Shown: positions 1 to 64,000 of the stretch, piece after piece
How positions within the stretch are numbered: position 1 is the stretch's first letter
Layout: the number at the start of each line of letters is the position of its first letter
Assembly (NCBI RefSeq): GCF_001983935.1
Contig: NZ_CP017641.1
Location: 4,154,001 to 4,218,000 of the forward strand
Reading direction: 5' to 3'
DNA from: Fuerstiella marisgermanici
GTDB lineage: Bacteria; Planctomycetota; Planctomycetia; Planctomycetales; Planctomycetaceae
Length of the DNA stretch: 64,000 bases
Program-made: the position numbers and the translations under genes
Notes under the pieces: model-generated
Database searches by the model: none
What the model was told of the DNA's origin: nothing
What the model saw: the letters and a program-made list of their open reading frames with translations, nothing else

Positions 1-1858
1 TCAGCCGCAATTCGTTCTCACCGTAATCGTGCGCCGGCAACGGTGGCGCATGAAATCGAGCCTTGCCACTGTCCGTTGGAAACTTGTAGTCAGTAACGGC
101 TCGCCCGGGCACGTGAAATTCGCTTTTCGATTCGTTGATGCCCGCCATATTTTCATAGCCGGGCACAAGATCCGCTATCAATGCGCGAATGGCGGCGTGA
201 CTCTTCAGTTCTTCAAAGTCCACGGCGCAGTCGTCGCTTAGCGTTTTTCTGGCGAGGTCAGCCAGAATAGAAACTTCGCTGCGGGGGCCTTCAAACCGAG
301 CCGGGCCGCCGTCGCTCATGCGAACAAAGCTGAACATCGATTCCTGAGTGGTCGCTTGCTGTTCTTCGTCTCGCGGCAGCACGGGCAGTATCAGCGTTTC
401 TTCGCCGAGGCCAAAGGCATGGCCGGTGTTGAGCGTCGTCGACATGTAAACAAGCGTCTTCAGACGATTCATACATTCTTCTGCGTAGTGCAGGTCGGGA
501 TTGCTGCCGTAGAGATTGCCGCCCAGGCACAGCGAAAAGTCCATTTCGCCTCGATGAGCCGCCTCCATGCAGGCCATGGTGTCGTAGCCGGGATTGGTCG
601 GAATCTTGATCCCCAGTCGTTCTTCCAGGCGATTTAGCATGGCCGTCTTCAGCGCTGGCGTGACGCCGACGGAACCCAGGCCCTGGACGTTACTATGTCC
701 GCGAATCGGCATCACGCCGGCTTTACGTCGACCCACCATGCCCCGCAGCAACGCAAGATTGGCGATCATCTGCACGTTGTTGGTGCCGTGAAGATGATGA
801 GTAATCCCCATGCACCAACCGAGCACCACATTTTTTGCGGCAGCATATTGAGCAGCGATGTCGTGGATTTGCTCCAGAGTAACTCCACTTTGAGTAACAA
901 TGTCATCCCACGAGGTCGCTTCGGCCAGACTGCGGAGATCTTCAAAACCTTCTGTGTGTTGTTGAATGAACGCTGTGTCCTGGTTGTTGTTTTCGAGGAC
1001 CGCCTTCGCGATGCCCAGCAGCAACGCCATGTCGCCCCCGACATGCGGTTGAATGTAACTGCTCGCGATTTCCGAGCCGAACAGCAGACTGCGGACATCG
1101 CTGGGAATGCGAAAGTTCACGAGCCCCAGTTCCTTTACGGGGTTCACCACAATCACCTTGCCACCTCGCCGACGGATCTCCATTAACGCTCGCATGAGTC
1201 GAGGATGATTGGAAGACGGGTTCGCACCAATCAGGATATACAGATCCGTGTGCTGCAGATCTTCCAGTTGAACAGTCCCCGCTCCCGTGCCGATGCTCGA
1301 CCCCAGTCCGACGCCGCTGGCCTGATGGCAGTAGTAGCTGCAATTGTTGACATAATTTGTGCCAAACAGCCGAGACATCAACTGCAGCAGAAACCCGGCT
1401 TCGTTGGAAGATCTGCCGCTGGCATAGAAAAAACTGCGCTGCGGTCCGGCGGCCTTCATCGCTTCGGCGGTACGCTGCAGAGCTTCGTCCCAATCGACGG
1501 GGCGAAAATGGCTGGCCCCTTTTTCCAAGAGAACGGGCTCGACAATTCGGCCGCAGTGTTCCAATTGCCGTGACGTCAGCGCCTTCAGTTTGTTGACGTC
1601 GTATTGCTGCCAGAAGGAGGATGGGATCGCTCCCTGCAGGTCAGACGCCATGGCCTGAAACGACTTCTTGCAGACCTCCGGAAAGTAGCCGCCTTCGTTC
1701 ACCATGCCGCCAAGCTGCCCGCCCATACCGACGGCGCAGGTCTTGCACGCATTCTTAGAGCGCATTGCCTTCCACATTTTCCACCAGCCAACTCGACTGG
1801 CCAGCTTCATGCTGTATCCAATGGCTTTCCACCCACCACCACTGCGAGGACGTTTCAT
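1..1858 (-). CDS. FdhF/YdeP-family molybdopterin oxidoreductase (3' end cut by window edge)
   Basis: Reading the minus strand from the ATG at 1856-1858 gives an open frame of about 619 codons that runs off the left edge without a stop. The protein begins with a Cys pair in a C-x2-C-A-V-G-M-G-G-Q context (about residues 38-48), typical of the YdeP-like branch (TIGR01701 type) of the bis-MGD DMSO-reductase superfamily. Around residue 177 the sequence Y-Y-C-H-Q-A-S-G aligns by eye with the V-U-H-G-P-S site of formate dehydrogenase H, so a cysteine takes the place of selenocysteine as likely Mo ligand. Later blocks (IGANPSSNHPR, GWCMGITHHLHGTNN, IRGHSNVQG) are standard MGD-binding segments. Family members are about 750-780 residues, so roughly 140 residues lie outside. 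E. coli YdeP is linked to acid resistance, but the substrate is unknown. No Tat signal is seen, so it is probably cytoplasmic. Confidence 0.9.
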   Translation of the reverse strand, partial: MKRPRSGGGWKAIGYSMKLASRVGWWKMWKAMRSKNACKTCAVGMGGQLGGMVNEGGYFPEVCKKSFQAMASDLQGAIPSSFWQQYDVNKLKALTSRQLEHCGRIVEPVLLEKGASHFRPVDWDEALQRTAEAMKAAGPQRSFFYASGRSSNEAGFLLQLMSRLFGTNYVNNCSYYCHQASGVGLGSSIGTGAGTVQLEDLQHTDLYILIGANPSSNHPRLMRALMEIRRRGGKVIVVNPVKELGLVNFRIPSDVRSLLFGSEIASSYIQPHVGGDMALLLGIAKAVLENNNQDTAFIQQHTEGFEDLRSLAEATSWDDIVTQSGVTLEQIHDIAAQYAAAKNVVLGWCMGITHHLHGTNNVQMIANLALLRGMVGRRKAGVMPIRGHSNVQGLGSVGVTPALKTAMLNRLEERLGIKIPTNPGYDTMACMEAAHRGEMDFSLCLGGNLYGSNPDLHYAEECMNRLKTLVYMSTTLNTGHAFGLGEETLILPVLPRDEEQQATTQESMFSFVRMSDGGPARFEGPRSEVSILADLARKTLSDDCAVDFEELKSHAAIRALIADLVPGYENMAGINESKSEFHVPGRAVTDYKFPTDSGKARFHAPPLPAHDYGENELRL

Positions 1859-2330
1859 AGTTCGATCTTGTTCTGCGATACCGGTTGCTAACTGAACATG
1901 GAAAATACCGGTGATCGCAGCGGTAGTCGAGCGTGTCGAGGGGCCTGCGCGGGAAGGAATTGCAGAAGCAGGAAAGTTGAAACGACTGTCTGCCTTTCCA
2001 GCAACCTGAGAACAGCGCGAACACTTAAGGCCTCAACACATGAAAACGCCAGCATGTGTCGCATGCACTCAACGACCGCTGGGTCACCAGAATCGTAGAA
2101 TGCTTGCGTGATTCATTCGTGTGACAAATGCGGTGGCGACTTGAGCGGCAGTGCAAAAATAGAACCCCCGTATCGGTGACATCCTGTCCCCGTGCTGCGG
2201 CAGGATGCCGCAGATCCGTCGGTGCGCTATTTCCCAGCCAATGCTTGAAAGGCAGGACTCGAACATGCCGCGGTTCGAGTCGTGAGACGTGCGACAACGA
2301 TGCCACGAAGGGCAAACGGTCTTTGGACGA
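1859..2330. other. Intergenic region with several strong hairpins
   Basis: No convincing gene. The stretch lies downstream of the minus-strand lipoprotein gene and upstream of the YdeP-like gene. It holds a perfect 9-bp stem (2256-2264 with 2273-2281, arms GACTCGAAC/GTTCGAGTC), a perfect 8-bp stem with a 3-nt loop (2195-2202 with 2206-2213) and an alternative 7-bp stem (2180-2186 with 2201-2207) that would compete with the second. These may serve as terminators for the lipoprotein transcript or as leader structure for the YdeP-like gene. No T-tract follows them. Confidence 0.5.
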
Positions 2331-2789
2331 CTATTCAGCCAGCGCAAAGTCGACGGTGTTGTCACCAGAATTGACTGTTGCCGTTAACCCCGAGGTCTTC
2401 GCGTTTCCAAACTTTCGAGGTATCAGAAGCTTCGGTTCACTCGCCGCCTCTTCCGGCAAGCCAGAACCTTCATCCAGAGCGGTAATCGTTACGCTATGGC
2501 TGCCGATCGCTGCTCCGTCTCCGTCGTCGTAAGTTTTCATCTCAAAAGTTCCATCGGCCTGGATCTCGCCTGTAGCCGATGGGCCTCCAGCAGTTGGAGT
2601 AAACATGACGGTTCCCGTGGTCACTACGTCACCATTGTACGTGACTTTTCCTGAAACAGGCGCCGTTTCTACTCGGCCGTCATCTGACCCACATCCCATC
2701 GTCATGCCGCACAGAAAAACTAGGCATGCGCACCATGAGAAGTAGTTTGTACTGGAAGATTGACGTCGGGGCTGTGGGGAATACTTCAT
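2331..2789 (-). CDS. Small secreted lipoprotein, planctomycete transthyretin-like type
   Basis: A 152-residue protein when started at the ATG at 2787-2789. A basic N-terminus is followed by a hydrophobic stretch and a cysteine in the context T-M-G-C-G-S, fitting a lipoprotein signal peptide. The mature part contains PVSGKVTYNGDVVTTGTVMFTP followed by a PSATGEIQADGTFEM segment, the hallmark of the small carboxypeptidase-regulatory/transthyretin-like lipoproteins that planctomycetes encode in large numbers next to DUF1559 genes. Their role is unknown. Periplasmic or outer-membrane anchoring is inferred. An in-frame upstream extension to 2909 exists but would bury the signal peptide behind 40 unlikely residues. 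The gene follows the DUF1559 gene on the same strand with about 280 bases between, and a strong hairpin lies in that gap. Confidence 0.82.
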   Translation of the reverse strand: MKYSPQPRRQSSSTNYFSWCACLVFLCGMTMGCGSDDGRVETAPVSGKVTYNGDVVTTGTVMFTPTAGGPSATGEIQADGTFEMKTYDDGDGAAIGSHSVTITALDEGSGLPEEAASEPKLLIPRKFGNAKTSGLTATVNSGDNTVDFALAE

Positions 2790-2954
2790 GGGAACAGGCG
2801 TGCACCTTTGATATGTCATGGATAAGTAAAATCGCGGAATGAGTCCGGTACTCTGTTCAACGATTCCGATGAAACAGGAATCAGTTGGGTTGCTTGACTT
2901 GAGCGACATTTAGGCTGTCGCAACACAACCAGGAACAGTCTCGAAATAGCAATC

Positions 2955-2990
2955 GGCCCCCGTAACCCCAAATATCTGGTTAAGGGGGCC
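2955..2990 (-). terminator. Strong hairpin between DUF1559 and lipoprotein genes
   Basis: Arms 2955-2967 and 2978-2990 pair at 12 of 13 positions around a 10-nt loop, with seven consecutive G:C pairs at the base. It lies downstream of the DUF1559 stop and upstream of the lipoprotein start. There is no run of T after it, so attenuation, partial termination or mRNA-end protection are as likely as true termination. Confidence 0.5.
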
Positions 2991-3070
2991 AGTGTCGTGA
3001 CAGCCCTGATTTTCGCACTGGAGTGCGTCAGGCCGAAACCCAACAATGTCGTTCGCTCGAGGTTGATCGC

Positions 3071-4015
3071 TTAGTACTCGCCAACCACTTCACCGCCGGA
3101 CCGGGTCGCAATGGATTTGAAGACATTCAGGTCCATATTTTCACTCAGAAATCGAGCACTGCCATCGCACAGCAGTGTTTGAGCTCCACCGGTGTGAGTG
3201 CTGCGGAATGGTGTCGCATTCGTCAGGAACGAGCCATCGTAGTTGATTGGAAACTGAACGTATTTGTTGTCCAACTGCAGGAATCCGACACCATCACCGT
3301 AGTAATAGTATCCCCATGTCCATGGCTGAATTCCGCCCCAGCCTCTTTTCTGAGCGTCCGTCCATCCCTGCGAATCAGAACATTCAGTCGTCAGCATCGT
3401 GTTTGTCGTGCCGTCTATAATGTGGGCGATTCGCACTTTGCTGGTGGGATAAATGACGCCGGACGTGCTGTAGTCTCTCGTCGCGGATGATCCAGCGACC
3501 AGGTCAACATCCACAGAACCACCGTTGCCTCGATAATGCAGTGCACCATGGCTAACGATCCACGGCAAAGTTGTGTTGGTGATATCGGGACTCCGGTTGC
3601 CCAATGGCGACGACGGGCAGGAGAAAGAAGGAATCGGATCGGTGTAAACAGAATCGCTTCCGAAGTGAGGTGCCGTTTCGAAACGCCACGGCATCGATGT
3701 GACCAGTGCGTCCGCCGAAAGAGAATTCATCGCCTGATAGCGGTTTGCTTGTTCCAAATACGGAAGAATTCGCCCTGGCCAGCCGACTCGATACCCCGAC
3801 ACTCGTAGCCCGCCCGGCGGGAATACAAGGTTAACATCGTGGTAGTTGTGCATGGCAAGACCAAGCTGCTTGAGATTGTTCTTGCACTGCGTTCGTCGCG
3901 CCGCTTCACGAGCCTGCTGAACCGCAGGAAGCAAAAGGGCGATTAGAATGGCAATGATCGCAATGACTACGAGTAACTCGATTAACGTGAACCCACGCTT
4001 TGAATGAAGTCTCAT
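3071..4015 (-). CDS. DUF1559 domain protein with type IV pilin-like N-terminus
   Basis: A 314-residue protein whose N-terminus carries the prepilin cleavage/methylation motif G-F-T-L-I-E-L-L-V-V-I-A followed by a hydrophobic helix and A-R-E-A-A-R-R-T-Q-C-K-N-N-L-K-Q, the signature of planctomycete DUF1559 proteins. The C-terminal H-x9-D-G type motif is present (STHTGGAQTLLCDGSARFLSE). Proteins of this family occur in dozens per genome and are thought to be pseudopilin-like surface or periplasmic components. The exact function is not known. The start at 4015 is supported by a good ribosome binding site (AAAGGAGAG on the minus strand, about 4021-4030). It precedes the lipoprotein gene in the same direction, the usual partner. 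Confidence 0.95.
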   Translation of the reverse strand: MRLHSKRGFTLIELLVVIAIIAILIALLLPAVQQAREAARRTQCKNNLKQLGLAMHNYHDVNLVFPPGGLRVSGYRVGWPGRILPYLEQANRYQAMNSLSADALVTSMPWRFETAPHFGSDSVYTDPIPSFSCPSSPLGNRSPDITNTTLPWIVSHGALHYRGNGGSVDVDLVAGSSATRDYSTSGVIYPTSKVRIAHIIDGTTNTMLTTECSDSQGWTDAQKRGWGGIQPWTWGYYYYGDGVGFLQLDNKYVQFPINYDGSFLTNATPFRSTHTGGAQTLLCDGSARFLSENMDLNVFKSIATRSGGEVVGEY

Positions 4016-4750
4016 TCAAAAACTCTCCTTTGACGATTTGAAGAAAACGCAACTGTTGGTTGGTCGACGGTTAGGCACCGAAAACAACCCGCACAGCCGC
4101 GTGTCAGACTGGCTGTTTCGAGGCAACAGACTGCCGACCTATCTCTGTGAACAAGAACTCTAGGCACGTCGCATGCCAAACATGCTCAACGCCCCAAACT
4201 AAAAATTACCGTAGGAAACCAAAGGCCTTTCCGACCCATTAAATAGCATTTTTCCTTAGTGCCGGAATCGGCAAACCGGTCACCGCGCACTCGCGAATGC
4301 ATTAATTTTCGGCATAATTGCCTGCGTATTGGGACCTGCCCATGTTGGGTTCGCCTTAATTCCCCGAACGCGAAACCCGATGGCACTCGAATAAATAAAC
4401 ATAGCGACACCTTCGGGTGCACGTCAATCCACGCCAGGCAAAAACGAGTAGGAGCCATTTCCAAGTGAGAAATGGGCCGAGAGTAGATGGCTGGTTCAAA
4501 TCGCTAATCCGACAGAGACGTAGCTGGTCAGCGGAAGATGCGTTGCGTGTTAGTCCGAGCGTCGACGTCGCGGTAGCGGTATACCAACGCTGAGTGTGAA
4601 CGATCGCGGACAGAGGCCGCTCCAATCCAGTGGCCATGCTGCAACCTCTGAACGTGTCGAAGAATTTTTCAGAATTTCCGCCAGGCATCCGTCGCCTTTG
4701 CGCCCAGTAGGCCGGATGATAATTTTCCGAGCACACCTAATGGGGCCACC
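4016..4750. other. Long divergent intergenic region
   Basis: About 735 bases between the minus-strand DUF1559 gene and the plus-strand FG-GAP gene. Short open frames on both strands here have no recognisable domains or ribosome binding sites. The region must hold promoters for both divergent genes, but no confident motif can be named. Confidence 0.5.
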
Positions 4751-7700
4751 ATGTCACGAAGAAATCTCTTTTTCAGATGGCTGAGCACGCGGCGACGACC
4801 GAGAAGGCCGTCCGGCCGAACACATGGCGAACAACTGGAGGTGCGGCAACTTCTGTCTGCCACGAATCCACTGCCGCTGGCGTCGCTGGACGGATCGAAC
4901 GGTGTGCGGCTGGTGACGCCGCGAGGTGATGGGTCCGGCGTTTCCGTGAGCGGCGCGGGGGACGTGAATGGCGACGGCTACGACGATGTCATTGTCGGAG
5001 CGTCGTCGAGCGGCAATGCATCAGATGGAGCGGCGTATGTTGTGTTCGGCAGCGGAGCCCCATTCAATCCCTCGTTCGACCTGCTGACGCTGGACGGAGC
5101 CAACGGCTTTCGTGTCGACGGGGTTGACGATGGCGATTACACCGGCGTGTCGGTGAGTTCCGCCGGAGACGTCAACGGCGATGGATACAGTGACCTGATC
5201 ATCGGCGCGTACGGTGTCGACGACGTGATCGATGACCGGAAGTATAGTTACAGTGGAGAAGCGTATGTCGTGTTCGGCAAGGCCGGCGCGTTTCCCGCCG
5301 TCTTCAGCCCGAACAGCCTGGACGGCATCAATGGTTTCAAGTTGGATGGAGTCGCTCACCGCGATCACTTTGGTGAAGCGGTGAGCACAGCGGGGGACGT
5401 GAACGGCGACGGTTACGACGATCTGCTGGTCGGCGCACCGTTCGCAGAATCCAGCAGTGGGGTCGGCGATGCCTACGTTGTGTTCGGAAAGGCGACCGGG
5501 TTTTCCGCCGTCGTTGGCATGACGTCACTGGATGGCAGCAACGGCTTTCTCCTTGACGCCGTCCGCCGCCGCGCCGGGGAGCGTGTCGGGCAATCCGTGA
5601 GTGCGGCCGGTGACGTGAATGGCGATGGCGTCGACGACCTGATTATCGGTGCACCCAACGGCGACAACGACCCAAACATTCTCAATGATAACCAGGGAAA
5701 CAGCTACGTCGTGTTTGGCCGAACAGACGGGTTTGCGGCCACCATTCCTCTGGCTGATCTGAACGGGACGAATGGTTTTCGTCTGGAAGGTATTGACATT
5801 AACGATCAGTCCGGCGGGTCCGTCAGTGGGGCCGGCGACGTCAACGGCGACGGGATTGTGGACCTGATCATCGGAGCTCGCTCAGCTGAACCCGGTACCA
5901 ACGACGGATCCAACGAAGGCGAAGCCTACGTGGTGTTCGGAACAGATTCCGGCTTCCCGGCTTCGATGAAGCTGGCAGATTTGAACGGCACTAATGGCTT
6001 CCGCGTCAGCGGCATTGATCCGCACGACGAGGCCGGCAAATCGGTGAGTGGTGCCGGGGATGTGAATGGCGATGGGTACGACGATTTGATTATCGGGGCT
6101 CACCGCGCCGGAATTAACGGAGAAAGCTACGTCGTATTCGGGAAGGGAGCAGCGTTTGGCGCGGAATTCCGACTGTCTGACATCGACGGCACCAATGGCT
6201 TTCGAATCGATGGCGCTTCCGCTGGCGATCTGTCGGGCGGCGCAGTCGGTGGTGCGGGCGACGTGAACGGTGACGGCTTCGACGACCTTATCATCGGAGC
6301 GATTGGGGGCGGTGCTCCCACGGCTGGCGAGAGCTACATCGTGTTTGGTGGCAACTTCACTGGCGGCGTTGAAACGCAGGTCGGGACGAACGGGCCGGAC
6401 ACTTTGACCGCCGATCGGGGCGTTATCGTCACCGACATTCTGATCGGGGGCCACGGTTCAGACATCTTATACAGCGACGGCGGGCCAGATGTCCTGATAG
6501 GCGGTCACGGAGACGATTTCCTAAGCATCCTGAACGCAGATTTCAGCGGTGTCCGCCGAGTGCGCGGCGGTCGCGGGTTTGACACGCTGCGCATCCGTCG
6601 CGGCAGCGTCCCTGTTTTCCTGAACTTCACGAATATTGCTGACAACCGAATTACGGGGATTGAGCTGATTGACATCGTCGACACGCAAAACAGCGTGACG
6701 CTCAATCATTGGGAAGTGCTGAATCTGTCCAACATCTCGAACACACTCACCGTGTACCGATCCAACGGCGCGACAGTGGATTACGGGACAGGCTGGACGC
6801 AACAGGCGAACCTGCTGTGGAATTCCAGAACGTATGAAGTGTTCACTCAAGGAGCCGCCACGCTTCAGATTTATACTGCGCCGACGGTTTCGCTGGCCGC
6901 TTCTTCTGCGTCTGTTGTGGAAGATGGAAGCGGTAACCTTGTCTACACATTCACTCGCGATGTCGCAACCGGGCCGTTGACGGTCGACTTCGCCGTCAGC
7001 GGATCGGCGGCGTTCAGCACCGACTATTCTCAGACGGGCGCTTCAGCGTTTTCTGCCAACTCGGGATCAGTCACCTTCGCCGCAGGCCAGACAGTCGCCA
7101 CAGTGACCGTTTCGCCGACGGCAGACAACCTCGTGGAACTGAGCGAAACGGTCAACCTGACTCTGCTGCAGCATCCCAATCAGTTGTACCTGGTCGGCTC
7201 ACAACTTGCTGCCAGCGGGACGATCACCGATGACGACGCGGCAACTTTTCGCGTCAACGACGTGACTGTTAACGAAGACGCGGCGACCATGCGTTTTGAT
7301 GTGTCGACGTCCAACCCTGTCGATACTTCCGTTTTTGTTCAGGTCACTTTCACGGGCACCACAGCGAGCGGCGGAACGGCATCCGGCGACAACACCGATT
7401 TTGTTTCGACAACACAGACAGTGATTTTCGGTGCAGGCGACGCCAACAGCAAGTTTGTGTTCGTGCCGATTGTTGATGACGACCTGGTCGAGCTCACCGA
7501 ATCGTTTTCAATCTCGCTCTCAACAACTTCGCCTCTTGGAACTCGGGTCGCAGACTTCAGCGATGTCGGCACCGGAGAAATTGTTGACAACGACACTGCC
7601 ACCTTCACCATCAACGATGTGACCGTGCATGAAACGGACGGCACGACCACGTTTACGTTGTCGCTGGACAAGGCTCTGGACATGGCCGCCGATCTGGACG

Positions 7701-9214
7701 TTGTCTACACCGACAACACCGCCGTGGGGGCGAGCGGTGGCATTGGCGCTGATTATGACAACGACGCCGACAGAGTCACGTTCCCTGCTGGCAGCACGAC
7801 GGACGTGCAGGTCACGGTGGCCATCACCGACGACAACGTGGTGACGGGCGAACGCACTTTCACGGCCGCGTTGAATCTTGTGACAGACGTCGGTGCACGC
7901 AGAGTTGTCCTGACCGACACCGGACAAGGCACAATTCTGGATAATGCTGCAGCGTTTACCATTTCTGATGTCACGGTGGATGAGGACGCTGGAAACGCGA
8001 CGTTTACGATCTCTCTGGATAATCCGCTCGACATTCCAGTCGACATCGATGTCAGCTATGCAGACGGAACAGCAATCGGAGCGGCCGACGGAACTTCGGC
8101 CGACTTTGCCAACGATGTCAGTACAGTTCGATTCGAGGCAGGTGAAACGGATGACAAAACCATCACCGTCGCGATTACGGACGATGACACTGTCGAAGGC
8201 ACTCAGACCTTCAGCGCAATGCTCAGTACGAATACTGAGCTGGGGTTGAGAACCGTTTTGCTAGATGACACCGCTACAGGCACAATCACCGACAACGACA
8301 CGGCTGGCTACTCAGTTTCGAAGACTCAAACAACTTTGACCGAAGCCGGAACATCGGACACCTTCGACGTGGTACTGACTTCTCAACCGCTTACTGACGT
8401 GACATTCGAGATCACCTCTGAAGATACCAGCGAAGCCATCGTGTCGCACGAAACACTCACATTCACGCCAGCGAACTGGAATGAAAGCCAAACAGTGACC
8501 GTGACGGGCGTTGCCGATTCAGAGATTGACGGTGACAAAACGACCACGATCACAGTCTCAGTGCAAGCCGCTGAAAGTGACGTCTTTTTCCAAGACCTTG
8601 ACGATTCCTTCATCACTGCGACGACGACGGATTTGGACACTGGAGGCAACATCGATGGCGACACCGACTTCGACGCCAACGATTCCTTCCTGATTCACCT
8701 CACAAATCTTGCCGGGACAGATGAGCAGGTCAATCAATCAAAAGGAAGTAGTTCACTCTCGCCAGTAGAGATTCGAAACCGCATCGCGAATCTCAAAGTC
8801 CAGGCGGATGTCGACGGCGATGGAGACTTCGACGCCAATGATTCTTTTCTGATCCATCTTGTAAAACTGTCTGGCACGAACCAGCAAATCGATTTATCGC
8901 GTGGCGGCAGCTCGCTGACGGCAGACCAGATTCGCGCCAACATCGATGCACTTGGCACCCCGTCCTCCACTATTAACAGAAATTCGAAACGCATCGCTGC
9001 TGCGAAGCCTGAAGACACTTTCGACCAGACCACACCTGCGCAGATGCTTTCATCGACGAAGACCACCAAGCGTGAACGGCTTTTTGCGGAGCTGGAACTC
9101 ATCAACCAAGCGACTCAACATCCACAGCGAAGTACCATGCCCGGTGAAAGCTCGGAATCTGACACCGTTAACTTTTCGGAAAAAACATTCCGATCCTGGA
9201 TCGACTCAATTTGA
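4751..9214 (+). CDS. Giant secreted FG-GAP / Calx-beta / dockerin-like surface protein
   Basis: 1487 residues. The basic N-terminus ends in L-E-V-R-Q-L-L-S-A (residues 29-37), matching the LEPR-XLL sorting-type motif seen on large exported planctomycete proteins. Residues about 45-545 contain seven FG-GAP/integrin-alpha-like repeats, each with A-G-D-V-N-G-D-G and D-L-I-I-G-A. Residues about 550-600 hold short RTX-like Gly/Asp repeats (IGGHGSDIL, IGGHGDDFL). Residues about 705-1290 contain four Calx-beta-type domains and one related beta domain. Residues about 1298-1400 contain two dockerin-like Ca-binding modules with D-A-N-D-S-F-L-I-H-L. The design points to a calcium-stabilised extracellular adhesin or matrix protein, which is inference. 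It is monocistronic and flanked by long intergenic regions. Confidence 0.9.
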   Translation: MSRRNLFFRWLSTRRRPRRPSGRTHGEQLEVRQLLSATNPLPLASLDGSNGVRLVTPRGDGSGVSVSGAGDVNGDGYDDVIVGASSSGNASDGAAYVVFGSGAPFNPSFDLLTLDGANGFRVDGVDDGDYTGVSVSSAGDVNGDGYSDLIIGAYGVDDVIDDRKYSYSGEAYVVFGKAGAFPAVFSPNSLDGINGFKLDGVAHRDHFGEAVSTAGDVNGDGYDDLLVGAPFAESSSGVGDAYVVFGKATGFSAVVGMTSLDGSNGFLLDAVRRRAGERVGQSVSAAGDVNGDGVDDLIIGAPNGDNDPNILNDNQGNSYVVFGRTDGFAATIPLADLNGTNGFRLEGIDINDQSGGSVSGAGDVNGDGIVDLIIGARSAEPGTNDGSNEGEAYVVFGTDSGFPASMKLADLNGTNGFRVSGIDPHDEAGKSVSGAGDVNGDGYDDLIIGAHRAGINGESYVVFGKGAAFGAEFRLSDIDGTNGFRIDGASAGDLSGGAVGGAGDVNGDGFDDLIIGAIGGGAPTAGESYIVFGGNFTGGVETQVGTNGPDTLTADRGVIVTDILIGGHGSDILYSDGGPDVLIGGHGDDFLSILNADFSGVRRVRGGRGFDTLRIRRGSVPVFLNFTNIADNRITGIELIDIVDTQNSVTLNHWEVLNLSNISNTLTVYRSNGATVDYGTGWTQQANLLWNSRTYEVFTQGAATLQIYTAPTVSLAASSASVVEDGSGNLVYTFTRDVATGPLTVDFAVSGSAAFSTDYSQTGASAFSANSGSVTFAAGQTVATVTVSPTADNLVELSETVNLTLLQHPNQLYLVGSQLAASGTITDDDAATFRVNDVTVNEDAATMRFDVSTSNPVDTSVFVQVTFTGTTASGGTASGDNTDFVSTTQTVIFGAGDANSKFVFVPIVDDDLVELTESFSISLSTTSPLGTRVADFSDVGTGEIVDNDTATFTINDVTVHETDGTTTFTLSLDKALDMAADLDVVYTDNTAVGASGGIGADYDNDADRVTFPAGSTTDVQVTVAITDDNVVTGERTFTAALNLVTDVGARRVVLTDTGQGTILDNAAAFTISDVTVDEDAGNATFTISLDNPLDIPVDIDVSYADGTAIGAADGTSADFANDVSTVRFEAGETDDKTITVAITDDDTVEGTQTFSAMLSTNTELGLRTVLLDDTATGTITDNDTAGYSVSKTQTTLTEAGTSDTFDVVLTSQPLTDVTFEITSEDTSEAIVSHETLTFTPANWNESQTVTVTGVADSEIDGDKTTTITVSVQAAESDVFFQDLDDSFITATTTDLDTGGNIDGDTDFDANDSFLIHLTNLAGTDEQVNQSKGSSSLSPVEIRNRIANLKVQADVDGDGDFDANDSFLIHLVKLSGTNQQIDLSRGGSSLTADQIRANIDALGTPSSTINRNSKRIAAAKPEDTFDQTTPAQMLSSTKTTKRERLFAELELINQATQHPQRSTMPGESSESDTVNFSEKTFRSWIDSI
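4950..6345 (+). repeat. Seven FG-GAP coding repeats
   Basis: Seven in-frame repeats of roughly 190-220 bases, each encoding a core A-G-D-V-N-G-D-G-x-x-D-L-I-I-G-A and a trailing S/A-Y-V-V-F-G. The spacing fits blades of a beta-propeller as in integrin alpha N-terminal domains. Codon choice differs between copies, so they are old duplications rather than recent tandem expansions. Confidence 0.85.
8641..8955 (+). repeat. Two tandem dockerin-like Ca-binding coding modules
   Basis: Two in-frame modules of about 50 codons. Each starts with an acidic D-x-D-G-D-x-D-F-D-A-N-D-S-F-L-I-H-L loop-helix, continues through L-x-G-T-x-x-Q-x-x-x-S-x-G-x-S-S-L and ends in an I-R-x-x-I helix. The Asp spacing resembles the F-hand of type I dockerins. 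They close the ordered part of the surface protein. Confidence 0.75.
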
Positions 9215-9804
9215 TTGTTCGAGAGATTCCCAGACGGAGCGAAGTCGCGGCGTTTGCACGGAAACGTGCATACATTCCGTGCAGTCTGCGGCTCACATGC
9301 GTATGAAAGGCAATAACAAGTTCACAAGTACCGAGTTCGGCCTGAGAGACAGCAGCTTGGCCTATTGAATCATTGAAGGCGTGCAGCATTTGCAGGTCAA
9401 TTCCATGCTGCCCCAGCCAAAGGTGTAACCCAGCCGGATCTATATTTTGGACTGGGCTGATGCCGTGGTCCATTTGCGTTGACTTTGGATTGTCCCTTCG
9501 CCACGCAAATGATTCACTCGTTGATTGAAGACTTGCCCACCATAACGACACCTCTTCACCGGCGCGCGACAGCTCTAACAATGTGAGGTGGCACCTTACT
9601 CAAGCCTATATGTTCCTTAAGCGAGGATTCAGATGATGCCCAACGGGCGAAAAACCACTCGCTGAGCTGAACGAGCAACCGGTACTGCGGAGTTAGACGC
9701 GCAAGCGTACTTTAACGCGAGCTTCCAATTGAATAAAGACTCGTGACCGGTCTAGAGTCATCGCGCACGTTGCTTGCCATTATAGCGATTTGATGATCTA
9801 CTGG
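9215..9804. other. Intergenic region left of the insertion sequence
   Basis: About 590 bases with no supportable gene. A short hairpin with a GAAA loop (9255-9270, stem TGCACG/CGTGCA) lies 40 bases after the FG-GAP stop and could be the end of that transcript, although no T-tract follows. The minus-strand open frame across 9168-9581 has no recognisable domain and overlaps the FG-GAP gene end. Confidence 0.45.
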
Positions 9805-9814
9805 AGGTCAGAGG
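9805..9814. repeat. Left target-site duplication of the ISAs1-family element
   Basis: The 10-mer AGGTCAGAGG directly precedes the left inverted repeat and recurs exactly at 11106-11115 after the right inverted repeat. Confidence 0.9.
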
Positions 9815-11105
9815 CAGGGCCAGCGCATACTAAGTTGTTTTGCCGGTAAGGATTTGCATCAAATAGTCAATGTTCCATCCGGCCATTCTTCTTTTCATGA
9901 CGTTGCTTTGTTTGCCAGGATGTTTCTTGATGAGGCTGAGTGTGAGTCGTCTGAGCCATGACAAATTGTTCGCGAAGATTCGGTTTCGGACTCGACTCTC
10001 ATCCTCGCGGTAGGTCATGTCGAGACTCCAGTGCAGCGTGTTTTCTATGGCCCAGTGACCACGAACCGTTGTTGCGAACAGCTCGCCTTTGCGACGCAGA
10101 CTGCTGATGTAGTAGCGAACGTCAGAATGATGAATGCCGTCCTGCTCGTACATTCGGATCGCCGTTCCGATGGTCTTGAGTCCGGCCCATTTGTGGCCCA
10201 CGTCAAAATCGACAGGCACGGTCGCCTGATAGTAGATTCTCTGTTCCTGCCGACCGTGTCCCTTCTCTGTTTCTTCATAGCGACTGACGGGACAGCGAGC
10301 GAAGTCATCCTCCAGGTGATCGAGAAAAAACTTCTGCACGACCTCATAGAGTTTCGGTTGGTTGCCTTTCAGGGCTAACACATAGTCTGCATTGCCAGAC
10401 ACGATCTGCTGCGCAATGTTTTTTTGACAACCCGCTGCGTCAATCGTAATGATCGCCTCATCGATATTGATTTCGTTCAGTAATTTCGGGATCGCGGTGA
10501 TCTCGTTCGACTTCTCTTCCGTCGCCACCTGTCCCAGAGAAATCCCCTGATCAGAAGCCCACGCACTCACGATGAACAACGCACCCAGCCCATTCTTTTT
10601 GTCATGTGATCGACGGAGTGCTTTGCCATCAATCGCAATCTGTTTTCTGTAGCCTTCTTTCTGTTCGTCGGAAAGTCCTTCCAGCGATTCAATCCATTGC
10701 ACGAAGCACGCTTGAAAGTCGTTCGGCTTCAGGAGAGAAAGGACGCGCCGGTACGTATCTTTTTTCGGAATGCCATGCGGAAGTGCCAGGTGTTTCTGCA
10801 GGCCATCGGCATTCAGTCGCGCCCATTCCGCAATCGCACTGGGGCCGTCGGCGTTGGCCAGCACTCCGCAAATGGCGATCACAATCACATCACCAAGCAG
10901 ATGCAGACGATTGATGTTGGAACGCGGGTCTTTCAATTGATCAAAGTAATGAACAATGTTTCCTGTCAGCTCCTGGGTGACCGCCAGTTCAACTGTCGAC
11001 ATCTCTTGTCCTCTCCTCGTGAAGTCCGATGTTACGACACGAAAAGACTAACCAATACTCACTTGTCGCGCCAGCCTAAATTGCCCAAAGTGCGCGCTGG
11101 CCCTG
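9815..11105 (-). mobile_element. Complete ISAs1-family insertion sequence
   Basis: A 1291-bp element bounded by inverted repeats: CAGGGCCAGCGC at 9815-9826 and its exact complement at 11094-11105, with partial matching for a few more bases. It is flanked by a perfect 10-bp direct repeat. Length, CAGGGCC-type ends, a 10-bp duplication and a single transposase gene all fit the ISAs1 family. The intact transposase and identical duplications suggest a recent insertion. Before insertion, the left and right flanks would have joined in the intergenic region about 35 bases upstream of the DUF350 start codon. Confidence 0.92.
9830..11002 (-). CDS. ISAs1-family DDE transposase
   Basis: A 390-residue transposase filling the insertion sequence. 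The N-terminal region (H-Y-F-D-Q-L-K-D-P-R) is the DDE_Tnp_1-associated domain. The catalytic core has AIDGKALRRS, then TIDAAGCQKNIA, and a late E in the R-G-H-W-A-I-E-N-x-L-H-W motif, together forming the DDE triad of an RNase H-like transposase. These are characteristic of ISAs1 transposases, and the length is normal. The start at 11002 is supported by an AGGAGAGG site on the minus strand. No frameshift or stop interrupts it, so it should be active. Confidence 0.96.
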   Translation of the reverse strand: MSTVELAVTQELTGNIVHYFDQLKDPRSNINRLHLLGDVIVIAICGVLANADGPSAIAEWARLNADGLQKHLALPHGIPKKDTYRRVLSLLKPNDFQACFVQWIESLEGLSDEQKEGYRKQIAIDGKALRRSHDKKNGLGALFIVSAWASDQGISLGQVATEEKSNEITAIPKLLNEINIDEAIITIDAAGCQKNIAQQIVSGNADYVLALKGNQPKLYEVVQKFFLDHLEDDFARCPVSRYEETEKGHGRQEQRIYYQATVPVDFDVGHKWAGLKTIGTAIRMYEQDGIHHSDVRYYISSLRRKGELFATTVRGHWAIENTLHWSLDMTYREDESRVRNRIFANNLSWLRRLTLSLIKKHPGKQSNVMKRRMAGWNIDYLMQILTGKTT

Positions 11106-11115
11106 AGGTCAGAGG
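11106..11115. repeat. Right target-site duplication of the ISAs1-family element
   Basis: Exact copy of the 10-mer at 9805-9814, directly after the right inverted repeat. Confidence 0.9.
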
Positions 11116-11149
11116 CCTCCGTGTATTTCGGTCGAATTAAGGGACAGCA

Positions 11150-11374
11150 ATGCCAGACATCATGTACGCTTACCTTGTAACATTTGGGTGGGCCATTGTT
11201 GGTTCGGTGTCGATGGGGATTGGAATCATCATTACATTGAAAATGTTCGATTGGTCAACTCGCGACGTGGACGAATGGGAGCTCGTGAAGCAGGGCAACA
11301 TTCCAATAGCGATCATACTTGCCGCAGTTGTACTATCGCTTGGCATCGTGGTTTCGTCAGTAATTACGCCATGA
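11150..11374 (+). CDS. DUF350-like small membrane protein
   Basis: A 74-residue protein with two hydrophobic helices (about residues 8-30 and 50-72) separated by a charged loop with K-Q-G-N-I-P-I-A-I-I-L-A-A-V. The second helix motif matches DUF350 (YjfL-type), and one copy of the domain is present where many relatives have two. An inner-membrane location is predicted, and the function of the family is unknown. The stop overlaps the start of the next gene as ATGA, so translation is probably coupled. The insertion sequence ends 45 bases upstream and may have changed the promoter. Confidence 0.7.
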   Translation: MPDIMYAYLVTFGWAIVGSVSMGIGIIITLKMFDWSTRDVDEWELVKQGNIPIAIILAAVVLSLGIVVSSVITP

Positions 11375-12285
11375 AGTACTTAGCGCTGCTCTTCACAATC
11401 TTAATAACTGGAGTTGCTCAGGCACATTCTGGTGGGACAGATGCCCGCGGCGGTCACTACGACAGAAAGAACGGCGGTTATCACTTTGATGGTGGCGGTG
11501 GTCAAAGCTCCAGCACGGCCCAGCGCATATCTGCCCTCAAATCGAACTTTGGAAGCAATTTCGACACGTATTCCAGCGTACCGAAATCGTCAGAAGAACG
11601 TCACACGGAATTGAAGCCTAACGCTCGCTTACGCCCGCGTGACGTTTCGCCAAGATCGAAAGTTAGAACTGCAGCAAGATCTTCACCACGCGTGAGTTCG
11701 AGGGATCGGGTGCGCGTAAGGACTCCCCGTGAAAAACCGCCGTCTTTGTTGGAATACGTTGCACCGGACGTACCTCGCCATGAAATTCTGAACAAGGAAG
11801 ACCACATAGGTGTACCAAAGTACTCGATAGCCGTTGACTACGACACCGGAATGCCAAGACCGACCAAGGATGCACTGGAACGGCTCGTCACACAACTAGC
11901 TGAAAAGAAACGTGCCGAGGCGGAGATACGGCTCCCTCGCGGAACTCATGCGAATGCAGTGTGGGCAAAACTACTGATCTTGCCTAACCATTCGAGAACC
12001 GACTTCATGCCATACGGAACTGATTTCGAAGTTTTCGGCATCCAAAAATTCCGCAATGAAAATGCGATTCAAGTGTTCGTTTATCCGGGAAGTGGCTCAC
12101 TGCCAACGGAACACGAATTGACAAGGTATGCCGACGGAATTGACTTGCCGGCTCGCCAGCTTGTCCTCTTCTATTTACCGCGAATGAATCCCGCAGCGGG
12201 CTGTTGGGCGATGTATCGAGTTGGCGGCCGCGGCACTTTTCGGATCTACCCTGAACGGGTGCCTGAACCTTGGCAGGAGTCCTGA
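11371..12285 (+). CDS. Secreted protein with YHYH-like N-terminal motif
   Basis: 304 residues from the ATG at 11371. A clear signal peptide (MKYLALLFTILITGVAQA) is followed directly by H-S-G-G-T-D-A-R-G-G-H-Y-D-R-K-N-G-G-Y-H-F, resembling the short His-rich YHYH-type motif in exported bacterial proteins, where metal binding is suspected. A basic, Ser/Arg-rich linker (about residues 70-125) leads to a C-terminal region without a recognised domain. The frame is open further upstream to 11188, but that part would overlap the DUF350 gene and lacks a signal peptide. The ATGA overlap indicates an operon with the DUF350 gene. Function is unknown. Confidence 0.7.
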   Translation: MKYLALLFTILITGVAQAHSGGTDARGGHYDRKNGGYHFDGGGGQSSSTAQRISALKSNFGSNFDTYSSVPKSSEERHTELKPNARLRPRDVSPRSKVRTAARSSPRVSSRDRVRVRTPREKPPSLLEYVAPDVPRHEILNKEDHIGVPKYSIAVDYDTGMPRPTKDALERLVTQLAEKKRAEAEIRLPRGTHANAVWAKLLILPNHSRTDFMPYGTDFEVFGIQKFRNENAIQVFVYPGSGSLPTEHELTRYADGIDLPARQLVLFYLPRMNPAAGCWAMYRVGGRGTFRIYPERVPEPWQES

Positions 12286-12551
12286 CGCCCCAGCATTTCG
12301 TCCCATTTGCTTAAAATCTTGAAGTCCATCCGGCGCAGCAGTTGGACGAAATCGCAAAAGGCGGCAGGAACCTGCAAACGTCCGGATTTGCCGAAACTTC
12401 AGCCTAGGATTTCGTAATTTTGCGTCATCAGGACGCCGCCAAGCGTAAAATATTCTGCGCTGGCGCGGCAGCGGTCTTACTCTAACCTATTGGCCCCCCG
12501 CCAAGTAGCAGTCCGTAGCAACACATACCCTCCTTCCATCGAAGACCTGCC

Positions 12552-14933
12552 ATGTCACGACTCCTCAGAAACAATCTGCCTGCGCTGCTGGCCGTGTTGC
12601 CGGTCTTGGCAGTGTCGCCCGGTATTCATGCTGACGAAGCCGATGCGATTTCGTACAACCAGGACGTGCGGCCGATTCTGTCGAACAATTGCTTTGCCTG
12701 TCATGGCCCGGACCCGGAAGATCGTCAGGCGGACGCTCGGCTGGACGTTCCCGATGAGATCGACCTGGACGAAGTTTTGAGTCGGATCACGGAAACCGAT
12801 CCCGAGATCGTGATGCCGCCGCCACACACGAATAAAAAGCTCTCAAAAAAGCAGATTTCGATTTTGAAGCAATGGATTGCGGACGGAGCAAAATATGAAA
12901 CTCATTGGGCCTTTCTTCCGCCGAAGGAGCATGACCTACCCGCCGTCAACGACGCTGCATGGAATGACCACGCGATCGACCGGTTTGTGCGAAAGCGGTT
13001 GCAGCGCCAGAAACTACAGCCGAACAAGCCCGCCGACAAACGCACGCTGATTCGCCGAGTCACGCTGGACCTGACCGGTCTGCCGCCGACCTTGGAAGAT
13101 GTGCGAGCGTTCGCAAACGACAATTCACCGGACGCGTATGAAAAGCTGGTGGACCGCCTGCTGAAGTCGCCGCACTTTGGCGAACACATGGCTCGCTACT
13201 GGCTGGACGTTGTTCGCTTCGCTGACACCAACGGTCTGCATCATGATCATTATCGCGAAATGACCCCGTATCGAGACTGGGTGATTCGGTCATTCAACGA
13301 CAACCTGCCGTTTCGGGATTTTGTGATTGATCAAATTGCCGGCGATCTGCACGAACAACCGACGACTGACCAAAAGATTGCGTCCGGCTTCAACAGGCTG
13401 CATCTGATCATCGATCGCGGCACGGCGTTGCCGGAAGAAAGTTTTATGCGCAACGTTGTTGACCGTGTCTCATCGGTCGGGACGGCGTTTCTGGGGCTGA
13501 CGCTGGAATGTGCCGTCTGCCACGACCACAAGTACGACCCGATTACTCAGCGAGACTTCTACCAGTTCTACGCCTTCTTCAACAACTTCGATGGGGGCCC
13601 GGAAACCGGTGGGCGACGCGGCCTGGACTTTCAACGAGGACTACAGGAACCGTACATCGAATTGCCGACCGACGAACAAAAGCAACGTCGCGAACAACTG
13701 CAAAAAGAAGTCGCCGATCTGAACATGCAACTGGCGGCAGCCACCGACGAAGCGACAAAGAAGAGCCTGCAAACGAACGCTGCCGCAAAGCAAAAGGAAC
13801 TGGATGACCTGATTCTGTCCATCCCCGCGACGCTGGTGATGAAGGAGCGTGACGAGGTCCGGCCGACTCATATTTTGGTGCGAGGAAACTATGATCAGCC
13901 GGGCGAACTGGTCGAACGCCACACGCCCGGTTTTCTGCCGCCCATGAATACGACCGGCGATAAGCTAAAAACGCGAATGGATTTGGCTCAGTGGTTAGTG
14001 GCCAAGTCAAATCCGTTGACGGCACGAGTCGCCGTGAACCGTTTCTGGCAGCAGTTGTTCGGTGTCGGTCTGGTAGCGTCCTCAGAAGACTTTGGTGCTC
14101 AGGGCGAACCGCCCAGCCATCCGGAATTGCTGGACCATCTCACGCTGCGGTTTGTCGAATCCGGCTGGGACGTGAGGTCGCTGCTGAAGTTCATCGTGAT
14201 GTCTCGCACATATCAACAGTCGTCTCAGGACGAACGCGAACACTTCATCGCCGATCCGAACAACCGCCTGCTTGCGCGAGGCTCTCGGTTTCGCTACGAC
14301 GCCGAAGTGATTCGCGATCAGGTGCTGTCTGTCAGCGGTCTGTTGAATGATTCGTTGTACGGCAAGAGCGTCAAACCGCCTCAACCGGAGGGCTTGTGGA
14401 AGATTGTCGCGATGCCATTTTCCTACCCTCGCATCTACGAACCGGACACGGGTGACAAGATCTACCGTCGCAGCGTGTACTCATTCTGGAAGCGAGGTTT
14501 GCCGCCGCCACAGATGACGATCTTTGATGCTCCCACGCGCGAAGCCTGCACGGCTCGCCGCGAACGCACGAACACGCCTCTACAGGCGCTGGTTCTGATG
14601 AACGAGCAACAGTATTTCCAGGCGGCAATGACACTGGCGGATTCGCTGTTAAAGCAGTCCGCTCTTGACGATCAACAACGAGTGGCCGCGGCATACGAAA
14701 GAATCACATCACGACAGCCGGACACCGCGACCGTGGCGACACTCACCGATGCGTTGCAGCAGTTTCGAATGGTGTACGAAGAAAACGCCGACGCCGCGAA
14801 TAAGATGTTCGCGGCGGCCGAATCGAATCAGTTGAAACTTGCGAGCGAACCGAACAACAAGTCGGAACTGGCAGCGCTAACCATGATCGTTCATTCACTA
14901 CTGAATCTGGATGTGACGAAAACACGCGAGTAG
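12552..14933 (+). CDS. PSCyt1/PSCyt2/PSD1 cytochrome-type protein (DUF1549-DUF1553)
   Basis: 793 residues with a signal peptide. Residues about 38-115 form the planctomycete cytochrome c-like domain PSCyt1, with the haem motif C-F-A-C-H-G-P-D and a later M-P-P-P. Next comes the DUF1549 (PSCyt2) region, beginning I-D-R-F-V-R-K-R-L and including LTGLPPTLEDVRAF and C-A-V-C-H-D-H-K-Y-D-P-I, a second CxxCH. The DUF1553 (PSD1) domain occupies the C-terminal third (NRFWQQLFGVGLV, then REACTARRERTNTPLQAL). The role is not established; such proteins sit in the periplasm and are paired with DUF1501 proteins, as here. A coiled segment at about residues 375-415 lies between the domains. Confidence 0.95.
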   Translation: MSRLLRNNLPALLAVLPVLAVSPGIHADEADAISYNQDVRPILSNNCFACHGPDPEDRQADARLDVPDEIDLDEVLSRITETDPEIVMPPPHTNKKLSKKQISILKQWIADGAKYETHWAFLPPKEHDLPAVNDAAWNDHAIDRFVRKRLQRQKLQPNKPADKRTLIRRVTLDLTGLPPTLEDVRAFANDNSPDAYEKLVDRLLKSPHFGEHMARYWLDVVRFADTNGLHHDHYREMTPYRDWVIRSFNDNLPFRDFVIDQIAGDLHEQPTTDQKIASGFNRLHLIIDRGTALPEESFMRNVVDRVSSVGTAFLGLTLECAVCHDHKYDPITQRDFYQFYAFFNNFDGGPETGGRRGLDFQRGLQEPYIELPTDEQKQRREQLQKEVADLNMQLAAATDEATKKSLQTNAAAKQKELDDLILSIPATLVMKERDEVRPTHILVRGNYDQPGELVERHTPGFLPPMNTTGDKLKTRMDLAQWLVAKSNPLTARVAVNRFWQQLFGVGLVASSEDFGAQGEPPSHPELLDHLTLRFVESGWDVRSLLKFIVMSRTYQQSSQDEREHFIADPNNRLLARGSRFRYDAEVIRDQVLSVSGLLNDSLYGKSVKPPQPEGLWKIVAMPFSYPRIYEPDTGDKIYRRSVYSFWKRGLPPPQMTIFDAPTREACTARRERTNTPLQALVLMNEQQYFQAAMTLADSLLKQSALDDQQRVAAAYERITSRQPDTATVATLTDALQQFRMVYEENADAANKMFAAAESNQLKLASEPNNKSELAALTMIVHSLLNLDVTKTRE

Positions 14934-14966
14934 TTTGCGAGAGTCAAACCACGGAAAGTGACAACC

Positions 14967-16406
14967 ATGCACCCCATCGAACAATTTCAACAGCTCGACA
15001 ATCGCCGCCGGTTTCTTCGGCGTTCGGCCATGGGGCTCGGTTCCACAGCCGCCGCGTCACTGCTCGCTCAGGTTCAGGCGGGAACCGCAGACGCGCGGAC
15101 TCATTTCCCGGCGAAAGCGAAGCGAGTCATCTTTCTGTTTATGGCCGGAGCACCCAGCCAGCTGGACTTGTTCGACGAAAAACCGGACCTGCACCGACAG
15201 TTCAACAAGCCTCTTCCCGCCAGCGTCAGTAACGGTCAACGCGTCACTGCCATGACGAAGGGCAAAGAACAAATTGTCGCGCCGTCTATGTTTACTTTCG
15301 CTCCGCGAGGGCAAAGCGGGATGCGAATGAGTGAACTGCTGCCGCATTTGGGCGGTGTGGCTGACGACCTGTGCATCATCAAATCGCTGAACACAGATGC
15401 CATCAACCATGACCCAGCCAAGACGCTGTTCTGCACAGGTTCGCAGATTCCCGGCAAGGCGAGCCTCGGCGCCTGGTTGAGTTACGGTCTCGGACGAATG
15501 AACCAGAACCTGCCCGATTTTGTCGTGTTGAATTCAGCCTTCTGGACGGGCGGCACCGGCAACGTGCAGGCTTTGTACAGTCGACTGTGGGGTTCGGGAT
15601 TTTTGCCGTCTAAGCATCAGGGGGTTTCCTTTCAGCCATCGGGCGATCCGGTTCTGTTTTTGTCGAACCCAGCCGGCGTGACTCGCGAAAGTCGGCAGAA
15701 GATGTTGCACCTGGTCACAAAGTTAAACCAACAGCATCTGGCCGAAGCCGGCGACCCGGAAATCCAGACCACGATCGCTCAACAGGAAATGGCGTTCCGC
15801 ATGCAGGCGTCGGTGCCGGAACTAACAGACCTGTCTGGCGAACCAGAACACATTCTGGACATGTACGGCCCGGAAGCCACCAAGAGCGGTTCATTCGCCC
15901 GCAACTGCCTTCTGGCACGCCGCATGGTGGAACGCGACGTTCGGTTTGTGCAGCTGTTCCATCGCGGCTGGGACCATCATGTAGGCCTGCCGAAAAAAAT
16001 CCGCGGCCAGGCGTACGACGTCGATCAACCAGCCGCCGCTTTGATTAAAGACCTTAAGCAAAGAGGCCTGCTGGATGAGACGCTGATTGTCTTTGGGGGC
16101 GAGTTCGGCCGAACGACGTACGGCCAGGGCCAGCTGCAACGCGACAACTACGGTCGCGACCACCACCCGCGCTGCTTCAGCGTGTGGCTGGCAGGCGGTG
16201 GCGTGAAGGGCGGCATGACGTACGGCGAAACGGACGAATACAGCTACAACATCATCAACAACCCCGTTCACATTCGCGACCTGAACGCCACGATCCTGCA
16301 TCAGCTGGGCCTCGACAACACAAAGCTAAGCTTTCCGTTCCGAGGCCTCGACCAACGACTCACCGGCGTGGAAGAGGCTCACGTTGTGAAGGACATTCTG
16401 ACGTAG
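14967..16406 (+). CDS. DUF1501 protein, Tat-exported sulfatase-like
   Basis: 479 residues. The N-terminus has a twin-arginine signal (N-R-R-R-F-L-R-R-S-A) followed by an Ala/Gly-rich hydrophobic stretch. The body shows DUF1501 hallmarks: FLFMAGAPSQLDLFDEKP, FVVLNSAFW, FHRGWDHH and F-G-G-E-F-G-R-T-T-Y-G-Q, with the fold of the alkaline phosphatase/sulfatase superfamily. The ATG at 14967 is preferred over the in-frame GTG at 14958 because GGAAAG lies 8 bases before it. The gene follows the PSD1 gene by 33 bases in the same direction, the standard two-gene planctomycete unit. The substrate is unknown. Confidence 0.94.
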   Translation: MHPIEQFQQLDNRRRFLRRSAMGLGSTAAASLLAQVQAGTADARTHFPAKAKRVIFLFMAGAPSQLDLFDEKPDLHRQFNKPLPASVSNGQRVTAMTKGKEQIVAPSMFTFAPRGQSGMRMSELLPHLGGVADDLCIIKSLNTDAINHDPAKTLFCTGSQIPGKASLGAWLSYGLGRMNQNLPDFVVLNSAFWTGGTGNVQALYSRLWGSGFLPSKHQGVSFQPSGDPVLFLSNPAGVTRESRQKMLHLVTKLNQQHLAEAGDPEIQTTIAQQEMAFRMQASVPELTDLSGEPEHILDMYGPEATKSGSFARNCLLARRMVERDVRFVQLFHRGWDHHVGLPKKIRGQAYDVDQPAAALIKDLKQRGLLDETLIVFGGEFGRTTYGQGQLQRDNYGRDHHPRCFSVWLAGGGVKGGMTYGETDEYSYNIINNPVHIRDLNATILHQLGLDNTKLSFPFRGLDQRLTGVEEAHVVKDILT

Positions 16407-16427
16407 TTGTCCGAGGCGGCGCGGGGG

Positions 16428-17504
16428 CTACCAGGCGTCGACTGCGTCTGCTTCTACCAGCGGACATTCGACATCGGCGTTCATGCGATCCACGGCTGCA
16501 ACGTCTTTGAAGCCCGATCCGGTCACCATGCAAACGATCATTGCATCCGCAGCCACTTCGCCGCGTTTCGCTGCCTGCAACGCTCCGGACAGTGCGACCG
16601 CTCCGGCCGGTTCACTGAAGATGCCTTCTTCGCGTGCCAGCCGTCGTTGAACGGCCCACACATATTCGTCGCTGACGAGGTGACCTGTTCCACCGGACGC
16701 TCGACAGCCTTCGACAGCCAGATGCCCGTCAACGACGCTGGCCACCTGCAAGCCGCTGACCTTTGTCGTGCAGACGACCTCTTGAGCTTTCGCAGCTCCG
16801 TTGCGCAGCGGGCCGGAAATCGTGTCGTTGCCTTCCGGCTGAACACACTCCACCGCCGCACTTTTTTCAAGCTGACCTTTGTCGACCAACTGGGCAAATC
16901 CGCGAGCCATTGCGACACACAAACCGCCGCCGCCCGCCGGGCAAAAGACGTGGTCGATTAATTGAGGAGCCTGTTCCGCCAGTTCAAACGCGACGGTTTG
17001 AACGCCGGACATGCCGACCGGGCTGTACACGAAGCCGCTGACCTGCATGGCCGAATCCGGCCGTTGTCCCAGTTGCTCAAGCTTTTTAAAGACCAGCTCA
17101 GTGGCTGCCGCGTCGGTGCCGAAGTTTTTAATGCGAGCGATATTTGCGCCGTAGGCCATCATTTGTTTCAGCTTGCCCAGCGGCGCACCTTCCACAATGG
17201 CGATGTGACATTCAATGCCGGCAGCCGCGCAATAGGCGGCCAAGGCGGCTCCCGTGTTTCCGCTGGACGTCGCAATACACTTCGTCTTGCCTCGCGCGAC
17301 CATGTCAGAGATCGCGGCGTAGGCGAATCGATCTTTGTACGAACCGGAAGCGTTGCCGGTTTCCAGTTTGAAGAACAGGTTTTTCAAACCTGCTGCCGGG
17401 CCAATCGATTTGGATCGCACCAGGGGCGTATCGCCTTCGCCTAAAGTGATCCGAGATGTTTCGGGAATCGGATCGATCATGTCTGCCCAGCGCCAGATAC
17501 TCAT
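16428..17504 (-). CDS. thrC: Threonine synthase (PLP-dependent, fold type II)
   Basis: 358 residues from the ATG at 17502-17504. The PLP lysine lies in G-S-Y-K-D-R-F-A, the phosphate-binding loop in S-S-G-N-T-G-A-A-L-A-A-Y, and a glycine-rich A-G-G-G-G-L loop contacts cofactor phosphate. Family: threonine synthase, converting O-phosphohomoserine to threonine. Related fold-II enzymes (threonine dehydratase, cysteate synthase) cannot be excluded from sequence alone. The ATG overlaps the TGA of the upstream M81 gene by 4 bases, giving a coupled pair. A longer open frame to 17582 is possible but would overlap that gene heavily. Confidence 0.85.
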   Translation of the reverse strand: MSIWRWADMIDPIPETSRITLGEGDTPLVRSKSIGPAAGLKNLFFKLETGNASGSYKDRFAYAAISDMVARGKTKCIATSSGNTGAALAAYCAAAGIECHIAIVEGAPLGKLKQMMAYGANIARIKNFGTDAAATELVFKKLEQLGQRPDSAMQVSGFVYSPVGMSGVQTVAFELAEQAPQLIDHVFCPAGGGGLCVAMARGFAQLVDKGQLEKSAAVECVQPEGNDTISGPLRNGAAKAQEVVCTTKVSGLQVASVVDGHLAVEGCRASGGTGHLVSDEYVWAVQRRLAREEGIFSEPAGAVALSGALQAAKRGEVAADAMIVCMVTGSGFKDVAAVDRMNADVECPLVEADAVDAW

Positions 17505-18979
17505 TTGAATTCCGTGTTTGGTTCCAGAGGAAACAGGGGCTGCCGTCGATGGTGATAGGTCAGCCGGTTCATATCGGCACACGTTGCCCCGATTGTATTA
17601 ACTCGAATGAAACTGTCGCACACTTCGCGGTACGCTGCAATCGGTGCGTTGACGCCTTTCGCGACCAACAGTCGAAAACTTTTGGGATCCAAGCCACAAC
17701 TAACAATTTGTTGCAGACTAAACGGAACCATGCGACGACTTGTCAGCATTAAGGTCAGGCCACCATCCGTTTCGCAAATGGCTGTACGACCCTGATCGAA
17801 TTCCGTGATGCCACCGTGGCGCGGTTGAGGTTCCGAAAACCGCCCGTCGTGCATCGACTTCACCGTGACAGTAACAGCGATGGGTGCACCATGAAGGTCG
17901 TCCGTTTTGCCGCCAACCTTTAAGTCCAGTCGAGCACCTTCGCTTGCTGCGTCGCATGCCGCTACGGCTTCGGGATCGAACAGACAGCCGAATGCAGGCC
18001 CGGCTTCGCGTCGATGGATTTCGCCCAGCAACTCAGTGCCGTCGGCTGAAGAACCGCCGCCGACGTTATCGCCCATGTCCAGAAGGCACACTCGGCCCTC
18101 CGCCGATTCGCATTCGTCAAGCGCCTGAGTCACCGACGTAAATTCGCCTCGCAGGTCTGCCCGCATGGACCACATTTTTTCGGCGAGCTGATCGGCCAGT
18201 CGTTGTGCCTTGGCCGGATCGTTGTCGGTAACCGCAATCACCGCCGACCCCATTTCGGGCACGTCAGAATACGGAAAACCGAGTAAAATGCTGTTCGAAG
18301 CAGCTTCGCCGGTCTCCAGCTGTTGATTCGCAGCGGCGTACAGCGGCGTCAGGTGAGGCTCGTCGGTGCATTGACGTTCAATGCTGATTGCCATCGGCGG
18401 GAATGCAGCCGCCATCGTCGGACGGATTTCCTGCCGCACGGTTTTCGCCATCAGTTGTGCCGCTTCGATTCCCCGGTCTCGTTGATCGAGATGAGGATTG
18501 GTTCGATAGGCCACCAAAGCGTCGCAGGAATCGACCATCAGGGGCGACAAGTTTGCATGCGCGTCCAGAGTTCCAATGATGGGCAGCGTGGAGCCAACAA
18601 GTTGCCGCAGTTGGTGCAGCCAGTAGCCGTCCGCGTCCGGCTGATTTTCGCTGACGGTCGCTCCATGCGGTGCCACCAGAATCCCATCCAGCCGCTCCGA
18701 TTTGCGCACGCTCTTCAGCAGCTGATTGACCAGATCGTCAAAATCGCTCGCGGCAATCGTGCCTGACGGCAGAGCTCGCGCGGCAAACAGCGGCACTGCC
18801 TCGATATCGGCATCTGCCAGTCCGGCAAAGAAACCGCCGACTTCGTGGTGAGCTTCCGCCAATGCTTCGCGGACGGCCTCACCGGTGCACAACAAATTCT
18901 GCCGAAAGGATTCGACCGTCGTTGGTTGCTTTAGAAACGTGTTCGATTCATGCAGAAACGCAACAATACCAACTCTCAC
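17501..18979 (-). CDS. M81-family metallopeptidase (MlrC-like)
   Basis: 492 residues beginning MRVGIVAFLHESNTF, the usual start of DUF1485/M81 proteins. Conserved blocks include LVAPHGATVSE, GTLDAHANLSP with a candidate metal-binding D-x-H, AYRTNPHLDQRDRG, and the C-terminal domain with L-L-D-M-G-D-N-V-G-G-G-S-S. M81 is named after MlrC, which degrades linearised microcystin fragments. Most members have no known substrate, so microcystin degradation should not be inferred here. It is first in a two-gene unit with threonine synthase. Confidence 0.92.
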   Translation of the reverse strand: MRVGIVAFLHESNTFLKQPTTVESFRQNLLCTGEAVREALAEAHHEVGGFFAGLADADIEAVPLFAARALPSGTIAASDFDDLVNQLLKSVRKSERLDGILVAPHGATVSENQPDADGYWLHQLRQLVGSTLPIIGTLDAHANLSPLMVDSCDALVAYRTNPHLDQRDRGIEAAQLMAKTVRQEIRPTMAAAFPPMAISIERQCTDEPHLTPLYAAANQQLETGEAASNSILLGFPYSDVPEMGSAVIAVTDNDPAKAQRLADQLAEKMWSMRADLRGEFTSVTQALDECESAEGRVCLLDMGDNVGGGSSADGTELLGEIHRREAGPAFGCLFDPEAVAACDAASEGARLDLKVGGKTDDLHGAPIAVTVTVKSMHDGRFSEPQPRHGGITEFDQGRTAICETDGGLTLMLTSRRMVPFSLQQIVSCGLDPKSFRLLVAKGVNAPIAAYREVCDSFIRVNTIGATCADMNRLTYHHRRQPLFPLEPNTEFK

Positions 18980-19123
18980 GGAATCGCTTTCTTAGACAGC
19001 AGCGGCGAAATTCACTTCCCATCGCAAACCGAAGCACGTGCGAACAGCTCGCAGAACCATTGCTTCAGTTACGTTCTGAGGTGGGATGGTATTTTCGACA
19101 GATGCCTCTGTCCACGCCGTGGA

Positions 19124-20038
19124 TTATTGTGCTGGTAGTGCGTCTACATATCGGGCTGGGTTATCGACGAACTTCTTCATCGATTCCGCATCGCGAGTAA
19201 CCCAAAGTTTGTCTCGGAACATAGCCGCAAACTGAAGCTGTCCCTCAACCTGTTGCTGATCTTCGACTGCGGTCACCGGGCAGGCTCCGTCACGTTGAGG
19301 CCAGTATTTTGCAGGGTCCTGTTTGAACTTATCCAGGTACTTCTGTTCGCTGAAGTACAAAACCTTGCCGCGATATCGGGCCGCGATCTTCGGCGTGCCG
19401 CTGACGAGACTTCGAGTTTCGTTGACGGCCGGAAGGCACAAGCCACCGAATGCGGGTTGAATTGTTTTCTGAGGCGGTGGAGTTGGTGCCGTTGTTTGAG
19501 CAAACGGCGACGGTGCCACAACTTCGCTGCTGCCAGCACTGACCGCTCGTGTGGGCGGCTGAGGGGCGGCTGCTTTCGATGCGACCGCGGAATTCGCGTT
19601 CTGACGGCTACGGAACTTTGCCAGCCCGACCGTGATTTTCGGCATCAGTTTTTCTTCGGTCTGGTACCCCGAGATCTTCTCAAGGATCACCATCTCCGGC
19701 GACACGATCAGCATCGCGGGAAGGCCCTTGATCTGCAGATGCTCAACCAAAGCTTCATGTTTGTCAGCGTCCACCAGAACAGGCACAAAGTTCTGATTGA
19801 CAGCGTCTGCCACATTCGGCTTTGTGAACGTTTCTTTTTCCATCTTCTTGCAGTAGCCGCACCATTCGGCGGTGAACTTCATGAAGACTGGCTTCCCAAG
19901 CTGGTTTGCAGTTTGCAACCCGCGCTCAACGTCCGATTCCCATCGAACACCCGCTGCTTCGGCCGATGCTGCAAAACCGACGCACAGAACAGGGATGGAA
20001 AAAAGAAGGCAAATAGGTCTCATAATTTCGTATCTCAA
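19124..20038 (-). CDS. Exported thioredoxin-like protein with C-terminal YHS-like repeats
   Basis: 304 residues with a signal peptide (first about 28 residues). A thioredoxin-fold domain follows, with active site F-T-A-E-W-C-G-Y-C-K-K-M, cis-Pro in G-L-P-A-M and overall DsbD-gamma/thioredoxin_7 character. After a Pro/Ala/Thr-rich linker (about residues 160-205) come two repeats resembling YHS domains, each with an aromatic F-S/V-T pattern and an F-x-x-D/N-P-A-K/R-Y end; the second has G-A-C-P-V. YHS domains are associated with metal or haem handling, so a periplasmic redox role towards a metalloprotein is inferred. An internal ATG five codons later (20021-20023) is an alternative start. Confidence 0.8.
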   Translation of the reverse strand: MRYEIMRPICLLFSIPVLCVGFAASAEAAGVRWESDVERGLQTANQLGKPVFMKFTAEWCGYCKKMEKETFTKPNVADAVNQNFVPVLVDADKHEALVEHLQIKGLPAMLIVSPEMVILEKISGYQTEEKLMPKITVGLAKFRSRQNANSAVASKAAAPQPPTRAVSAGSSEVVAPSPFAQTTAPTPPPQKTIQPAFGGLCLPAVNETRSLVSGTPKIAARYRGKVLYFSEQKYLDKFKQDPAKYWPQRDGACPVTAVEDQQQVEGQLQFAAMFRDKLWVTRDAESMKKFVDNPARYVDALPAQ

Positions 20039-20625
20039 ACGGCCCGGGCGATGTGTCTGCTGACGGCTGGTCGGCGGCGGAACAGTTCAGTGTTCCTCTG
20101 ATGAGGTTTATCGTTCAGAGATCGGCGGCGCTGTGTGACGCTTATCACGATTTGCCCGATTTTCGGGAATCCGGGGCGTGGCGGTCCGCGATTGTCCAAT
20201 CCGCCCCGCACTCCACCGGCAATAATTGCCGCACCAGAAGACATCCACGATCAGCATTGCCGGTGGGCAATGCACAAGGCACGACTTTCAGACGGTGGTG
20301 CCACAGTGTCCTCGGCAGGACAAATCCCAGGCGAAAACAGCGTCTCTAAAGACCGCGACGCCCCTTCGATCCGCCGCGGTCGGTGGGCAGGCGACGATTG
20401 AATTGCGAGAAAGTATGGCTTTCGTGCGAGCCACGTCCTGAATCGCTGCGTTTCCCGTCTTGAGCGGTTCACCATGATTGCGGTACATTCCCAGAATTCA
20501 GGAAGCGGCTGTTTCGGCCGAACTTCCTTCTGCGCGATTCTGTGTGCGGACGCACGAAGTACATTTCTGCGTGGCCACTCGGTCGCTCAAATCTGTTTGA
20601 CAGACAAGTGACAGGCAAGGATGCC
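20039..20625. other. Intergenic region between divergent genes
   Basis: About 590 bases between the thioredoxin gene and the membrane/methyltransferase-like gene. A 7-bp perfect stem (20255-20261 with 20266-20272) is the only notable structure. No gene is supported. Promoters for both divergent genes must be here. Confidence 0.45.
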
Positions 20626-23600
20626 ATGACCTCAGTCGTTCAAAATTGCGATCAAAAACCGACCACCGTCTTTCTGAGCAGCGTGGCGGCCAGTGCGGCG
20701 TGCGTGCAAATGGTCACCACGTGGAGTCTGGTGTGTGGCGTTGCCCAGGCGTCAAACGTGATGCTTGCGTTGAGCGCTGCGGTTGGCTGCTGGCTGGCTG
20801 GCAAATGCCGCTCGGCCGTTGTCAGGTACTCAGCAATCAGTTCCGTCAGCACCGTTGTTCTGGGAATGGTACTGATGTTGGCCGCGTGGTCGGCTCCAAC
20901 GGTCTTCGATCAACTTCTTGTGCTGGGAACGTCCGTCGCTGGGAACTCGATGTGGCTCGCTTTTGCCTTTCCGGCCGCAGTCGTCATGCTGGTCACAGCG
21001 GCGATCGGCATGTGGAATGCCCGGCAGGATGATGCTCAGCAAAGCACCGCCATGTGGCGCCTGGCTGGCTTTGCCATTGGCTGCCTGCCAGGGTTGATCC
21101 AAATATTCACCACGATTCCGATGTTCGTGCCCGTGTTGGTCGCGATCTTTGCAGCCATTGTGGCTCAGATTGTTGAACGTCGATCGGTGCAGTCTGACGT
21201 TCATCAAGCAGAGATTCCGCTGACGTCACCGCAGCCAAAAACTTCCGGCACGACAACGTGGATGCACGTCGCGAGCATCATCGGCAGCGGCGTTTTGCTG
21301 CACATGGTGGCTCGCACGGTTGGGCTGCTGTTTCCACTCAGCCACGCGTTGTTCTGCGTCGCCGGGTTTCTCACACTGGCCGCACTTTCCGCATTTCGAC
21401 TTCGCCCGGTTCAAAAACTTGTGGCTCACGCATGGTACGCCCCATGTATGCTGGTGCTTGCGGCCACTGGTCCGGTCCTGGCCGATCGCCTGATCGATTT
21501 CAATCTGCATTTGAACGCGACGACCTCATCACCGTGGCTGATGCTGCTGTTGCGAGCACTTCAATTGACTGCATTTACGCTCCTCGCCACCGCTCCATGG
21601 CATCGCCGCCTTGTATCCTACGCGGGCGTTACCGCGATGTCGCTGCTCCCGGCGTTGCTGTTCGGTTTAGCCGTGGGAATGCTGATGAACGGCATCAGTC
21701 TTTCGTGGGAGCTGGTCGCGGGAATCGGCCTCGCGTCTGCTCCGCTGTTGTTCGCACGCCAGCCTTCTGATGCCGCCGACACCGCTGCATCGACGGCGGT
21801 CGATCAGCGCACTACCCCGAACGTCATTGCTGCGAGCCCCGTGTGGTGGCACCGTTTCGCTGCGATTGTGCCTTGCGTGATCGCGGTCGCGATGTCCGTG
21901 ATTGGCCCATTCAATGCGGCCGATTCAGCTCTGCTGCTGTTCAACGCCCGGTCAGCTCAGGGTTATCGTTTGGGACTCGATCGAGGAATGATTCTGCAGT
22001 CGCACAGTACTCGGCTGTTGCAGCAACGTCACACAAACGCCGGGCACGTGACCATCTGGCGAACATCCGGCGAACAGCTTCAGATGCGGCGCAATGGTTT
22101 CCCTGCCAGCCAGGCAACGGGCAATGCGTTGATTACTCCGCAGCCAGTCACAGAAACGTTGACCGCTGTCATTCCGTTGGTGTTACACAAAAACCCCGGC
22201 AGCATCATGCTGCTGGGCGACGATTTTGGTGTGGGTCTGCGAGCCTGCTGCAACTTCCCCGTGCACACGATTTTAGCCGTACGAAAAGACAGCGCATCGA
22301 CTGCTGCAGCGGAAGAATTCGTCTGGAGTTCTCTGGAACAATCGCCGCTGGAAGACGATCGAGTAACCGTGTCGCATCAGCCGGTGGTGACGGCCGTTCG
22401 CCAATCCACAGATCGCACGTGGGACGCGATTGTCGCTGATTCGCCTGCCGTCACGTCGCTGTCGGGGCAGGAACAATTCACGGGAAGCTTTTACCGCCAT
22501 GTGAAATCACACCTGGCGGACAATGGCGTCTTCTGTCAGCGAATCATTCAGCACGACCTCGGTTCGGAACCACTTTTACGCATCACGTCGACGGTAACCG
22601 ATGTCTTTGGTCGAGCGGTCTTAATCCGCATGGCTCCCGGCGAAATCGCAATCGTGGCGACTCGAACACCACCAGGCAGCGAGCCGGCTGAGATTCTGAA
22701 CGATGGCATTTTGCAGCGTCTGGCACGCAGCCACGTCGGCCGCGAACTGGCTCGCAGCGGCTGGGACTGGTCCCAGGTGGCCGCACTTCCAACCATCGAC
22801 ACGGCGGGCCCTGTCGCTCTGTTCGACAACGCCAAAAAACTTCCGTCCGCTACTGCCGCGAACGCTCACTTCGCCTTTGCGATGCCGATCGAAGCCGGCC
22901 GATGGGCCGACAAAGCCAGCGAACTCGGGCAGACCTTCGGCGCCAGTTCGCAACGCCTGGCAGACGCCATGCCGGGCCGCAAAAACTATGACGAGTTTGC
23001 TCGACGCTATAGCGCTGTCGTGCAACAGTTGGAAATTCTGACATCGTTTCCTGACGAGCCGTGGCTGTATCGAAAATCATTGCGCACCGAACTGCAACGA
23101 AGTCCACGGCCACCGCTGGAAGAAGTCCGCGACGGCAAGATTACTCGAAAAGCTCACCCACTGGACGAATTTCGAAAGAACTACTTCGTGTCGCTGGGAA
23201 AGGTTTTGCAACAGTGCGCGACCGGGCATGTTGATTCGCTGCTGCTTCGTCAACTGGCCGAATTCACAAATCAGTATGAGCCGCTACTTTCGAACTTCGC
23301 TCACCACGAATTAGTGCGAGTTCACGAACTGACGGCTCACCCCGCGCCGGCGTTGGAGTTACGACATCGCTTGCACACGGTCTACTTTACGGAAGGCGGC
23401 GATCTATCGGTGCGACAGTTGGCCAACGCGATGGAACAGATTCTGGACGACCCGGAACTGCTGCCCAACGACCAGCAGCGTTTTGACCACGTGAATTCGA
23501 TGTTGCAGGAACTGGTCCGCCGCTGGGAAGGCCGACGCGGGTACGAACCACCTTCGGCTCGCAGAACTCAACGCGACGTCGATGCCTGCATCCACGTTGC

Positions 23601-23838
23601 GAATCGAGCACTCAATCAAATGGAAGAATGGTCGACGGCCGCGAATCTAACCTCAGACGATCTCCGACGACGGCGACGGTTCATCAACGACGCGCTGATT
23701 TCACCGCTACGCAAGTACGGTGAAACCGTGTTGGCTCACCGCATCAAAAGTGAATCGCCATTGACCGACGTGGCGTTGGACGATGGTTCTAATGACATGC
23801 CGCTACTGCTGAATTCGGATTCTGTGAACACGAATTAG
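20626..23838 (+). CDS. Multi-spanning membrane protein fused to a spermidine-synthase-like domain
   Basis: 1070 residues from the ATG at 20626, preceded by an AAGGA-like site. Residues about 15-430 hold many hydrophobic helices. Residues about 520-690 resemble a class I methyltransferase/spermidine synthase fold: SIMLLGDDFGVGL for the nucleotide loop, W-D-A-I-V-A-D-S-P for strand 4, and SFYRHVKSHLADNGVFCQRI, much like F-Y-x-x-x-x-x-x-L-x-x-x-G in polyamine synthases. The C-terminal 380 residues are mostly helical and not recognised. Fused transporter-like/spermidine-synthase-like proteins are widespread, but their reaction is not known. The usual G-x-G loop is altered, so catalysis is uncertain. 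The stop overlaps the convergent ATP-grasp gene by 4 bases. Confidence 0.75.
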   Translation: MTSVVQNCDQKPTTVFLSSVAASAACVQMVTTWSLVCGVAQASNVMLALSAAVGCWLAGKCRSAVVRYSAISSVSTVVLGMVLMLAAWSAPTVFDQLLVLGTSVAGNSMWLAFAFPAAVVMLVTAAIGMWNARQDDAQQSTAMWRLAGFAIGCLPGLIQIFTTIPMFVPVLVAIFAAIVAQIVERRSVQSDVHQAEIPLTSPQPKTSGTTTWMHVASIIGSGVLLHMVARTVGLLFPLSHALFCVAGFLTLAALSAFRLRPVQKLVAHAWYAPCMLVLAATGPVLADRLIDFNLHLNATTSSPWLMLLLRALQLTAFTLLATAPWHRRLVSYAGVTAMSLLPALLFGLAVGMLMNGISLSWELVAGIGLASAPLLFARQPSDAADTAASTAVDQRTTPNVIAASPVWWHRFAAIVPCVIAVAMSVIGPFNAADSALLLFNARSAQGYRLGLDRGMILQSHSTRLLQQRHTNAGHVTIWRTSGEQLQMRRNGFPASQATGNALITPQPVTETLTAVIPLVLHKNPGSIMLLGDDFGVGLRACCNFPVHTILAVRKDSASTAAAEEFVWSSLEQSPLEDDRVTVSHQPVVTAVRQSTDRTWDAIVADSPAVTSLSGQEQFTGSFYRHVKSHLADNGVFCQRIIQHDLGSEPLLRITSTVTDVFGRAVLIRMAPGEIAIVATRTPPGSEPAEILNDGILQRLARSHVGRELARSGWDWSQVAALPTIDTAGPVALFDNAKKLPSATAANAHFAFAMPIEAGRWADKASELGQTFGASSQRLADAMPGRKNYDEFARRYSAVVQQLEILTSFPDEPWLYRKSLRTELQRSPRPPLEEVRDGKITRKAHPLDEFRKNYFVSLGKVLQQCATGHVDSLLLRQLAEFTNQYEPLLSNFAHHELVRVHELTAHPAPALELRHRLHTVYFTEGGDLSVRQLANAMEQILDDPELLPNDQQRFDHVNSMLQELVRRWEGRRGYEPPSARRTQRDVDACIHVANRALNQMEEWSTAANLTSDDLRRRRRFINDALISPLRKYGETVLAHRIKSESPLTDVALDDGSNDMPLLLNSDSVNTN

Positions 23839-24896
23839 TTCTCATCCAGACACGCAAACGCCACATTCTGTTCACACCACGAAAGTGGCGAGGCCGCTGG
23901 TTGGTCGAGCAGTCGACTGAACAGGTTTAACGACGTGGCTCGCCGGTAGCCGACGTAGCTAGTGCAAATGCGAGGATTGATTTCGGTGATGAGGAATTCG
24001 CCTGAGTCGCGTGGCAGTATTAAGTCAATCCCCAGATAACCGCAGCGAAAGTCCAGCGCATCAACGACGGCGTCGCACAGCTTAGCCACGTTTGTTGTGA
24101 TGCGGGCGGGAATTTCAGGCAGGATCGTTCCGCCTGCGTAGTGAGCGTACTCACCGCGCCACTCAATCGCTTGAGTCGCCAACGGCAGAACATCCGGACG
24201 CTGCCGCGCGCCTCGGCCGATTAAAGCGACGGAAAACGATTCGCCGTCAATCCATGGTTGCAGGATCATCGAATCCGAGCGATTACCAGCTTCAGTTGAG
24301 AATGCGTTTGCCTCAGCCAGCGTCACACGGCGCACGCCTTCGCAGCCCACTCCATCACGTGGCTTAACGACGCAGATTTCAGAACCCTCACGCTGGCCAA
24401 ATTCCTGTTCGGCACCGTCCTTCAACAGCACGGTCGGAACCGTTGGCAGATTGTGTTCCAGCAACAACTGGTAGGTAAGCCACTTGTCAGAGCACGCCTG
24501 CAACGTCGCGTCGTCTACTGTCAGCACTCGAATGCCGCTGTCTCGAATCGCCCTCACCAGTTGCAGCAGTATGCCGTCAGCTTCGGGTGCCACCGGAAGG
24601 ACGCTGTCCCGTGACTCGCCAGCCAGAACGATCGACTCAGCCAATTCGCGAGGCGACGTGGCTGACACAGTCAACAGTCGCACTTCGTGTGGAAGCGTCA
24701 GCCGCTTCGCAGCGGCAGCGCAAGCGACGACGGTCGCACGAACGTCTGGCAACTTAGCCGCATCATGAGCCAGGGCCAGCAACATCGCCCTGCCTTCCGA
24801 ACGCATCGAATCTGATGCATTTTGAAAAGCGTTCCGATCGGCATGCAGGTATTCGACGATCAGAATATTTCGGCGGTTGTTCAAAGCGAGTGACAT
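23835..24896 (-). CDS. ATP-grasp family ligase
   Basis: 353 residues from the ATG at 24894-24896. ATP-grasp features: E-I-C-V-V-K-P-R-D-G-V-G-C-E-G-V for the phosphate-binding lysine and Gly-rich loop, Q-P-W-I-D-G-E-S-F-S-V for the hinge, and GYLGIDLIL followed by L-I-T-E-I-N-P-R for the Mg-binding Glu and Asn. These enzymes join a carboxylate to an amine or thiol at the cost of ATP. The arrangement is reminiscent of the ATP-grasp ligase of methanofuran-type cofactor synthesis (MfnD-like), which planctomycetes with C1-transfer pathways encode, but this remains a suggestion. A longer frame to 24956 needs a TTG start. Confidence 0.8.
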   Translation of the reverse strand: MSLALNNRRNILIVEYLHADRNAFQNASDSMRSEGRAMLLALAHDAAKLPDVRATVVACAAAAKRLTLPHEVRLLTVSATSPRELAESIVLAGESRDSVLPVAPEADGILLQLVRAIRDSGIRVLTVDDATLQACSDKWLTYQLLLEHNLPTVPTVLLKDGAEQEFGQREGSEICVVKPRDGVGCEGVRRVTLAEANAFSTEAGNRSDSMILQPWIDGESFSVALIGRGARQRPDVLPLATQAIEWRGEYAHYAGGTILPEIPARITTNVAKLCDAVVDALDFRCGYLGIDLILPRDSGEFLITEINPRICTSYVGYRRATSLNLFSRLLDQPAASPLSWCEQNVAFACLDEN

Positions 24897-25163
24897 CGGT
24901 GGCCCGATCCTGACCTGAAACAAATGAAACACACGGCAAACGCCCGGAAAACTCAAGAGTTCTTCGAATTTTCGGAAGTGAGGTCCCGCGCCGAATCGTC
25001 GTCACGACTGCTGGCCCGCGAATCGCGCGCGACAAAGCTGTAAATCGCCAACAGAAGCGGTTGTTCAGTTTCTTCCCGCAGATTTCACAATAGAATGTCC
25101 GAGCGTAATTCTGAAGAACTGACGCAACAACAGACATTTTTCTATTCAGCCAAGGGCGAGACT

Positions 25164-25712
25164 ATGAGCGATGACTTGAGTAAATCCGAAAGTGGCAAAG
25201 GAGTGTCGCCGCAACGCAAAGCGGTGTCAGCAATTATTCTGATAGCGCTGTTGGTGGTGCTGGCGATTGAGCTGCGTGCCGGGGCCGGCCAGATCATGAC
25301 GGGCAATGCTCTGAAGGAAGTTGCTCCTGAAGGCACGTTTGAACAAGCGTCTCTGTCCCGTGCGGATGTTGAAGGCATGCTGAAGCTAAGTCCGTCTGTG
25401 AACCCGGTCGGCGAGTCCAGCCATGAAGAAGAAGTGCGATACAGTTGGTTCAGCCTGCTGCGGCCGTTACTTCAACGACCACAGGCTGATGTATACGTCG
25501 TGTACAGCAAGGGCGATCCGCCGATGGCCGTGCGTCATGGCACCGAGCCACCGGGCGAGAATGAATACGAAAAGAATACTTATGAGCCTGGTGCTGCCGA
25601 TGACGCAGTCGATGCCGTCCCACCGGATTCCTCCGGCGGCAACCCCGACGCTGATGCGGATGCAGATTCTGACGCTGAGCCAAGTGATTCTGACAGCGAT
25701 GATGAGGCGTAA
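25164..25712 (+). CDS. Small single-pass membrane protein with acidic tail
   Basis: 182 residues from the ATG at 25164, which has an AAGGG-type site 7 bases before it; an upstream in-frame ATG at 25095 has none. A charged N-terminus is followed by one transmembrane helix (about residues 20-40, AVSAIILIALLVVLAIELRA), a soluble part of about 90 residues, and a C-terminal tail rich in Asp, Ser and Pro with D-A-D-A-D-A-D repeats. No domain is recognised. A palindromic repeat starts 5 bases after the stop. Confidence 0.65.
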   Translation: MSDDLSKSESGKGVSPQRKAVSAIILIALLVVLAIELRAGAGQIMTGNALKEVAPEGTFEQASLSRADVEGMLKLSPSVNPVGESSHEEEVRYSWFSLLRPLLQRPQADVYVVYSKGDPPMAVRHGTEPPGENEYEKNTYEPGAADDAVDAVPPDSSGGNPDADADADSDAEPSDSDSDDEA

Positions 25713-25717
25713 ACTTA

Positions 25718-25973
25718 GAACCCCTAACAAAAGCTGTGTGGCCGCGTTGTGACGACAGTGGTCGAGATGCAAGGAAAAGTGACGAGGCGACAGATGTCGT
25801 CGAGGAGCGCTGACGCTGCAGATCGGCTGCTGTCGTCGCAACCCTCCGGGACGCTTGTGGTTCCGCCTCAGGCGGCGTCGTTCGTCGTCGACGACATTTG
25901 TCGTCTCCTCCTCACTTCTTGCCTGCAACGGAACCACAAACGTCGCGGCTCACGCAGCTTTTGTTAGGGGTTC
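25718..25973. repeat. 256-bp imperfect palindrome with 19-bp terminal inverted repeats (MITE-like)
   Basis: The first 19 bases (25718-25736, starting GAACCCCTAAC) are the exact reverse complement of 25955-25973. Pairing continues imperfectly inward: for example 25769-25804 resembles the complement of 25888-25925, both with a G-C-A-A-G...G-A-C/G-A-C-A-A/G-A-T-G-T-C-G-T-C core. No long open frame with known content fits inside. The layout, terminal inverted repeats with no gene, fits a miniature inverted-repeat element. A clear target duplication is not visible. It could also end transcription of the upstream gene. Confidence 0.75.
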
Positions 25974-26026
25974 CTAGCTGCCTGTGAGCGACGCCACCCC
26001 TGTTCCAGTGCAAGACGAGAACGAAC

Positions 26027-27028
26027 ATGAAGTACGCTTGCTGCGCGGCTGTATTCACGGTGGCGACTTTCGCTTCCGTGTTGCAAGCCGCTGATGAGAT
26101 CGAGTATTTCGGTTACACCAAAGCCATCGAACTGAAGAACGATTCCACGCAAGTCGTCCTGTGTCCGCAGGCGGGTGGTCGTGTGCTGGAATATTCTCTT
26201 CACGGGAAGAACGTGCTGTATCTTTCGCCCGCTGAAAAAGAATGGAAGCCGGGCAGCAAATCGATCTCATCGGCCGGCCGTTTCGATATCGGCCCGGAAC
26301 TGGTCGTCCCGTCTCGCCCTGTGCTGTGGAGCGGCGAATGGGAAGGCGAAATCACAGGCGAACTCAGTGCTCGACTCACCAGCCAGGTCGACAAATCGAC
26401 CGGCGTGCAATTGGTGCGCGACTTCGAACTCAGCCGCGATTCTTCAAGACTTATTTGCACTCAAACGATTGTAAACAAGTTGCGAGACGTGTCGGAGTGG
26501 TGTCACTGGAGCCGCACGTTTGCTGTGGGCAAGGGTATCGCCGTGGTGTTCCTGAACGATCCGTCCGCAGGACCGTTCAGTCGCTTTCCGAATAAGTACG
26601 TCATGTACGAAGAAGGTCGACTGATCAATATGCAGCCAGACGATCCTCAGATTCGCGAGGTCAACAACGCGCTGCTGATCTATCCCACGCCGCGCAAACC
26701 GAAGCTGGGTTTCGACAGCTATGCTGGATCACTGGCCTACCTGGCCCCCAACGACCTGCTATTTGTGAAGCGTTTCAACACCTATCCGAATCGCGTCTAC
26801 AACGAAGCGGCCGGTCTGACGATTTCCGTCTGGTACCCGGACAGCGACATGGTCGAACTGGAACCAATCGGGCCTCGCGAACGCCTGAAACGCGGCGAAT
26901 CGGCCAGCTTCACGGAAGAATGGCATCTGGTTGAGCAGAAGTTCCCTGGCGTGGATGGCGACGTGGATGTCCCGAGTCTGCGGAACACAGTGGACGGGCT
27001 GGAATCCAGCAATCAACTCAAAAAGTGA
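26027..27028 (+). CDS. Secreted DUF4380-like (galactose-mutarotase-fold) protein
   Basis: 333 residues with a signal peptide (cleavage probably after VLQA, about residue 21). The body resembles DUF4380/mutarotase-like beta-sandwich proteins: L-C-P-Q-A-G-G-R-V-L-E-Y-S, a W-C-H-W-S-R-T segment and Y-P-N-R-V-Y-N-E-A-A-G-L-T-I-S-V-W-Y-P. Such folds bind sugars. Catalysis is not demonstrated for this family. It is a single gene, and its last 11 bases overlap the convergent GH38-like gene. Confidence 0.78.
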   Translation: MKYACCAAVFTVATFASVLQAADEIEYFGYTKAIELKNDSTQVVLCPQAGGRVLEYSLHGKNVLYLSPAEKEWKPGSKSISSAGRFDIGPELVVPSRPVLWSGEWEGEITGELSARLTSQVDKSTGVQLVRDFELSRDSSRLICTQTIVNKLRDVSEWCHWSRTFAVGKGIAVVFLNDPSAGPFSRFPNKYVMYEEGRLINMQPDDPQIREVNNALLIYPTPRKPKLGFDSYAGSLAYLAPNDLLFVKRFNTYPNRVYNEAAGLTISVWYPDSDMVELEPIGPRERLKRGESASFTEEWHLVEQKFPGVDGDVDVPSLRNTVDGLESSNQLKK

Positions 27029-29930
27029 GTTCCACTTCTTTGATCTGGAAGCGAGCGAAATCGATGACGACGCCGCTGTCAGTCACCGTTAAGCCCTGAA
27101 CGGTCTCACGCGCGCCAGACCGGACTCGCGCGGCCGCAGGTGGTCGAGCCGTCAAAACGCGACACGCTGTGGCGCGACCTTCGGTTTCTTCCAGCAACAG
27201 AACCACCTTCGTCGATGGAACCGATTCGCTCGATTCGCCTGCTGTTGCCGCAGCACATTCGGTGCGGATGCGAGCGGCAATCACGTTCTTTGCGGACAGC
27301 CCCAAAATCCAGGCCGAATCGGCATTGGACGGCCGAGCGTTTTCAGTCGAGCGCTGGATGATGGGGCTTAAAACTTCCGACGCGACTCGCATGGGGAAGC
27401 CCTGATTGAAGTCTAAAGTGAATTCGAATCTCCGATCGCATTCGCCTTCGACCAAAAGCAAACTGTCCAGCATGCGGCGGCCACTGCGGCGATGATACGG
27501 GCGACCGTGAGGCACAATCAGTAAACGGCTGTCGGCATCAGTGACTTCAACGTAATCCGGTGACTCAAAACGTTCCCCTCGGAAGCCTCGAGCCTGGCCG
27601 AGCATCCCGCGAGTGATGGACGCTGATTCGTCTTCCCAAGCAAAGCGAGCCGCATAGTAGGTCATCCAGGGGTTGCCAACCGCTTCAGAAGGTACGTCAT
27701 CGAATTCGATCCGTACCTGCAGCCGACTGGAATTACGGTGCAGCGAAACGGTTTGCCGAAACGTGGCTCTCACCTCGCCCGTCACAACGTCGGTAATTTG
27801 TGACGTCGTTTCTATGGCGGCCATCATCGGTCCGGCATGGGTGACTCGGGAAGAAACCAATTGTGTCGTGGCATAAGACGTGGTCACTTCTTCGCCGTCA
27901 ACATGAAACGTTTTACTGTTGTCGTAACGGAACGCCACCTGCTGACTGACTCGGTTCGCTCGCTGATTGTGGAACGTGACAGATGCGATGCCGCCCGTCG
28001 TTTCACTTAGCTGTACTTCGAAGAACTGGTTTCGCAGCACCAGATCTTCGGCCAGCGGCTTGCCCTTTGTTTTCGCCAACGTTACCGGTGACTCTCCTTG
28101 CGGACATTCCGTCAGCCATGCAAAACCGCCCGCCGGCACATTGACCTGCAATTGAATCGCCTGATTCTGCTCGCGCGCTTCTTCGATGGACGGCGACGCG
28201 GCGGGCAACTGGTACGTACCCGGCCACTCAACAACAGCCGTTCGCTTCCACGGTAACGGATTGATCAGGCAGATTCCCTTGCTGGTGGATTCCACGCGAG
28301 GAATCAGGTTCTGCAATTGATCCGCAGTCTTGTCAGCAAGCTCTTTCAATTGCGACGCAATCGCGGTGAGCCGTTCGGCCTGCTGAGCTGAATCGCCGTC
28401 GGCCTCAAATGCAAGTCGAGTCGCTTCCTCTTTGTTCAACTGCTGTTCAACGTGATCCGTACCGGCGTCTTGAGCCCGTGCAGGCTTCAAAATCGCGTGA
28501 AGAGCATCTACAGCGGCCACGGATTCCAACACACTTCGCTGCTGATGTAGTGCGGCGGGTGATGAAATCGGAGCTTCCGTTTTCAATACGGAGGACTGAA
28601 TCAAATAAGGGCTTAGGTATTCGCCTTCATCAAACTTCGTTGGCGACGCCTGGCCGTTTGTGTGGTCGATGAAATCGGTGATCGTGACGAACCGCCCCAG
28701 CACCGGTGCGAATTCTGCGGCGATGCGAAGGTCGTTCAACCACGGAGTCTGCAGTTCGGGCAGGCGAGCCAACAACATGACGGCAGAGGTGTCTTCCTGC
28801 ATGCTTTCGTTTAAACGATCAGCGAACCGCAAGAACGAAGCAGCTCCATCAATGGCCAGTGGGATCCGTGACACGGCCGGAATAGTCGCTCCGTCCGGAG
28901 CCTGCCATTGCAGTTGTCCAAATTCGCGATCCGGATAAAGCCCATCATCCAGCACCACATGCAACGCCGACTGAAAATCGAAGTGCGAAAGAATGGTTGG
29001 CAGACTGCTGGTCAACCCGAACCGTCGTCGCGCCCAATGCGGCGCAGTGTCTTTTAGAATCGGCCGCAGTCCGTCGAGAGCCGATTTGATATCGGAATAC
29101 AGAGTACTCAGCGAACCAAGTGACGTGCGCAGTTCGTACTGGTGCCCGGTCATCAGAGCCAACCGCCCGTCCTGTACGGCGGCAGCGATGACCTGCTGCA
29201 GCGAGGGTGAAGTTTCGCAATGAGCTTGAAGTTCTCGGCCACTGCAGATTAGAGTCAGTGGTGCTGTGTCGGAGATCAGCGTCTGCAGTTCGTCGCCCGT
29301 CGTTTGTTCAGACGGCAGGCACATATCCACAAGGTAACTGTCGACGGGGTAGAACTGTTCGCGGCATTCCTGAAGACATTCAAAGCAACGCCGCAAGTGG
29401 TCGTTTGCCTTGTCGACGTCGCCAACCAACGCCGCATCGGCTGCCGACTGAGCTTCCGATTTCAGAAGGTAAGTGTCGGGGTCGACGTAATGGTGCATCC
29501 GGCGACTCAGCAGCGACACCACAAGGTGGTGGACTCCCAGCGAAAGAAATGCAGCCAACAGGTCCGCTGGAACTTCGCTTTCCGCGGGGAACTTTTCATC
29601 GACAGCCGCCAGCCATTCCGAGCGATCGCTGCAACCACTGAGCGCCACGCTTAACGTGTCGGAAAGTTGGTCCTGCCAATCGTGTCCCAGCCAGTCTTCG
29701 GAACATTCGGGAACAATGACGACCTGCTGCCCTGTCGGCAGATCGTTGGATTCGGCCTGGCGATACTGAGGAATGTCAGTGGATCGCGCCAGCAATTGCG
29801 GGTGCCAGGCGACGGCGAATGCATTCAGCAGGGACGCCGCACCGCGCTCGTTAAGATCCGTCGGCAGATCCTCAATGGAGTAGCCGGGGATGAGGATGGT
29901 GATTTCCTGATAGTCGCGATCGAGCGGCAT
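27018..29930 (-). CDS. GH38-like alpha-mannosidase-family protein, possibly without catalytic nucleophile
   Basis: 970 residues without a signal peptide. The C-terminal half has the beta-sandwich architecture of GH38 (LRNQFFEVQLSETTGGIASV, followed by sugar-hydrolase-type beta strands). The N-terminal half appears to be a degenerate GH38 alpha/beta barrel. The segment R-R-R-F-G-L-T-S-S-L-P-T-I-L aligns by eye with the family motif W-x-x-D-x-F-G-x-x-x-x-L-P-Q-I-L, but an arginine sits where the nucleophilic aspartate is expected. The protein may be inactive as a mannosidase, bind sugar only, or use another residue. An intracellular location is inferred from the lack of signal. The start ATG lies at 29928-29930. 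Confidence 0.75.
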   Translation of the reverse strand: MPLDRDYQEITILIPGYSIEDLPTDLNERGAASLLNAFAVAWHPQLLARSTDIPQYRQAESNDLPTGQQVVIVPECSEDWLGHDWQDQLSDTLSVALSGCSDRSEWLAAVDEKFPAESEVPADLLAAFLSLGVHHLVVSLLSRRMHHYVDPDTYLLKSEAQSAADAALVGDVDKANDHLRRCFECLQECREQFYPVDSYLVDMCLPSEQTTGDELQTLISDTAPLTLICSGRELQAHCETSPSLQQVIAAAVQDGRLALMTGHQYELRTSLGSLSTLYSDIKSALDGLRPILKDTAPHWARRRFGLTSSLPTILSHFDFQSALHVVLDDGLYPDREFGQLQWQAPDGATIPAVSRIPLAIDGAASFLRFADRLNESMQEDTSAVMLLARLPELQTPWLNDLRIAAEFAPVLGRFVTITDFIDHTNGQASPTKFDEGEYLSPYLIQSSVLKTEAPISSPAALHQQRSVLESVAAVDALHAILKPARAQDAGTDHVEQQLNKEEATRLAFEADGDSAQQAERLTAIASQLKELADKTADQLQNLIPRVESTSKGICLINPLPWKRTAVVEWPGTYQLPAASPSIEEAREQNQAIQLQVNVPAGGFAWLTECPQGESPVTLAKTKGKPLAEDLVLRNQFFEVQLSETTGGIASVTFHNQRANRVSQQVAFRYDNSKTFHVDGEEVTTSYATTQLVSSRVTHAGPMMAAIETTSQITDVVTGEVRATFRQTVSLHRNSSRLQVRIEFDDVPSEAVGNPWMTYYAARFAWEDESASITRGMLGQARGFRGERFESPDYVEVTDADSRLLIVPHGRPYHRRSGRRMLDSLLLVEGECDRRFEFTLDFNQGFPMRVASEVLSPIIQRSTENARPSNADSAWILGLSAKNVIAARIRTECAAATAGESSESVPSTKVVLLLEETEGRATACRVLTARPPAAARVRSGARETVQGLTVTDSGVVIDFARFQIKEVELTF

Positions 29931-30378
29931 TGCGGGTGGGGGAATCGTCTTGGAGTGTTAAGAAATCGGCCTTCAGCCGAAGATTTCGAATGTAGACGTA
30001 TCGTAGCGAAACTCGCGCGAAGTTTCGGCCACAACAAAAAGCATCGTGAACGACAGAACACGCCGCGACGCCGTCGCCTCAGCTCTCGAACGCTCAGAGT
30101 TTTGGCAGTGAGCACGAGCGGAATAAGCAGATCACACTTACTCCACAATCACCGATCACAGTCAGTGTGTGCATCCAGCAATGCGTACTATCGCCCTTAG
30201 AGTTGGCGCAAAGTGTTGAAAACACAGGATTTACCAAAGATGGCGATGTACAGAAACCAGAGTCGTTGCAGGAGAATTGTGTCAGAAAACAGGTTGTCAC
30301 CCCTCGAAAATCTGTCACAATGAAGGTCCCGCCCAGTTTTACCATTTCATTCCATTTTTGCCTGTTCGGGCCGCCCTA
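29931..30378. other. Intergenic region between divergent genes
   Basis: About 450 bases between the GH38-like gene and the PIN/TRAM gene. Short open frames here have no recognised content. An upstream in-frame extension of the PIN gene begins with TTG at 30277 but lacks a proper ribosome binding site. Promoters for both genes are expected. Confidence 0.4.
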
Positions 30379-31413
30379 ATGCTGCTTGTCATCCTGCGTG
30401 TCGCTTACCTGCTGGTCTGTGTCGGCGCAGTCTTAGCCTACATCAATCCTGAAGACATCCCCGGTGCTGCGCCTTCGCTTCCTTCCATTGTCAGCGAAAA
30501 CAAGCTGTGGGCCTTCTTCATTCTGTTGTTCCTGACTCAGGTCGTCACCATCTTCGACATGCTGATCAGGAAGAAACGGATTGAGGTCATTTCGGCAATC
30601 TATTTTGGAATCCTCGTCGGCGTGCTGCTGGCATTCCTGATGAACCAGGCCCTGACGCCCATCGTCAAACCGCCATACACCAACATGGCTGTGATGGTCT
30701 CGCTGCTGATCTTCCCCTACATCTGCGTGTCACTGCTGCTGCAGACCAAAGATGATTTTCGCTTTGTGATTCCCTACGTCGAATTCGCCCGTGACCTGAA
30801 AGGCGGACGGCCGCTTGTCGTGGACAGCAGTTCGTTAATTGATGGTCGCATCGCGGACGTGGTAGAAACCCAAATTCTTGAATCTCAGCTGATCGTGCCC
30901 GACTTCGTGCTGGCGGAAGTTCAGGATATCGCGGACAGCAATGACAAGAACCGACGAATTCGTGGACGACGCGGTTTGGAAGTGCTGGCCACGATGCAAA
31001 AGAGCCCACACACCGACGTGCGAGTTCACGAAACAAACCGCAACGAATTTCGGTCCATGGCCGTCGACCACAAGATTGTGGAGTTAGCCAAGCAGCTTCG
31101 CGGCGGCGTCATCACCAACGACTTCAACCTTAATAAAGTGGCCAGCGTACAGGGGATCTCGGTGATCAACCTGAACGATGTCGCCACCGCCCTGCGGCCT
31201 CGATTTATCCCCGGCGAACGCCTGCGGATTAAGATCATCAAAGAAGGTGAAGGTCCGGGACAGGGAGTCGGCTATCTGGACGACGGCACGATGGTGGTTT
31301 GCGAAGGAGCAGCCACAAGAATCGGCGCGGAAGTGGACAGCATTGTCAGCAGTGTTCTGCAGAGTAGCGCTGGTCGGATGATCTTTGCGAAACCCGTTCA
31401 CAGCGCGAGCTGA
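30379..31413 (+). CDS. Membrane-anchored PIN/TRAM domain protein (YacL-like)
   Basis: 344 residues from the ATG at 30379. Four hydrophobic helices fill the first about 135 residues, then a PIN ribonuclease-like domain begins with V-V-D-S-S-S-L-I-D-G-R-I-A-D-V. Acidic residues expected of a PIN site are present (that first Asp, the later E-V-Q-D and T-N-D-F-N-L). A C-terminal TRAM domain follows (RPRFIPGERLRIKIIKEG, then GVGYLDDGTMVV), a probable RNA-binding fold. The order TM-PIN-TRAM matches YacL of Gram-positives and cyanobacteria, a conserved protein of uncertain role, probably RNA-related. It is convergent with the RsbW-like gene with 1 base between stops. Confidence 0.92.
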   Translation: MLLVILRVAYLLVCVGAVLAYINPEDIPGAAPSLPSIVSENKLWAFFILLFLTQVVTIFDMLIRKKRIEVISAIYFGILVGVLLAFLMNQALTPIVKPPYTNMAVMVSLLIFPYICVSLLLQTKDDFRFVIPYVEFARDLKGGRPLVVDSSSLIDGRIADVVETQILESQLIVPDFVLAEVQDIADSNDKNRRIRGRRGLEVLATMQKSPHTDVRVHETNRNEFRSMAVDHKIVELAKQLRGGVITNDFNLNKVASVQGISVINLNDVATALRPRFIPGERLRIKIIKEGEGPGQGVGYLDDGTMVVCEGAATRIGAEVDSIVSSVLQSSAGRMIFAKPVHSAS

Positions 31414-31414
31414 A

Positions 31415-31858
31415 TTATTCGTCATCGTCTTCGATGATGGGCAGCTCAGAATTTCGTTCGCGTTCCATCGTGATCCTGCGGCCACCGTCTGAGTATTCGA
31501 CGAAGTCCAGGTAGGCTCGCATCAGCATGAGTCCACGACCGCCCGGTTGGTCGATATGATCTTCGTCGGTCGGGTCGGGCACATCGCCAGGGTCAAAGCC
31601 TTCACCTTCGTCCTGGACGACAACGTGCAGCCGTTGGTCTGACACGTTGGCGATAACAGAGACCTGCTTTTCCAGATCGCCGCCGTTTCCGTGTCGGATC
31701 GCGTTGGTGATGGCTTCTTCCAGCGATAAACGCATCGCGAAGATATCCTTCATGGAGTAGCTATGATGCTCCATCAAAGAAATGATGCGTTCCTGCACCG
31801 CCAGCCCCTGAGAGGTGTCGCTGGGAATCGAAACGCTCAGTTGCGATGCTTCCGCCAT
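31415..31858 (-). CDS. RsbW-like anti-sigma-factor serine kinase (HATPase)
   Basis: 147 residues from the ATG at 31856-31858. GHKL ATPase motifs are clear: N-box E-E-A-I-T-N-A-I-R-H-G-N, G1 D-E-G-E-G-F-D-P, and G2 G-G-R-G-L-M-L-M. Proteins of this size and type act as anti-sigma kinases that phosphorylate a STAS-domain antagonist. A GTG start at 31897 would add 13 residues of no conserved character. The STAS gene lies upstream on the same strand, so the pair forms a partner-switching module. No sigma factor gene is adjacent, so the regulated sigma factor or other target must be elsewhere. The C-terminus is acidic. Confidence 0.9.
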   Translation of the reverse strand: MAEASQLSVSIPSDTSQGLAVQERIISLMEHHSYSMKDIFAMRLSLEEAITNAIRHGNGGDLEKQVSVIANVSDQRLHVVVQDEGEGFDPGDVPDPTDEDHIDQPGGRGLMLMRAYLDFVEYSDGGRRITMERERNSELPIIEDDDE

Positions 31859-32010
31859 GTGGCTTTGAATCTCCGTTGCCGGGACGCATGTTTCCACGCG
31901 CTGTGCAAAGACGTGTGTGAAAAGATGGCTATCAGCAAAGTGCCCCGGCCCGCCGATAAAGTCAGAACAACGTGCAGCGGATCATTCGATCCGTGAGCAC
32001 GACAGTCACA

Positions 32011-32361
32011 TCAAAACTTGGCCAACGCGTCGTCGAGGTCGCCGCAAAGTGTCAGTACTTTGTGCAGCTGAGTGATCTTGAAGACATCCATGATGTCTTT
32101 CTGAATGTTGCACAGGACGCACTTGCCGCCAGCGGCAGATACTTTTTTGTGCATCGTGATCAATTTGCCGAGAGCAGCGCTGGAAAGATATTCGACGAGC
32201 GAAAAGTCCAGCACGATCTGTTTGCGACCATCCTGATCAACCAGCCCGAACAATTCCTGGCCGATCCTGTCGATGTTCGCTTCATCCAGGATCTTCTTGT
32301 CCAGAAATCGCGCGACAGTGACAGCGCCGATTTCTTCAATATCAATTCGCTGGTCAGACAT
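32011..32361 (-). CDS. STAS-domain anti-sigma-factor antagonist (RsbV/SpoIIAA-like)
   Basis: 116 residues making up one STAS domain. The phosphorylation region reads V-E-Y-L-S-S-A-A-L-G-K-L, matching the D/E-Y-x-S-S-x-G-L motif, with serine present as the target of the kinase. When dephosphorylated, such proteins bind the kinase and free the sigma factor. The gene precedes the kinase gene, with about 150 bases between them. Confidence 0.92.
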   Translation of the reverse strand: MSDQRIDIEEIGAVTVARFLDKKILDEANIDRIGQELFGLVDQDGRKQIVLDFSLVEYLSSAALGKLITMHKKVSAAGGKCVLCNIQKDIMDVFKITQLHKVLTLCGDLDDALAKF

Positions 32362-32633
32362 TCAACTCGTCTCAATCAATGACAGGAAACGGACAATGGC
32401 GCGACGAACTACCAACACAAAATCTGTCGCCGCGCTGCTTTGACGGCTGAGTACAGCCCATGGCCTACATCCGCGCAATAAGCAAAATCGGCCCGCATAG
32501 GCTCCATTAACACGCGTTATCTTTCGCACATTACTTCATCCACCGACACTGTCAAGCCAAGTCGCCGCTTGACGCTGAACGCCGGTCCAGTCTGTTGCGA
32601 GGCGGCGTTTCGCCATCGCGTGCCGATAGTTTC

Positions 32634-32885
32634 TTAACGACTAACCACCAGACTGTTGCGGATCACACGCCCGCTGGTAAGACTGCGGATGCTCTCCTGA
32701 GCGTACTGTTTTTCGTGCCACGTATTTACGTGACCATCCAGAATAACTTCGTCATCCGCCAGGCGGACCTGAATAGCCCCACTCGAAATTCGAGCCACAG
32801 CCCGTTCCATTAAGTCCAGCACCTGATGCTGCAGATCGATGCGATAGGTTTGGCGCGACGAGCGGCTGGCGAGAGGTTTCTGCAT
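32634..32885 (-). CDS. Small BON-domain protein
   Basis: 83 residues from the ATG at 32883-32885. Most of it is a BON-like domain: V-L-D-L-M-E-R-A-V-A-R-I, then I-Q-V-R-L-A-D-D-E-V-I-L-D-G-H-V-N-T-W-H-E-K-Q, then ending R-V-I-R-N-S-L-V-V. BON domains in OsmY and relatives bind membranes or partner proteins. No signal peptide is seen. The possible upstream extension to 32927 needs a TTG start. It is divergent from truC. Confidence 0.7.
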   Translation of the reverse strand: MQKPLASRSSRQTYRIDLQHQVLDLMERAVARISSGAIQVRLADDEVILDGHVNTWHEKQYAQESIRSLTSGRVIRNSLVVSR

Positions 32886-33071
32886 GGGCCCTGCGAATAG
32901 TTGGAGGGAAGAAAATCGCTGCGGCAAGTAGGGGTGTCACTGTGTATCGACACACCTTTCAGCCGACCTTTGGGTGAATCGGCAAATTCTGCCGAAGCCA
33001 GACCTCAACGATACTTTTGGAATGAATGTGATGCTGGCGACGATTACCGCGATGTTGGAATTGATGACGGA

Positions 33072-33800
33072 ATGACAATCTCACTGCCAGTGTTATTTGA
33101 AGATGAGTGTCTGATCGCAGTGGATAAGCCGGCCGGAATGTTCGTCCATCGCAGCGAAGCAGATCGCAATGACACGGATGTTGTCGTTCAACGAGTGCGC
33201 GAGCACACCGGCCATTTTGTTTATCCGGCTCACAGACTCGATCGGGCGACCTCGGGGATTGTGCTGCTGGCGAAGTCGCCCGACACGGCCGCTTTGGTCG
33301 GAGCGCTGTTTGCCGAACGCCGCGTCAGGAAAGTTTACCGAGCCCTAATTCGCGGCCATTGCGAAACGTCCGGTCGTATCGATACGGCACTGATCGCCGC
33401 ACGAGGTCGCGACAAACCTCCTGGGCATCCATATCGAGAACCTCAGGACGCGATCACTGAATTTCAACGGTTGCAAACGTTCGAAATCCCGTTCTGTTCC
33501 GATCGTTACCCGACCACTCGATGCAGCCTTGTTGACGTTCAACCGTTGACCGGCCGCTATCACCAAATCCGACGTCACTTCAATTACGAATCGCATCCTG
33601 TGATCGGGGATACGTCTCACGGCGATAATCGGCAGAACCAGTTCTACCGTTCTCGCTTCGGCTTAAATCGACTCATGCTGGCCGCAGTGCGACTGGAATT
33701 CGAACACCCGATGACTCAGCGGTCAGTGGTCGTCGAATGCGAGCCAGCCGCTGAATTTCAGGTATTAATGGAGCAGCTGCAGCCGTTTCAATTACGGTGA
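33072..33800 (+). CDS. truC: RluA-family tRNA pseudouridine synthase C
   Basis: 242 residues from the ATG at 33072. The catalytic motif H-R-L-D-R-A-T-S-G contains the nucleophilic Asp of RluA-family pseudouridine synthases. The C-terminal motif V-I-G-D-T-S-H-G-D-N-R-Q-N, followed by G-L-N-R-L-M-L, is the TruC-type ending. TruC modifies U65 of some tRNAs in E. coli. No S4 domain is present, as expected for TruC. An upstream in-frame extension to 32901 has no similarity to the family and is left out. Confidence 0.85.
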   Translation: MTISLPVLFEDECLIAVDKPAGMFVHRSEADRNDTDVVVQRVREHTGHFVYPAHRLDRATSGIVLLAKSPDTAALVGALFAERRVRKVYRALIRGHCETSGRIDTALIAARGRDKPPGHPYREPQDAITEFQRLQTFEIPFCSDRYPTTRCSLVDVQPLTGRYHQIRRHFNYESHPVIGDTSHGDNRQNQFYRSRFGLNRLMLAAVRLEFEHPMTQRSVVVECEPAAEFQVLMEQLQPFQLR

Positions 33801-33807
33801 TTGCTGC

Positions 33808-34743
33808 TTAGGCAGTGTGAGCGAGCGTCAGTGGTGAGGCCGACGATTCCAGAATCCCGGCAAGCTGGGAGCCAACCTGTTGGGCATGGTCGGGCGTCGG
33901 TGACTGCAGCGGAGGAGCAATCTCGGCGCGGCACAGACCGCAATGCGACATCGCCAGCTTTAGTGCAGGAATCAAGTTCATCTGCCCGTCCGGGTCGAAA
34001 TAAATGCCAGAGAAAACGTCGCTGACAATGGCCTTCACGCGAATCACTTCCGCGTCGTCGCCCGCTTTGGCGGCGTTGAACATGTTGACGTAAACATGAG
34101 GCAACAAATTTCCACCGCCACACACGCCGCCGTCCGCTCCGGCTGCCACGGCTTCCGGAATCAATTCTTCCGGCCCCATAAAGACGGCGAAATCTGAGTT
34201 GTCCGCAAAGTGATCGCATAGTTGCTGAAAGTAGTTCAGATCTCCGCTGCTGTCTTTAACGCCGATGATGTTCGGGTGCTTAGACAGATCCGCGACGGTT
34301 TCCACAGCCAGTGAAATCCTCACACAACCCGGCATGTTGTACAGCACCAGCGGCAAAGGCGAACGGTCGGCCAACTGTCGAAACCAATCGGCCACGGCTT
34401 GCTGATTGGTGGGGAAGTAATAGGGAGCGGCCGCGACAATGGCTGCGGCTCCCGCCGATTCAGCGTGATTGGCAAGCTGAATTGATTCCGCCAGTGATGA
34501 ATCCGTCACGCCAACCAGCACGGGAACTCGCCCATCCGCCGCTTCGCAACTGCGTTCCACCATCTGGTACCGCACTTGATAAGACAGCGACGGCCCTTCG
34601 CCGGTCGTACCCAGCACGAACAGGCCGTTTACACCGCCGGAAATCAGGTGTTCCACAATGCGGCCGACAGCGTCCGGGTCAAGCTGATCGTGTTGCAACA
34701 GCGGCGTTACAACGGGAGGAACAATTCCAGAAAGTCGAAGCAT
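33808..34743 (-). CDS. Dihydrodipicolinate-synthase family aldolase/lyase
   Basis: 311 residues from the ATG at 34741-34743. DapA/NAL superfamily motifs: G-T-T-G-E-G-P-S-L-S for carboxylate binding, V-L-Y-N-M-P-G for the catalytic Tyr, and I-G-V-K-D-S-S-G-D for the Schiff-base lysine. The family includes dihydrodipicolinate synthase, N-acetylneuraminate lyase and sugar-acid aldolases. The sequence does not decide among them, and no lysine or sialate genes are adjacent. It is convergent with truC. Confidence 0.88.
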   Translation of the reverse strand: MLRLSGIVPPVVTPLLQHDQLDPDAVGRIVEHLISGGVNGLFVLGTTGEGPSLSYQVRYQMVERSCEAADGRVPVLVGVTDSSLAESIQLANHAESAGAAAIVAAAPYYFPTNQQAVADWFRQLADRSPLPLVLYNMPGCVRISLAVETVADLSKHPNIIGVKDSSGDLNYFQQLCDHFADNSDFAVFMGPEELIPEAVAAGADGGVCGGGNLLPHVYVNMFNAAKAGDDAEVIRVKAIVSDVFSGIYFDPDGQMNLIPALKLAMSHCGLCRAEIAPPLQSPTPDHAQQVGSQLAGILESSASPLTLAHTA

Positions 34744-34976
34744 GGTTGGCGGTTCGCAGAAGGTGGAGAGGAGGCGAGTTGGCCCAAGTCTACACGCCGT
34801 CAACGCCTCGGACTACGACTTCTGCAAGAATCAGCCACGTTTTTCGGGGCGAGTCGATCGGTTAGACAGAACGGGAGGAATCGCGGGAGGCGGCTTGCAG
34901 AAAAGGAATGTCGGACAGGAAAATCGACATTCGGCGTTAAGCAGACTGCTGTTTTCTGCCGTCGGATTCTCAAAAC

Positions 34977-35807
34977 CTATCGGACCGCCTTCTGGACTCT
35001 TCGGTAGCGGACATAGTCCCGCAGGCCGGGTAGCCCGAATTCGGAATTCGGTGGAATTTCTGCGTGGGGCTGGCAGGGGATCGTGCGTGAGCGATCGTAT
35101 TCCAGGATTGCAGCCGCCTGAGACTTAGCAATCTGCTTCATCCCGCGCCAGTTGAGTGTCATGTAGCTGTCGTCTGCTTCTGGTGTGAGTCGCCCCTGCA
35201 CGATCACCGCGCCGCTGTCGACGCCTTTGTCGACATGAAAGGTCGACCACCCAATTTTCTGCGGCTGTTGATTAAGTAACGCCCAGAAGGAGGAATGACT
35301 TCCTCGGTAGAACGGCGTCAAACCGGGATGCCCACCGATCACCAGACCGCTGGCCGCTAACGCTCGTACCCGTTTGGTCACCCACGACTGAGAATGCACA
35401 ACCAGGATGTCGGGGCGCAGGTCACGGATGGCGGCCATGGATTCGGCATCGCCGTAGTCTCGGCAACTGACCACAGGCCCGTCCCAGCGCTGCAGCGTCT
35501 GATTGATCGCAGCATGGTCGAATAACTCACGATAGATTCTTTGATCCTCATTCCGGTTAATGGCTTGATAGGCCAGCCGAGCTGCCACTTGCGACGCCGT
35601 CGAGCCGATCCCCTGCTTCTTCAGCAACCGTTTGAAGGTGGCGAACGGGAGACCACTCGGTTTCGAATTGGCCTCAACAATTCCCACCAGATTCACGCCA
35701 CTGTTAATCAGTTCGGCGCAAGTCGATCGACAATGCAGCACAGGGTTGATCAGGGCGACAACACGGCTGCCTGATTGCTTTGCCTGCTTGTCGTTGTGAG
35801 GTGTCAT
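34977..35807 (-). CDS. Formyltransferase-fold protein
   Basis: 276 residues. The core resembles the N-terminal domain of methionyl-tRNA and sugar formyltransferases: P-D-I-L-V-V-H-S-Q-S-W, then GGHPGLTPFYRGSHSSFWAL with the catalytic-type H-P-G-x-x-P-x-Y-R-G, and F-H-V-D-K-G-V-D-S-G-A-V-I. The usual N-x-H-P catalytic Asn is replaced by a Gly (G-G-H-P). The C-terminal fMet-tRNA-binding domain is absent. With the deacetylase gene 28 bases upstream, a role in modifying a polysaccharide or amino sugar is inferred. The donor would be 10-formyl-tetrahydrofolate by family analogy. Confidence 0.8.
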   Translation of the reverse strand: MTPHNDKQAKQSGSRVVALINPVLHCRSTCAELINSGVNLVGIVEANSKPSGLPFATFKRLLKKQGIGSTASQVAARLAYQAINRNEDQRIYRELFDHAAINQTLQRWDGPVVSCRDYGDAESMAAIRDLRPDILVVHSQSWVTKRVRALAASGLVIGGHPGLTPFYRGSHSSFWALLNQQPQKIGWSTFHVDKGVDSGAVIVQGRLTPEADDSYMTLNWRGMKQIAKSQAAAILEYDRSRTIPCQPHAEIPPNSEFGLPGLRDYVRYRRVQKAVR

Positions 35808-35835
35808 TGGCGTATGGACGGCGTTGGGAGTGAAT

Positions 35836-36666
35836 TTAACCGGCTTTGTGCAGTTGTCTTCTCTTGTGCATCAATCGCACGTACATCGGGCCCATCAACT
35901 GCTTCACGCTGGATTTGGTGAAGCGTAGAAATCGTTCGGGCAGGATTCCGATCGTCGGGTGAAACAGCCACCGTTGCAGAGTTTCTGGTGAGGTGGTTTC
36001 GACCATCATTAGACGCCCGTAGCATGTGGCATCACCACACGTCCACGTCTTGGTTTGTTGTTCCGACGTAAAGATTTGTCGATACCCGGCGGCACTCGCC
36101 TCTTCCAGAGTTGCCCGGTCACAATCACCGCCTGGAACGCTGGCGTGATCCACGTCGCAATTCAGAAGCTCCTGCAGAACGTCCCGACTGCGTTGCCATT
36201 CATCGCGCATTTCCTGCCGCTTGAGTGACCTGAAGACATCCGGATGACTACAGGAATGGCTACCGATTATGTGGCCGCGCTGATGCAGTTCGACAATCTG
36301 CTGCTCGGTCATGAAGCCTCTGGTGCCGATCAAGTCTGTCGTCACGAAGAACACGCCTCGCCAGCCACGACCTTCCAGCAATTTGGCAGCTGTCGGAGCC
36401 GCCGCGCCGCCATCGTCGAATGTAAATGTAACGGTGGGAGCGACCGGATGGCGGTCATCGTGTTTGCGTCGTTGCGATGGCTGAGTTGACGGCACAACCA
36501 GCAGTTCGGTTTCACTCACAGCATCCAGATAGTCAGCGAATTGCCTCACGGAATGCTTATATTTGGCGGCGGTAGGCTGAGTGAACCCGCTGCTGTCGGG
36601 ACGGTCAGACACGTCATGCAGCAGAAGGCAAATAGACGTGGAATTTGGGTTTGCGTATTGGTTCAC
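35836..36666 (-). CDS. Polysaccharide deacetylase (NodB homology domain)
   Basis: 276 residues from a GTG start at 36664-36666; no better ATG is in frame. NodB motifs are present: T-F-T-F-D-D-G-G with the metal Asp, and H-I-I-G-S-H-S-C-S-H-P-D with the H-S-x-x-H metal site. It belongs to carbohydrate esterase family 4-like enzymes that deacetylate N-acetylglucosamine-containing polymers. No signal peptide is seen, and an N-terminal region of about 90 residues precedes the catalytic motif. It is cotranscribed with the formyltransferase-like gene downstream. Confidence 0.86.
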   Translation of the reverse strand: MNQYANPNSTSICLLLHDVSDRPDSSGFTQPTAAKYKHSVRQFADYLDAVSETELLVVPSTQPSQRRKHDDRHPVAPTVTFTFDDGGAAAPTAAKLLEGRGWRGVFFVTTDLIGTRGFMTEQQIVELHQRGHIIGSHSCSHPDVFRSLKRQEMRDEWQRSRDVLQELLNCDVDHASVPGGDCDRATLEEASAAGYRQIFTSEQQTKTWTCGDATCYGRLMMVETTSPETLQRWLFHPTIGILPERFLRFTKSSVKQLMGPMYVRLMHKRRQLHKAG

Positions 36667-37026
36667 AGGGCGGGCCGAAGTTCAAGGTTTGAGGTGGCAG
36701 AACGCAAGGCAGGAGGCGGAATGAGCCACTCGAATGTCGCCTCAGAGTGAACTGAATGAAGTTAGCTCAGATCGGTGGCGGCAAACAAGACCAGTCTCGC
36801 GGCCACTGCAAATGCGCGGGCAATGAAGGCTGATCGCGATTCAGAAAAACAGAACTTGACCCAAATTCGGAAAATAGCTTACAAGTCCGCAATCTCATCA
36901 AAACATCAGGCTATTCAGCCTCTCTCCAACAAACCTCTCTACTTTCTCACCTTCACGCGATTAACTCCGCTGTTTGTCATAACAAACATCTGCGGCGCTA
37001 CAATCGCTGCTCCGGGAGCCCCAGTT
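36667..37026. other. Intergenic region between divergent genes
   Basis: About 360 bases between the deacetylase gene and the parvulin gene. The parvulin frame extends upstream through most of it (from 36775), but that part is low in conserved character. The GGGAG site at 37013-37018 fits a start at 37027, so this is taken as non-coding. Confidence 0.45.
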
Positions 37027-38085
37027 ATGCAGGATGCATTCAAGAAAACAAAGACAGGTCGCGGCAACCGATTCACCACGCTGATCAGCGGAACTCTGAT
37101 CGCCGTGCTGGCCGGAGCCATCGGCATGCAGGTCGCTCGCGTCAAAGACGGTAAAGCGGCGGAACAGGTCGGTCAGCAGGGAATCGGCACCGCTCGAGTT
37201 GAAGGTGCTGAAAAGCCAGTAGGGCGCGTAAACGGCCAGGCCATCACCTATGACGAGTTGGCTCAGGAATGTGTCGAACGTCATGGAAAAGAGGTATTGG
37301 AAAACGTGATCAACCGAACGCTGATTCAGCAGGCCTGTGCAGAAGGCGGAGTGTCTGTTTCTGCCGCCGAAGTGAATCAGGAAATCGCAAGAATCTCTAA
37401 GAAGTTCGGCCTGCCTCAGGACCAGTGGGAAAAAATGTTGCAGGCGGAACGAGGCCTTAGCCCCATTCAATATCGCCGTGACGTGATCTGGCCGATGCTG
37501 GCACTGAAGAAGCTGGCTGGCCAGGACATCCAGATCACTCGCGAAAAGCTGGAACAGGCATGGGAAGACACCTATGGGCCTCGCGTGAAGGCACGCATGA
37601 TGGTGCTGGACAATATTCGTCGAGCCACCGAAGTGTGGGAACGAGTGGACAAGAACCCTGACGAATTCGAAGACCTGGCACGTGACTTCTCTGTTGAAAC
37701 TCATAGTCGAGCACTGGGCGGCACGATCCCACCGATTCGTCGCTATTCAGGAGCTCACCCGAAAATTCGTGAAGCAGCATTCAAGCTGAAAGAAATGAAC
37801 GAAATCTCAGGCGTCATTCAGGTCGACGTGAATCAATACGTCATCCTGAAGTACGAAGGCCGCACCGAGCCGATCGAACACGATCCAAAAGACGTTCAGG
37901 CTTCGTTGACGACTCAATTGCGTGAACAGGAAGAACAGAAACTGGTCGGCAGTGCGTTTGAGAACCTGAAGAAGAAGGCTCGCATCGACAATCTGCTCAC
38001 CGGCGAAACTCATCACCCCGTTTCGCAAACGTCCGGCACGGCAGACGCCGGAGCTTTGGTTGAACCAGCCATCGAAATTCGATAA
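37027..38085 (+). CDS. Membrane-anchored or exported parvulin-type peptidyl-prolyl isomerase
   Basis: 352 residues from the ATG at 37027, which has a GGGAG site 8 bases before it. A signal-anchor helix (about residues 18-37) follows a basic N-terminus. A SurA/PrsA-like N-terminal chaperone helix bundle comes next (VGRVNGQAITYDELAQEC, then ENVINRTLIQQAC). The rotamase domain covers about residues 190-290, with D-F-S-V-E-T-H-S-R-A-L-G-G-T-I-P-P-I. The role is probably folding of exported proteins. The C-terminal 60 residues are charged, then unstructured. A strong terminator follows, so the transcript ends here. Confidence 0.87.
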   Translation: MQDAFKKTKTGRGNRFTTLISGTLIAVLAGAIGMQVARVKDGKAAEQVGQQGIGTARVEGAEKPVGRVNGQAITYDELAQECVERHGKEVLENVINRTLIQQACAEGGVSVSAAEVNQEIARISKKFGLPQDQWEKMLQAERGLSPIQYRRDVIWPMLALKKLAGQDIQITREKLEQAWEDTYGPRVKARMMVLDNIRRATEVWERVDKNPDEFEDLARDFSVETHSRALGGTIPPIRRYSGAHPKIREAAFKLKEMNEISGVIQVDVNQYVILKYEGRTEPIEHDPKDVQASLTTQLREQEEQKLVGSAFENLKKKARIDNLLTGETHHPVSQTSGTADAGALVEPAIEIR

Positions 38086-38144
38086 GCGTTGCCAGCCGCT
38101 TAAGGCAGCGAGCGATCTGTGAGATCGCGCTTAGTAAAAGGTAT

Positions 38145-38174
38145 GAAGCCCGGCTTTTTGAAAAAGCCGGGCTT
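38145..38174 (+). terminator. Rho-independent terminator after the parvulin gene
   Basis: A 15-bp perfect inverted repeat (GAAGCCCGGCTTTTT and its complement, 38145-38159 with 38161-38175) is followed by a short T-rich stretch. The A:T pairs at the tip probably open into the loop. It lies 60 bases after the parvulin stop. A second small stem (GCGATCT/AGATCGC, 38111-38127) lies just before. Confidence 0.85.
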
Positions 38175-38282
38175 CTTTCGTTATAGTCGGCGATGTCACT
38201 CAATTCGCACCGCAAATTGGGCAAGTCACAAGGGCGGAACCCGAATCGTCACTTTCATTTTTGTAGACCGGAGAACATTTTC

Positions 38283-39422
38283 ATGCTGACGACAGACGGC
38301 TGCCAACAGAGGCGACAGAATCTGTGGGCTCAACTTCCCGCTGGCATCGACTGGGTGCTGATCGGTGACGCTCGACACGTGCAGTACTTTTCCAACTTCC
38401 GCATCAACCCCATCAGTTTTTCTGCGGATCAAAAGTGCCTGTTGCTGCTGCAGCGAACCGGCGAGGCGACATTGCTGGCGGACAACTTTGCTCGACGCAC
38501 GGCAGCTTTCGATCCGATTGTTGATCGCGAGGTCATTGTTCCGTGGTACACCCACAAGAAATCCGTCGCCAACCGCGACCACGCTCTGTTGGCGGCATTA
38601 GAAGAATGTCGCGACGCGTGGACGACGGGCACGGGGCTGATTGAAACAGAAAGCGTTTCGGCGGCGGTCGCGGCCGTGACGAAGCCAGACTTTGCTCAGC
38701 AGGACGTTTCGCTGAATACGGTGATTCGCCAACTGCGGCGTCAGAAGCTGCCGGATGAAGTGGCCATTCTGCGAAAGTGTATGGCCGCCTGCGACGCCGG
38801 GCATGCGGCGGCGTTTGATGCTGCGAAGCCGGGCGTTTCAGAACTGGACGTTTATCTCGCGATTCAGCAGGCGGCTGAGAAAGCGGCGGGCAGTGCCTGC
38901 GTGGTTTACGGAGATTTCCGAGCGACCAATGCTGTTCAATTCAAAGCGGGGGGCTTGCCGACGGACTATGTGCTGAAGGATGGCGACCTCTTTATCGCCG
39001 ACTACAGCGTCGTCATTCACGGCTATCGCAGTGACTTCACGAATACTTTGGCCGTCGGCACACCGTCGGCGGACCAGGTAAATCAATTCGAAGCGTGCCG
39101 CGACGCAATCACAGCAGCCGAATCGGTGTTGAAAGCCGATGCGACGGGCAAGGCTGTCTACGAAGCGGCATCGAACGTTTTTCTGGAACGTGGATATCCT
39201 GCGCTCGCTCATCACTGCGGTCACGGTCTGGGCATGGAACACCCCGAACCGCCGATTCTGGTTCCGGAAAGCGACGACGTGCTGCTGAAGGGCGACGTCG
39301 TCACGCTGGAACCGGGTTTGTATATCGAAGGCGTTGGTGGAATGCGGTATGAGCACAACTATCTGGTGACGGATGAAGGCTTTGAGCGCTTAAGCAACCA
39401 TCGGCTGGCCCTGCAGCGCTAG
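38283..39422 (+). CDS. M24-family Xaa-Pro dipeptidase-like metallopeptidase
   Basis: 379 residues from the ATG at 38283, with GGAG 9 bases before it. An N-terminal creatinase-like domain (about residues 1-145) precedes the pita-bread catalytic domain. Metal ligands can be placed: Asp in F-I-A-D-Y and Asp in Y-R-S-D-F-T-N, His in H-H-C-G-H-G-L-G-M-E-H-P-E, Glu in T-L-E-P-G-L-Y and Glu in M-R-Y-E-H-N-Y. The complete set suggests an active aminopeptidase P or prolidase-type enzyme. No signal peptide, so cytoplasmic. Confidence 0.92.
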   Translation: MLTTDGCQQRRQNLWAQLPAGIDWVLIGDARHVQYFSNFRINPISFSADQKCLLLLQRTGEATLLADNFARRTAAFDPIVDREVIVPWYTHKKSVANRDHALLAALEECRDAWTTGTGLIETESVSAAVAAVTKPDFAQQDVSLNTVIRQLRRQKLPDEVAILRKCMAACDAGHAAAFDAAKPGVSELDVYLAIQQAAEKAAGSACVVYGDFRATNAVQFKAGGLPTDYVLKDGDLFIADYSVVIHGYRSDFTNTLAVGTPSADQVNQFEACRDAITAAESVLKADATGKAVYEAASNVFLERGYPALAHHCGHGLGMEHPEPPILVPESDDVLLKGDVVTLEPGLYIEGVGGMRYEHNYLVTDEGFERLSNHRLALQR

Positions 39423-39429
39423 CCGTAGT

Positions 39430-39462
39430 GCTACGTGCGGCGCGCACGGCATCCGACGTAGC
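39430..39462. terminator. Hairpin after the M24 peptidase gene
   Basis: GCTACGT (39430-39436) pairs with ACGTAGC (39456-39462), with a further GC-rich inner structure. It lies 8 bases after the M24 stop. There is only a weak T-tract, so termination is possible but unproven. Confidence 0.5.
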
Positions 39463-39593
39463 GTTTGCAGAGCTTGCGATCACACTGGAATCTGCCATGA
39501 TTCCTGCGGACTAAGCCTGCTGTTCGGGTACTCGTAAAATTGCCACTGACACCTGCCTCGCCGCTCACCAGCAACTTCACAGGGAATGAAATT

Positions 39594-40127
39594 GTGGATT
39601 TAAAAACATACATTCGGTCGATTCCTGACTTCCCGAAGCCGGGCATTATGTTTCGCGACATCACGCCGATGCTAAAATCCGCCAATGCGATGAAAGAAGT
39701 CATGCGGCGAATGGCCGAACCGTATCGCGATGCCGGCATCACATCAGTGCTGGCCGCCGAAGCGCGAGGCTTTGTCTTTGGAGCACCGCTGGCCATGGAA
39801 CTGGGCGCAGCCTTCGTGCCGGTACGAAAACCAGGAAAGCTGCCTCATAAGACAGAGACGCTGCATTACGATCTCGAGTACGGTTCAGACGCGTTAGAAA
39901 TTCATGAAGACGCCATTGAAAAAGGTGATCGAGTTCTGCTGGTCGACGATTTGCTGGCGACCGGTGGGACCATCGAAGCCTGTATGAAGCTGGCGAATCG
40001 GCAGGGGGCCGATGTTGTCGGAGCGGCGTTTGTGATTGAGCTAGCCTTTTTGAACGGACGCAGCCGCCTTGGCGACTATGACATCTGCAGCCTGATTGAA
40101 TACCAAACGGAAGACGCCAACGAGTAA
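39594..40127 (+). CDS. apt: Adenine phosphoribosyltransferase
   Basis: 177 residues from a GTG start at 39594, preceded by AGGGAATG about 9 bases upstream. It starts with [17 protein letters not shown]-x-F-R-D-I-T-P, the classic Apt opening. The PRPP-binding motif is [13 protein letters not shown], and the A-E-A-R-G-F-V-F-G block matches the purine-binding region. It converts adenine and PRPP to AMP in purine salvage. Length agrees with E. coli Apt. A longer TTG-started frame adds 18 residues not found in the family. It is first of a likely three-gene operon. Confidence 0.96.
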
Positions 40128-40132
40128 TCATC

Positions 40133-40501
40133 GTGCCTGAATTCACGCTGCCACAACTTGTCGACCTGTTCCAGAAAACGATGGCACACGCCTGGATGGT
40201 GCGCACTTTTATTAAGCATTGCGATGAAGTCGAAGACTATCCGGAACTGATGGGCATTGTCCGAGCCGTCTTCGACATGAGCCGTGCGATTGAGACGAAA
40301 ACGGACGATCCGGCCGTGTATTTCAAGTTCGTCCGTAAGAAGCTGGGAAAACTGCGAAAAGCGGCCGAGCAGTTTCAGCAGGATGCATGGAGCGCTTCGA
40401 CGCACACCAATTTCCAACAGGCGGTCACGTCGATTCTGTACAGTGTTGAGCAAATGGAGCATCTGCTGGCTCAGGCGGACACGCTGCTGGCAGAAGCCTG
40501 A
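40133..40501 (+). CDS. Uncharacterised small helical protein downstream of apt
   Basis: 122 residues from a GTG at 40133, 5 bases after the apt stop. It is predicted largely alpha-helical, with no signal peptide or membrane segment. Patterns such as A-W-M-V-R-T-F-I-K-H-C-D-E-V-E-D-Y-P-E-L and K-L-G-K-L-R-K-A-A-E-Q-F are not matched to a known domain. Tight spacing implies co-translation with apt. Function unknown. Confidence 0.65.
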   Translation: MPEFTLPQLVDLFQKTMAHAWMVRTFIKHCDEVEDYPELMGIVRAVFDMSRAIETKTDDPAVYFKFVRKKLGKLRKAAEQFQQDAWSASTHTNFQQAVTSILYSVEQMEHLLAQADTLLAEA

Positions 40502-40585
40502 TGTAGCTCGATTCGCGCTGCGTGGCGTCTTCGTTAGAGTACCAAGCTAACCTGCCGCGCGACCTTCACCACGACTGCCGCTCTC

Positions 40586-43500
40586 GTGTCCACCGCCACC
40601 GTGACATCTCGAATTCCCGAACTGCGCCGAGCGATCCGGCAGGCGAAGGACGTGGCATTCCTTGTGGAACCGCGCGTTGTGCGGCGCGTGATTCGCGAAC
40701 TCCACGGCTACGCTCGACTATCAACCCGCGTTCCGCACACGGACGTCTTAGTGGTCCGCCACATAGACGTCCGCCAATACGCTCATCCCGACGAACTGGG
40801 ACTGGACGACTTCAGCCAGCTTCCGGACCTGGCCATTCTGGTCGCTCAGCCCGAAGAGCACGAACTGGAAAACCAGCCGCTGCAGGATCTGATGCAGTTG
40901 GAATGGGCGCGGTTGTTTCATGGTTGCATTGACCTGACGCTGACGGAGCAGATTGACAGCGGTTTGCTGACTCGAGCCCGCATTCAGGAATGCATCGACC
41001 AGGTTGGCCAGGTCGAATTCGACGAAGCTCACGCCGTCTTACGATCAGAATTGCGACTGATCGATTCGGAATCGTATGTCGAAGCTTACTGCGAATTCGT
41101 AGCCGTCTTTCTGACGCTGTCGCGGTTCTCGCCCGACCTGCTGGCCGTTTGGTTTCCGTCATTAACGAACGTCGAACGCGTTCTGGCGGTGTTGTCGCAA
41201 CGCATGGATGTCGACCGGCTGTTCCGCGAGACTCAACTTTACGGAGCCACTCAGCCGGACCTGACGTCGGGCAACATGATGGACGAAGCTCGCGTGGCCA
41301 GCGAGCGGCAAAGCTGGACGGAAGGCATTTCACTGCAACCTTCCGTCGGGCGATACAACCGACTGGTGCGCAAACGCGCGCGATGGGGCGATCGCGGTAA
41401 CACGGTCGCAGCAGCCGTGTGTGCCATGCGAGCCGTCGAAGCGGCATCCACCGAAGACGAAAAACAAACGGCTCAACAAAACGCCGAAGCAGACATCGCG
41501 GCTCTGGCACTTCGGTTGCGGGCCGCGTTGAACTTTCGCGAAACGGATCTGGAGGACTGGCGGCAGTCGATGTGGGAACTGCTGCAAAACTCGACTCACG
41601 GCTTCTGGAACTCGGACAAGAAACTGCTGTACGACCTGCAGAAGGTGTGCCTCGACCACGAACGCACCGTCTACAAAGTGGACCTGGTGAAGTGGATTGT
41701 ATCTCGAGGCAAACGGCCATTGCGCCGGCCTTTGACCAATCTTCGAGAAGTCATGATGGCCAAACACCTGGCCAGTTCTGCAGCGCGGTTGGTTTATGTC
41801 CGACTTTCCGGAGCCGAGCGGCTACGGCTTTCCCGTCTGCTACACGCGGCGGCCGAACTGGCTGAAGAACAGATGCGGCAGCGCATGCGTTCTGCTCTGC
41901 AGGAAACGATTGTTGAGGTCGGCCTGACGCCCAAAAGCGTGCCTGAGCAGGTGGCCTTCGACAAAGTGGTCGAAGAATCACTCGACTGCATCACACTGCG
42001 CGGGTACCTCACAATGGGCTACCTCCGCGACGCCATTAGCCGCAACGACCTGAAACTTCCGGACCTGACGGACCCACGGGACCTGATTCGTGGTGACCAC
42101 CTTCTGCGCACGGACGACCGGCTGGACGTGAGCCTCGACGGTGTCTACCGCCGAGGGGAATTCTATCTGCGGTGGCTGCAAATCGTCAGCTCGCTCGCCT
42201 TCGGAACCCGCGTGGGCCGCTTCGCCACGCTGTTTCTGGCCATCCCGTTTGGAGGCGCGGTGGTTATCGTGGTAGGCGTGCACCATCTGCTGGGACTTGG
42301 CCACAGCACTCCGGATGAACATGAGGCCGCAGTCGACGAATCGACGTTACCGGATTCCGACTCCCCGATCGAAACTGAAGACTCGCCGACTGATGTCGCG
42401 ACAAGCGAGACGCCGCTGGCCGACACCCCAGATGCGCCGACCGAATCTGTTGCAGCAGCCGTGACGGACGATGCATCGCCCGTCACCGATGACGCGACCG
42501 ACATCGGACAAACTTCTACGGAAAAACCCGTCGTCACGGCGCTACTGACGTCGATCGATGGTGAGGCAACGGAATTGACTTCTGAAGCCGTCAACGAAGA
42601 AACGGTTGGTCAGGAAAGCGTCGGCCAGCCGGACGAGCCCCCCAATTTTCTGTACGAATGGGTGGGTGAGCAAACAGTGCCGCTGTCCATCGCGATCGGC
42701 TTTCTGCTGATGGCGTTGATTCATCTACCGAAATTTCGGCAGACATGCGGCAACGTTGTGCGCTATGTCTGGAAAATCATCCGCACGGTGATCTGGGACA
42801 CGCCAATGAAGCTGGCGCGGCTACCGATCATTCGCAAAGTCTGGCGCAGTCGCTGGCTGACTCGGCTACGTCGCTACATCACCACTCCGTTTCTGATTGC
42901 GTGGCTAGGCTGCCGAGCGCTGCCGACGGTGCTCGACCTTGTGCCTCAAATTAACTTGAGCCCTCAATCGTGGCAGATGGTCGGTATTGTCGGGCTGTTG
43001 TTAAGCTTTGCTATCAATTCGCGGTTGGGCCGCGATGCCGAAGAACTGGCGGGAGAATGGCTGGCCAATGTGTGGCACGATCTGCGCTCACGTTTTCTGG
43101 TGGCGTTATTCGAATGGGTGATGGATTTCTTCAAATGGGTTCTGAACGTCGTTGAACGATTCATTTACGCCGTCGATGAATGGTTGCGATTTCATAGTGG
43201 CGAAACGTGGGCCAGCCTCGTAGCCAAGGCGTGCCTGGGAGTCGTCTGGTCGTTTGTGGCGTTTCTGATCCGTATCTATGTGAATCTGTTAATCGAACCG
43301 ACGCTGCACCCTGTGAAGCACTTTCCCGTGGTCACGGTGGCTCACAAGATTTTCCTGCCATTTATTCTTGTCATTCGCGACGCCATGCTGTGGGTGTTAA
43401 CGCCGTATGTCGGCGTCGCTTTGGCAGAAACGATCACGTGGTTCAACATTCTGTTCCTGCCGGGAATTTTTGGATTTCTGGTCTGGGAGTTGAAAGAAAA

Positions 43501-44347
43501 CTGGCGGCTGTATGCATCCAATCGCGTTCCTTATCTGCAGCCGATCGCGATCGGGTCTCACGGAGAAACGGGTGCTCGACTACTAAAGCCGGGATTTCAT
43601 TCAGGCACGCTGCCCAAACTGTTCGGCCGACTTCGCCGACTCGAACGCAAGCCGCCGTCGTTTCACCGCTTCAGCGAACGGCGTGCGTTTCGAGAATCGC
43701 TGGAACACGTGGAACGCGATTTTCGACGATTCGTGGAACGCGACTTGATTCAGTTTCTGTCCTACTGTGTCGTCTGGAAGGATTCACAGGTCACCTGTCG
43801 GCAGGTGCATTCGGCGTCGAATAGCCTGATGGTAGAACTGGACCTCGCCGGCTCACCACATCCGCCCCTGCAGCTGTTATTTCAGGAACAGTCGGGCTGG
43901 CTGGTCGCCACGGTCGCAGAACATGGCTGGCTGGATTTCGTGACCCCCGAGCAATTGCACAGCTTCGAAACGGCGCTGCGAGGCTTTTATAAGAAGGCGA
44001 GCGTTGATTTGGTCCGCGAGCAACTGGAGCGGCGACTGATCGGGCACCATCCTTACGACGTTTGCGACCAGGGTCTTGCAATCTGGCCCGATCGCCAGTT
44101 CGACCGCGAGATCATCTGCAACCTTCACCGACGACATCAGATCCGCCCGTCGCCGCCATCGTTGGCCGCCAGTTATGGGCTGCAGCCCGCGTCACGTGAA
44201 TCGGTCGTATTCGCCGAATCCGAATTACCGTGGGTTGAATGGAAGCAGCTTTGGGCCACGCCGGAAAATTCCGAGTCTGCTCACCAACTGCCGCTGGCCT
44301 GCATGCAATCGGCTCGAACAGCATTGATCCGCACGGCGAGAACTTAG
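40586..44347 (+). CDS. 1253-residue polytopic membrane protein of unknown function
   Basis: Starts with GTG at 40586. Residues 1 to about 535 are soluble and helical. A first membrane helix lies at about 540-570. A linker of about 110 residues rich in Asp, Glu, Ser and Thr follows. Residues about 700-970 contain six or seven more hydrophobic helices, and the last about 280 residues are soluble again with many Arg. No catalytic motif is recognised. The gene follows apt and the small helical gene, 84 bases after the latter. A similar large size and layout suggests a planctomycete-specific envelope protein. This is inference. Confidence 0.7.
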   Translation: MSTATVTSRIPELRRAIRQAKDVAFLVEPRVVRRVIRELHGYARLSTRVPHTDVLVVRHIDVRQYAHPDELGLDDFSQLPDLAILVAQPEEHELENQPLQDLMQLEWARLFHGCIDLTLTEQIDSGLLTRARIQECIDQVGQVEFDEAHAVLRSELRLIDSESYVEAYCEFVAVFLTLSRFSPDLLAVWFPSLTNVERVLAVLSQRMDVDRLFRETQLYGATQPDLTSGNMMDEARVASERQSWTEGISLQPSVGRYNRLVRKRARWGDRGNTVAAAVCAMRAVEAASTEDEKQTAQQNAEADIAALALRLRAALNFRETDLEDWRQSMWELLQNSTHGFWNSDKKLLYDLQKVCLDHERTVYKVDLVKWIVSRGKRPLRRPLTNLREVMMAKHLASSAARLVYVRLSGAERLRLSRLLHAAAELAEEQMRQRMRSALQETIVEVGLTPKSVPEQVAFDKVVEESLDCITLRGYLTMGYLRDAISRNDLKLPDLTDPRDLIRGDHLLRTDDRLDVSLDGVYRRGEFYLRWLQIVSSLAFGTRVGRFATLFLAIPFGGAVVIVVGVHHLLGLGHSTPDEHEAAVDESTLPDSDSPIETEDSPTDVATSETPLADTPDAPTESVAAAVTDDASPVTDDATDIGQTSTEKPVVTALLTSIDGEATELTSEAVNEETVGQESVGQPDEPPNFLYEWVGEQTVPLSIAIGFLLMALIHLPKFRQTCGNVVRYVWKIIRTVIWDTPMKLARLPIIRKVWRSRWLTRLRRYITTPFLIAWLGCRALPTVLDLVPQINLSPQSWQMVGIVGLLLSFAINSRLGRDAEELAGEWLANVWHDLRSRFLVALFEWVMDFFKWVLNVVERFIYAVDEWLRFHSGETWASLVAKACLGVVWSFVAFLIRIYVNLLIEPTLHPVKHFPVVTVAHKIFLPFILVIRDAMLWVLTPYVGVALAETITWFNILFLPGIFGFLVWELKENWRLYASNRVPYLQPIAIGSHGETGARLLKPGFHSGTLPKLFGRLRRLERKPPSFHRFSERRAFRESLEHVERDFRRFVERDLIQFLSYCVVWKDSQVTCRQVHSASNSLMVELDLAGSPHPPLQLLFQEQSGWLVATVAEHGWLDFVTPEQLHSFETALRGFYKKASVDLVREQLERRLIGHHPYDVCDQGLAIWPDRQFDREIICNLHRRHQIRPSPPSLAASYGLQPASRESVVFAESELPWVEWKQLWATPENSESAHQLPLACMQSARTALIRTART

Positions 44348-44395
44348 AACGCCTGTCCGCATACCAGCGCCATCCGCAGTGCTTGCGGGCAGGTT

Positions 44396-45586
44396 TTAAG
44401 CCGTGCTGGTCACTCGATCCGCAACATGCGAAATCGCTTCTCTCATCAGAGTGTGGTCGATCGAATGCACGTTGATGGGTGAGCCGATCTGTTTCAGCAT
44501 CGTAATTGTCAGTCGGCCGCCCAGATGCTGGCGAAATTCTTCCAGACCGCCAAACAGCGTCTCCGTATCGTGCAGTGCCGGGTGATCCATCAACAGGCCG
44601 AGTCGATCGAGGCAATCGAGCACTCGTTCGGCATCGTCGGCCGGTAGACCGTGAGCCAGGCTGGAATAAACGGTATCGACAGCCACACCGATCGCGACGG
44701 CTTCTCCATGACGCAACCCAAAGTCGGTCATGGTTTCCAGCTTGTGAGCGGACCAGTGCCCGTAGTCCAGTGGTCGAGCTTCCAGCATTTCGAACGGGTC
44801 GCCACCTTCGGTAATGTGTTTCAGGTGCCATTTGGCCGATTCCGCGATCACGCTCCACGCTGGTTCGTTGCGATCGCAGATATCAGCGGCACTCTCGTGA
44901 ATGCGGCGAAAGAAGTCGGCGTCCTTCAAAAGCGACACCTTCACGGCTTCTGAGAAGCCGCAGCGGAAATCGCGGTCACTCAATGTTTCTGTCAGTTTCC
45001 GGTCGTTGATCACGCCCCATGGCACGGCAAACGTACCGACCCAGTTCTTCTTCTGGAAAAGGTTGATACTGTTTTTCACACCGATGCCGGAATCGCCCTG
45101 AGCCAGCGTGGTGGTGGGAATACGAATCAGCCGGATGCCTCGGTGAGCGATTGCGGCCGCAAACCCGACGGCGTCCAGCACGGCGCCGCCACCGATTGCC
45201 ACGACATAACTGCGGCGATCCAGATCTGCGTGATTGAAGCACTTCAACATGCGTTCGACGATGTGGATGTCGTTTTTAACATCTTCCCCACCCGGCAGAA
45301 TCTGAATATTTCCCGTAACCCGAACCTTTTCACTGTGCTGCTGGCAAAACGAACGGATGCGATGCTTCAGTTCCGGATTCGCATTCGCGACGTGTTCGTC
45401 CATCCAGAACTGCACTCGCGGGACCCGCCCTTCAGACGTTTCCAGAAGTTCAAGCAGCGTTTCCGAATCTGCGGCGAACAGATCGCGGGTAAATCGCAGG
45501 CGATGCTGGAACTTCACCACAAAAGGTACAGTTACGTTGTTGTCGCTGGCGGCGGGCTGGTGCCGGCTGAGATCTTGAGCTGTCAT
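44396..45586 (-). CDS. 3-dehydroquinate-synthase-family cyclase, EboD-like
   Basis: 396 residues from the ATG at 45584-45586. Sugar-phosphate-cyclase motifs: [50 protein letters not shown], and [11 protein letters not shown]. The combination [12 protein letters not shown] and G-G-D-P-F-E-M matches EboD of the ebo clusters better than AroB. AroB makes 3-dehydroquinate from DAHP with NAD and a divalent metal. The EboD substrate is not established. No other ebo gene (eboA-C, E, F) is adjacent. A 129-residue upstream extension to 45973 lacks similarity. Confidence 0.85.
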
Positions 45587-46010
45587 CAGGAATTTGCGTA
45601 TTTCTGAGGCCAAGGGCTGAAAGTTCGGGCGAGAACCGCCTCGAACCAGAACCGGGTGGGGAGGATACCCCAGCATAAGCAGAAAGTTTGCTGGAAACCA
45701 TCGTACGACGGGCAAAGCCAGCAGGTTCGACAGCTTCGAACCCGGTTCGAAGAGTCCGAAACCGGGAAGGTCGCCGGTCCGGTAAGGTGTATCGACGGTG
45801 CAATCGGAACAACCGGTACACGCATACTTCGTTCGACCGCTAGCCAAACTTTGTGCGTGATTGGATACACGAGAACAGGCCATCGGTTCGAAAAGAACTC
45901 GCAGTGTTACCCAAGTTTCTGGATTGAGGACACAACCTGCCAACGCAAAGTTTTGCTCAGCAGGAATCCTCAACCTCCCCCCTTCAGCTCAATTTCAGGA
46001 GAAGTGAACA
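45587..46010. other. Divergent intergenic region
   Basis: About 420 bases between the EboD-like gene (minus) and the Cys-rich gene (plus). It is GC-rich. The only defined signal is the AGGAGAAGTG ribosome binding site just before 46011. Promoters for both genes are expected but not pinpointed. Confidence 0.4.
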
Positions 46011-46667
46011 ATGAGAGGGATTACTCTTTCGGCGGCTCTGGTCATTATGACTGTTGCAAGCACCGCCAACGCCGGACTGTTCGGCATGTTTAACAATGGT
46101 GGCGGCGGCTGTGGCGGCTGCGGCGAAGCTGCATCCTGCTGTGCTCCAGCCGGTTGCGGAAATGCATGCGGCGGAAACGCTTGCTGCGAACCAACCTGCT
46201 GTGCTCCAGCACCTTGCTGCGAGTCTAGCTGCTGTGCTCCTGCCGGATGCGGAAACGCATGTGGCAATGGCTGCTGCGAAGCTACCTGCTGTGCTCCAGC
46301 TGGTTGCGGAAATGGTTGCTGTGACTCTGGCTGTGGAAACGGCTGCGGAAATGGTTGCGGCGAGAGCTGTGGCTGTGGTGGATGTGGCAAGCGATGCTTC
46401 AAGATGCCAAAATTGCGTCTGCCGAAGTTCAAAATGCCTAAGCTGAAGTTGCGTAAGTGCAAGCGAAGCCGATGCTGCCAGCAGTCTAGCTGCTGTGCTC
46501 CAGCTGGTTGTGGCCTTGGTCACCAGGCAAGCTGCTGTGCACCATCTGGTTGCGGCAACGCTTGTGGCAACGGCTGCTGCGAAGCAACCTGCTGTGCTCC
46601 AGCTGGCTGTGGCAACAACGCTTGTGCTCCATCTTGCTGTGCTCCCGTCTGTGGCGGTTGCAACTAA
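46011..46667 (+). CDS. Secreted Cys/Gly-rich repeat protein (about 50 cysteines in 218 residues)
   Basis: An A-G-G-A-G ribosome site precedes the ATG. A 21-residue signal peptide ends in S-T-A-N-A. The mature protein is built of short units such as C-C-A-P-A-G-C-G-N, A-C-G-N-G-C-C and C-C-E-A-T, with about 50 Cys by my count. Two Cys-rich arms flank a basic segment of alternating M-P-K-L and L-R-L-P-K units (about residues 128-152). No domain is recognised. It probably forms a heavily disulfide-cross-linked or metal-binding extracellular structure. Planctomycete cell walls are known to be proteinaceous and Cys-rich, so a wall or stalk component is a reasonable inference, not shown. Confidence 0.85.
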   Translation: MRGITLSAALVIMTVASTANAGLFGMFNNGGGGCGGCGEAASCCAPAGCGNACGGNACCEPTCCAPAPCCESSCCAPAGCGNACGNGCCEATCCAPAGCGNGCCDSGCGNGCGNGCGESCGCGGCGKRCFKMPKLRLPKFKMPKLKLRKCKRSRCCQQSSCCAPAGCGLGHQASCCAPSGCGNACGNGCCEATCCAPAGCGNNACAPSCCAPVCGGCN

Positions 46668-46864
46668 GTAACGAAGAGTCGTAAGGCAACGCAGTTGAGA
46701 CAATGTTGAGCTGATGGCGAGAACAGGTGGGAAGTCGTGAGTCCACCTGTTCCGCGGCTCGCAGAAAATTCTGGTTCGTGCGGATCAGGAAAGACTGAAA
46801 GAGCGGTCAACAATGTTTAACTTGTTTCTCAGCTAACGCCCCATATTTCCGCCCTGGCGACAAA

Positions 46865-46941
46865 GGCATGTGAGGTCTGCTCACAACGGAACTCGCGATC
46901 AAAGGTCTAACGACCTCGCGGTTCTACCACTAAACGATGCC
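46865..46941 (-). ncRNA. tRNA-like cloverleaf, probably a tRNA relic or unusual RNA
   Basis: On the minus strand this 77-nt stretch folds with a GGCAT/ATGCC closing stem, a D-arm-like GTTTAGTGGTAGAAC (4-bp stem, 7-nt loop, as in true tRNAs), a central arm closed by CGCGA/TCGCG, and a 5-bp GTGAG/CTCAC hairpin in place of a T-arm. The central arm has a 17-nt loop with its own small stem, and no TTCRA T-loop exists, so it is not a normal tRNA. An alternative reading is a decayed tRNA. Confidence 0.3.
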
Positions 46942-46969
46942 AGAGTGGAAATGATTGGTTACTAAAAAG

Positions 46970-47014
46970 AACGGTGGCAATGTCCGGTTCCTGGCCGGCT
47001 TGCCACCGTTTTTT
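46970..47014 (+). terminator. Rho-independent terminator
   Basis: An 11-bp perfect stem (AACGGTGGCAA at 46970-46980 with its complement at 47000-47010), with an inner CCGG/CCGG pairing, is followed by six T. It lies about 300 bases after the Cys-rich gene and would end its transcript or an RNA encoded in that gap. Confidence 0.82.
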
Positions 47015-47123
47015 ATGCGCGCTCAGTAGATCACCGCCGACCCATGTTTGACAGAGGGAATTTCCCACGGAAGAATTGATCAGCTGCAGTTTCGCTACCA
47101 GATAAGAAGTCACAGAATTTGCC

Positions 47124-48038
47124 ATGCCCGTTCATTTCGCCAGTTTGCCCCGACGAACATTCCTGCAAACGTCGTTGGGTGTTGGCGCCAGCCTGCTGAC
47201 ATTTGGCAACGCGTCTGGCGACGAATCGCAGGACCAGCCCGAACACGTCGCGCTGCTGTCAGACCCGCACATTGACGCCGATGCAACAAAAGTCGTCCGC
47301 GGCTCAGTGATGTCCGCCAACCTGCTGAATGTCATCGCCGACATTCTGGCTCAGCCGAAAAAGCCTGTGCAGGCTTTCATTGACGGCGACTGCGCCTTCA
47401 ATGTCGGTTTGCCCGCAGACTATCAAACATTGGCCGCTTTACTGGCCCCCCTGCCGGCCGCTCGCATCCCGCTGCATATGGCCATGGGGAATCACGATAA
47501 CCGAGTCGTTTTTCGCAAACAGTTTGCAGACAACGAAAACGAATCGACAGCCGTGGACGGCAAGCACGTGTCGTTGATCGAAACCAAACATGCCAATTGG
47601 TTTCTAACCGACACGCTGCAGAAAGTTAACAACGTGACAGGGGAACTGGGCGCAGAACAGCTTTCGTGGTTGACGGCAGCTTTAAAAAGTCGCAGTGACA
47701 AGCCGGCGATCGTCGTCGGGCACCACAACCCGCAGTTTGATGTGCCTGATGGTGGTCGAGTCACCGGGCTGCAGGATTCCAACGAACTGTTTGACCTTCT
47801 GGAATCTCAACCCCACGTCAAAGCATACGTCTTCGGCCATACGCATAGCTGGAGCGTCAAGCAGCGCGACAGTGGCCTGCACCTGATCAATCTTCCGCCG
47901 ATTGGCTATACCTTCAACGAAAAAAGCCCTCTCGGCTGGGTCGACGTGGCACTGAACGCGACCGGCATGCAACTCAGCCTGCGCAGCATCGACAGCGATC
48001 ACCCGCAGCACATGGAAACGCATAAGCTCACCTGGTAG
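47124..48038 (+). CDS. Tat-exported calcineurin-like metallophosphoesterase
   Basis: 304 residues. The N-terminus has a twin-arginine signal (L-P-R-R-T-F-L-Q-T-S) and a hydrophobic stretch. Metallophosphoesterase motifs occur in order: L-L-S-D-P-H-I-D (metal site 1), I-D-G-D-C-A-F, G-N-H-D-N-R, V-V-G-H-H-N-P and F-G-H-T-H-S-W. All five canonical blocks are present, so a two-metal site should form. The substrate is unknown; the family includes nucleotidases, phospholipid and cAMP phosphodiesterases. Exported and folded in the cytoplasm, as expected for a metalloenzyme. Confidence 0.92.
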   Translation: MPVHFASLPRRTFLQTSLGVGASLLTFGNASGDESQDQPEHVALLSDPHIDADATKVVRGSVMSANLLNVIADILAQPKKPVQAFIDGDCAFNVGLPADYQTLAALLAPLPAARIPLHMAMGNHDNRVVFRKQFADNENESTAVDGKHVSLIETKHANWFLTDTLQKVNNVTGELGAEQLSWLTAALKSRSDKPAIVVGHHNPQFDVPDGGRVTGLQDSNELFDLLESQPHVKAYVFGHTHSWSVKQRDSGLHLINLPPIGYTFNEKSPLGWVDVALNATGMQLSLRSIDSDHPQHMETHKLTW

Positions 48039-48358
48039 CCGCTAAGCCCGGTCACAAATCCGCTGGCACGGCGACCTCAGTCGGTGTTCAATGCCTGAAT
48101 TCTTGCAGCGACACCTTCCTTGTCTGATCGTGACGCCGTCATTTCGAACTGCTTGCGTCAGTTCCATCACGCGAGTACTTTAAAAATGCTAAGTCTCTGA
48201 CAGCGTCAGCAGAAGTCGACGTCTGGCGGCACCTGAAATCCGAGACTCATTCACAACGGAATTTTGGCAAGAATTCTGGTAGGGTGCGGAACATGAATCA
48301 GCCGGGCAGATATTCCGGTGGCTTCAGTTCACAGGAATGACGAGTTCACGATCGCACC
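48039..48358. other. Intergenic region before the terpene cyclase gene
   Basis: About 320 bases with no supportable gene. It should hold the promoter of the cyclase-prenyl synthase unit. No strong hairpin with a T-tract is seen. Confidence 0.4.
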
Positions 48359-50233
48359 ATGCAAAACGCAGCCGACACCGCAGAACGCACGTCCCTCGTG
48401 GATGCCAGTAATCAACTCACGCAGTTGCTGCTGGATCTGCGCACAGATGGCGGATGGTGGGAAGGCGAACTTTCGACGTCGGCGCTGTCCACAGCAACGG
48501 CCGTCATGGCGCTGTCGCTGGCTGCAAAAGCGGCGGACGGCGACGAAGACGACCGCCAGAAGTACCAGCAACTGATCGACGGCGGCCTACAGTGGCTGGC
48601 CGACAACCAAAACGACGACGGCGGGTGGGGCGACACCGTCTTAAGTGTCAGCAATATTTCGACCACGATGCTGGCCGACGCGGTCTTTCATGCGGCCGAC
48701 CGTCAAGAGTTTGCCAGCCTTCAGGCGGCATCGAGGAAATACATCGACGATGCGGGCGGTGTCGACGCGGTGCTGAAACGCTATGGGAAAGACCACACGT
48801 TTTCCGTTCCGATTCTGACTCACTGCGCCCTTGCCGGAACTGTTGACTGGAAGCACGTGATTCCGCTTCCGTTCGAATTATCGTGCGTGCCAGCAAAGTT
48901 CTACGCGGCCGTGCGGATGCCCGTCGTGAGCTACGCATTGCCCGCCTTGATTGCGATCGGGCAGGTGATCTTCAGGCATCGCGGTCACTGGAATCCGATC
49001 GTACGCTGGATTCGTCGGCGAGCCACTCAGCCTTCGCTGAAAGTTCTGGAATCCATCCAGCCGCCGAACGGTGGATTTCTGGAAGCGACGCCGCTGACCA
49101 GTTTTGTTTGCATGAGTCTGCTTGGATGCGGCTACCATGACCACATCGTCACAAAACGGTGCCTCGAATTCATTGTTGCTTCCGTACGAGATGACGGCAG
49201 CTGGCCGATTGATACAAACTTAACCACATGGGTCACGACACTAAGCGTGAATGCTTTCGCTGGCGATCCGCATGCCGACGAAACAGCTGCGGACACGTGG
49301 CCGCTGGATGCTGACGCCCGCGATTCGGTGCGTGAGTGGTTGCTGAAGCAGCAATACAAAAAGACTCACCCCTATACCAATTCTCCACCCGGCGGTTGGT
49401 CGTGGACGGACCTTCCGGGCGGCGTTCCCGATGCTGACGACACTCCAGGAGCGATGCTTGCAGTGTTGAATCTGCGCGCAGTTGGGGAAGATTTTTCGCC
49501 CGAAGAAGTCGCTGCGCTGCAGAACGCGGCAACCTGGCTGTTGGGCCTGCAAAACCGAGACGGCGGCTGGCCCACATTCTGTCGAGGGTGGGGAACATTG
49601 CCATTTGACCGCAGCAGCAACGACCTGACGGCACACGTCCTGCGAGCCTTAGTGCAATGGCAGGCGAAGGTGTCCAACATTCCCAGCCGAACGGCGGCCG
49701 AAACCGAGACGGCCATTCAAAAAGGGGTTGAGTACCTCAAAAAGACGCAGGCCAACGACGGCACGTGGCTGCCGCTATGGTTTGGCAACCAGCACAATAC
49801 AAATGACGAAAACCCTCTGTATGGAACAGCAAAGGTAACCCTGGCGTTGAAGGAAATCGGCCTTCAAAATCACGATTACACTCAAAAAGCGATTGCCTGG
49901 CTCCTCGACAACCAAAATGATGACGGCAGCTGGTCAGCTCGCAAAGAATTGCCGGGTTCGACGGAAGAGACGGCTCTCGCCATTGAGGCACTGGTCGGTT
50001 CGGCGACCGCGGAAAAGGCCGTTCTGGCGGGGGCAAACTGGCTGGCTGGCCGTGTTGAAGACGGAACCATCGCCGATCCGTCGCCAATCGGTTTCTATTT
50101 CGCCAAACTCTGGTATTTTGAGCAGCTGTATCCGGTCATATTTGCGACGGCGGCATTACGCCGGTGCGCGGAGGCTGGGTATTTCGCGAACGGCAAGGCG
50201 TTAGCGGTCGGTGACGTGCTGGAAGGCGCCTGA
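48359..50233 (+). CDS. Class II terpene cyclase (squalene-hopene cyclase-like)
   Basis: 624 residues with no signal peptide. The catalytic class II motif D-A-D-D-T is at residues 358-362, equal to the D-x-D-D-T of squalene-hopene cyclases. QW-type repeats appear throughout: Q-N-D-D-G-G-W-G (about residue 83), Q-P-P-N-G-G-F, D-D-G-S-W, Q-N-R-D-G-G-W, Q-A-N-D-G-T-W and Q-N-D-D-G-S-W. Length is near that of SHC (about 630-680). These enzymes protonate and cyclise polyprenes such as squalene to hopene. Substrate here is not certain. The DUF116-prenyl synthase fusion follows on the same strand, so the cyclase may act on that enzyme's product. Confidence 0.88.
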   Translation: MQNAADTAERTSLVDASNQLTQLLLDLRTDGGWWEGELSTSALSTATAVMALSLAAKAADGDEDDRQKYQQLIDGGLQWLADNQNDDGGWGDTVLSVSNISTTMLADAVFHAADRQEFASLQAASRKYIDDAGGVDAVLKRYGKDHTFSVPILTHCALAGTVDWKHVIPLPFELSCVPAKFYAAVRMPVVSYALPALIAIGQVIFRHRGHWNPIVRWIRRRATQPSLKVLESIQPPNGGFLEATPLTSFVCMSLLGCGYHDHIVTKRCLEFIVASVRDDGSWPIDTNLTTWVTTLSVNAFAGDPHADETAADTWPLDADARDSVREWLLKQQYKKTHPYTNSPPGGWSWTDLPGGVPDADDTPGAMLAVLNLRAVGEDFSPEEVAALQNAATWLLGLQNRDGGWPTFCRGWGTLPFDRSSNDLTAHVLRALVQWQAKVSNIPSRTAAETETAIQKGVEYLKKTQANDGTWLPLWFGNQHNTNDENPLYGTAKVTLALKEIGLQNHDYTQKAIAWLLDNQNDDGSWSARKELPGSTEETALAIEALVGSATAEKAVLAGANWLAGRVEDGTIADPSPIGFYFAKLWYFEQLYPVIFATAALRRCAEAGYFANGKALAVGDVLEGA

Positions 50234-50428
50234 TTCGACTGCCAGCGCCTTGCCGCTCGCAGAACAGTAGAAATTGGCAGCAGACGTGAAAACACAGACC
50301 GGGAACGAGTCGATCACTTTCTGACGCAAATTCGACTTCGTGCGGCACTTCGATGCCGCCGCGAGGTTATGCTGTAACGCCCGCCCGATCTCATTTTCAA
50401 ATCATCCTTCCACCGAACGACGAATGCC

Positions 50429-52348
50429 ATGCAGGAGTCTCGCGTGTCAACTATATCGGTTTCCGAATCCGTCCCGCCGCGCAGCGAATCTCACGCCTCA
50501 CGACAGGTCGATTTAGACGACGACCCGAAGCCCGTGCGCAAGAAGGGAAAACGCCGCAGCACCAGCCACTTAAAGGCCGTGCCGGAATCGCTGCAACAGC
50601 GCGAAGAATTGAAACTGGCCGCGGAAGAATACGCGAAGAATCTCGACCGATCGCGCGCCTTCAACAAAAACGAACTCGAAAGACACAGCCGCGAGCTTCT
50701 GGATCAGCTTGGCCTCCCTGAGAAGTTTCTTGGCTTCATCATGGTGATGATCGGCAACTTCTTTTGGAAGCAGCAATTCCTGGCGATCCCGTTCGAGCGC
50801 CGCATGCTGCTGCTGCCTCACTGCTTGAAGCATGCCGAAGGTTGCCCTGCGGAATACTCCGAATTCGGTCTCGACTGCGAACGCTGCGGCGCGTGCTCGA
50901 TTGCCGACTACAAAGTGAAAGCGGAACAGCTTGGCTATAAGGTGTTGGTGGCTGAAGGTTCGCCGGTTGTTCTCAAGATCATCGTATCGGGCTATATCGA
51001 CGGCATTCTGGGCGTCGCCTGCCTGAATGTGTTGGAAAAAGCGATCGACAAAATCCTGATCGCGGGCGTGCCGTCTTACGCGGTGCCGCTGCATTCAGGC
51101 GACTGCATGAACACCACGCTGGACGAAGCATGGGTGTGGGACGTTCTCGACAAATACGAACCTTTGCCCGAAAAGCCGACGGCCAGTTACGTGCCGCTGA
51201 TGCGAGCATCCTCAAAGATGTTCGAAGTCGACTTTGATCGATTGCTGCCGCGAGTTCGCACGAAGAACGGCGATTCCGCAAACAGCAGCCCGGTCGCGTT
51301 CACAGAATCGATTTCGTACGACTGGTTGCAAAACGGTGGCAAGCGTTTCCGTCCGTTCATCACGCTGGCGTCATGGTATGCAGCGTCCGGAGACGCAATT
51401 CTGACGGCAGGTGATGCAACGCCTGAGATTCCTGACGACGTGGCTCGCGTGGCGATGGCCATCGAAGCGTTCCACAAAGCGTCACTGGTGCACGACGACA
51501 TTCAGGACAACGACGAATTTCGATACGGTCGCGAAACACTGCACCGCGAGCACGGAACCGGGCAGGCGATCAATATTGGTGACCACCTGATTGGGCTCGG
51601 CTACCGATTAATCCATTCTGCTCGAGGAATCGACGCTGACATCGCGATGGACGTGGCCGACCGCATGTCGACGGCTCATATCCGTCTGTGCGACGGTCAG
51701 GGCGCGGAGATGTCGTTTCAGCAGTCGCCCAACTGGGATATCACCCCGCTGGATGCGCTGCAAATTTACTCATTGAAAACCTCCCCCGCATTCGATGCCG
51801 CTTTGTACGCGGGGTTACGAATGGCGAAGCACCCGCTGGCATCCGGCGACGAAGTGGCCAACTTCTGCCGCCATGTGGGCGTCGGCTTTCAGATCCTGAA
51901 CGACTTGAAGGACTGGCAGGGCGACAAAGATAACAAACTCCGCAGCGGTCAGGATGCGTTGGCTTTGCGCCCGACGTTACTACTGGCATTAGCATTGAAA
52001 GATGCGGACGAACAGCAACGCCAGACCTTGCAGGATGTGCTTTCGGGCAAGTTCGACGATGTGCCGGAAGAGGCAAGAATCGACAAGCTGCGAGCTATCT
52101 TCAACAGCTGCGGAGTCTTCGATAAAGCGGAAACGCTGGTCGAACGATCTCAGGAACGAGCCGAAGCGATTGTTGAAGACATCGAAGACGAGAAGGTGCA
52201 GGCACTGCTCCGGTTCTTTCTCGAAACGGTGCTCGCCCGCGACGACGGCCCCACGCCCGCTGAACACCTCGACCCGGATTCCGGTGATCCACCGCCATCG
52301 CCTGCCGCGCAGCCTGTGTTTGTGCCGCTGACAATCGGCAGCTTGTAG
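50429..52348 (+). CDS. DUF116 domain fused to a polyprenyl synthase
   Basis: 639 residues. Residues about 60-250 form a DUF116-like domain with five cysteines in a cluster (C132, C139, C150, C153, C156) that could hold a metal or Fe-S centre. Residues about 290-600 form a trans-isoprenyl diphosphate synthase: G-G-K-R-F-R-P for diphosphate binding, and first Asp-rich motif D-D-I-Q-D (356-360). The second motif reads N-D-L-K-D (491-495), so its first Asp is replaced by Asn. The family builds prenyl diphosphates from IPP and an allylic primer. The C-terminal tail is Pro-rich. Lies 195 bases after the cyclase gene, same strand. Confidence 0.88.
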
Positions 52349-52436
52349 ACGAAACGCGTCCCGTCCCCGAAATCGACTTCCGTGATTGACAGCCTGCTTG
52401 CAAAGGCACGCGTTTTCGTGGTCGCACAAACGTTGC

Positions 52437-53162
52437 TTACGCGCGGACCGGGACGCCTCGAAGTCTTTGCACACCGAGTCGGAAGATGACCCAGAGTGCG
52501 ACGACCGCCTCTTTCATGTTGATCTTGGTCACACCAAAACGGCGATCAGCAAACGTGATCGGTGTTTCAACAAACCGACAGCCAACTCGGTGGCAGCGGT
52601 AGAGCACTTCTTCTTCAAACGCATAGCCTTTGGCCATCGTTCGGTCCCAGTCGATTTCGGCCAGCTTGCTGACGGAATAGCAACGAAAGCTGCCGCTGTT
52701 GTCCTTCGTCTTCAGCCCGAGCAGCACGCGTGCATATAGGTTGATGCAGCGACTCATAAGATGGCGTCGCAGATTCCAACCGACAACTCCGCCGCCTTTC
52801 ACATAGCGAGACCCGATCACGACGTCGGCATCTTCAGCACACTGCAGGATGGCCGGAATATGATTCGGGCTGTGGCTGAAATCGGCATCCAAATTCAGCA
52901 GTTGGTCGTAACCTTCCGCTATGGCATAGCGAAACGCTTCCACTTTTGCGGCTCCTAAACCCTGCTTCTCTGGCCGGTGCAGCAGACTGACCTTCGAATC
53001 CGCAGCGGCGAATTCACGAACGACATCGCCGGTTCCGTCGGGCGAATTGTCATCGATCACAAGAATATCTGCGTCCGAAGAAACAGCGCGCAGTTCGGGG
53101 ATCAGCAGCCGGATATTTTCGACTTCGTTGTACGTGCAGATCGTGAATAGCAATCGAGGCAT
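52437..53162 (-). CDS. Polyprenol monophosphomannose synthase (GT2)
   Basis: 241 residues, starting PRLLFTICTYNEVENI. GT2 motifs: V-I-D-D-N-S-P-D-G-T-G-D, then L-N-L-D-A-D-F-S-H-S-P with the metal DxD, then I-G-S-R-Y-V-K-G-G-G-V, and K-D-N-S-G-S-F-R-C-Y. This matches dolichol- or polyprenol-phosphate mannose synthases of the soluble, Dpm1-like type with no C-terminal membrane helices. It would transfer mannose from GDP-mannose to a polyprenyl phosphate. It overlaps the upstream methyltransferase gene by one base (TGATG), so translation is coupled. Confidence 0.9.
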   Translation of the reverse strand: MPRLLFTICTYNEVENIRLLIPELRAVSSDADILVIDDNSPDGTGDVVREFAAADSKVSLLHRPEKQGLGAAKVEAFRYAIAEGYDQLLNLDADFSHSPNHIPAILQCAEDADVVIGSRYVKGGGVVGWNLRRHLMSRCINLYARVLLGLKTKDNSGSFRCYSVSKLAEIDWDRTMAKGYAFEEEVLYRCHRVGCRFVETPITFADRRFGVTKINMKEAVVALWVIFRLGVQRLRGVPVRA

Positions 53163-54379
53163 CAGGAGACCGTCTCATCAAAACGTAGCGCGCCGGTTTT
53201 CGCAAGATTGCGTTGAAGCTGCAACGGTGGCAAAGACAGCTCTTTGGAAAACGTCTGCAATCGTTCCCAATTCTGCCGAGGCGCGTCGGGGGCTGAGTCT
53301 GCGGGACGCCGGATCGCCCGGATCAGAACATTGCGGCCCGTGTGTTCCATTTCGATGAACTCCATCACGGTCGTATTGTAGCCCACGCATTCCAGCAGGT
53401 GAGCTCGCACGGCATCTGTTGTCAGTTCGCAGAACCGTTCGTGCAGAATTCCGTGACCGGATATCACAGGGTGGGCTGTCGCTGGCAGAGCAGCCGCGAG
53501 TTCGTGATGACAACAGGGCACAGCCAGAATAACGTTGGCATTCCACGCAACCGCGGCAGCCAGAGCATCATCAGTAGCGGTGTCGCAGGCGTGCAACGAA
53601 ATCGCAAGGTGGACGTCTTCGGCTGGCTGAAAATCGGCGATGTCGGTCGCTTCGAAGGCGATTCCTGTCAGCTTCAGTTCTGACGCAATTGCCTGACACG
53701 TCTGAACAACGTCCGCGCGCCGGTCGAGACCTGTGATGTGGACCTTGCGTCCAAGACCAGCAGTAAGATAGTAGTGAACGGCAAAAGTCAGGTAGCTCTT
53801 GCCGGAACCGAAATCGACAATTCGAAGGGTATCTTCTGTTGGCAAACGCGACACGATGTCACGGATGAATTCGACGTACCGATTGATTTGACGGAACTTG
53901 CTGTAGTGCTTCGCGTGCACTCGACCAGACTTCGACATCACACCTGTTGCCACCAGGAACGGCACGACCTGATCCTCAGGAATCAAATATTGCCGCTGTC
54001 TGTTGTGCTCAGCCGGAGCCACAGGGGATTCAGTTTGCACGGATCGTTCAGTGACGAGGCAGCGTCCCTTTTTATTGAACCGCGCCGTCCATTCGGCTGA
54101 GTCGGTTCGCAGCAGGCAGTCTCGAAAGGCAATGCCTGCTGACTCGCGGATTTCATTCACGGCTTCATCGGCCGTCAGATTCCGGTGCCGTTCCTGATTG
54201 CCTTCGCGCGACGTAAACTGATAAAGAAGCCGTTCGCGAATCTTGACCGGCCGAATGTCAACGCGACGGACGGCGTCGTTCGCCTTCGACGCGGGCTTGC
54301 TAAGCACAGCCTTCTGCACTGACCGGCTGGCAAATGCAGTTTCTAACTGCAGCAAAAACGTCTCAACATCGGATGACAT
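53162..54379 (-). CDS. SAM-dependent methyltransferase (Methyltransf_32 type)
   Basis: 405 residues. The C-terminal half carries I-V-D-F-G-S-G-K-S-Y-L-T-F-A (SAM-binding motif I), I-T-G-L-D-R-R (motif II), and A-I-S-L-H-A-C-D-T-A-T-D-D-A-L, then V-P-C-C-H-H-E. This set fits the Methyltransf_32 family, which includes eukaryotic RNA-related and bacterial uncharacterised members. The N-terminal about 130 residues are an additional domain of unknown type. The P-C-C-H-H-E segment may be catalytic. Target is not known. First in a two-gene unit with the mannosyltransferase-like gene. Confidence 0.85.
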   Translation of the reverse strand: MSSDVETFLLQLETAFASRSVQKAVLSKPASKANDAVRRVDIRPVKIRERLLYQFTSREGNQERHRNLTADEAVNEIRESAGIAFRDCLLRTDSAEWTARFNKKGRCLVTERSVQTESPVAPAEHNRQRQYLIPEDQVVPFLVATGVMSKSGRVHAKHYSKFRQINRYVEFIRDIVSRLPTEDTLRIVDFGSGKSYLTFAVHYYLTAGLGRKVHITGLDRRADVVQTCQAIASELKLTGIAFEATDIADFQPAEDVHLAISLHACDTATDDALAAAVAWNANVILAVPCCHHELAAALPATAHPVISGHGILHERFCELTTDAVRAHLLECVGYNTTVMEFIEMEHTGRNVLIRAIRRPADSAPDAPRQNWERLQTFSKELSLPPLQLQRNLAKTGALRFDETVS

Positions 54380-54417
54380 AAACCCAGCGACCAGCTTTTC
54401 AACGAACCAGAATCGTT

Positions 54418-57108
54418 TTATTTACGAAGCGGCGTCGTGCTGCCGGCCGTCTGGCGAATGGGCGACGTGCTGCCAACCGGTGGACGGATGAGTGTCGTCG
54501 GTGCCGCGCTGCGGTGAGAGCTTAGCGGCGTGGTCGCACCATTATCAACGGCTGTGTCGGACTTTGTCACGGTTGAGGACAGGGACACCTGCTTTAGCGA
54601 GGCTGTACCCGGCTTTGTCGCAGCGTGTGTCGGTGTCTCGGCCGCATTGAACGCAGGCTTGTCCGACTGACGGACCTTCCAGTCTGTCGATGCACCGGAA
54701 TCGGTGGCCGACGTCATTTTTGCAGAAGACTTTGGTGCCACTCCATTATTCGATGCTGTACCTACGGGCATGGAAACTCGAGTACCATCGATTCGTGAAC
54801 GACGCGACGTTGAACCTTCTGCCGACACCGCGCTACGTGTTGATTCACGCCAAGTTGGTTTCGTAGATTGCTCAATCCGTGAAGCCGAAGGCGAGGCTTC
54901 CAGCATCGGAGCCAACTCGTCAACAGGAATTACAGGCTGCGATGTCGCGGCCGGGGCCGGTGTGTTCACTGGCGAAGCGGCCGCTGGAGTGGCCTGAGCC
55001 GTTTGCACGGGCTTAGTGGCAGGAGTCGGCGTGTTCGCCATGTCGGGCAGTTCTGGTGCCGGTGCTGGCACCGGTTCCGGAGCCGCTTCAGTGGCGGGCG
55101 GAGCCGTTGTGGAAGGTGAACCGAACGCTGGATCGTTTGTCATGTCAACAGGCGTTTCGACTGGCAGAGGTTCGCCTTCCATGTAGACGTCCTGTTGCAG
55201 CATCGCTCCGTCGTATCCCGTCGCCCCGGCAACTCGCAGATCTTTGTACCGCAGCAGCGAACCTTTTTCGTAGTGAACATTCTTCAGGGCCACGGCGTAT
55301 TCGGATCGAGCTCGGAAGAACTGAATTTCCGCCTGCACCAAACGTCGCTGAGCGTCCAGAATTCGGTCTGTGGTATCGTTGATGGAATTGCCTTCGCGCG
55401 TTTCCAGTGCCTGCAAGTAGTCTCTGGCTGCGAGGTACTGATTCAAATTATTCTGCAGCGACTGGAAGGCTCGTACGGCGTCGGCGATCGCACCGCTCAG
55501 GTTGCTGACCACTTCACGCTGCTGTTCTTTCTGAATGGCTCGTTCGCGAGCCAGTTTAAGTTCTGCATTCTGCACGGCCGCGTGAGCTTTGCGGTATCCG
55601 ATGGGCACGGTCAGTTCCACACCAACCGTCCATTCCTGCTGATCGCCATCCGCCAGATTTCCGAGCGACGAATTCGGCGCCGTGATTGAGCCGCCGTCGT
55701 TGCCGATCAAATGGTCGCCAAAACCTCGCCAGCGGTATCGGCCAATAGCGTCCAGTCGAGGATTGAGAAAGTTCTTCGCTGCCAGCAATTCCATCTCACG
55801 TTTTTTCACGTTCAGATGTTGCCGCTGCAGTTCCGGCCGCTGCCGAATCGACTCATTCATGCAGGAATGCCAGTCGAAGCTGATGTTCGCCATGGTCGGT
55901 TCTTCAGAAGGACGCATCAACTGGCCATCGGCGGCCGGCATTCCAACCAACAAACGCAGCCGACGTTCAGCCGCCAGCACGCCACCTGTCATCTGCACAG
56001 TACCACCGCTGGAACCGTTTTGAGTTTGCGTGCCCTGTAGCAGCCGACCGGACAGTGCGTCATCGACGTCGGCTTTCAGTTGATAATATTGCTGGCGAGC
56101 CAAAGCTTCATCGGCGATCTTAAAGTTGCCGGCGGTGTCCATCGCCTTCGCTTTGTTCCACACGACAAGCGCTTTTTCCATCGCCTTTTTGCGAGCATCA
56201 AGTTCGCGGTAGGACAGGTACAAGTCCCAGTAGGCGTTTTCGACGTTACTGACGTAGTCTCGCAATGACGCCATGAATTCAGTGTGGTTGATGTCGGCGT
56301 TTGCTTTCGCAATCAACACACCGTTGTAGATTCCGGGCGTGGCACCAGGACCGGCGATGCGGTTAAATTCTGCTCCACCACCCTGCAACAACGGCTGACG
56401 AATTTCGCCTTCCAGCCATGTGTCCCACGCCGACCGGAACGTATTCGCCGGAGCGTTGTTGGCATCGAAGAGTGCCGTGCTGCGGACAGCCAGCAAAGAA
56501 CCTGTGGCCGTTCGTTTTGACAGTTCGACCTGATAGTCATGCAGGTCCTGAGTGAACGCGGTGGTTCCGCCAGCGAAAAAGTTATTGTTATAGATGCGGT
56601 TGTTGTTGTTGAAAGTCGACGACGCGGACAGTTGAGCGTCGAAGGCACTGAGGGCGGCTTCCATACCAAAGCGAGGATCGGTTTCCTGCAACTGAGTTGA
56701 ATAGCCGGTGTTGACCGTGTCGGGAGAACGCAGCACGATGCCGCCGATGTCTCGCAACACAGACGAATGCTGCATCGCCAGACGCAACACGTCATCTAAA
56801 GTTCGATCGACATAGGTGATTTCGTCTGCCGCAACGCTCAACGCGGTCACAGGCTCAGAAGTCATACTGACTTCCTGGAACACCTGAGGATTCGGATTAT
56901 CAATCTGCTGAGTGATACAGTCGATCTCGGTCGTATCATTGTTCACCGTCTTTTCCCACTGACGGTTCGACGCCGCGCAGCCGGAAAACAGGATCGGCGA
57001 AAACACCATGGAATAGACCAATGACATTGCCATGGACAGGCGCATTGGCCGCGTCGGTTGAGATTGTGCTGTTTCAGCTGGGTTACGGAGCGGCATTTTC
57101 ATATCCAT
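54418..57108 (-). CDS. TolC-like outer-membrane efflux lipoprotein with long disordered tail
   Basis: 896 residues from the ATG at 57106-57108. A signal peptide ends in L-F-S-G-C-A-A-S, a lipobox. Residues about 80-640 show the two-repeat layout of outer-membrane efflux proteins: long helices with Asn-rich beta segments and R-E-L-D-A-R-K-K-A-M-E-K-A repeats. The last about 240 residues are low complexity, rich in Pro, Ala, Thr and Ser, and unusual for the family. It presumably forms an outer-membrane exit duct for a type I or RND pump, whose genes are not adjacent. An upstream frame to 57408 would hide the lipobox behind about 100 residues and is not favoured. Confidence 0.82.
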   Translation of the reverse strand: MDMKMPLRNPAETAQSQPTRPMRLSMAMSLVYSMVFSPILFSGCAASNRQWEKTVNNDTTEIDCITQQIDNPNPQVFQEVSMTSEPVTALSVAADEITYVDRTLDDVLRLAMQHSSVLRDIGGIVLRSPDTVNTGYSTQLQETDPRFGMEAALSAFDAQLSASSTFNNNNRIYNNNFFAGGTTAFTQDLHDYQVELSKRTATGSLLAVRSTALFDANNAPANTFRSAWDTWLEGEIRQPLLQGGGAEFNRIAGPGATPGIYNGVLIAKANADINHTEFMASLRDYVSNVENAYWDLYLSYRELDARKKAMEKALVVWNKAKAMDTAGNFKIADEALARQQYYQLKADVDDALSGRLLQGTQTQNGSSGGTVQMTGGVLAAERRLRLLVGMPAADGQLMRPSEEPTMANISFDWHSCMNESIRQRPELQRQHLNVKKREMELLAAKNFLNPRLDAIGRYRWRGFGDHLIGNDGGSITAPNSSLGNLADGDQQEWTVGVELTVPIGYRKAHAAVQNAELKLARERAIQKEQQREVVSNLSGAIADAVRAFQSLQNNLNQYLAARDYLQALETREGNSINDTTDRILDAQRRLVQAEIQFFRARSEYAVALKNVHYEKGSLLRYKDLRVAGATGYDGAMLQQDVYMEGEPLPVETPVDMTNDPAFGSPSTTAPPATEAAPEPVPAPAPELPDMANTPTPATKPVQTAQATPAAASPVNTPAPAATSQPVIPVDELAPMLEASPSASRIEQSTKPTWRESTRSAVSAEGSTSRRSRIDGTRVSMPVGTASNNGVAPKSSAKMTSATDSGASTDWKVRQSDKPAFNAAETPTHAATKPGTASLKQVSLSSTVTKSDTAVDNGATTPLSSHRSAAPTTLIRPPVGSTSPIRQTAGSTTPLRK

Positions 57109-57427
57109 ACTTGCTGCCGTGTCTGATTCGTGATTCAGACCGTGTTGCCGAATTGCACTGCGTGCGCACATCCTGTGCAGGCAGTCGCTGACCTTACCTA
57201 TCTTTTCATCGACGATGAGCGAACCGGATTGAAGATATTCTGAACCTTCATCCGACCTTTGCCCGGGAAGCAGACTCATAACCGTTAAGGAGACTGTCGC
57301 CGCGCAGAATATTGCCGTCCGGCAGCAGGATCTGCCGATGCGCGTACCGGATGCGCAGCCACAAGAGGTACAAACGTCCAGTCGTTTTGCAGCGCTGGAT
57401 GTCGGCAAAAACTGCCGCGCGACGTTG
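57109..57427. other. Intergenic region between proC and the TolC-like gene
   Basis: About 320 bases. The TolC frame is open through it but the peptide is Cys/Ser-rich without similarity, so it is taken as leader. No clear terminator for proC is seen. Confidence 0.4.
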
Positions 57428-58243
57428 CTAACTTAACTCGCCGCTGCGTTGGGTTGAGGCTTCCACGGCGCTGATCAAAGCCGCTCTGACTCCGCCGCGT
57501 TCCATTTCGTGCAAGGCGGCGATCGTTGTTCCACCAGGACTGGTGACAGCATCCTTCAATGCGGCGGGATGTTCACCGGTCTGTAAGACCATCTCAGCCG
57601 CGCCAACTAAAGTCTGCGCGGCAAGTCGAATGGCCATATCGCGCGGCAGGCCAACCTTCACGCCGCCATCACTGAGCGCTTCAATGATCTGGAAGACATA
57701 GGCCGGTCCGCTGCCCGAAAGACCAGTCACGGCATCCAGCAAATGTTCCGCCACGATCTCAACCACGCCGACACTGCTAAGAAGAGTCGACACCAATTGT
57801 TCGTCCGCATCTGACGCTAACGTGCCCCGGCTGACCCCGCACGCACCTTTCCCAATCAAGCACGGCGTGTTCGGCATGACTCGAATCAGGCGACTACCCG
57901 CCGGCAGCCATGATTCCAATCGCGAAATGGTCAGCCCGGCAGCGACGGATACGATCAGTTGGTCAGGTGTGAGCTGAGGTCCCAGCTCTTCCAAAACGGA
58001 TTGCATCATTTGTGGTTTTACGGCCAGAAACACGACGTCTGAATTCTTCAGATGTTCGTCTGCCGCTGCAGACACCACCACATCCTTCCCCACTGCAGTT
58101 CGGAACGCCTGTTTGGAAACTTCTGACGGATCGACGCCACAAATTTGAGCAGTCGGCACGAGTTCTCGAGTGAAGCCCCTGGCAAGTGCCGTTGCCATGC
58201 GGCCTGTGCCGACAAATCCGATTCTGACGTGATGTGGTTTCAT
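57428..58243 (-). CDS. proC: Pyrroline-5-carboxylate reductase
   Basis: 271 residues. Rossmann start I-G-F-V-G-T-G-R-M-A-T-A-L, then V-F-L-A-V-K-P-Q-M-M, and V-M-P-N-T-P-C-L-I-G-K-G, all typical of ProC. The C-terminal dimer domain has L-S-G-S-G-P-A-Y-V-F-Q-I-I-E-A-L-S-D-G-G-V-K-V-G and S-P-G-G-T-T-I-A-A-L. It reduces pyrroline-5-carboxylate to proline with NAD(P)H. Length agrees with the family. The gene reads away from the secretin-N-domain gene. Confidence 0.97.
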   Translation of the reverse strand: MKPHHVRIGFVGTGRMATALARGFTRELVPTAQICGVDPSEVSKQAFRTAVGKDVVVSAAADEHLKNSDVVFLAVKPQMMQSVLEELGPQLTPDQLIVSVAAGLTISRLESWLPAGSRLIRVMPNTPCLIGKGACGVSRGTLASDADEQLVSTLLSSVGVVEIVAEHLLDAVTGLSGSGPAYVFQIIEALSDGGVKVGLPRDMAIRLAAQTLVGAAEMVLQTGEHPAALKDAVTSPGGTTIAALHEMERGGVRAALISAVEASTQRSGELS

Positions 58244-58502
58244 GCTGAGGCTTAGTTTTAGGCTGATGTTCGAAGATTCAGAGCGGCGTTTGGAAGTTAA
58301 GGGCTGTCGTTTCCACTACCACCCTGGTATGGTGTAGTAGCATTCTGGACGGGTCTCAGCGGAATTCGCCAACCCATCGGCAGCGAATCGCAAATTTCGT
58401 CGCAAACAGCACGTGAAATTCAGAGAAATCGCGACGCTCAGGTAATCCATCCGGTATTGGACGACGGCACAAACGCAGACTCAACACGCGGCGGGCAAAC
58501 TC

Positions 58503-61500
58503 ATGGCGAGACGTAGTAAACTTTCCGGCACCTTGCTGCCTGTGTTAATCGTCATGCTGACCGTCCCCGCACTCGGCCAGACCGTACGCACCGTGACGGT
58601 TGGAGAAGACGGCAAGCCAGTCGTCGTTGAAACTCCGGCCACGGCTACGCCCTCAGCGGCCAACGCGAAGCCCGGCACTCCCGGGAAGCCGCCGACTGGC
58701 AAGCCTGATTCCGGCAAACCCGACGATGCCAAAAAAGATGGCGACAAGAAGGGTGACGGCAAAGAAGGCGAAGCGGATTCCAAAGTGGTCAAGCGACCAA
58801 TGAAGACCGAAGAACCTGCCGGCCCCATTGCCAAAGAAGTGGAAGTGGAAGATTCCGGCAAGGTCACCTTCAGCCTCAAGGGCCAGCCATGGGAAGCCGT
58901 GCTGCAGTGGCTGGCCGATGTTTCCGAACTGTCCCTCGACTGGCAGGAACTTCCCGGCGACACACTAAACCTGACAACCACGCGCAGCTATACGCTTGAA
59001 GAAGCTCGAGACATGATTAACCGGCACTTGCTGGCTCGCGGCTATTGCATGGTATTGAATGGTGAACTGTTGTCCGTCCTGAAGACCAGCGACATCAAGT
59101 CGTCGCTGGTGCCTCGGGTCAGACCCGAAAATCTTGAAAACCAGATGGATCACACTTTGTGCAAAGTGTCATTCGACCTGAACTGGCTGATCGCGGACGA
59201 AGCGGTTGAGGAACTGGCTCCCATGTTGTCCAGAGCCGGTCGCATCAGCAAACTTAGTCGCACAAATCGCATCGAAGTGATGGACACCGCTGCCAGCCTA
59301 AAAGACATCTACCGCATCTTGCAGTCCGAACAGTCGGACGACGGACAGGAACAACTGGTCCGCACGTTTCGTTTAGAACATCGTCGAGCCAACGAAGTGA
59401 TCGACCTTCTGCGCACGTTGCTGGGTATGGAAAACGAAGGTGGCGGCGGTAGCCGAGGCGGCGGAATGGGGGATACGCGTCAGATCACATCAATGATGCA
59501 GCAGATGCAGCAGCAGTTGCAACGCATGGGAAACAGCGGCAGCAAGGGCGGTGGTGGTGGCGGCAAAGAACCTGTCAAAACGCGGCTGGTACTGAACCAA
59601 CGTGAGAACATGATTCTGGCCCAGGCGGCTCCCGACCAAATGGCCATCATCGAAAAAGCGATTTCACAAATCGATGTGCCGGTGGAAGCATCGAATTCGC
59701 TGCTGCAGAACATCAACAAGATGCGAGTCTACCGAATGGAAACGGTCGATCCGCAAACGCTGGTTGACCTGCTTCAGGAACTGGGCGACATGGGCCCCGG
59801 CACCGTTTTGAAGGTGGACGAAGATAAGAAATCCATCGTCGCTTTTGCGAGCCTGGCCGATCACCTGACGATCAGCACGTTAGTGGAAAAGCTGGATCAA
59901 TCGGGCCGTCAGGTCGAAGTCATTCCGCTGCGACGTCTGGATGCCGAATACGTCGCTGGCACGATTCAGGCACTGATGGCTCCACCGCCGAAAGAAAACC
60001 AGAATTCGCGCTACGGCGGTTTCTACAGCCGCTTTGGCAGTGAACCGCAGAAGGAAGAACCCAAGGAATTCAAAGTCGAACCCGATATCGAAAACAACCG
60101 TATTTTGGTCTATGCCAACAAGGTGGAGATGGGCGAAATTCTTACGCTGCTGCAGAAGCTGGGCGAGATCCCCGATCCGGATGCAGTCGACAACGGAATC
60201 CGTGTGTTCGAAATGGGCCCCGAAGACGACCCACGTGAAGTGATGGAACGCATCAAACAGTTATGGCGACGGAACAACGAACTGCAGATCGACATTCCGA
60301 AAAAGCAACCGGCGACGGACGAAGATGACGCATCAGATTCTGAACCCCAAAAACCACAGCCAGCTGTTGAGCGCAACGAAGCGGTGCGCGTGACTCCAGA
60401 ACGGGTTTCGGCCGATGAGTTTTTCGAAATGCTGTCAGCCACGGATGCGACACCACCGCGACATGCCGTAGCTGGTGAATCGTCCGCACGCCCCGGCAAC
60501 CAGCCAAGCTGGTCACCTCAGGAAAAGTCGATCAAACCACAAAACGTCACGGTGCTAACAGTCGCTCCGGACGAACGAGCGAATGACCGCTCGCGAAGCG
60601 ATAACGACTCCGCCGACCGCACCATGGATCACGGTTCGCCGCTGAAGTTTTCTGTCACACCAGATGGAAACCTAATTGTCAGCAGTCGCGACGCCGCAGC
60701 CTTGGCCGAGATGGAAGATCTGATGAAGCAGCTGGTGCGACCCGCCCCGAAGTACAAAATCTTCTACCTGAAATATGCCACTCCGTCATGGGTGACCATC
60801 AATCTCGAAGAGTACTTTGAAGCGGACGAAGAATCCGGCAGCGGAATCCAATACAGCCCGTTCTACGGCTTCATGCCCTCCACCAGCAACAAAAGCAGCA
60901 AATCGACTTTGGGCAGCCGACGCCAGCCGCAGTTCATTTACGACAACTTCACCAGCAGCATTCTGGTCCGCAATGCCGACCGTCGTCAGCTTCAAACGAT
61001 TGAAGATCTGATCAAAGTTTATGACGTGCCCGAACCTGCCGACACGCGATCTGTGCGAGTCACCAAAATCTTCAAGCTACGAAACGCGAAGGCGGAATCC
61101 GTCGCTCAGGCCGTCAAAGACGTCTTCCGCGACCTGCTTAGTTCCAACGACAAGGCGCTCGAAAAGAACGGCGAGCAGAAAACTCAAACGCGAGTGTATT
61201 CGTACTTTGGAGATAGCGACGAAGATGACGGCGATTCGCCTATCCGCTTCAAAGGCCTACTGTCGATCGGCATCGAACCGTCATCGGACACGCTTGTTGT
61301 GTCATCCACCGCGTCGCTAATGGACACCGTAGGAGCACTGATTGAGGAGCTGGACAAAGCGGCCGATCAGTCATCGTCCGTGCAGGTATTAAAAATCGAT
61401 CCGTCGGTCGACATCGGCCTGCTCCAGGAAAAGCTAACCAAAGCCCTCGGCCCGTCCCCTTCACAACAGCAACAACCCAAAGGCAAAAACGGCCGCCCCC

Positions 61501-61547
61501 CCGTCAACGGCGTCCCCGTCGGAGCTCAGCCGGGGCAGAGTGAGTAG
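58503..61547 (+). CDS. Secretin N-domain repeat protein without visible secretin barrel
   Basis: 1014 residues. A signal peptide (first about 25 residues) and a Pro/Gly/Lys-rich linker (about 35-95) are followed by several secretin-N (NolW-type) modules. Recognisable units include FRLEHRRANEVIDLLRTLLG, VIPLRRLDAEYVAGTIQALM, IFYLKYATPSWVTINLEEYF and IFKLRNAKAESVAQAVKDVF, with Gly-rich and charged linkers between. The C-terminal secretin barrel motif (V-P-x-L-G-x-I-P) is not seen. The tail is Gln/Gly/Pro-rich. It may be a periplasmic ring or adaptor in a type II/IV-like system, or an independent scaffold. It stands alone, divergent from proC. Confidence 0.8.
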   Translation: MARRSKLSGTLLPVLIVMLTVPALGQTVRTVTVGEDGKPVVVETPATATPSAANAKPGTPGKPPTGKPDSGKPDDAKKDGDKKGDGKEGEADSKVVKRPMKTEEPAGPIAKEVEVEDSGKVTFSLKGQPWEAVLQWLADVSELSLDWQELPGDTLNLTTTRSYTLEEARDMINRHLLARGYCMVLNGELLSVLKTSDIKSSLVPRVRPENLENQMDHTLCKVSFDLNWLIADEAVEELAPMLSRAGRISKLSRTNRIEVMDTAASLKDIYRILQSEQSDDGQEQLVRTFRLEHRRANEVIDLLRTLLGMENEGGGGSRGGGMGDTRQITSMMQQMQQQLQRMGNSGSKGGGGGGKEPVKTRLVLNQRENMILAQAAPDQMAIIEKAISQIDVPVEASNSLLQNINKMRVYRMETVDPQTLVDLLQELGDMGPGTVLKVDEDKKSIVAFASLADHLTISTLVEKLDQSGRQVEVIPLRRLDAEYVAGTIQALMAPPPKENQNSRYGGFYSRFGSEPQKEEPKEFKVEPDIENNRILVYANKVEMGEILTLLQKLGEIPDPDAVDNGIRVFEMGPEDDPREVMERIKQLWRRNNELQIDIPKKQPATDEDDASDSEPQKPQPAVERNEAVRVTPERVSADEFFEMLSATDATPPRHAVAGESSARPGNQPSWSPQEKSIKPQNVTVLTVAPDERANDRSRSDNDSADRTMDHGSPLKFSVTPDGNLIVSSRDAAALAEMEDLMKQLVRPAPKYKIFYLKYATPSWVTINLEEYFEADEESGSGIQYSPFYGFMPSTSNKSSKSTLGSRRQPQFIYDNFTSSILVRNADRRQLQTIEDLIKVYDVPEPADTRSVRVTKIFKLRNAKAESVAQAVKDVFRDLLSSNDKALEKNGEQKTQTRVYSYFGDSDEDDGDSPIRFKGLLSIGIEPSSDTLVVSSTASLMDTVGALIEELDKAADQSSSVQVLKIDPSVDIGLLQEKLTKALGPSPSQQQQPKGKNGRPPVNGVPVGAQPGQSE

Positions 61548-61710
61548 GCATGAATTCATGTCAGCTTCAGCGTGCGAGCAACGCCAGAAAAAGTAGTTGC
61601 GTTGACCGTGTACAAGGACCGCCGTACACTGGTAGTAAACGTGGCGTTTCGGACTTATTTGCAGTCAGGCGCTGCGCTGAGTACCTGCATTGCCCAAAGT
61701 CGATTCTTCT

Positions 61711-64000
61711 ATGAAACGCCAAAGCCTGCCAATCGCCGTTTTGCTAATTTGCCTCGCCGGCATCGGCTGGTGGATGTGGCAACCGAACCCGGCCGCAGAT
61801 GTCGAGGATGCTGAGACCGCTGCGAATTTAGCTGGTTCAGGCAATGAGCAATTTGCAGGTCTGGATATTGACAAACAAAAGGCGATCTGGGATTCTGAAC
61901 ACGTCACATTCGAGCTCGAAACCCACTTCGGTCGCAAGCTTGTTGCTGGAATTCAGGACCGTTCAACGGACAGTTTAGCCAGTTTCTTTCGCACAGACTT
62001 TGCGGGAGTAGTGCCGGGGCAGTCCGATCCATCGACGACGAAAAAATCTTCAATTGTCGAGACCACCTACAGTGTTGAAGTGAATGGGGCTGCCGCCGTC
62101 GATTCAGAACGGTTTTCACAGCATCTCATGAAGAGTATTGAGCCAGTCCCAATCGGTGGCAAAGGCCGGTTACGGGTGCTGAAGATTAAACGCGTCGAGG
62201 AAGAAGGACCGACGGATAGCTGGGACCTGGACGTTCTACTTACGTTGAGCGGTATGGACGCGTCTGGCGAGCCGACGACTTATACCTCACATGGTCGCAT
62301 GCAGTGCCGCTTTGCCGATGACGATGAGATCAAGGCCGGGCGAATTGTCAAATCGTGGCGAATCGATTCCGAGTCACTCCGTAAGAGTCAGCAGACTTTG
62401 ATGGAAGAAGTCACGTCGCAGGTCCGCCTGGATCGGCTTGCAATCGAGGACAACTGGACGAATGGCGTGAATGCTGTGCGACAGTATCGCTTTCAGGCAG
62501 CAGTCGAAGACTTCGACGGGGACGGGTTCCTGGACATCGCGGCCGCCACCGCAGAAGGGCAACAGTTTGTCTTGAGATGGGACCCGGAACCTGGACAGTA
62601 TGTAGACGTGACCGAATCGCTGGGCCTGCCGAGTTCCATTTCGACAAACAACCGTGCCTATCTGGCCAGCTGGTTCGACTTCGACAACGATGGCGATCCC
62701 GACCTGCTTTTAGGTGAGTCATTTTTCAGGAACGTTGAAGGCCGTCGCTTCGAACCTTTGGCTGAAAACGGCGGTGCAAAATTCGCGTTCAATCCCATGG
62801 GGTGCGTGGTTGCGGACTACGACGCGGACGGGCTGCTCGATTTGTATGTCCTTTACCAACGTGAAAGAGACGCTGACGCGGTTAATAACGGAAAACCACC
62901 TGCATGGGTTGGGGATGACGATACCGGGGCCGCCAACCAGTTGTGGCGCAATCTCGGCGGTGGAAAGTTTGAGGAAACGGCCAAATCCGCAAATGCCACC
63001 AGTGGAAAACGCCATAGCTTTGCCGCGACATGGCTGCACGCAAACGACGATCACTATCCGGATCTGTACGTCGCAAACGATTTTGCGAGGAATTCACTGC
63101 TGATCAATCGGGGCGACGGAACATTCGACGACGTCACTGATTCCTCCGACGTTGGCGACTTTGCTACCAGCATGGGAGTCGCATCGGGTGACATCAATGG
63201 AGATGGTACGCCTGAGATCTATATTGCAAACATGTATTCGAAAATGGGGCGTCGAATCATCGCGAATGTGTCTGCGGATGATTACCCCGATGGTGTCTAT
63301 GAGCAGCTTGTCGGCTCTTGTGCTGGAAATCGTCTCTATTCGACGACGGGCAATGTGCAGCAGTACCACGAGCTAAGCGAGCAGCTTGGTATCAACGCGG
63401 TTGGCTGGGCCTATGCACCCGCATTCGCAGATTTCGACAGCGATGGATTGCTGGACATTTACGCAACAACCGGTTTCTTAAGTTTCAACCGCACAAAGCC
63501 CGATGGCTGAACATGCCTTTGGAGGGCTGTCGTGTCACAGCCACTTGACCGCACGTGCAGCATCGAACCGCTCGGTGATATCGATTCATCAGCTGGTGAA
63601 TTCTGGACGCACCCGTTCGCAATGCTGCGAAATGGAGACAACCTGAGTGCTTACGAAACGAATTGCTTATTCCTGAATGTTGACGGCAACCAATTTTTGG
63701 ATGCTTCGTTCGCATCCAACGCGAATATCGACGCGGATTCCCGGTCGGTAATGGTAGGGGACTTCGATGGAAACCTGACGCCGGATCTTCTTGTTGGATC
63801 TGTCGGAGGAGGCCCCTTGCGTTTGTTCCTGAATCGGTTCCCTGACGCCAATCACCGTGTAGACTTTCGGTTGCAAGGTGTCGAGAGCAATCGCTCAGCG
63901 ATCGGAGCACGAGTGATTGTCGAAGCCGGAGGCAAACAAATCTATCGCGATCTGTTCGCCGCAAACGGATTTATGGGGCAGAGTCCGGCTCGACTAAACA
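61711..64000 (+). CDS. Exported FG-GAP/ASPIC-UnbV protein with in-frame TGA, predicted selenoprotein (3' end outside window)
   Basis: Starts at the ATG 61711 with a signal-anchor (residues about 5-22). Residues about 265-600 hold FG-GAP/VCBS repeats (A-V-E-D-F-D-G-D-G-F-L-D, S-W-F-D-F-D-N-D-G-D-P-D, ASGDINGDGTPEIYIANM). At residue 600 the frame meets TGA (63508-63510), but the same frame stays open for the remaining 163 codons to the window edge. This part holds another FG-GAP unit (G-D-F-D-G-N-L-T-P-D) and the ASPIC/UnbV domain (RLQGVESNRSAIGARVIVEA). A SECIS-like hairpin follows the TGA. The readthrough product has U600-T-C602 in K-P-D-G-U-T-C-L-W-R. A pseudogene or sequence error is the alternative. 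If TGA were a real stop, the protein would end at 63510. Confidence 0.8.
63508..63542 (+). promoter_or_regulatory. In-frame TGA with bacterial SECIS-like stem-loop
   Basis: TGA at 63508-63510 is followed after 14 nt by a perfect 6-bp stem, GGCTGT (63525-63530) with ACAGCC (63537-63542), enclosing the loop CGTGTC. The distance from TGA to the loop is 20 nt, inside the 16-37 nt window described for bacterial SECIS elements, and the loop has a G in its first two positions as the consensus asks. The hairpin lies in coding sequence, as in other bacteria. Confidence 0.7.

Follow-up and report, generated by a model that had tools for sequence, protein, structure and literature searches.

An in-frame UGA with a conserved downstream hairpin points to a selenocysteine-containing family of FG-GAP/ASPIC proteins in planctomycetes

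The DNA considered here (the window) is a stretch of 64,000 nucleotides from the planctomycete Fuerstiella marisgermanici. The genome of this organism (G000) is one 8.92-Mb contig, on which the window corresponds to C1:4154001-4218000. At its far end lies a gene for a CRTAC1-like protein composed of FG-GAP and ASPIC/UnbV parts (Table 1), whose frame contains a single TGA. The first-pass annotation, made from the letters of the sequence, had described this TGA as the only interruption, followed by 163 open codons and by the expected C-terminal ASPIC/UnbV domain, and these three statements hold. There is no other in-frame stop from the ATG to the window end, and after the 163 codons the frame runs on to a TAA after residue 815, as read in the sequence of locus L009; a TTG at 61690 is possible as an alternative in-frame start. 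The full protein of 815 aa exceeds the Pfam cut-offs for FG-GAP_3 (122.2 bits), for UnbV_ASPIC downstream of the TGA (69.2 bits, cut-off 23.4) and for FG-GAP, and at E <= 0.1 it has no match among the NCBIfam models. The codon falls in a loop in the late part of the beta-propeller region. Given the probable N-terminal signal anchor, the protein is probably exported to the periplasm or to the outside.

Two neighbours frame the gene. Directly upstream (58503-61547, + strand) is encoded a 1014-aa protein resembling secretins of type II/III secretion, with four Secretin_N stretches. Just past the window, a convergent TPR/FG-GAP/ASPIC gene (L009:4206-7205, - strand) stands tail to tail with the TGA-containing gene.

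Table 1. Features of the gene at the end of the window (window positions; Sec, selenocysteine).
Feature	Position	Strand	Basis
Gene of Sec-containing FG-GAP/ASPIC (CRTAC1-like) protein (predicted)	61711..64000, continues past the window to TAA	+	frame reading, Pfam
N-terminal hydrophobic helix, probable signal anchor, sequence MKRQSLPIAVLLICLAGIGWWMW	61711..61780	+	sequence; helix 2-28 of the L013 model
FG-GAP beta-propeller region, DxDxDG repeats	62455..63810, approximate limits	+	Pfam FG-GAP_3; fold match of the L013 model
In-frame TGA, read as Sec (predicted), residue 600 (KPDG-U-TCLWRAVVSQP)	63508..63510	+	same codon across relatives
SECIS-type hairpin, stem GGCTGT/ACAGCC, loop CGTGTC	63525..63542 (arms 63525-63530 and 63537-63542)	+	covariation, synonymous constraint
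Start of ASPIC/UnbV domain, residues 730-796, cut by the window end	63898..64000	+	Pfam UnbV_ASPIC

The TGA is shared by the close relatives of the gene. Six full-length relatives (L011-L016; 45-70% identity), all of them from planctomycete MAGs, were found by scanning contigs of GTDB genomes; in every one the aligned codon is TGA, within the context KPDG-U-TC-[LM]-WRAVV. When 392 genomes of the phylum were searched with a profile, 13 of them yielded 16 copies at E <= 1e-100. The F. marisgermanici genome itself accounts for two of these copies, the second one (C1:3066936-3069260) being 37% identical to the window protein and having a TGA of its own; altogether this genome holds 43 matches at E <= 0.001, and the remaining 41 are more distant FG-GAP/ASPIC stretches without TGA. 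Counting the six relatives of the contig scan together with the 16 copies of the profile search, every one of the 22 close relatives found has TGA at the same codon. Homologues with unrelated residues, named beforehand as a possible refutation, do occur, but on other branches. A copy in G061 that had appeared degraded, from a survey row reading '1 TGA, 1 TAG', was rejected as such: no TAG precedes its TGA, and the ORF simply ends in TAG.

Around the codon, the close-type copies show the motif PDG-U-x-C-x-W, with Cys at position +2 in 21 of the 22; the exception is L126, which reads UAP. The U-x-C spacing emphasized in the first-pass annotation is therefore correct for the window gene (U-T-C) but not universal, all the more so as the more distant type described below has no Cys at +2 in 23 of 24 copies, L191 being the one that does. 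In view of L126 and of the distant type, U-x-C was dropped as a defining motif.

The codon could also be taken at face value, as a stop that ends a 599-residue protein, with the remainder decayed or separately translated. TGA is indeed an ordinary bacterial stop, which terminates the family members L011 and L015, and a second ORF might in theory start from the GTG at 63532. However, the sequence is conserved in one frame on both sides of a TGA that 22 of 22 relatives share, a covarying hairpin follows it and the downstream ASPIC domain lies over its cut-off, which makes a genuine stop very improbable.

The hairpin behind the TGA had been accurately described from the start: its 6-bp stem encloses a GU-containing loop of 6 nt and begins 14 nt after the codon. 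In an alignment of 22 rows the stem is paired in 131 of 132 cells; three of the stem pairs show double changes (9 cells), and the other three never vary. The covariation score, the percentage paired and the count of double-change cells were not matched by any of 500 shuffles of this alignment. Two further measures are weak: 13 of the 500 shuffles matched the number of pairs with double changes, and 453 matched that of further pair types. Shifting the partner by 1-3 columns lowers the pairing to 20-67%. Kinship can push sequences beyond such shuffles, and an independent check on the hairpin is offered by synonymous constraint, measured as the excess of identical codons among identical residues. 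This was scored in 414 windows of six codons each, in an alignment that covers at most 320 codons ahead of the TGA and at most 190 behind it. The highest of the 414 values belongs to codons +4 to +9, over the hairpin, with an excess of 0.43 (mean 0.035, sd 0.059).

Folding of single sequences is not unusual (z -0.11 to -0.64, n=4): of the four sequences, the window and L132 have the stem in their minimum-energy structure, and L092 and L090 do not. A search with Rfam at gathering scores found no match within the window. In the distant type, a fixed 17-nt stretch folds into a stem of 6-7 bp at the same place in 22 of 24 copies, with varied stem sequences; of the two exceptions, L176 forms a stem of 5 bp in a shifted position and L184 one of only 4 bp. 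Wider folds of 39 nt in seven verrucomicrobial copies retain the stem at least partly in four, and it is absent in L162, L177 and L186. The covariation, the synonymous constraint and the varied distant stems indicate that an RNA structure just downstream of the UGA is under selection.

Bacterial selenoproteins, such as FdhA, are made with SelB and a bSECIS hairpin. The window gene has in common with them the UGA, the adjoining hairpin with a GU-containing loop and the SelA/B/C/D proteins and RNA, and differs in its beta-propeller host, which is neither a thioredoxin-fold nor a molybdopterin enzyme, and in the rarity of Cys homologues. The search for selA, selB, selC and selD, proposed together with the original prediction, found all four in the F. 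marisgermanici genome. Matches over the cut-off are given by selA (C1:1590006-1591346, 505.8 bits), selD (C1:1587774-1588730, 263.2 bits) and selB (C1:2822687-2824543, 336.2 bits). The selC gene (C1:1515309-1515400, 79.7 bits) is the one tRNA-Sec match of this genome over the Rfam cut-off and is called by ARAGORN a tRNA-SeC with anticodon tca (UCA). In the phylum sample, SelB is over the cut-off in 234 of 392 genomes. Among the 13 genomes with close-type copies it is found at E <= 1e-87 in 12; the remaining one, G061, has a weak match (2.7e-51) below the cut-off. Of 19 further gene-bearing genomes, 16 have a tRNA-Sec confirmed by ARAGORN, and so does G747. No tRNA-Sec was found among these 19 in G061, G393 (the genome of L015) and G395 (that of L011), which may be incomplete genomes.

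The sel genes also bear on a different kind of recoding, in which suppression or a changed code would put a different amino acid (Trp or Cys) at the UGA. This is a general possibility, to which are opposed the TGA codons that themselves end L011 and L015, the complete sel machinery of the F. marisgermanici genome and the hairpin conserved at synonymous sites beside the UGA; it is given hardly any weight.

The family extends well beyond the close type. With a wider profile (A4, 23 rows, E <= 1e-55, at most three candidates scored per genome), related genes are found in 103 of 392 planctomycete genomes. Among the 150 matches listed, 137, from 85 genomes, contain an in-frame TGA and 13 contain none; one row has three TGAs. 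The site of the TGA was read in 33 of the 137 rows (16 of the close type and 17 distant, L225-L241), and it is the same codon in all 33. The 17 distant planctomycete copies all have TGA there, in the context D-[LTI]-U-S-xx-WR. In a verrucomicrobial sample of 377 genomes, with 31 matches listed at E <= 1e-50, TGA-containing copies belong to two genomes, G398 (four copies) and G747 (three), both with tRNA-Sec, and all seven have the codon at the site; one of them, L162, had already come up in the GTDB contig scan, under the handle L090. The distant copies read thus agree in 24 of 24 cases (17 planctomycete, 7 verrucomicrobial). A sequencing or assembly error in the window gene has a negligible probability, as the same TGA is found in copies from 38 genomes, in four separate searches, and is accompanied by the covarying hairpin.

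The distant type also offers an indication of function. Fourteen of its 24 proteins were scanned, and 13 have a C-terminal match to AhpC-TSA, Redoxin or Thioredoxin at E < 0.001; matches of this thioredoxin fold are over the Pfam cut-off in 8 of the 14, and L162 has none. A CxxC occurs in the C-terminal segment of all 14. The distant copies L191 and L235 are too short for a thioredoxin-type segment, with about 210 residues following Sec, and Pfam finds no thioredoxin-type domain in the two Sec proteins of F. marisgermanici.

Structural information comes from an AlphaFold2 model of the L013 protein, 70% identical to the window protein (pLDDT 80.3, pTM 0.82), which shows an N-terminal helix, an alpha/beta domain, a repeat region and a C-terminal beta domain. 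Its best fold match in the PDB is mouse CRTAC1 (9etn; E 8.4e-24), which is also the best match of the PDB sequence search (E 5.5e-22), where weak integrin matches appear too. CRTAC1 and bacterial FG-GAP/ASPIC-UnbV proteins are alike in combining an FG-GAP beta-propeller with a UnbV_ASPIC domain, although the identity to CRTAC1 is only 17%. On the strength of the model, the window's type is predicted to adopt a beta-propeller fold. Compared with other FG-GAP/ASPIC proteins, the Sec-bearing loop is a feature of the subfamily: at the distant loci L017-L090, 382 of 395 domain hits (several hits per protein) have a gap at the site. In the L013 model Sec opens the helix 591-601, in a block of low pLDDT (58 and 68). 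The model of L090 is poor (pLDDT 60.0; 45 and 53 around Sec), with a poorly modelled thioredoxin-type segment, and again places Sec at the start of a helix. A selenol at the N-terminus of a helix, beside a thioredoxin partner, is a usual layout of thiol oxidoreductases. From the Sec at the helix start and the thioredoxin partner, a secreted, thioredoxin-coupled redox enzyme is proposed, and is considered fairly likely if the protein is a selenoprotein.

The UGA is conserved, the hairpin covaries, the Sec machinery is present and the distant type has thioredoxin-fold fusions. On this basis, a probability of about 0.9 is assigned to the best explanation as a whole, in which the window gene encodes a selenoprotein, most likely with an extracytoplasmic redox role; Sec insertion as such, export, the redox reaction and its substrate are what we infer. 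The selenoprotein reading of the first-pass annotation is strongly supported by the shared TGA, the covarying hairpin and the sel genes. SelB and Sec-tRNA(UCA) would bind the hairpin just 3' of the UGA, leading to the insertion of Sec, and the ribosome would then go on to complete all 815 residues of the CRTAC1-like protein, secreted or anchored in the membrane, with its beta-propeller and ASPIC domain. Sec would be placed in the subfamily-specific propeller loop, at the N-terminus of a predicted helix, and would most likely serve as the catalytic residue for redox chemistry in an extracytoplasmic thiol/selenol oxidoreductase. Recycling of the enzyme would be carried out by thioredoxin-type proteins, fused in the distant type and presumably separate in the window's type, in which the Cys at +2 could serve as the resolving thiol.

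Homologues without TGA carry a variety of residues at the site. In the 13 planctomycete copies these are Glu (4), Ala (3), Arg (3), Asn (2) and Asp (1), and in 11 acidobacterial relatives Ser (5), Ala (4), Gly (1) and Met (1). Verrucomicrobial relatives have Cys in L164 and L165 and Asp in L166 and L175, and the four genomes of these copies gave no tRNA-Sec match. Cys is found in 2 of the 28 non-TGA homologues that are clearly aligned, a count from which L055, L178, L179 (Asp) and L187 (Tyr) were left out for doubtful alignment; 17 of the 24 non-TGA rows of the verrucomicrobial survey end before the site. A lack of Sec machinery was considered as the cause of the Ala, Ser, Gly and Met forms and rejected, tRNA-Sec being present in 8 of the 11 acidobacterial genomes. 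In a tree of 44 rows, with a midpoint root for drawing only and without the distant copies of the A4 survey, the acidobacterial non-Sec proteins group with the Sec copies of G747 (99/94), and this grouping suggests that Sec was lost in the acidobacterial branch. A site devoid of Cys in most non-Sec homologues is odd for a simple redox thiol. The non-Sec homologues may be inactive or have another job.

These residues matter for an alternative role, in which Sec would be a structural residue or a metal or cofactor ligand of a calcium-binding propeller instead of a redox catalyst. Glu, Asp and Asn stand at the site in several non-Sec homologues, the protein has many DxDxDG motifs and the Cys at +2 is not universal, all of which favours this role. 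On the other hand, Ala and Arg are also found there and cannot replace a metal ligand, and the thioredoxin-fold matches (13/14) and the CxxC (14/14) of the scanned distant-type proteins are better suited to redox chemistry; a ligand is accordingly regarded as unlikely. Of the redox or metal role first envisaged, the redox part is thus favoured through the thioredoxin-fold fusions, but for the metal part nothing was found beyond the calcium-type DxDxDG repeats.

As regards known families, Table 1 of PMC13188914 (2026) comprises 119 prokaryotic selenoprotein families and subfamilies. Those sharing U-x-C in it are the thioredoxin-like Sec.2 and the SO_0444 transporter. That table, through which the families of Haft and colleagues were also judged, and the main text of the same paper have no FG-GAP, CRTAC1, ASPIC, propeller or planctomycete entry. 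FG-GAP, CRTAC1, ASPIC and planctomycetes are likewise absent from the accessible portion of the deep-Sep paper (PMC12013277). Sec use in planctomycetes is predicted in PMC4807772, whose main text does not contain FG-GAP, ASPIC or UnbV. At the level of titles and the beginnings of abstracts, a literature search gave no paper on ASPIC/UnbV, CRTAC1, FG-GAP or beta-propeller selenoproteins. When five proteins were scanned with the NCBIfam selenoprotein models, the core of the family was unmatched and the fused thioredoxin tails remained below the cut-off (for example seleno_TsoB, 14.4 of 805 bits). The earlier suggestion of a new selenoprotein family agrees with its absence from the entries of the 119-family table, and the family is far larger than one gene; it is apparently unlisted so far, but absolute priority is not claimed.

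A large selenoprotein family with a beta-propeller and ASPIC host fold, one with no entry among the 119 families, would in this way be added. Because Cys forms are rare, searches based on Sec/Cys pairs would tend to miss it, and this rarity could explain why they did; ordinary annotation would split such genes at the TGA. The broader proposal is that the window gene belongs to a so far unrecognised superfamily of selenoproteins with a beta-propeller, which would occur in at least about a fifth of the sampled Planctomycetota genomes and also in some Verrucomicrobiota, certain genomes having four copies or more. Under this proposal, Sec would be catalytic in a secreted thioredoxin-coupled enzyme and would have been lost mostly to residues other than Cys, its presence or absence marking active as opposed to inactive or repurposed branches. 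Taken jointly, these points are held to be somewhat better than an even bet. The family may rank among the most common selenoprotein families in these phyla and could help explain why many planctomycetes retain the selenocysteine machinery. The thioredoxin-type fusions provide a first testable idea on the role of some of the numerous FG-GAP/ASPIC proteins of these phyla.

Some observations concern the surroundings of these genes. A conserved operon partner for the window's type was sought among the neighbours and rejected, no neighbour being common to all loci. At L013, a convergent TPR gene and an FG-GAP/ASPIC gene occupy the same place as at the window gene. The second Sec gene of F. marisgermanici is directly followed by a TPR gene and then by an FG-GAP/ASPIC gene (L121:8300-11391), with a DUF1559 gene further on, and its TPR neighbour recurs at L128. 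DUF1501 genes are found near L011 and L016. The verrucomicrobial MAG G398 has at least four Sec paralogues, two of which are divergent neighbours on contig C8. At selC of F. marisgermanici (L010, G000:C1:1506000-1524000), the tRNA-Sec is followed at about 9310-10783 by a gene of the phage-integrase family (28.4 bits, cut-off 27.1), and further on by genes for a DUF3854 protein and a resolvase, with an ISL3 transposase about 6.6 kb away on the other side of the tRNA; this looks like a mobile island integrated at selC.
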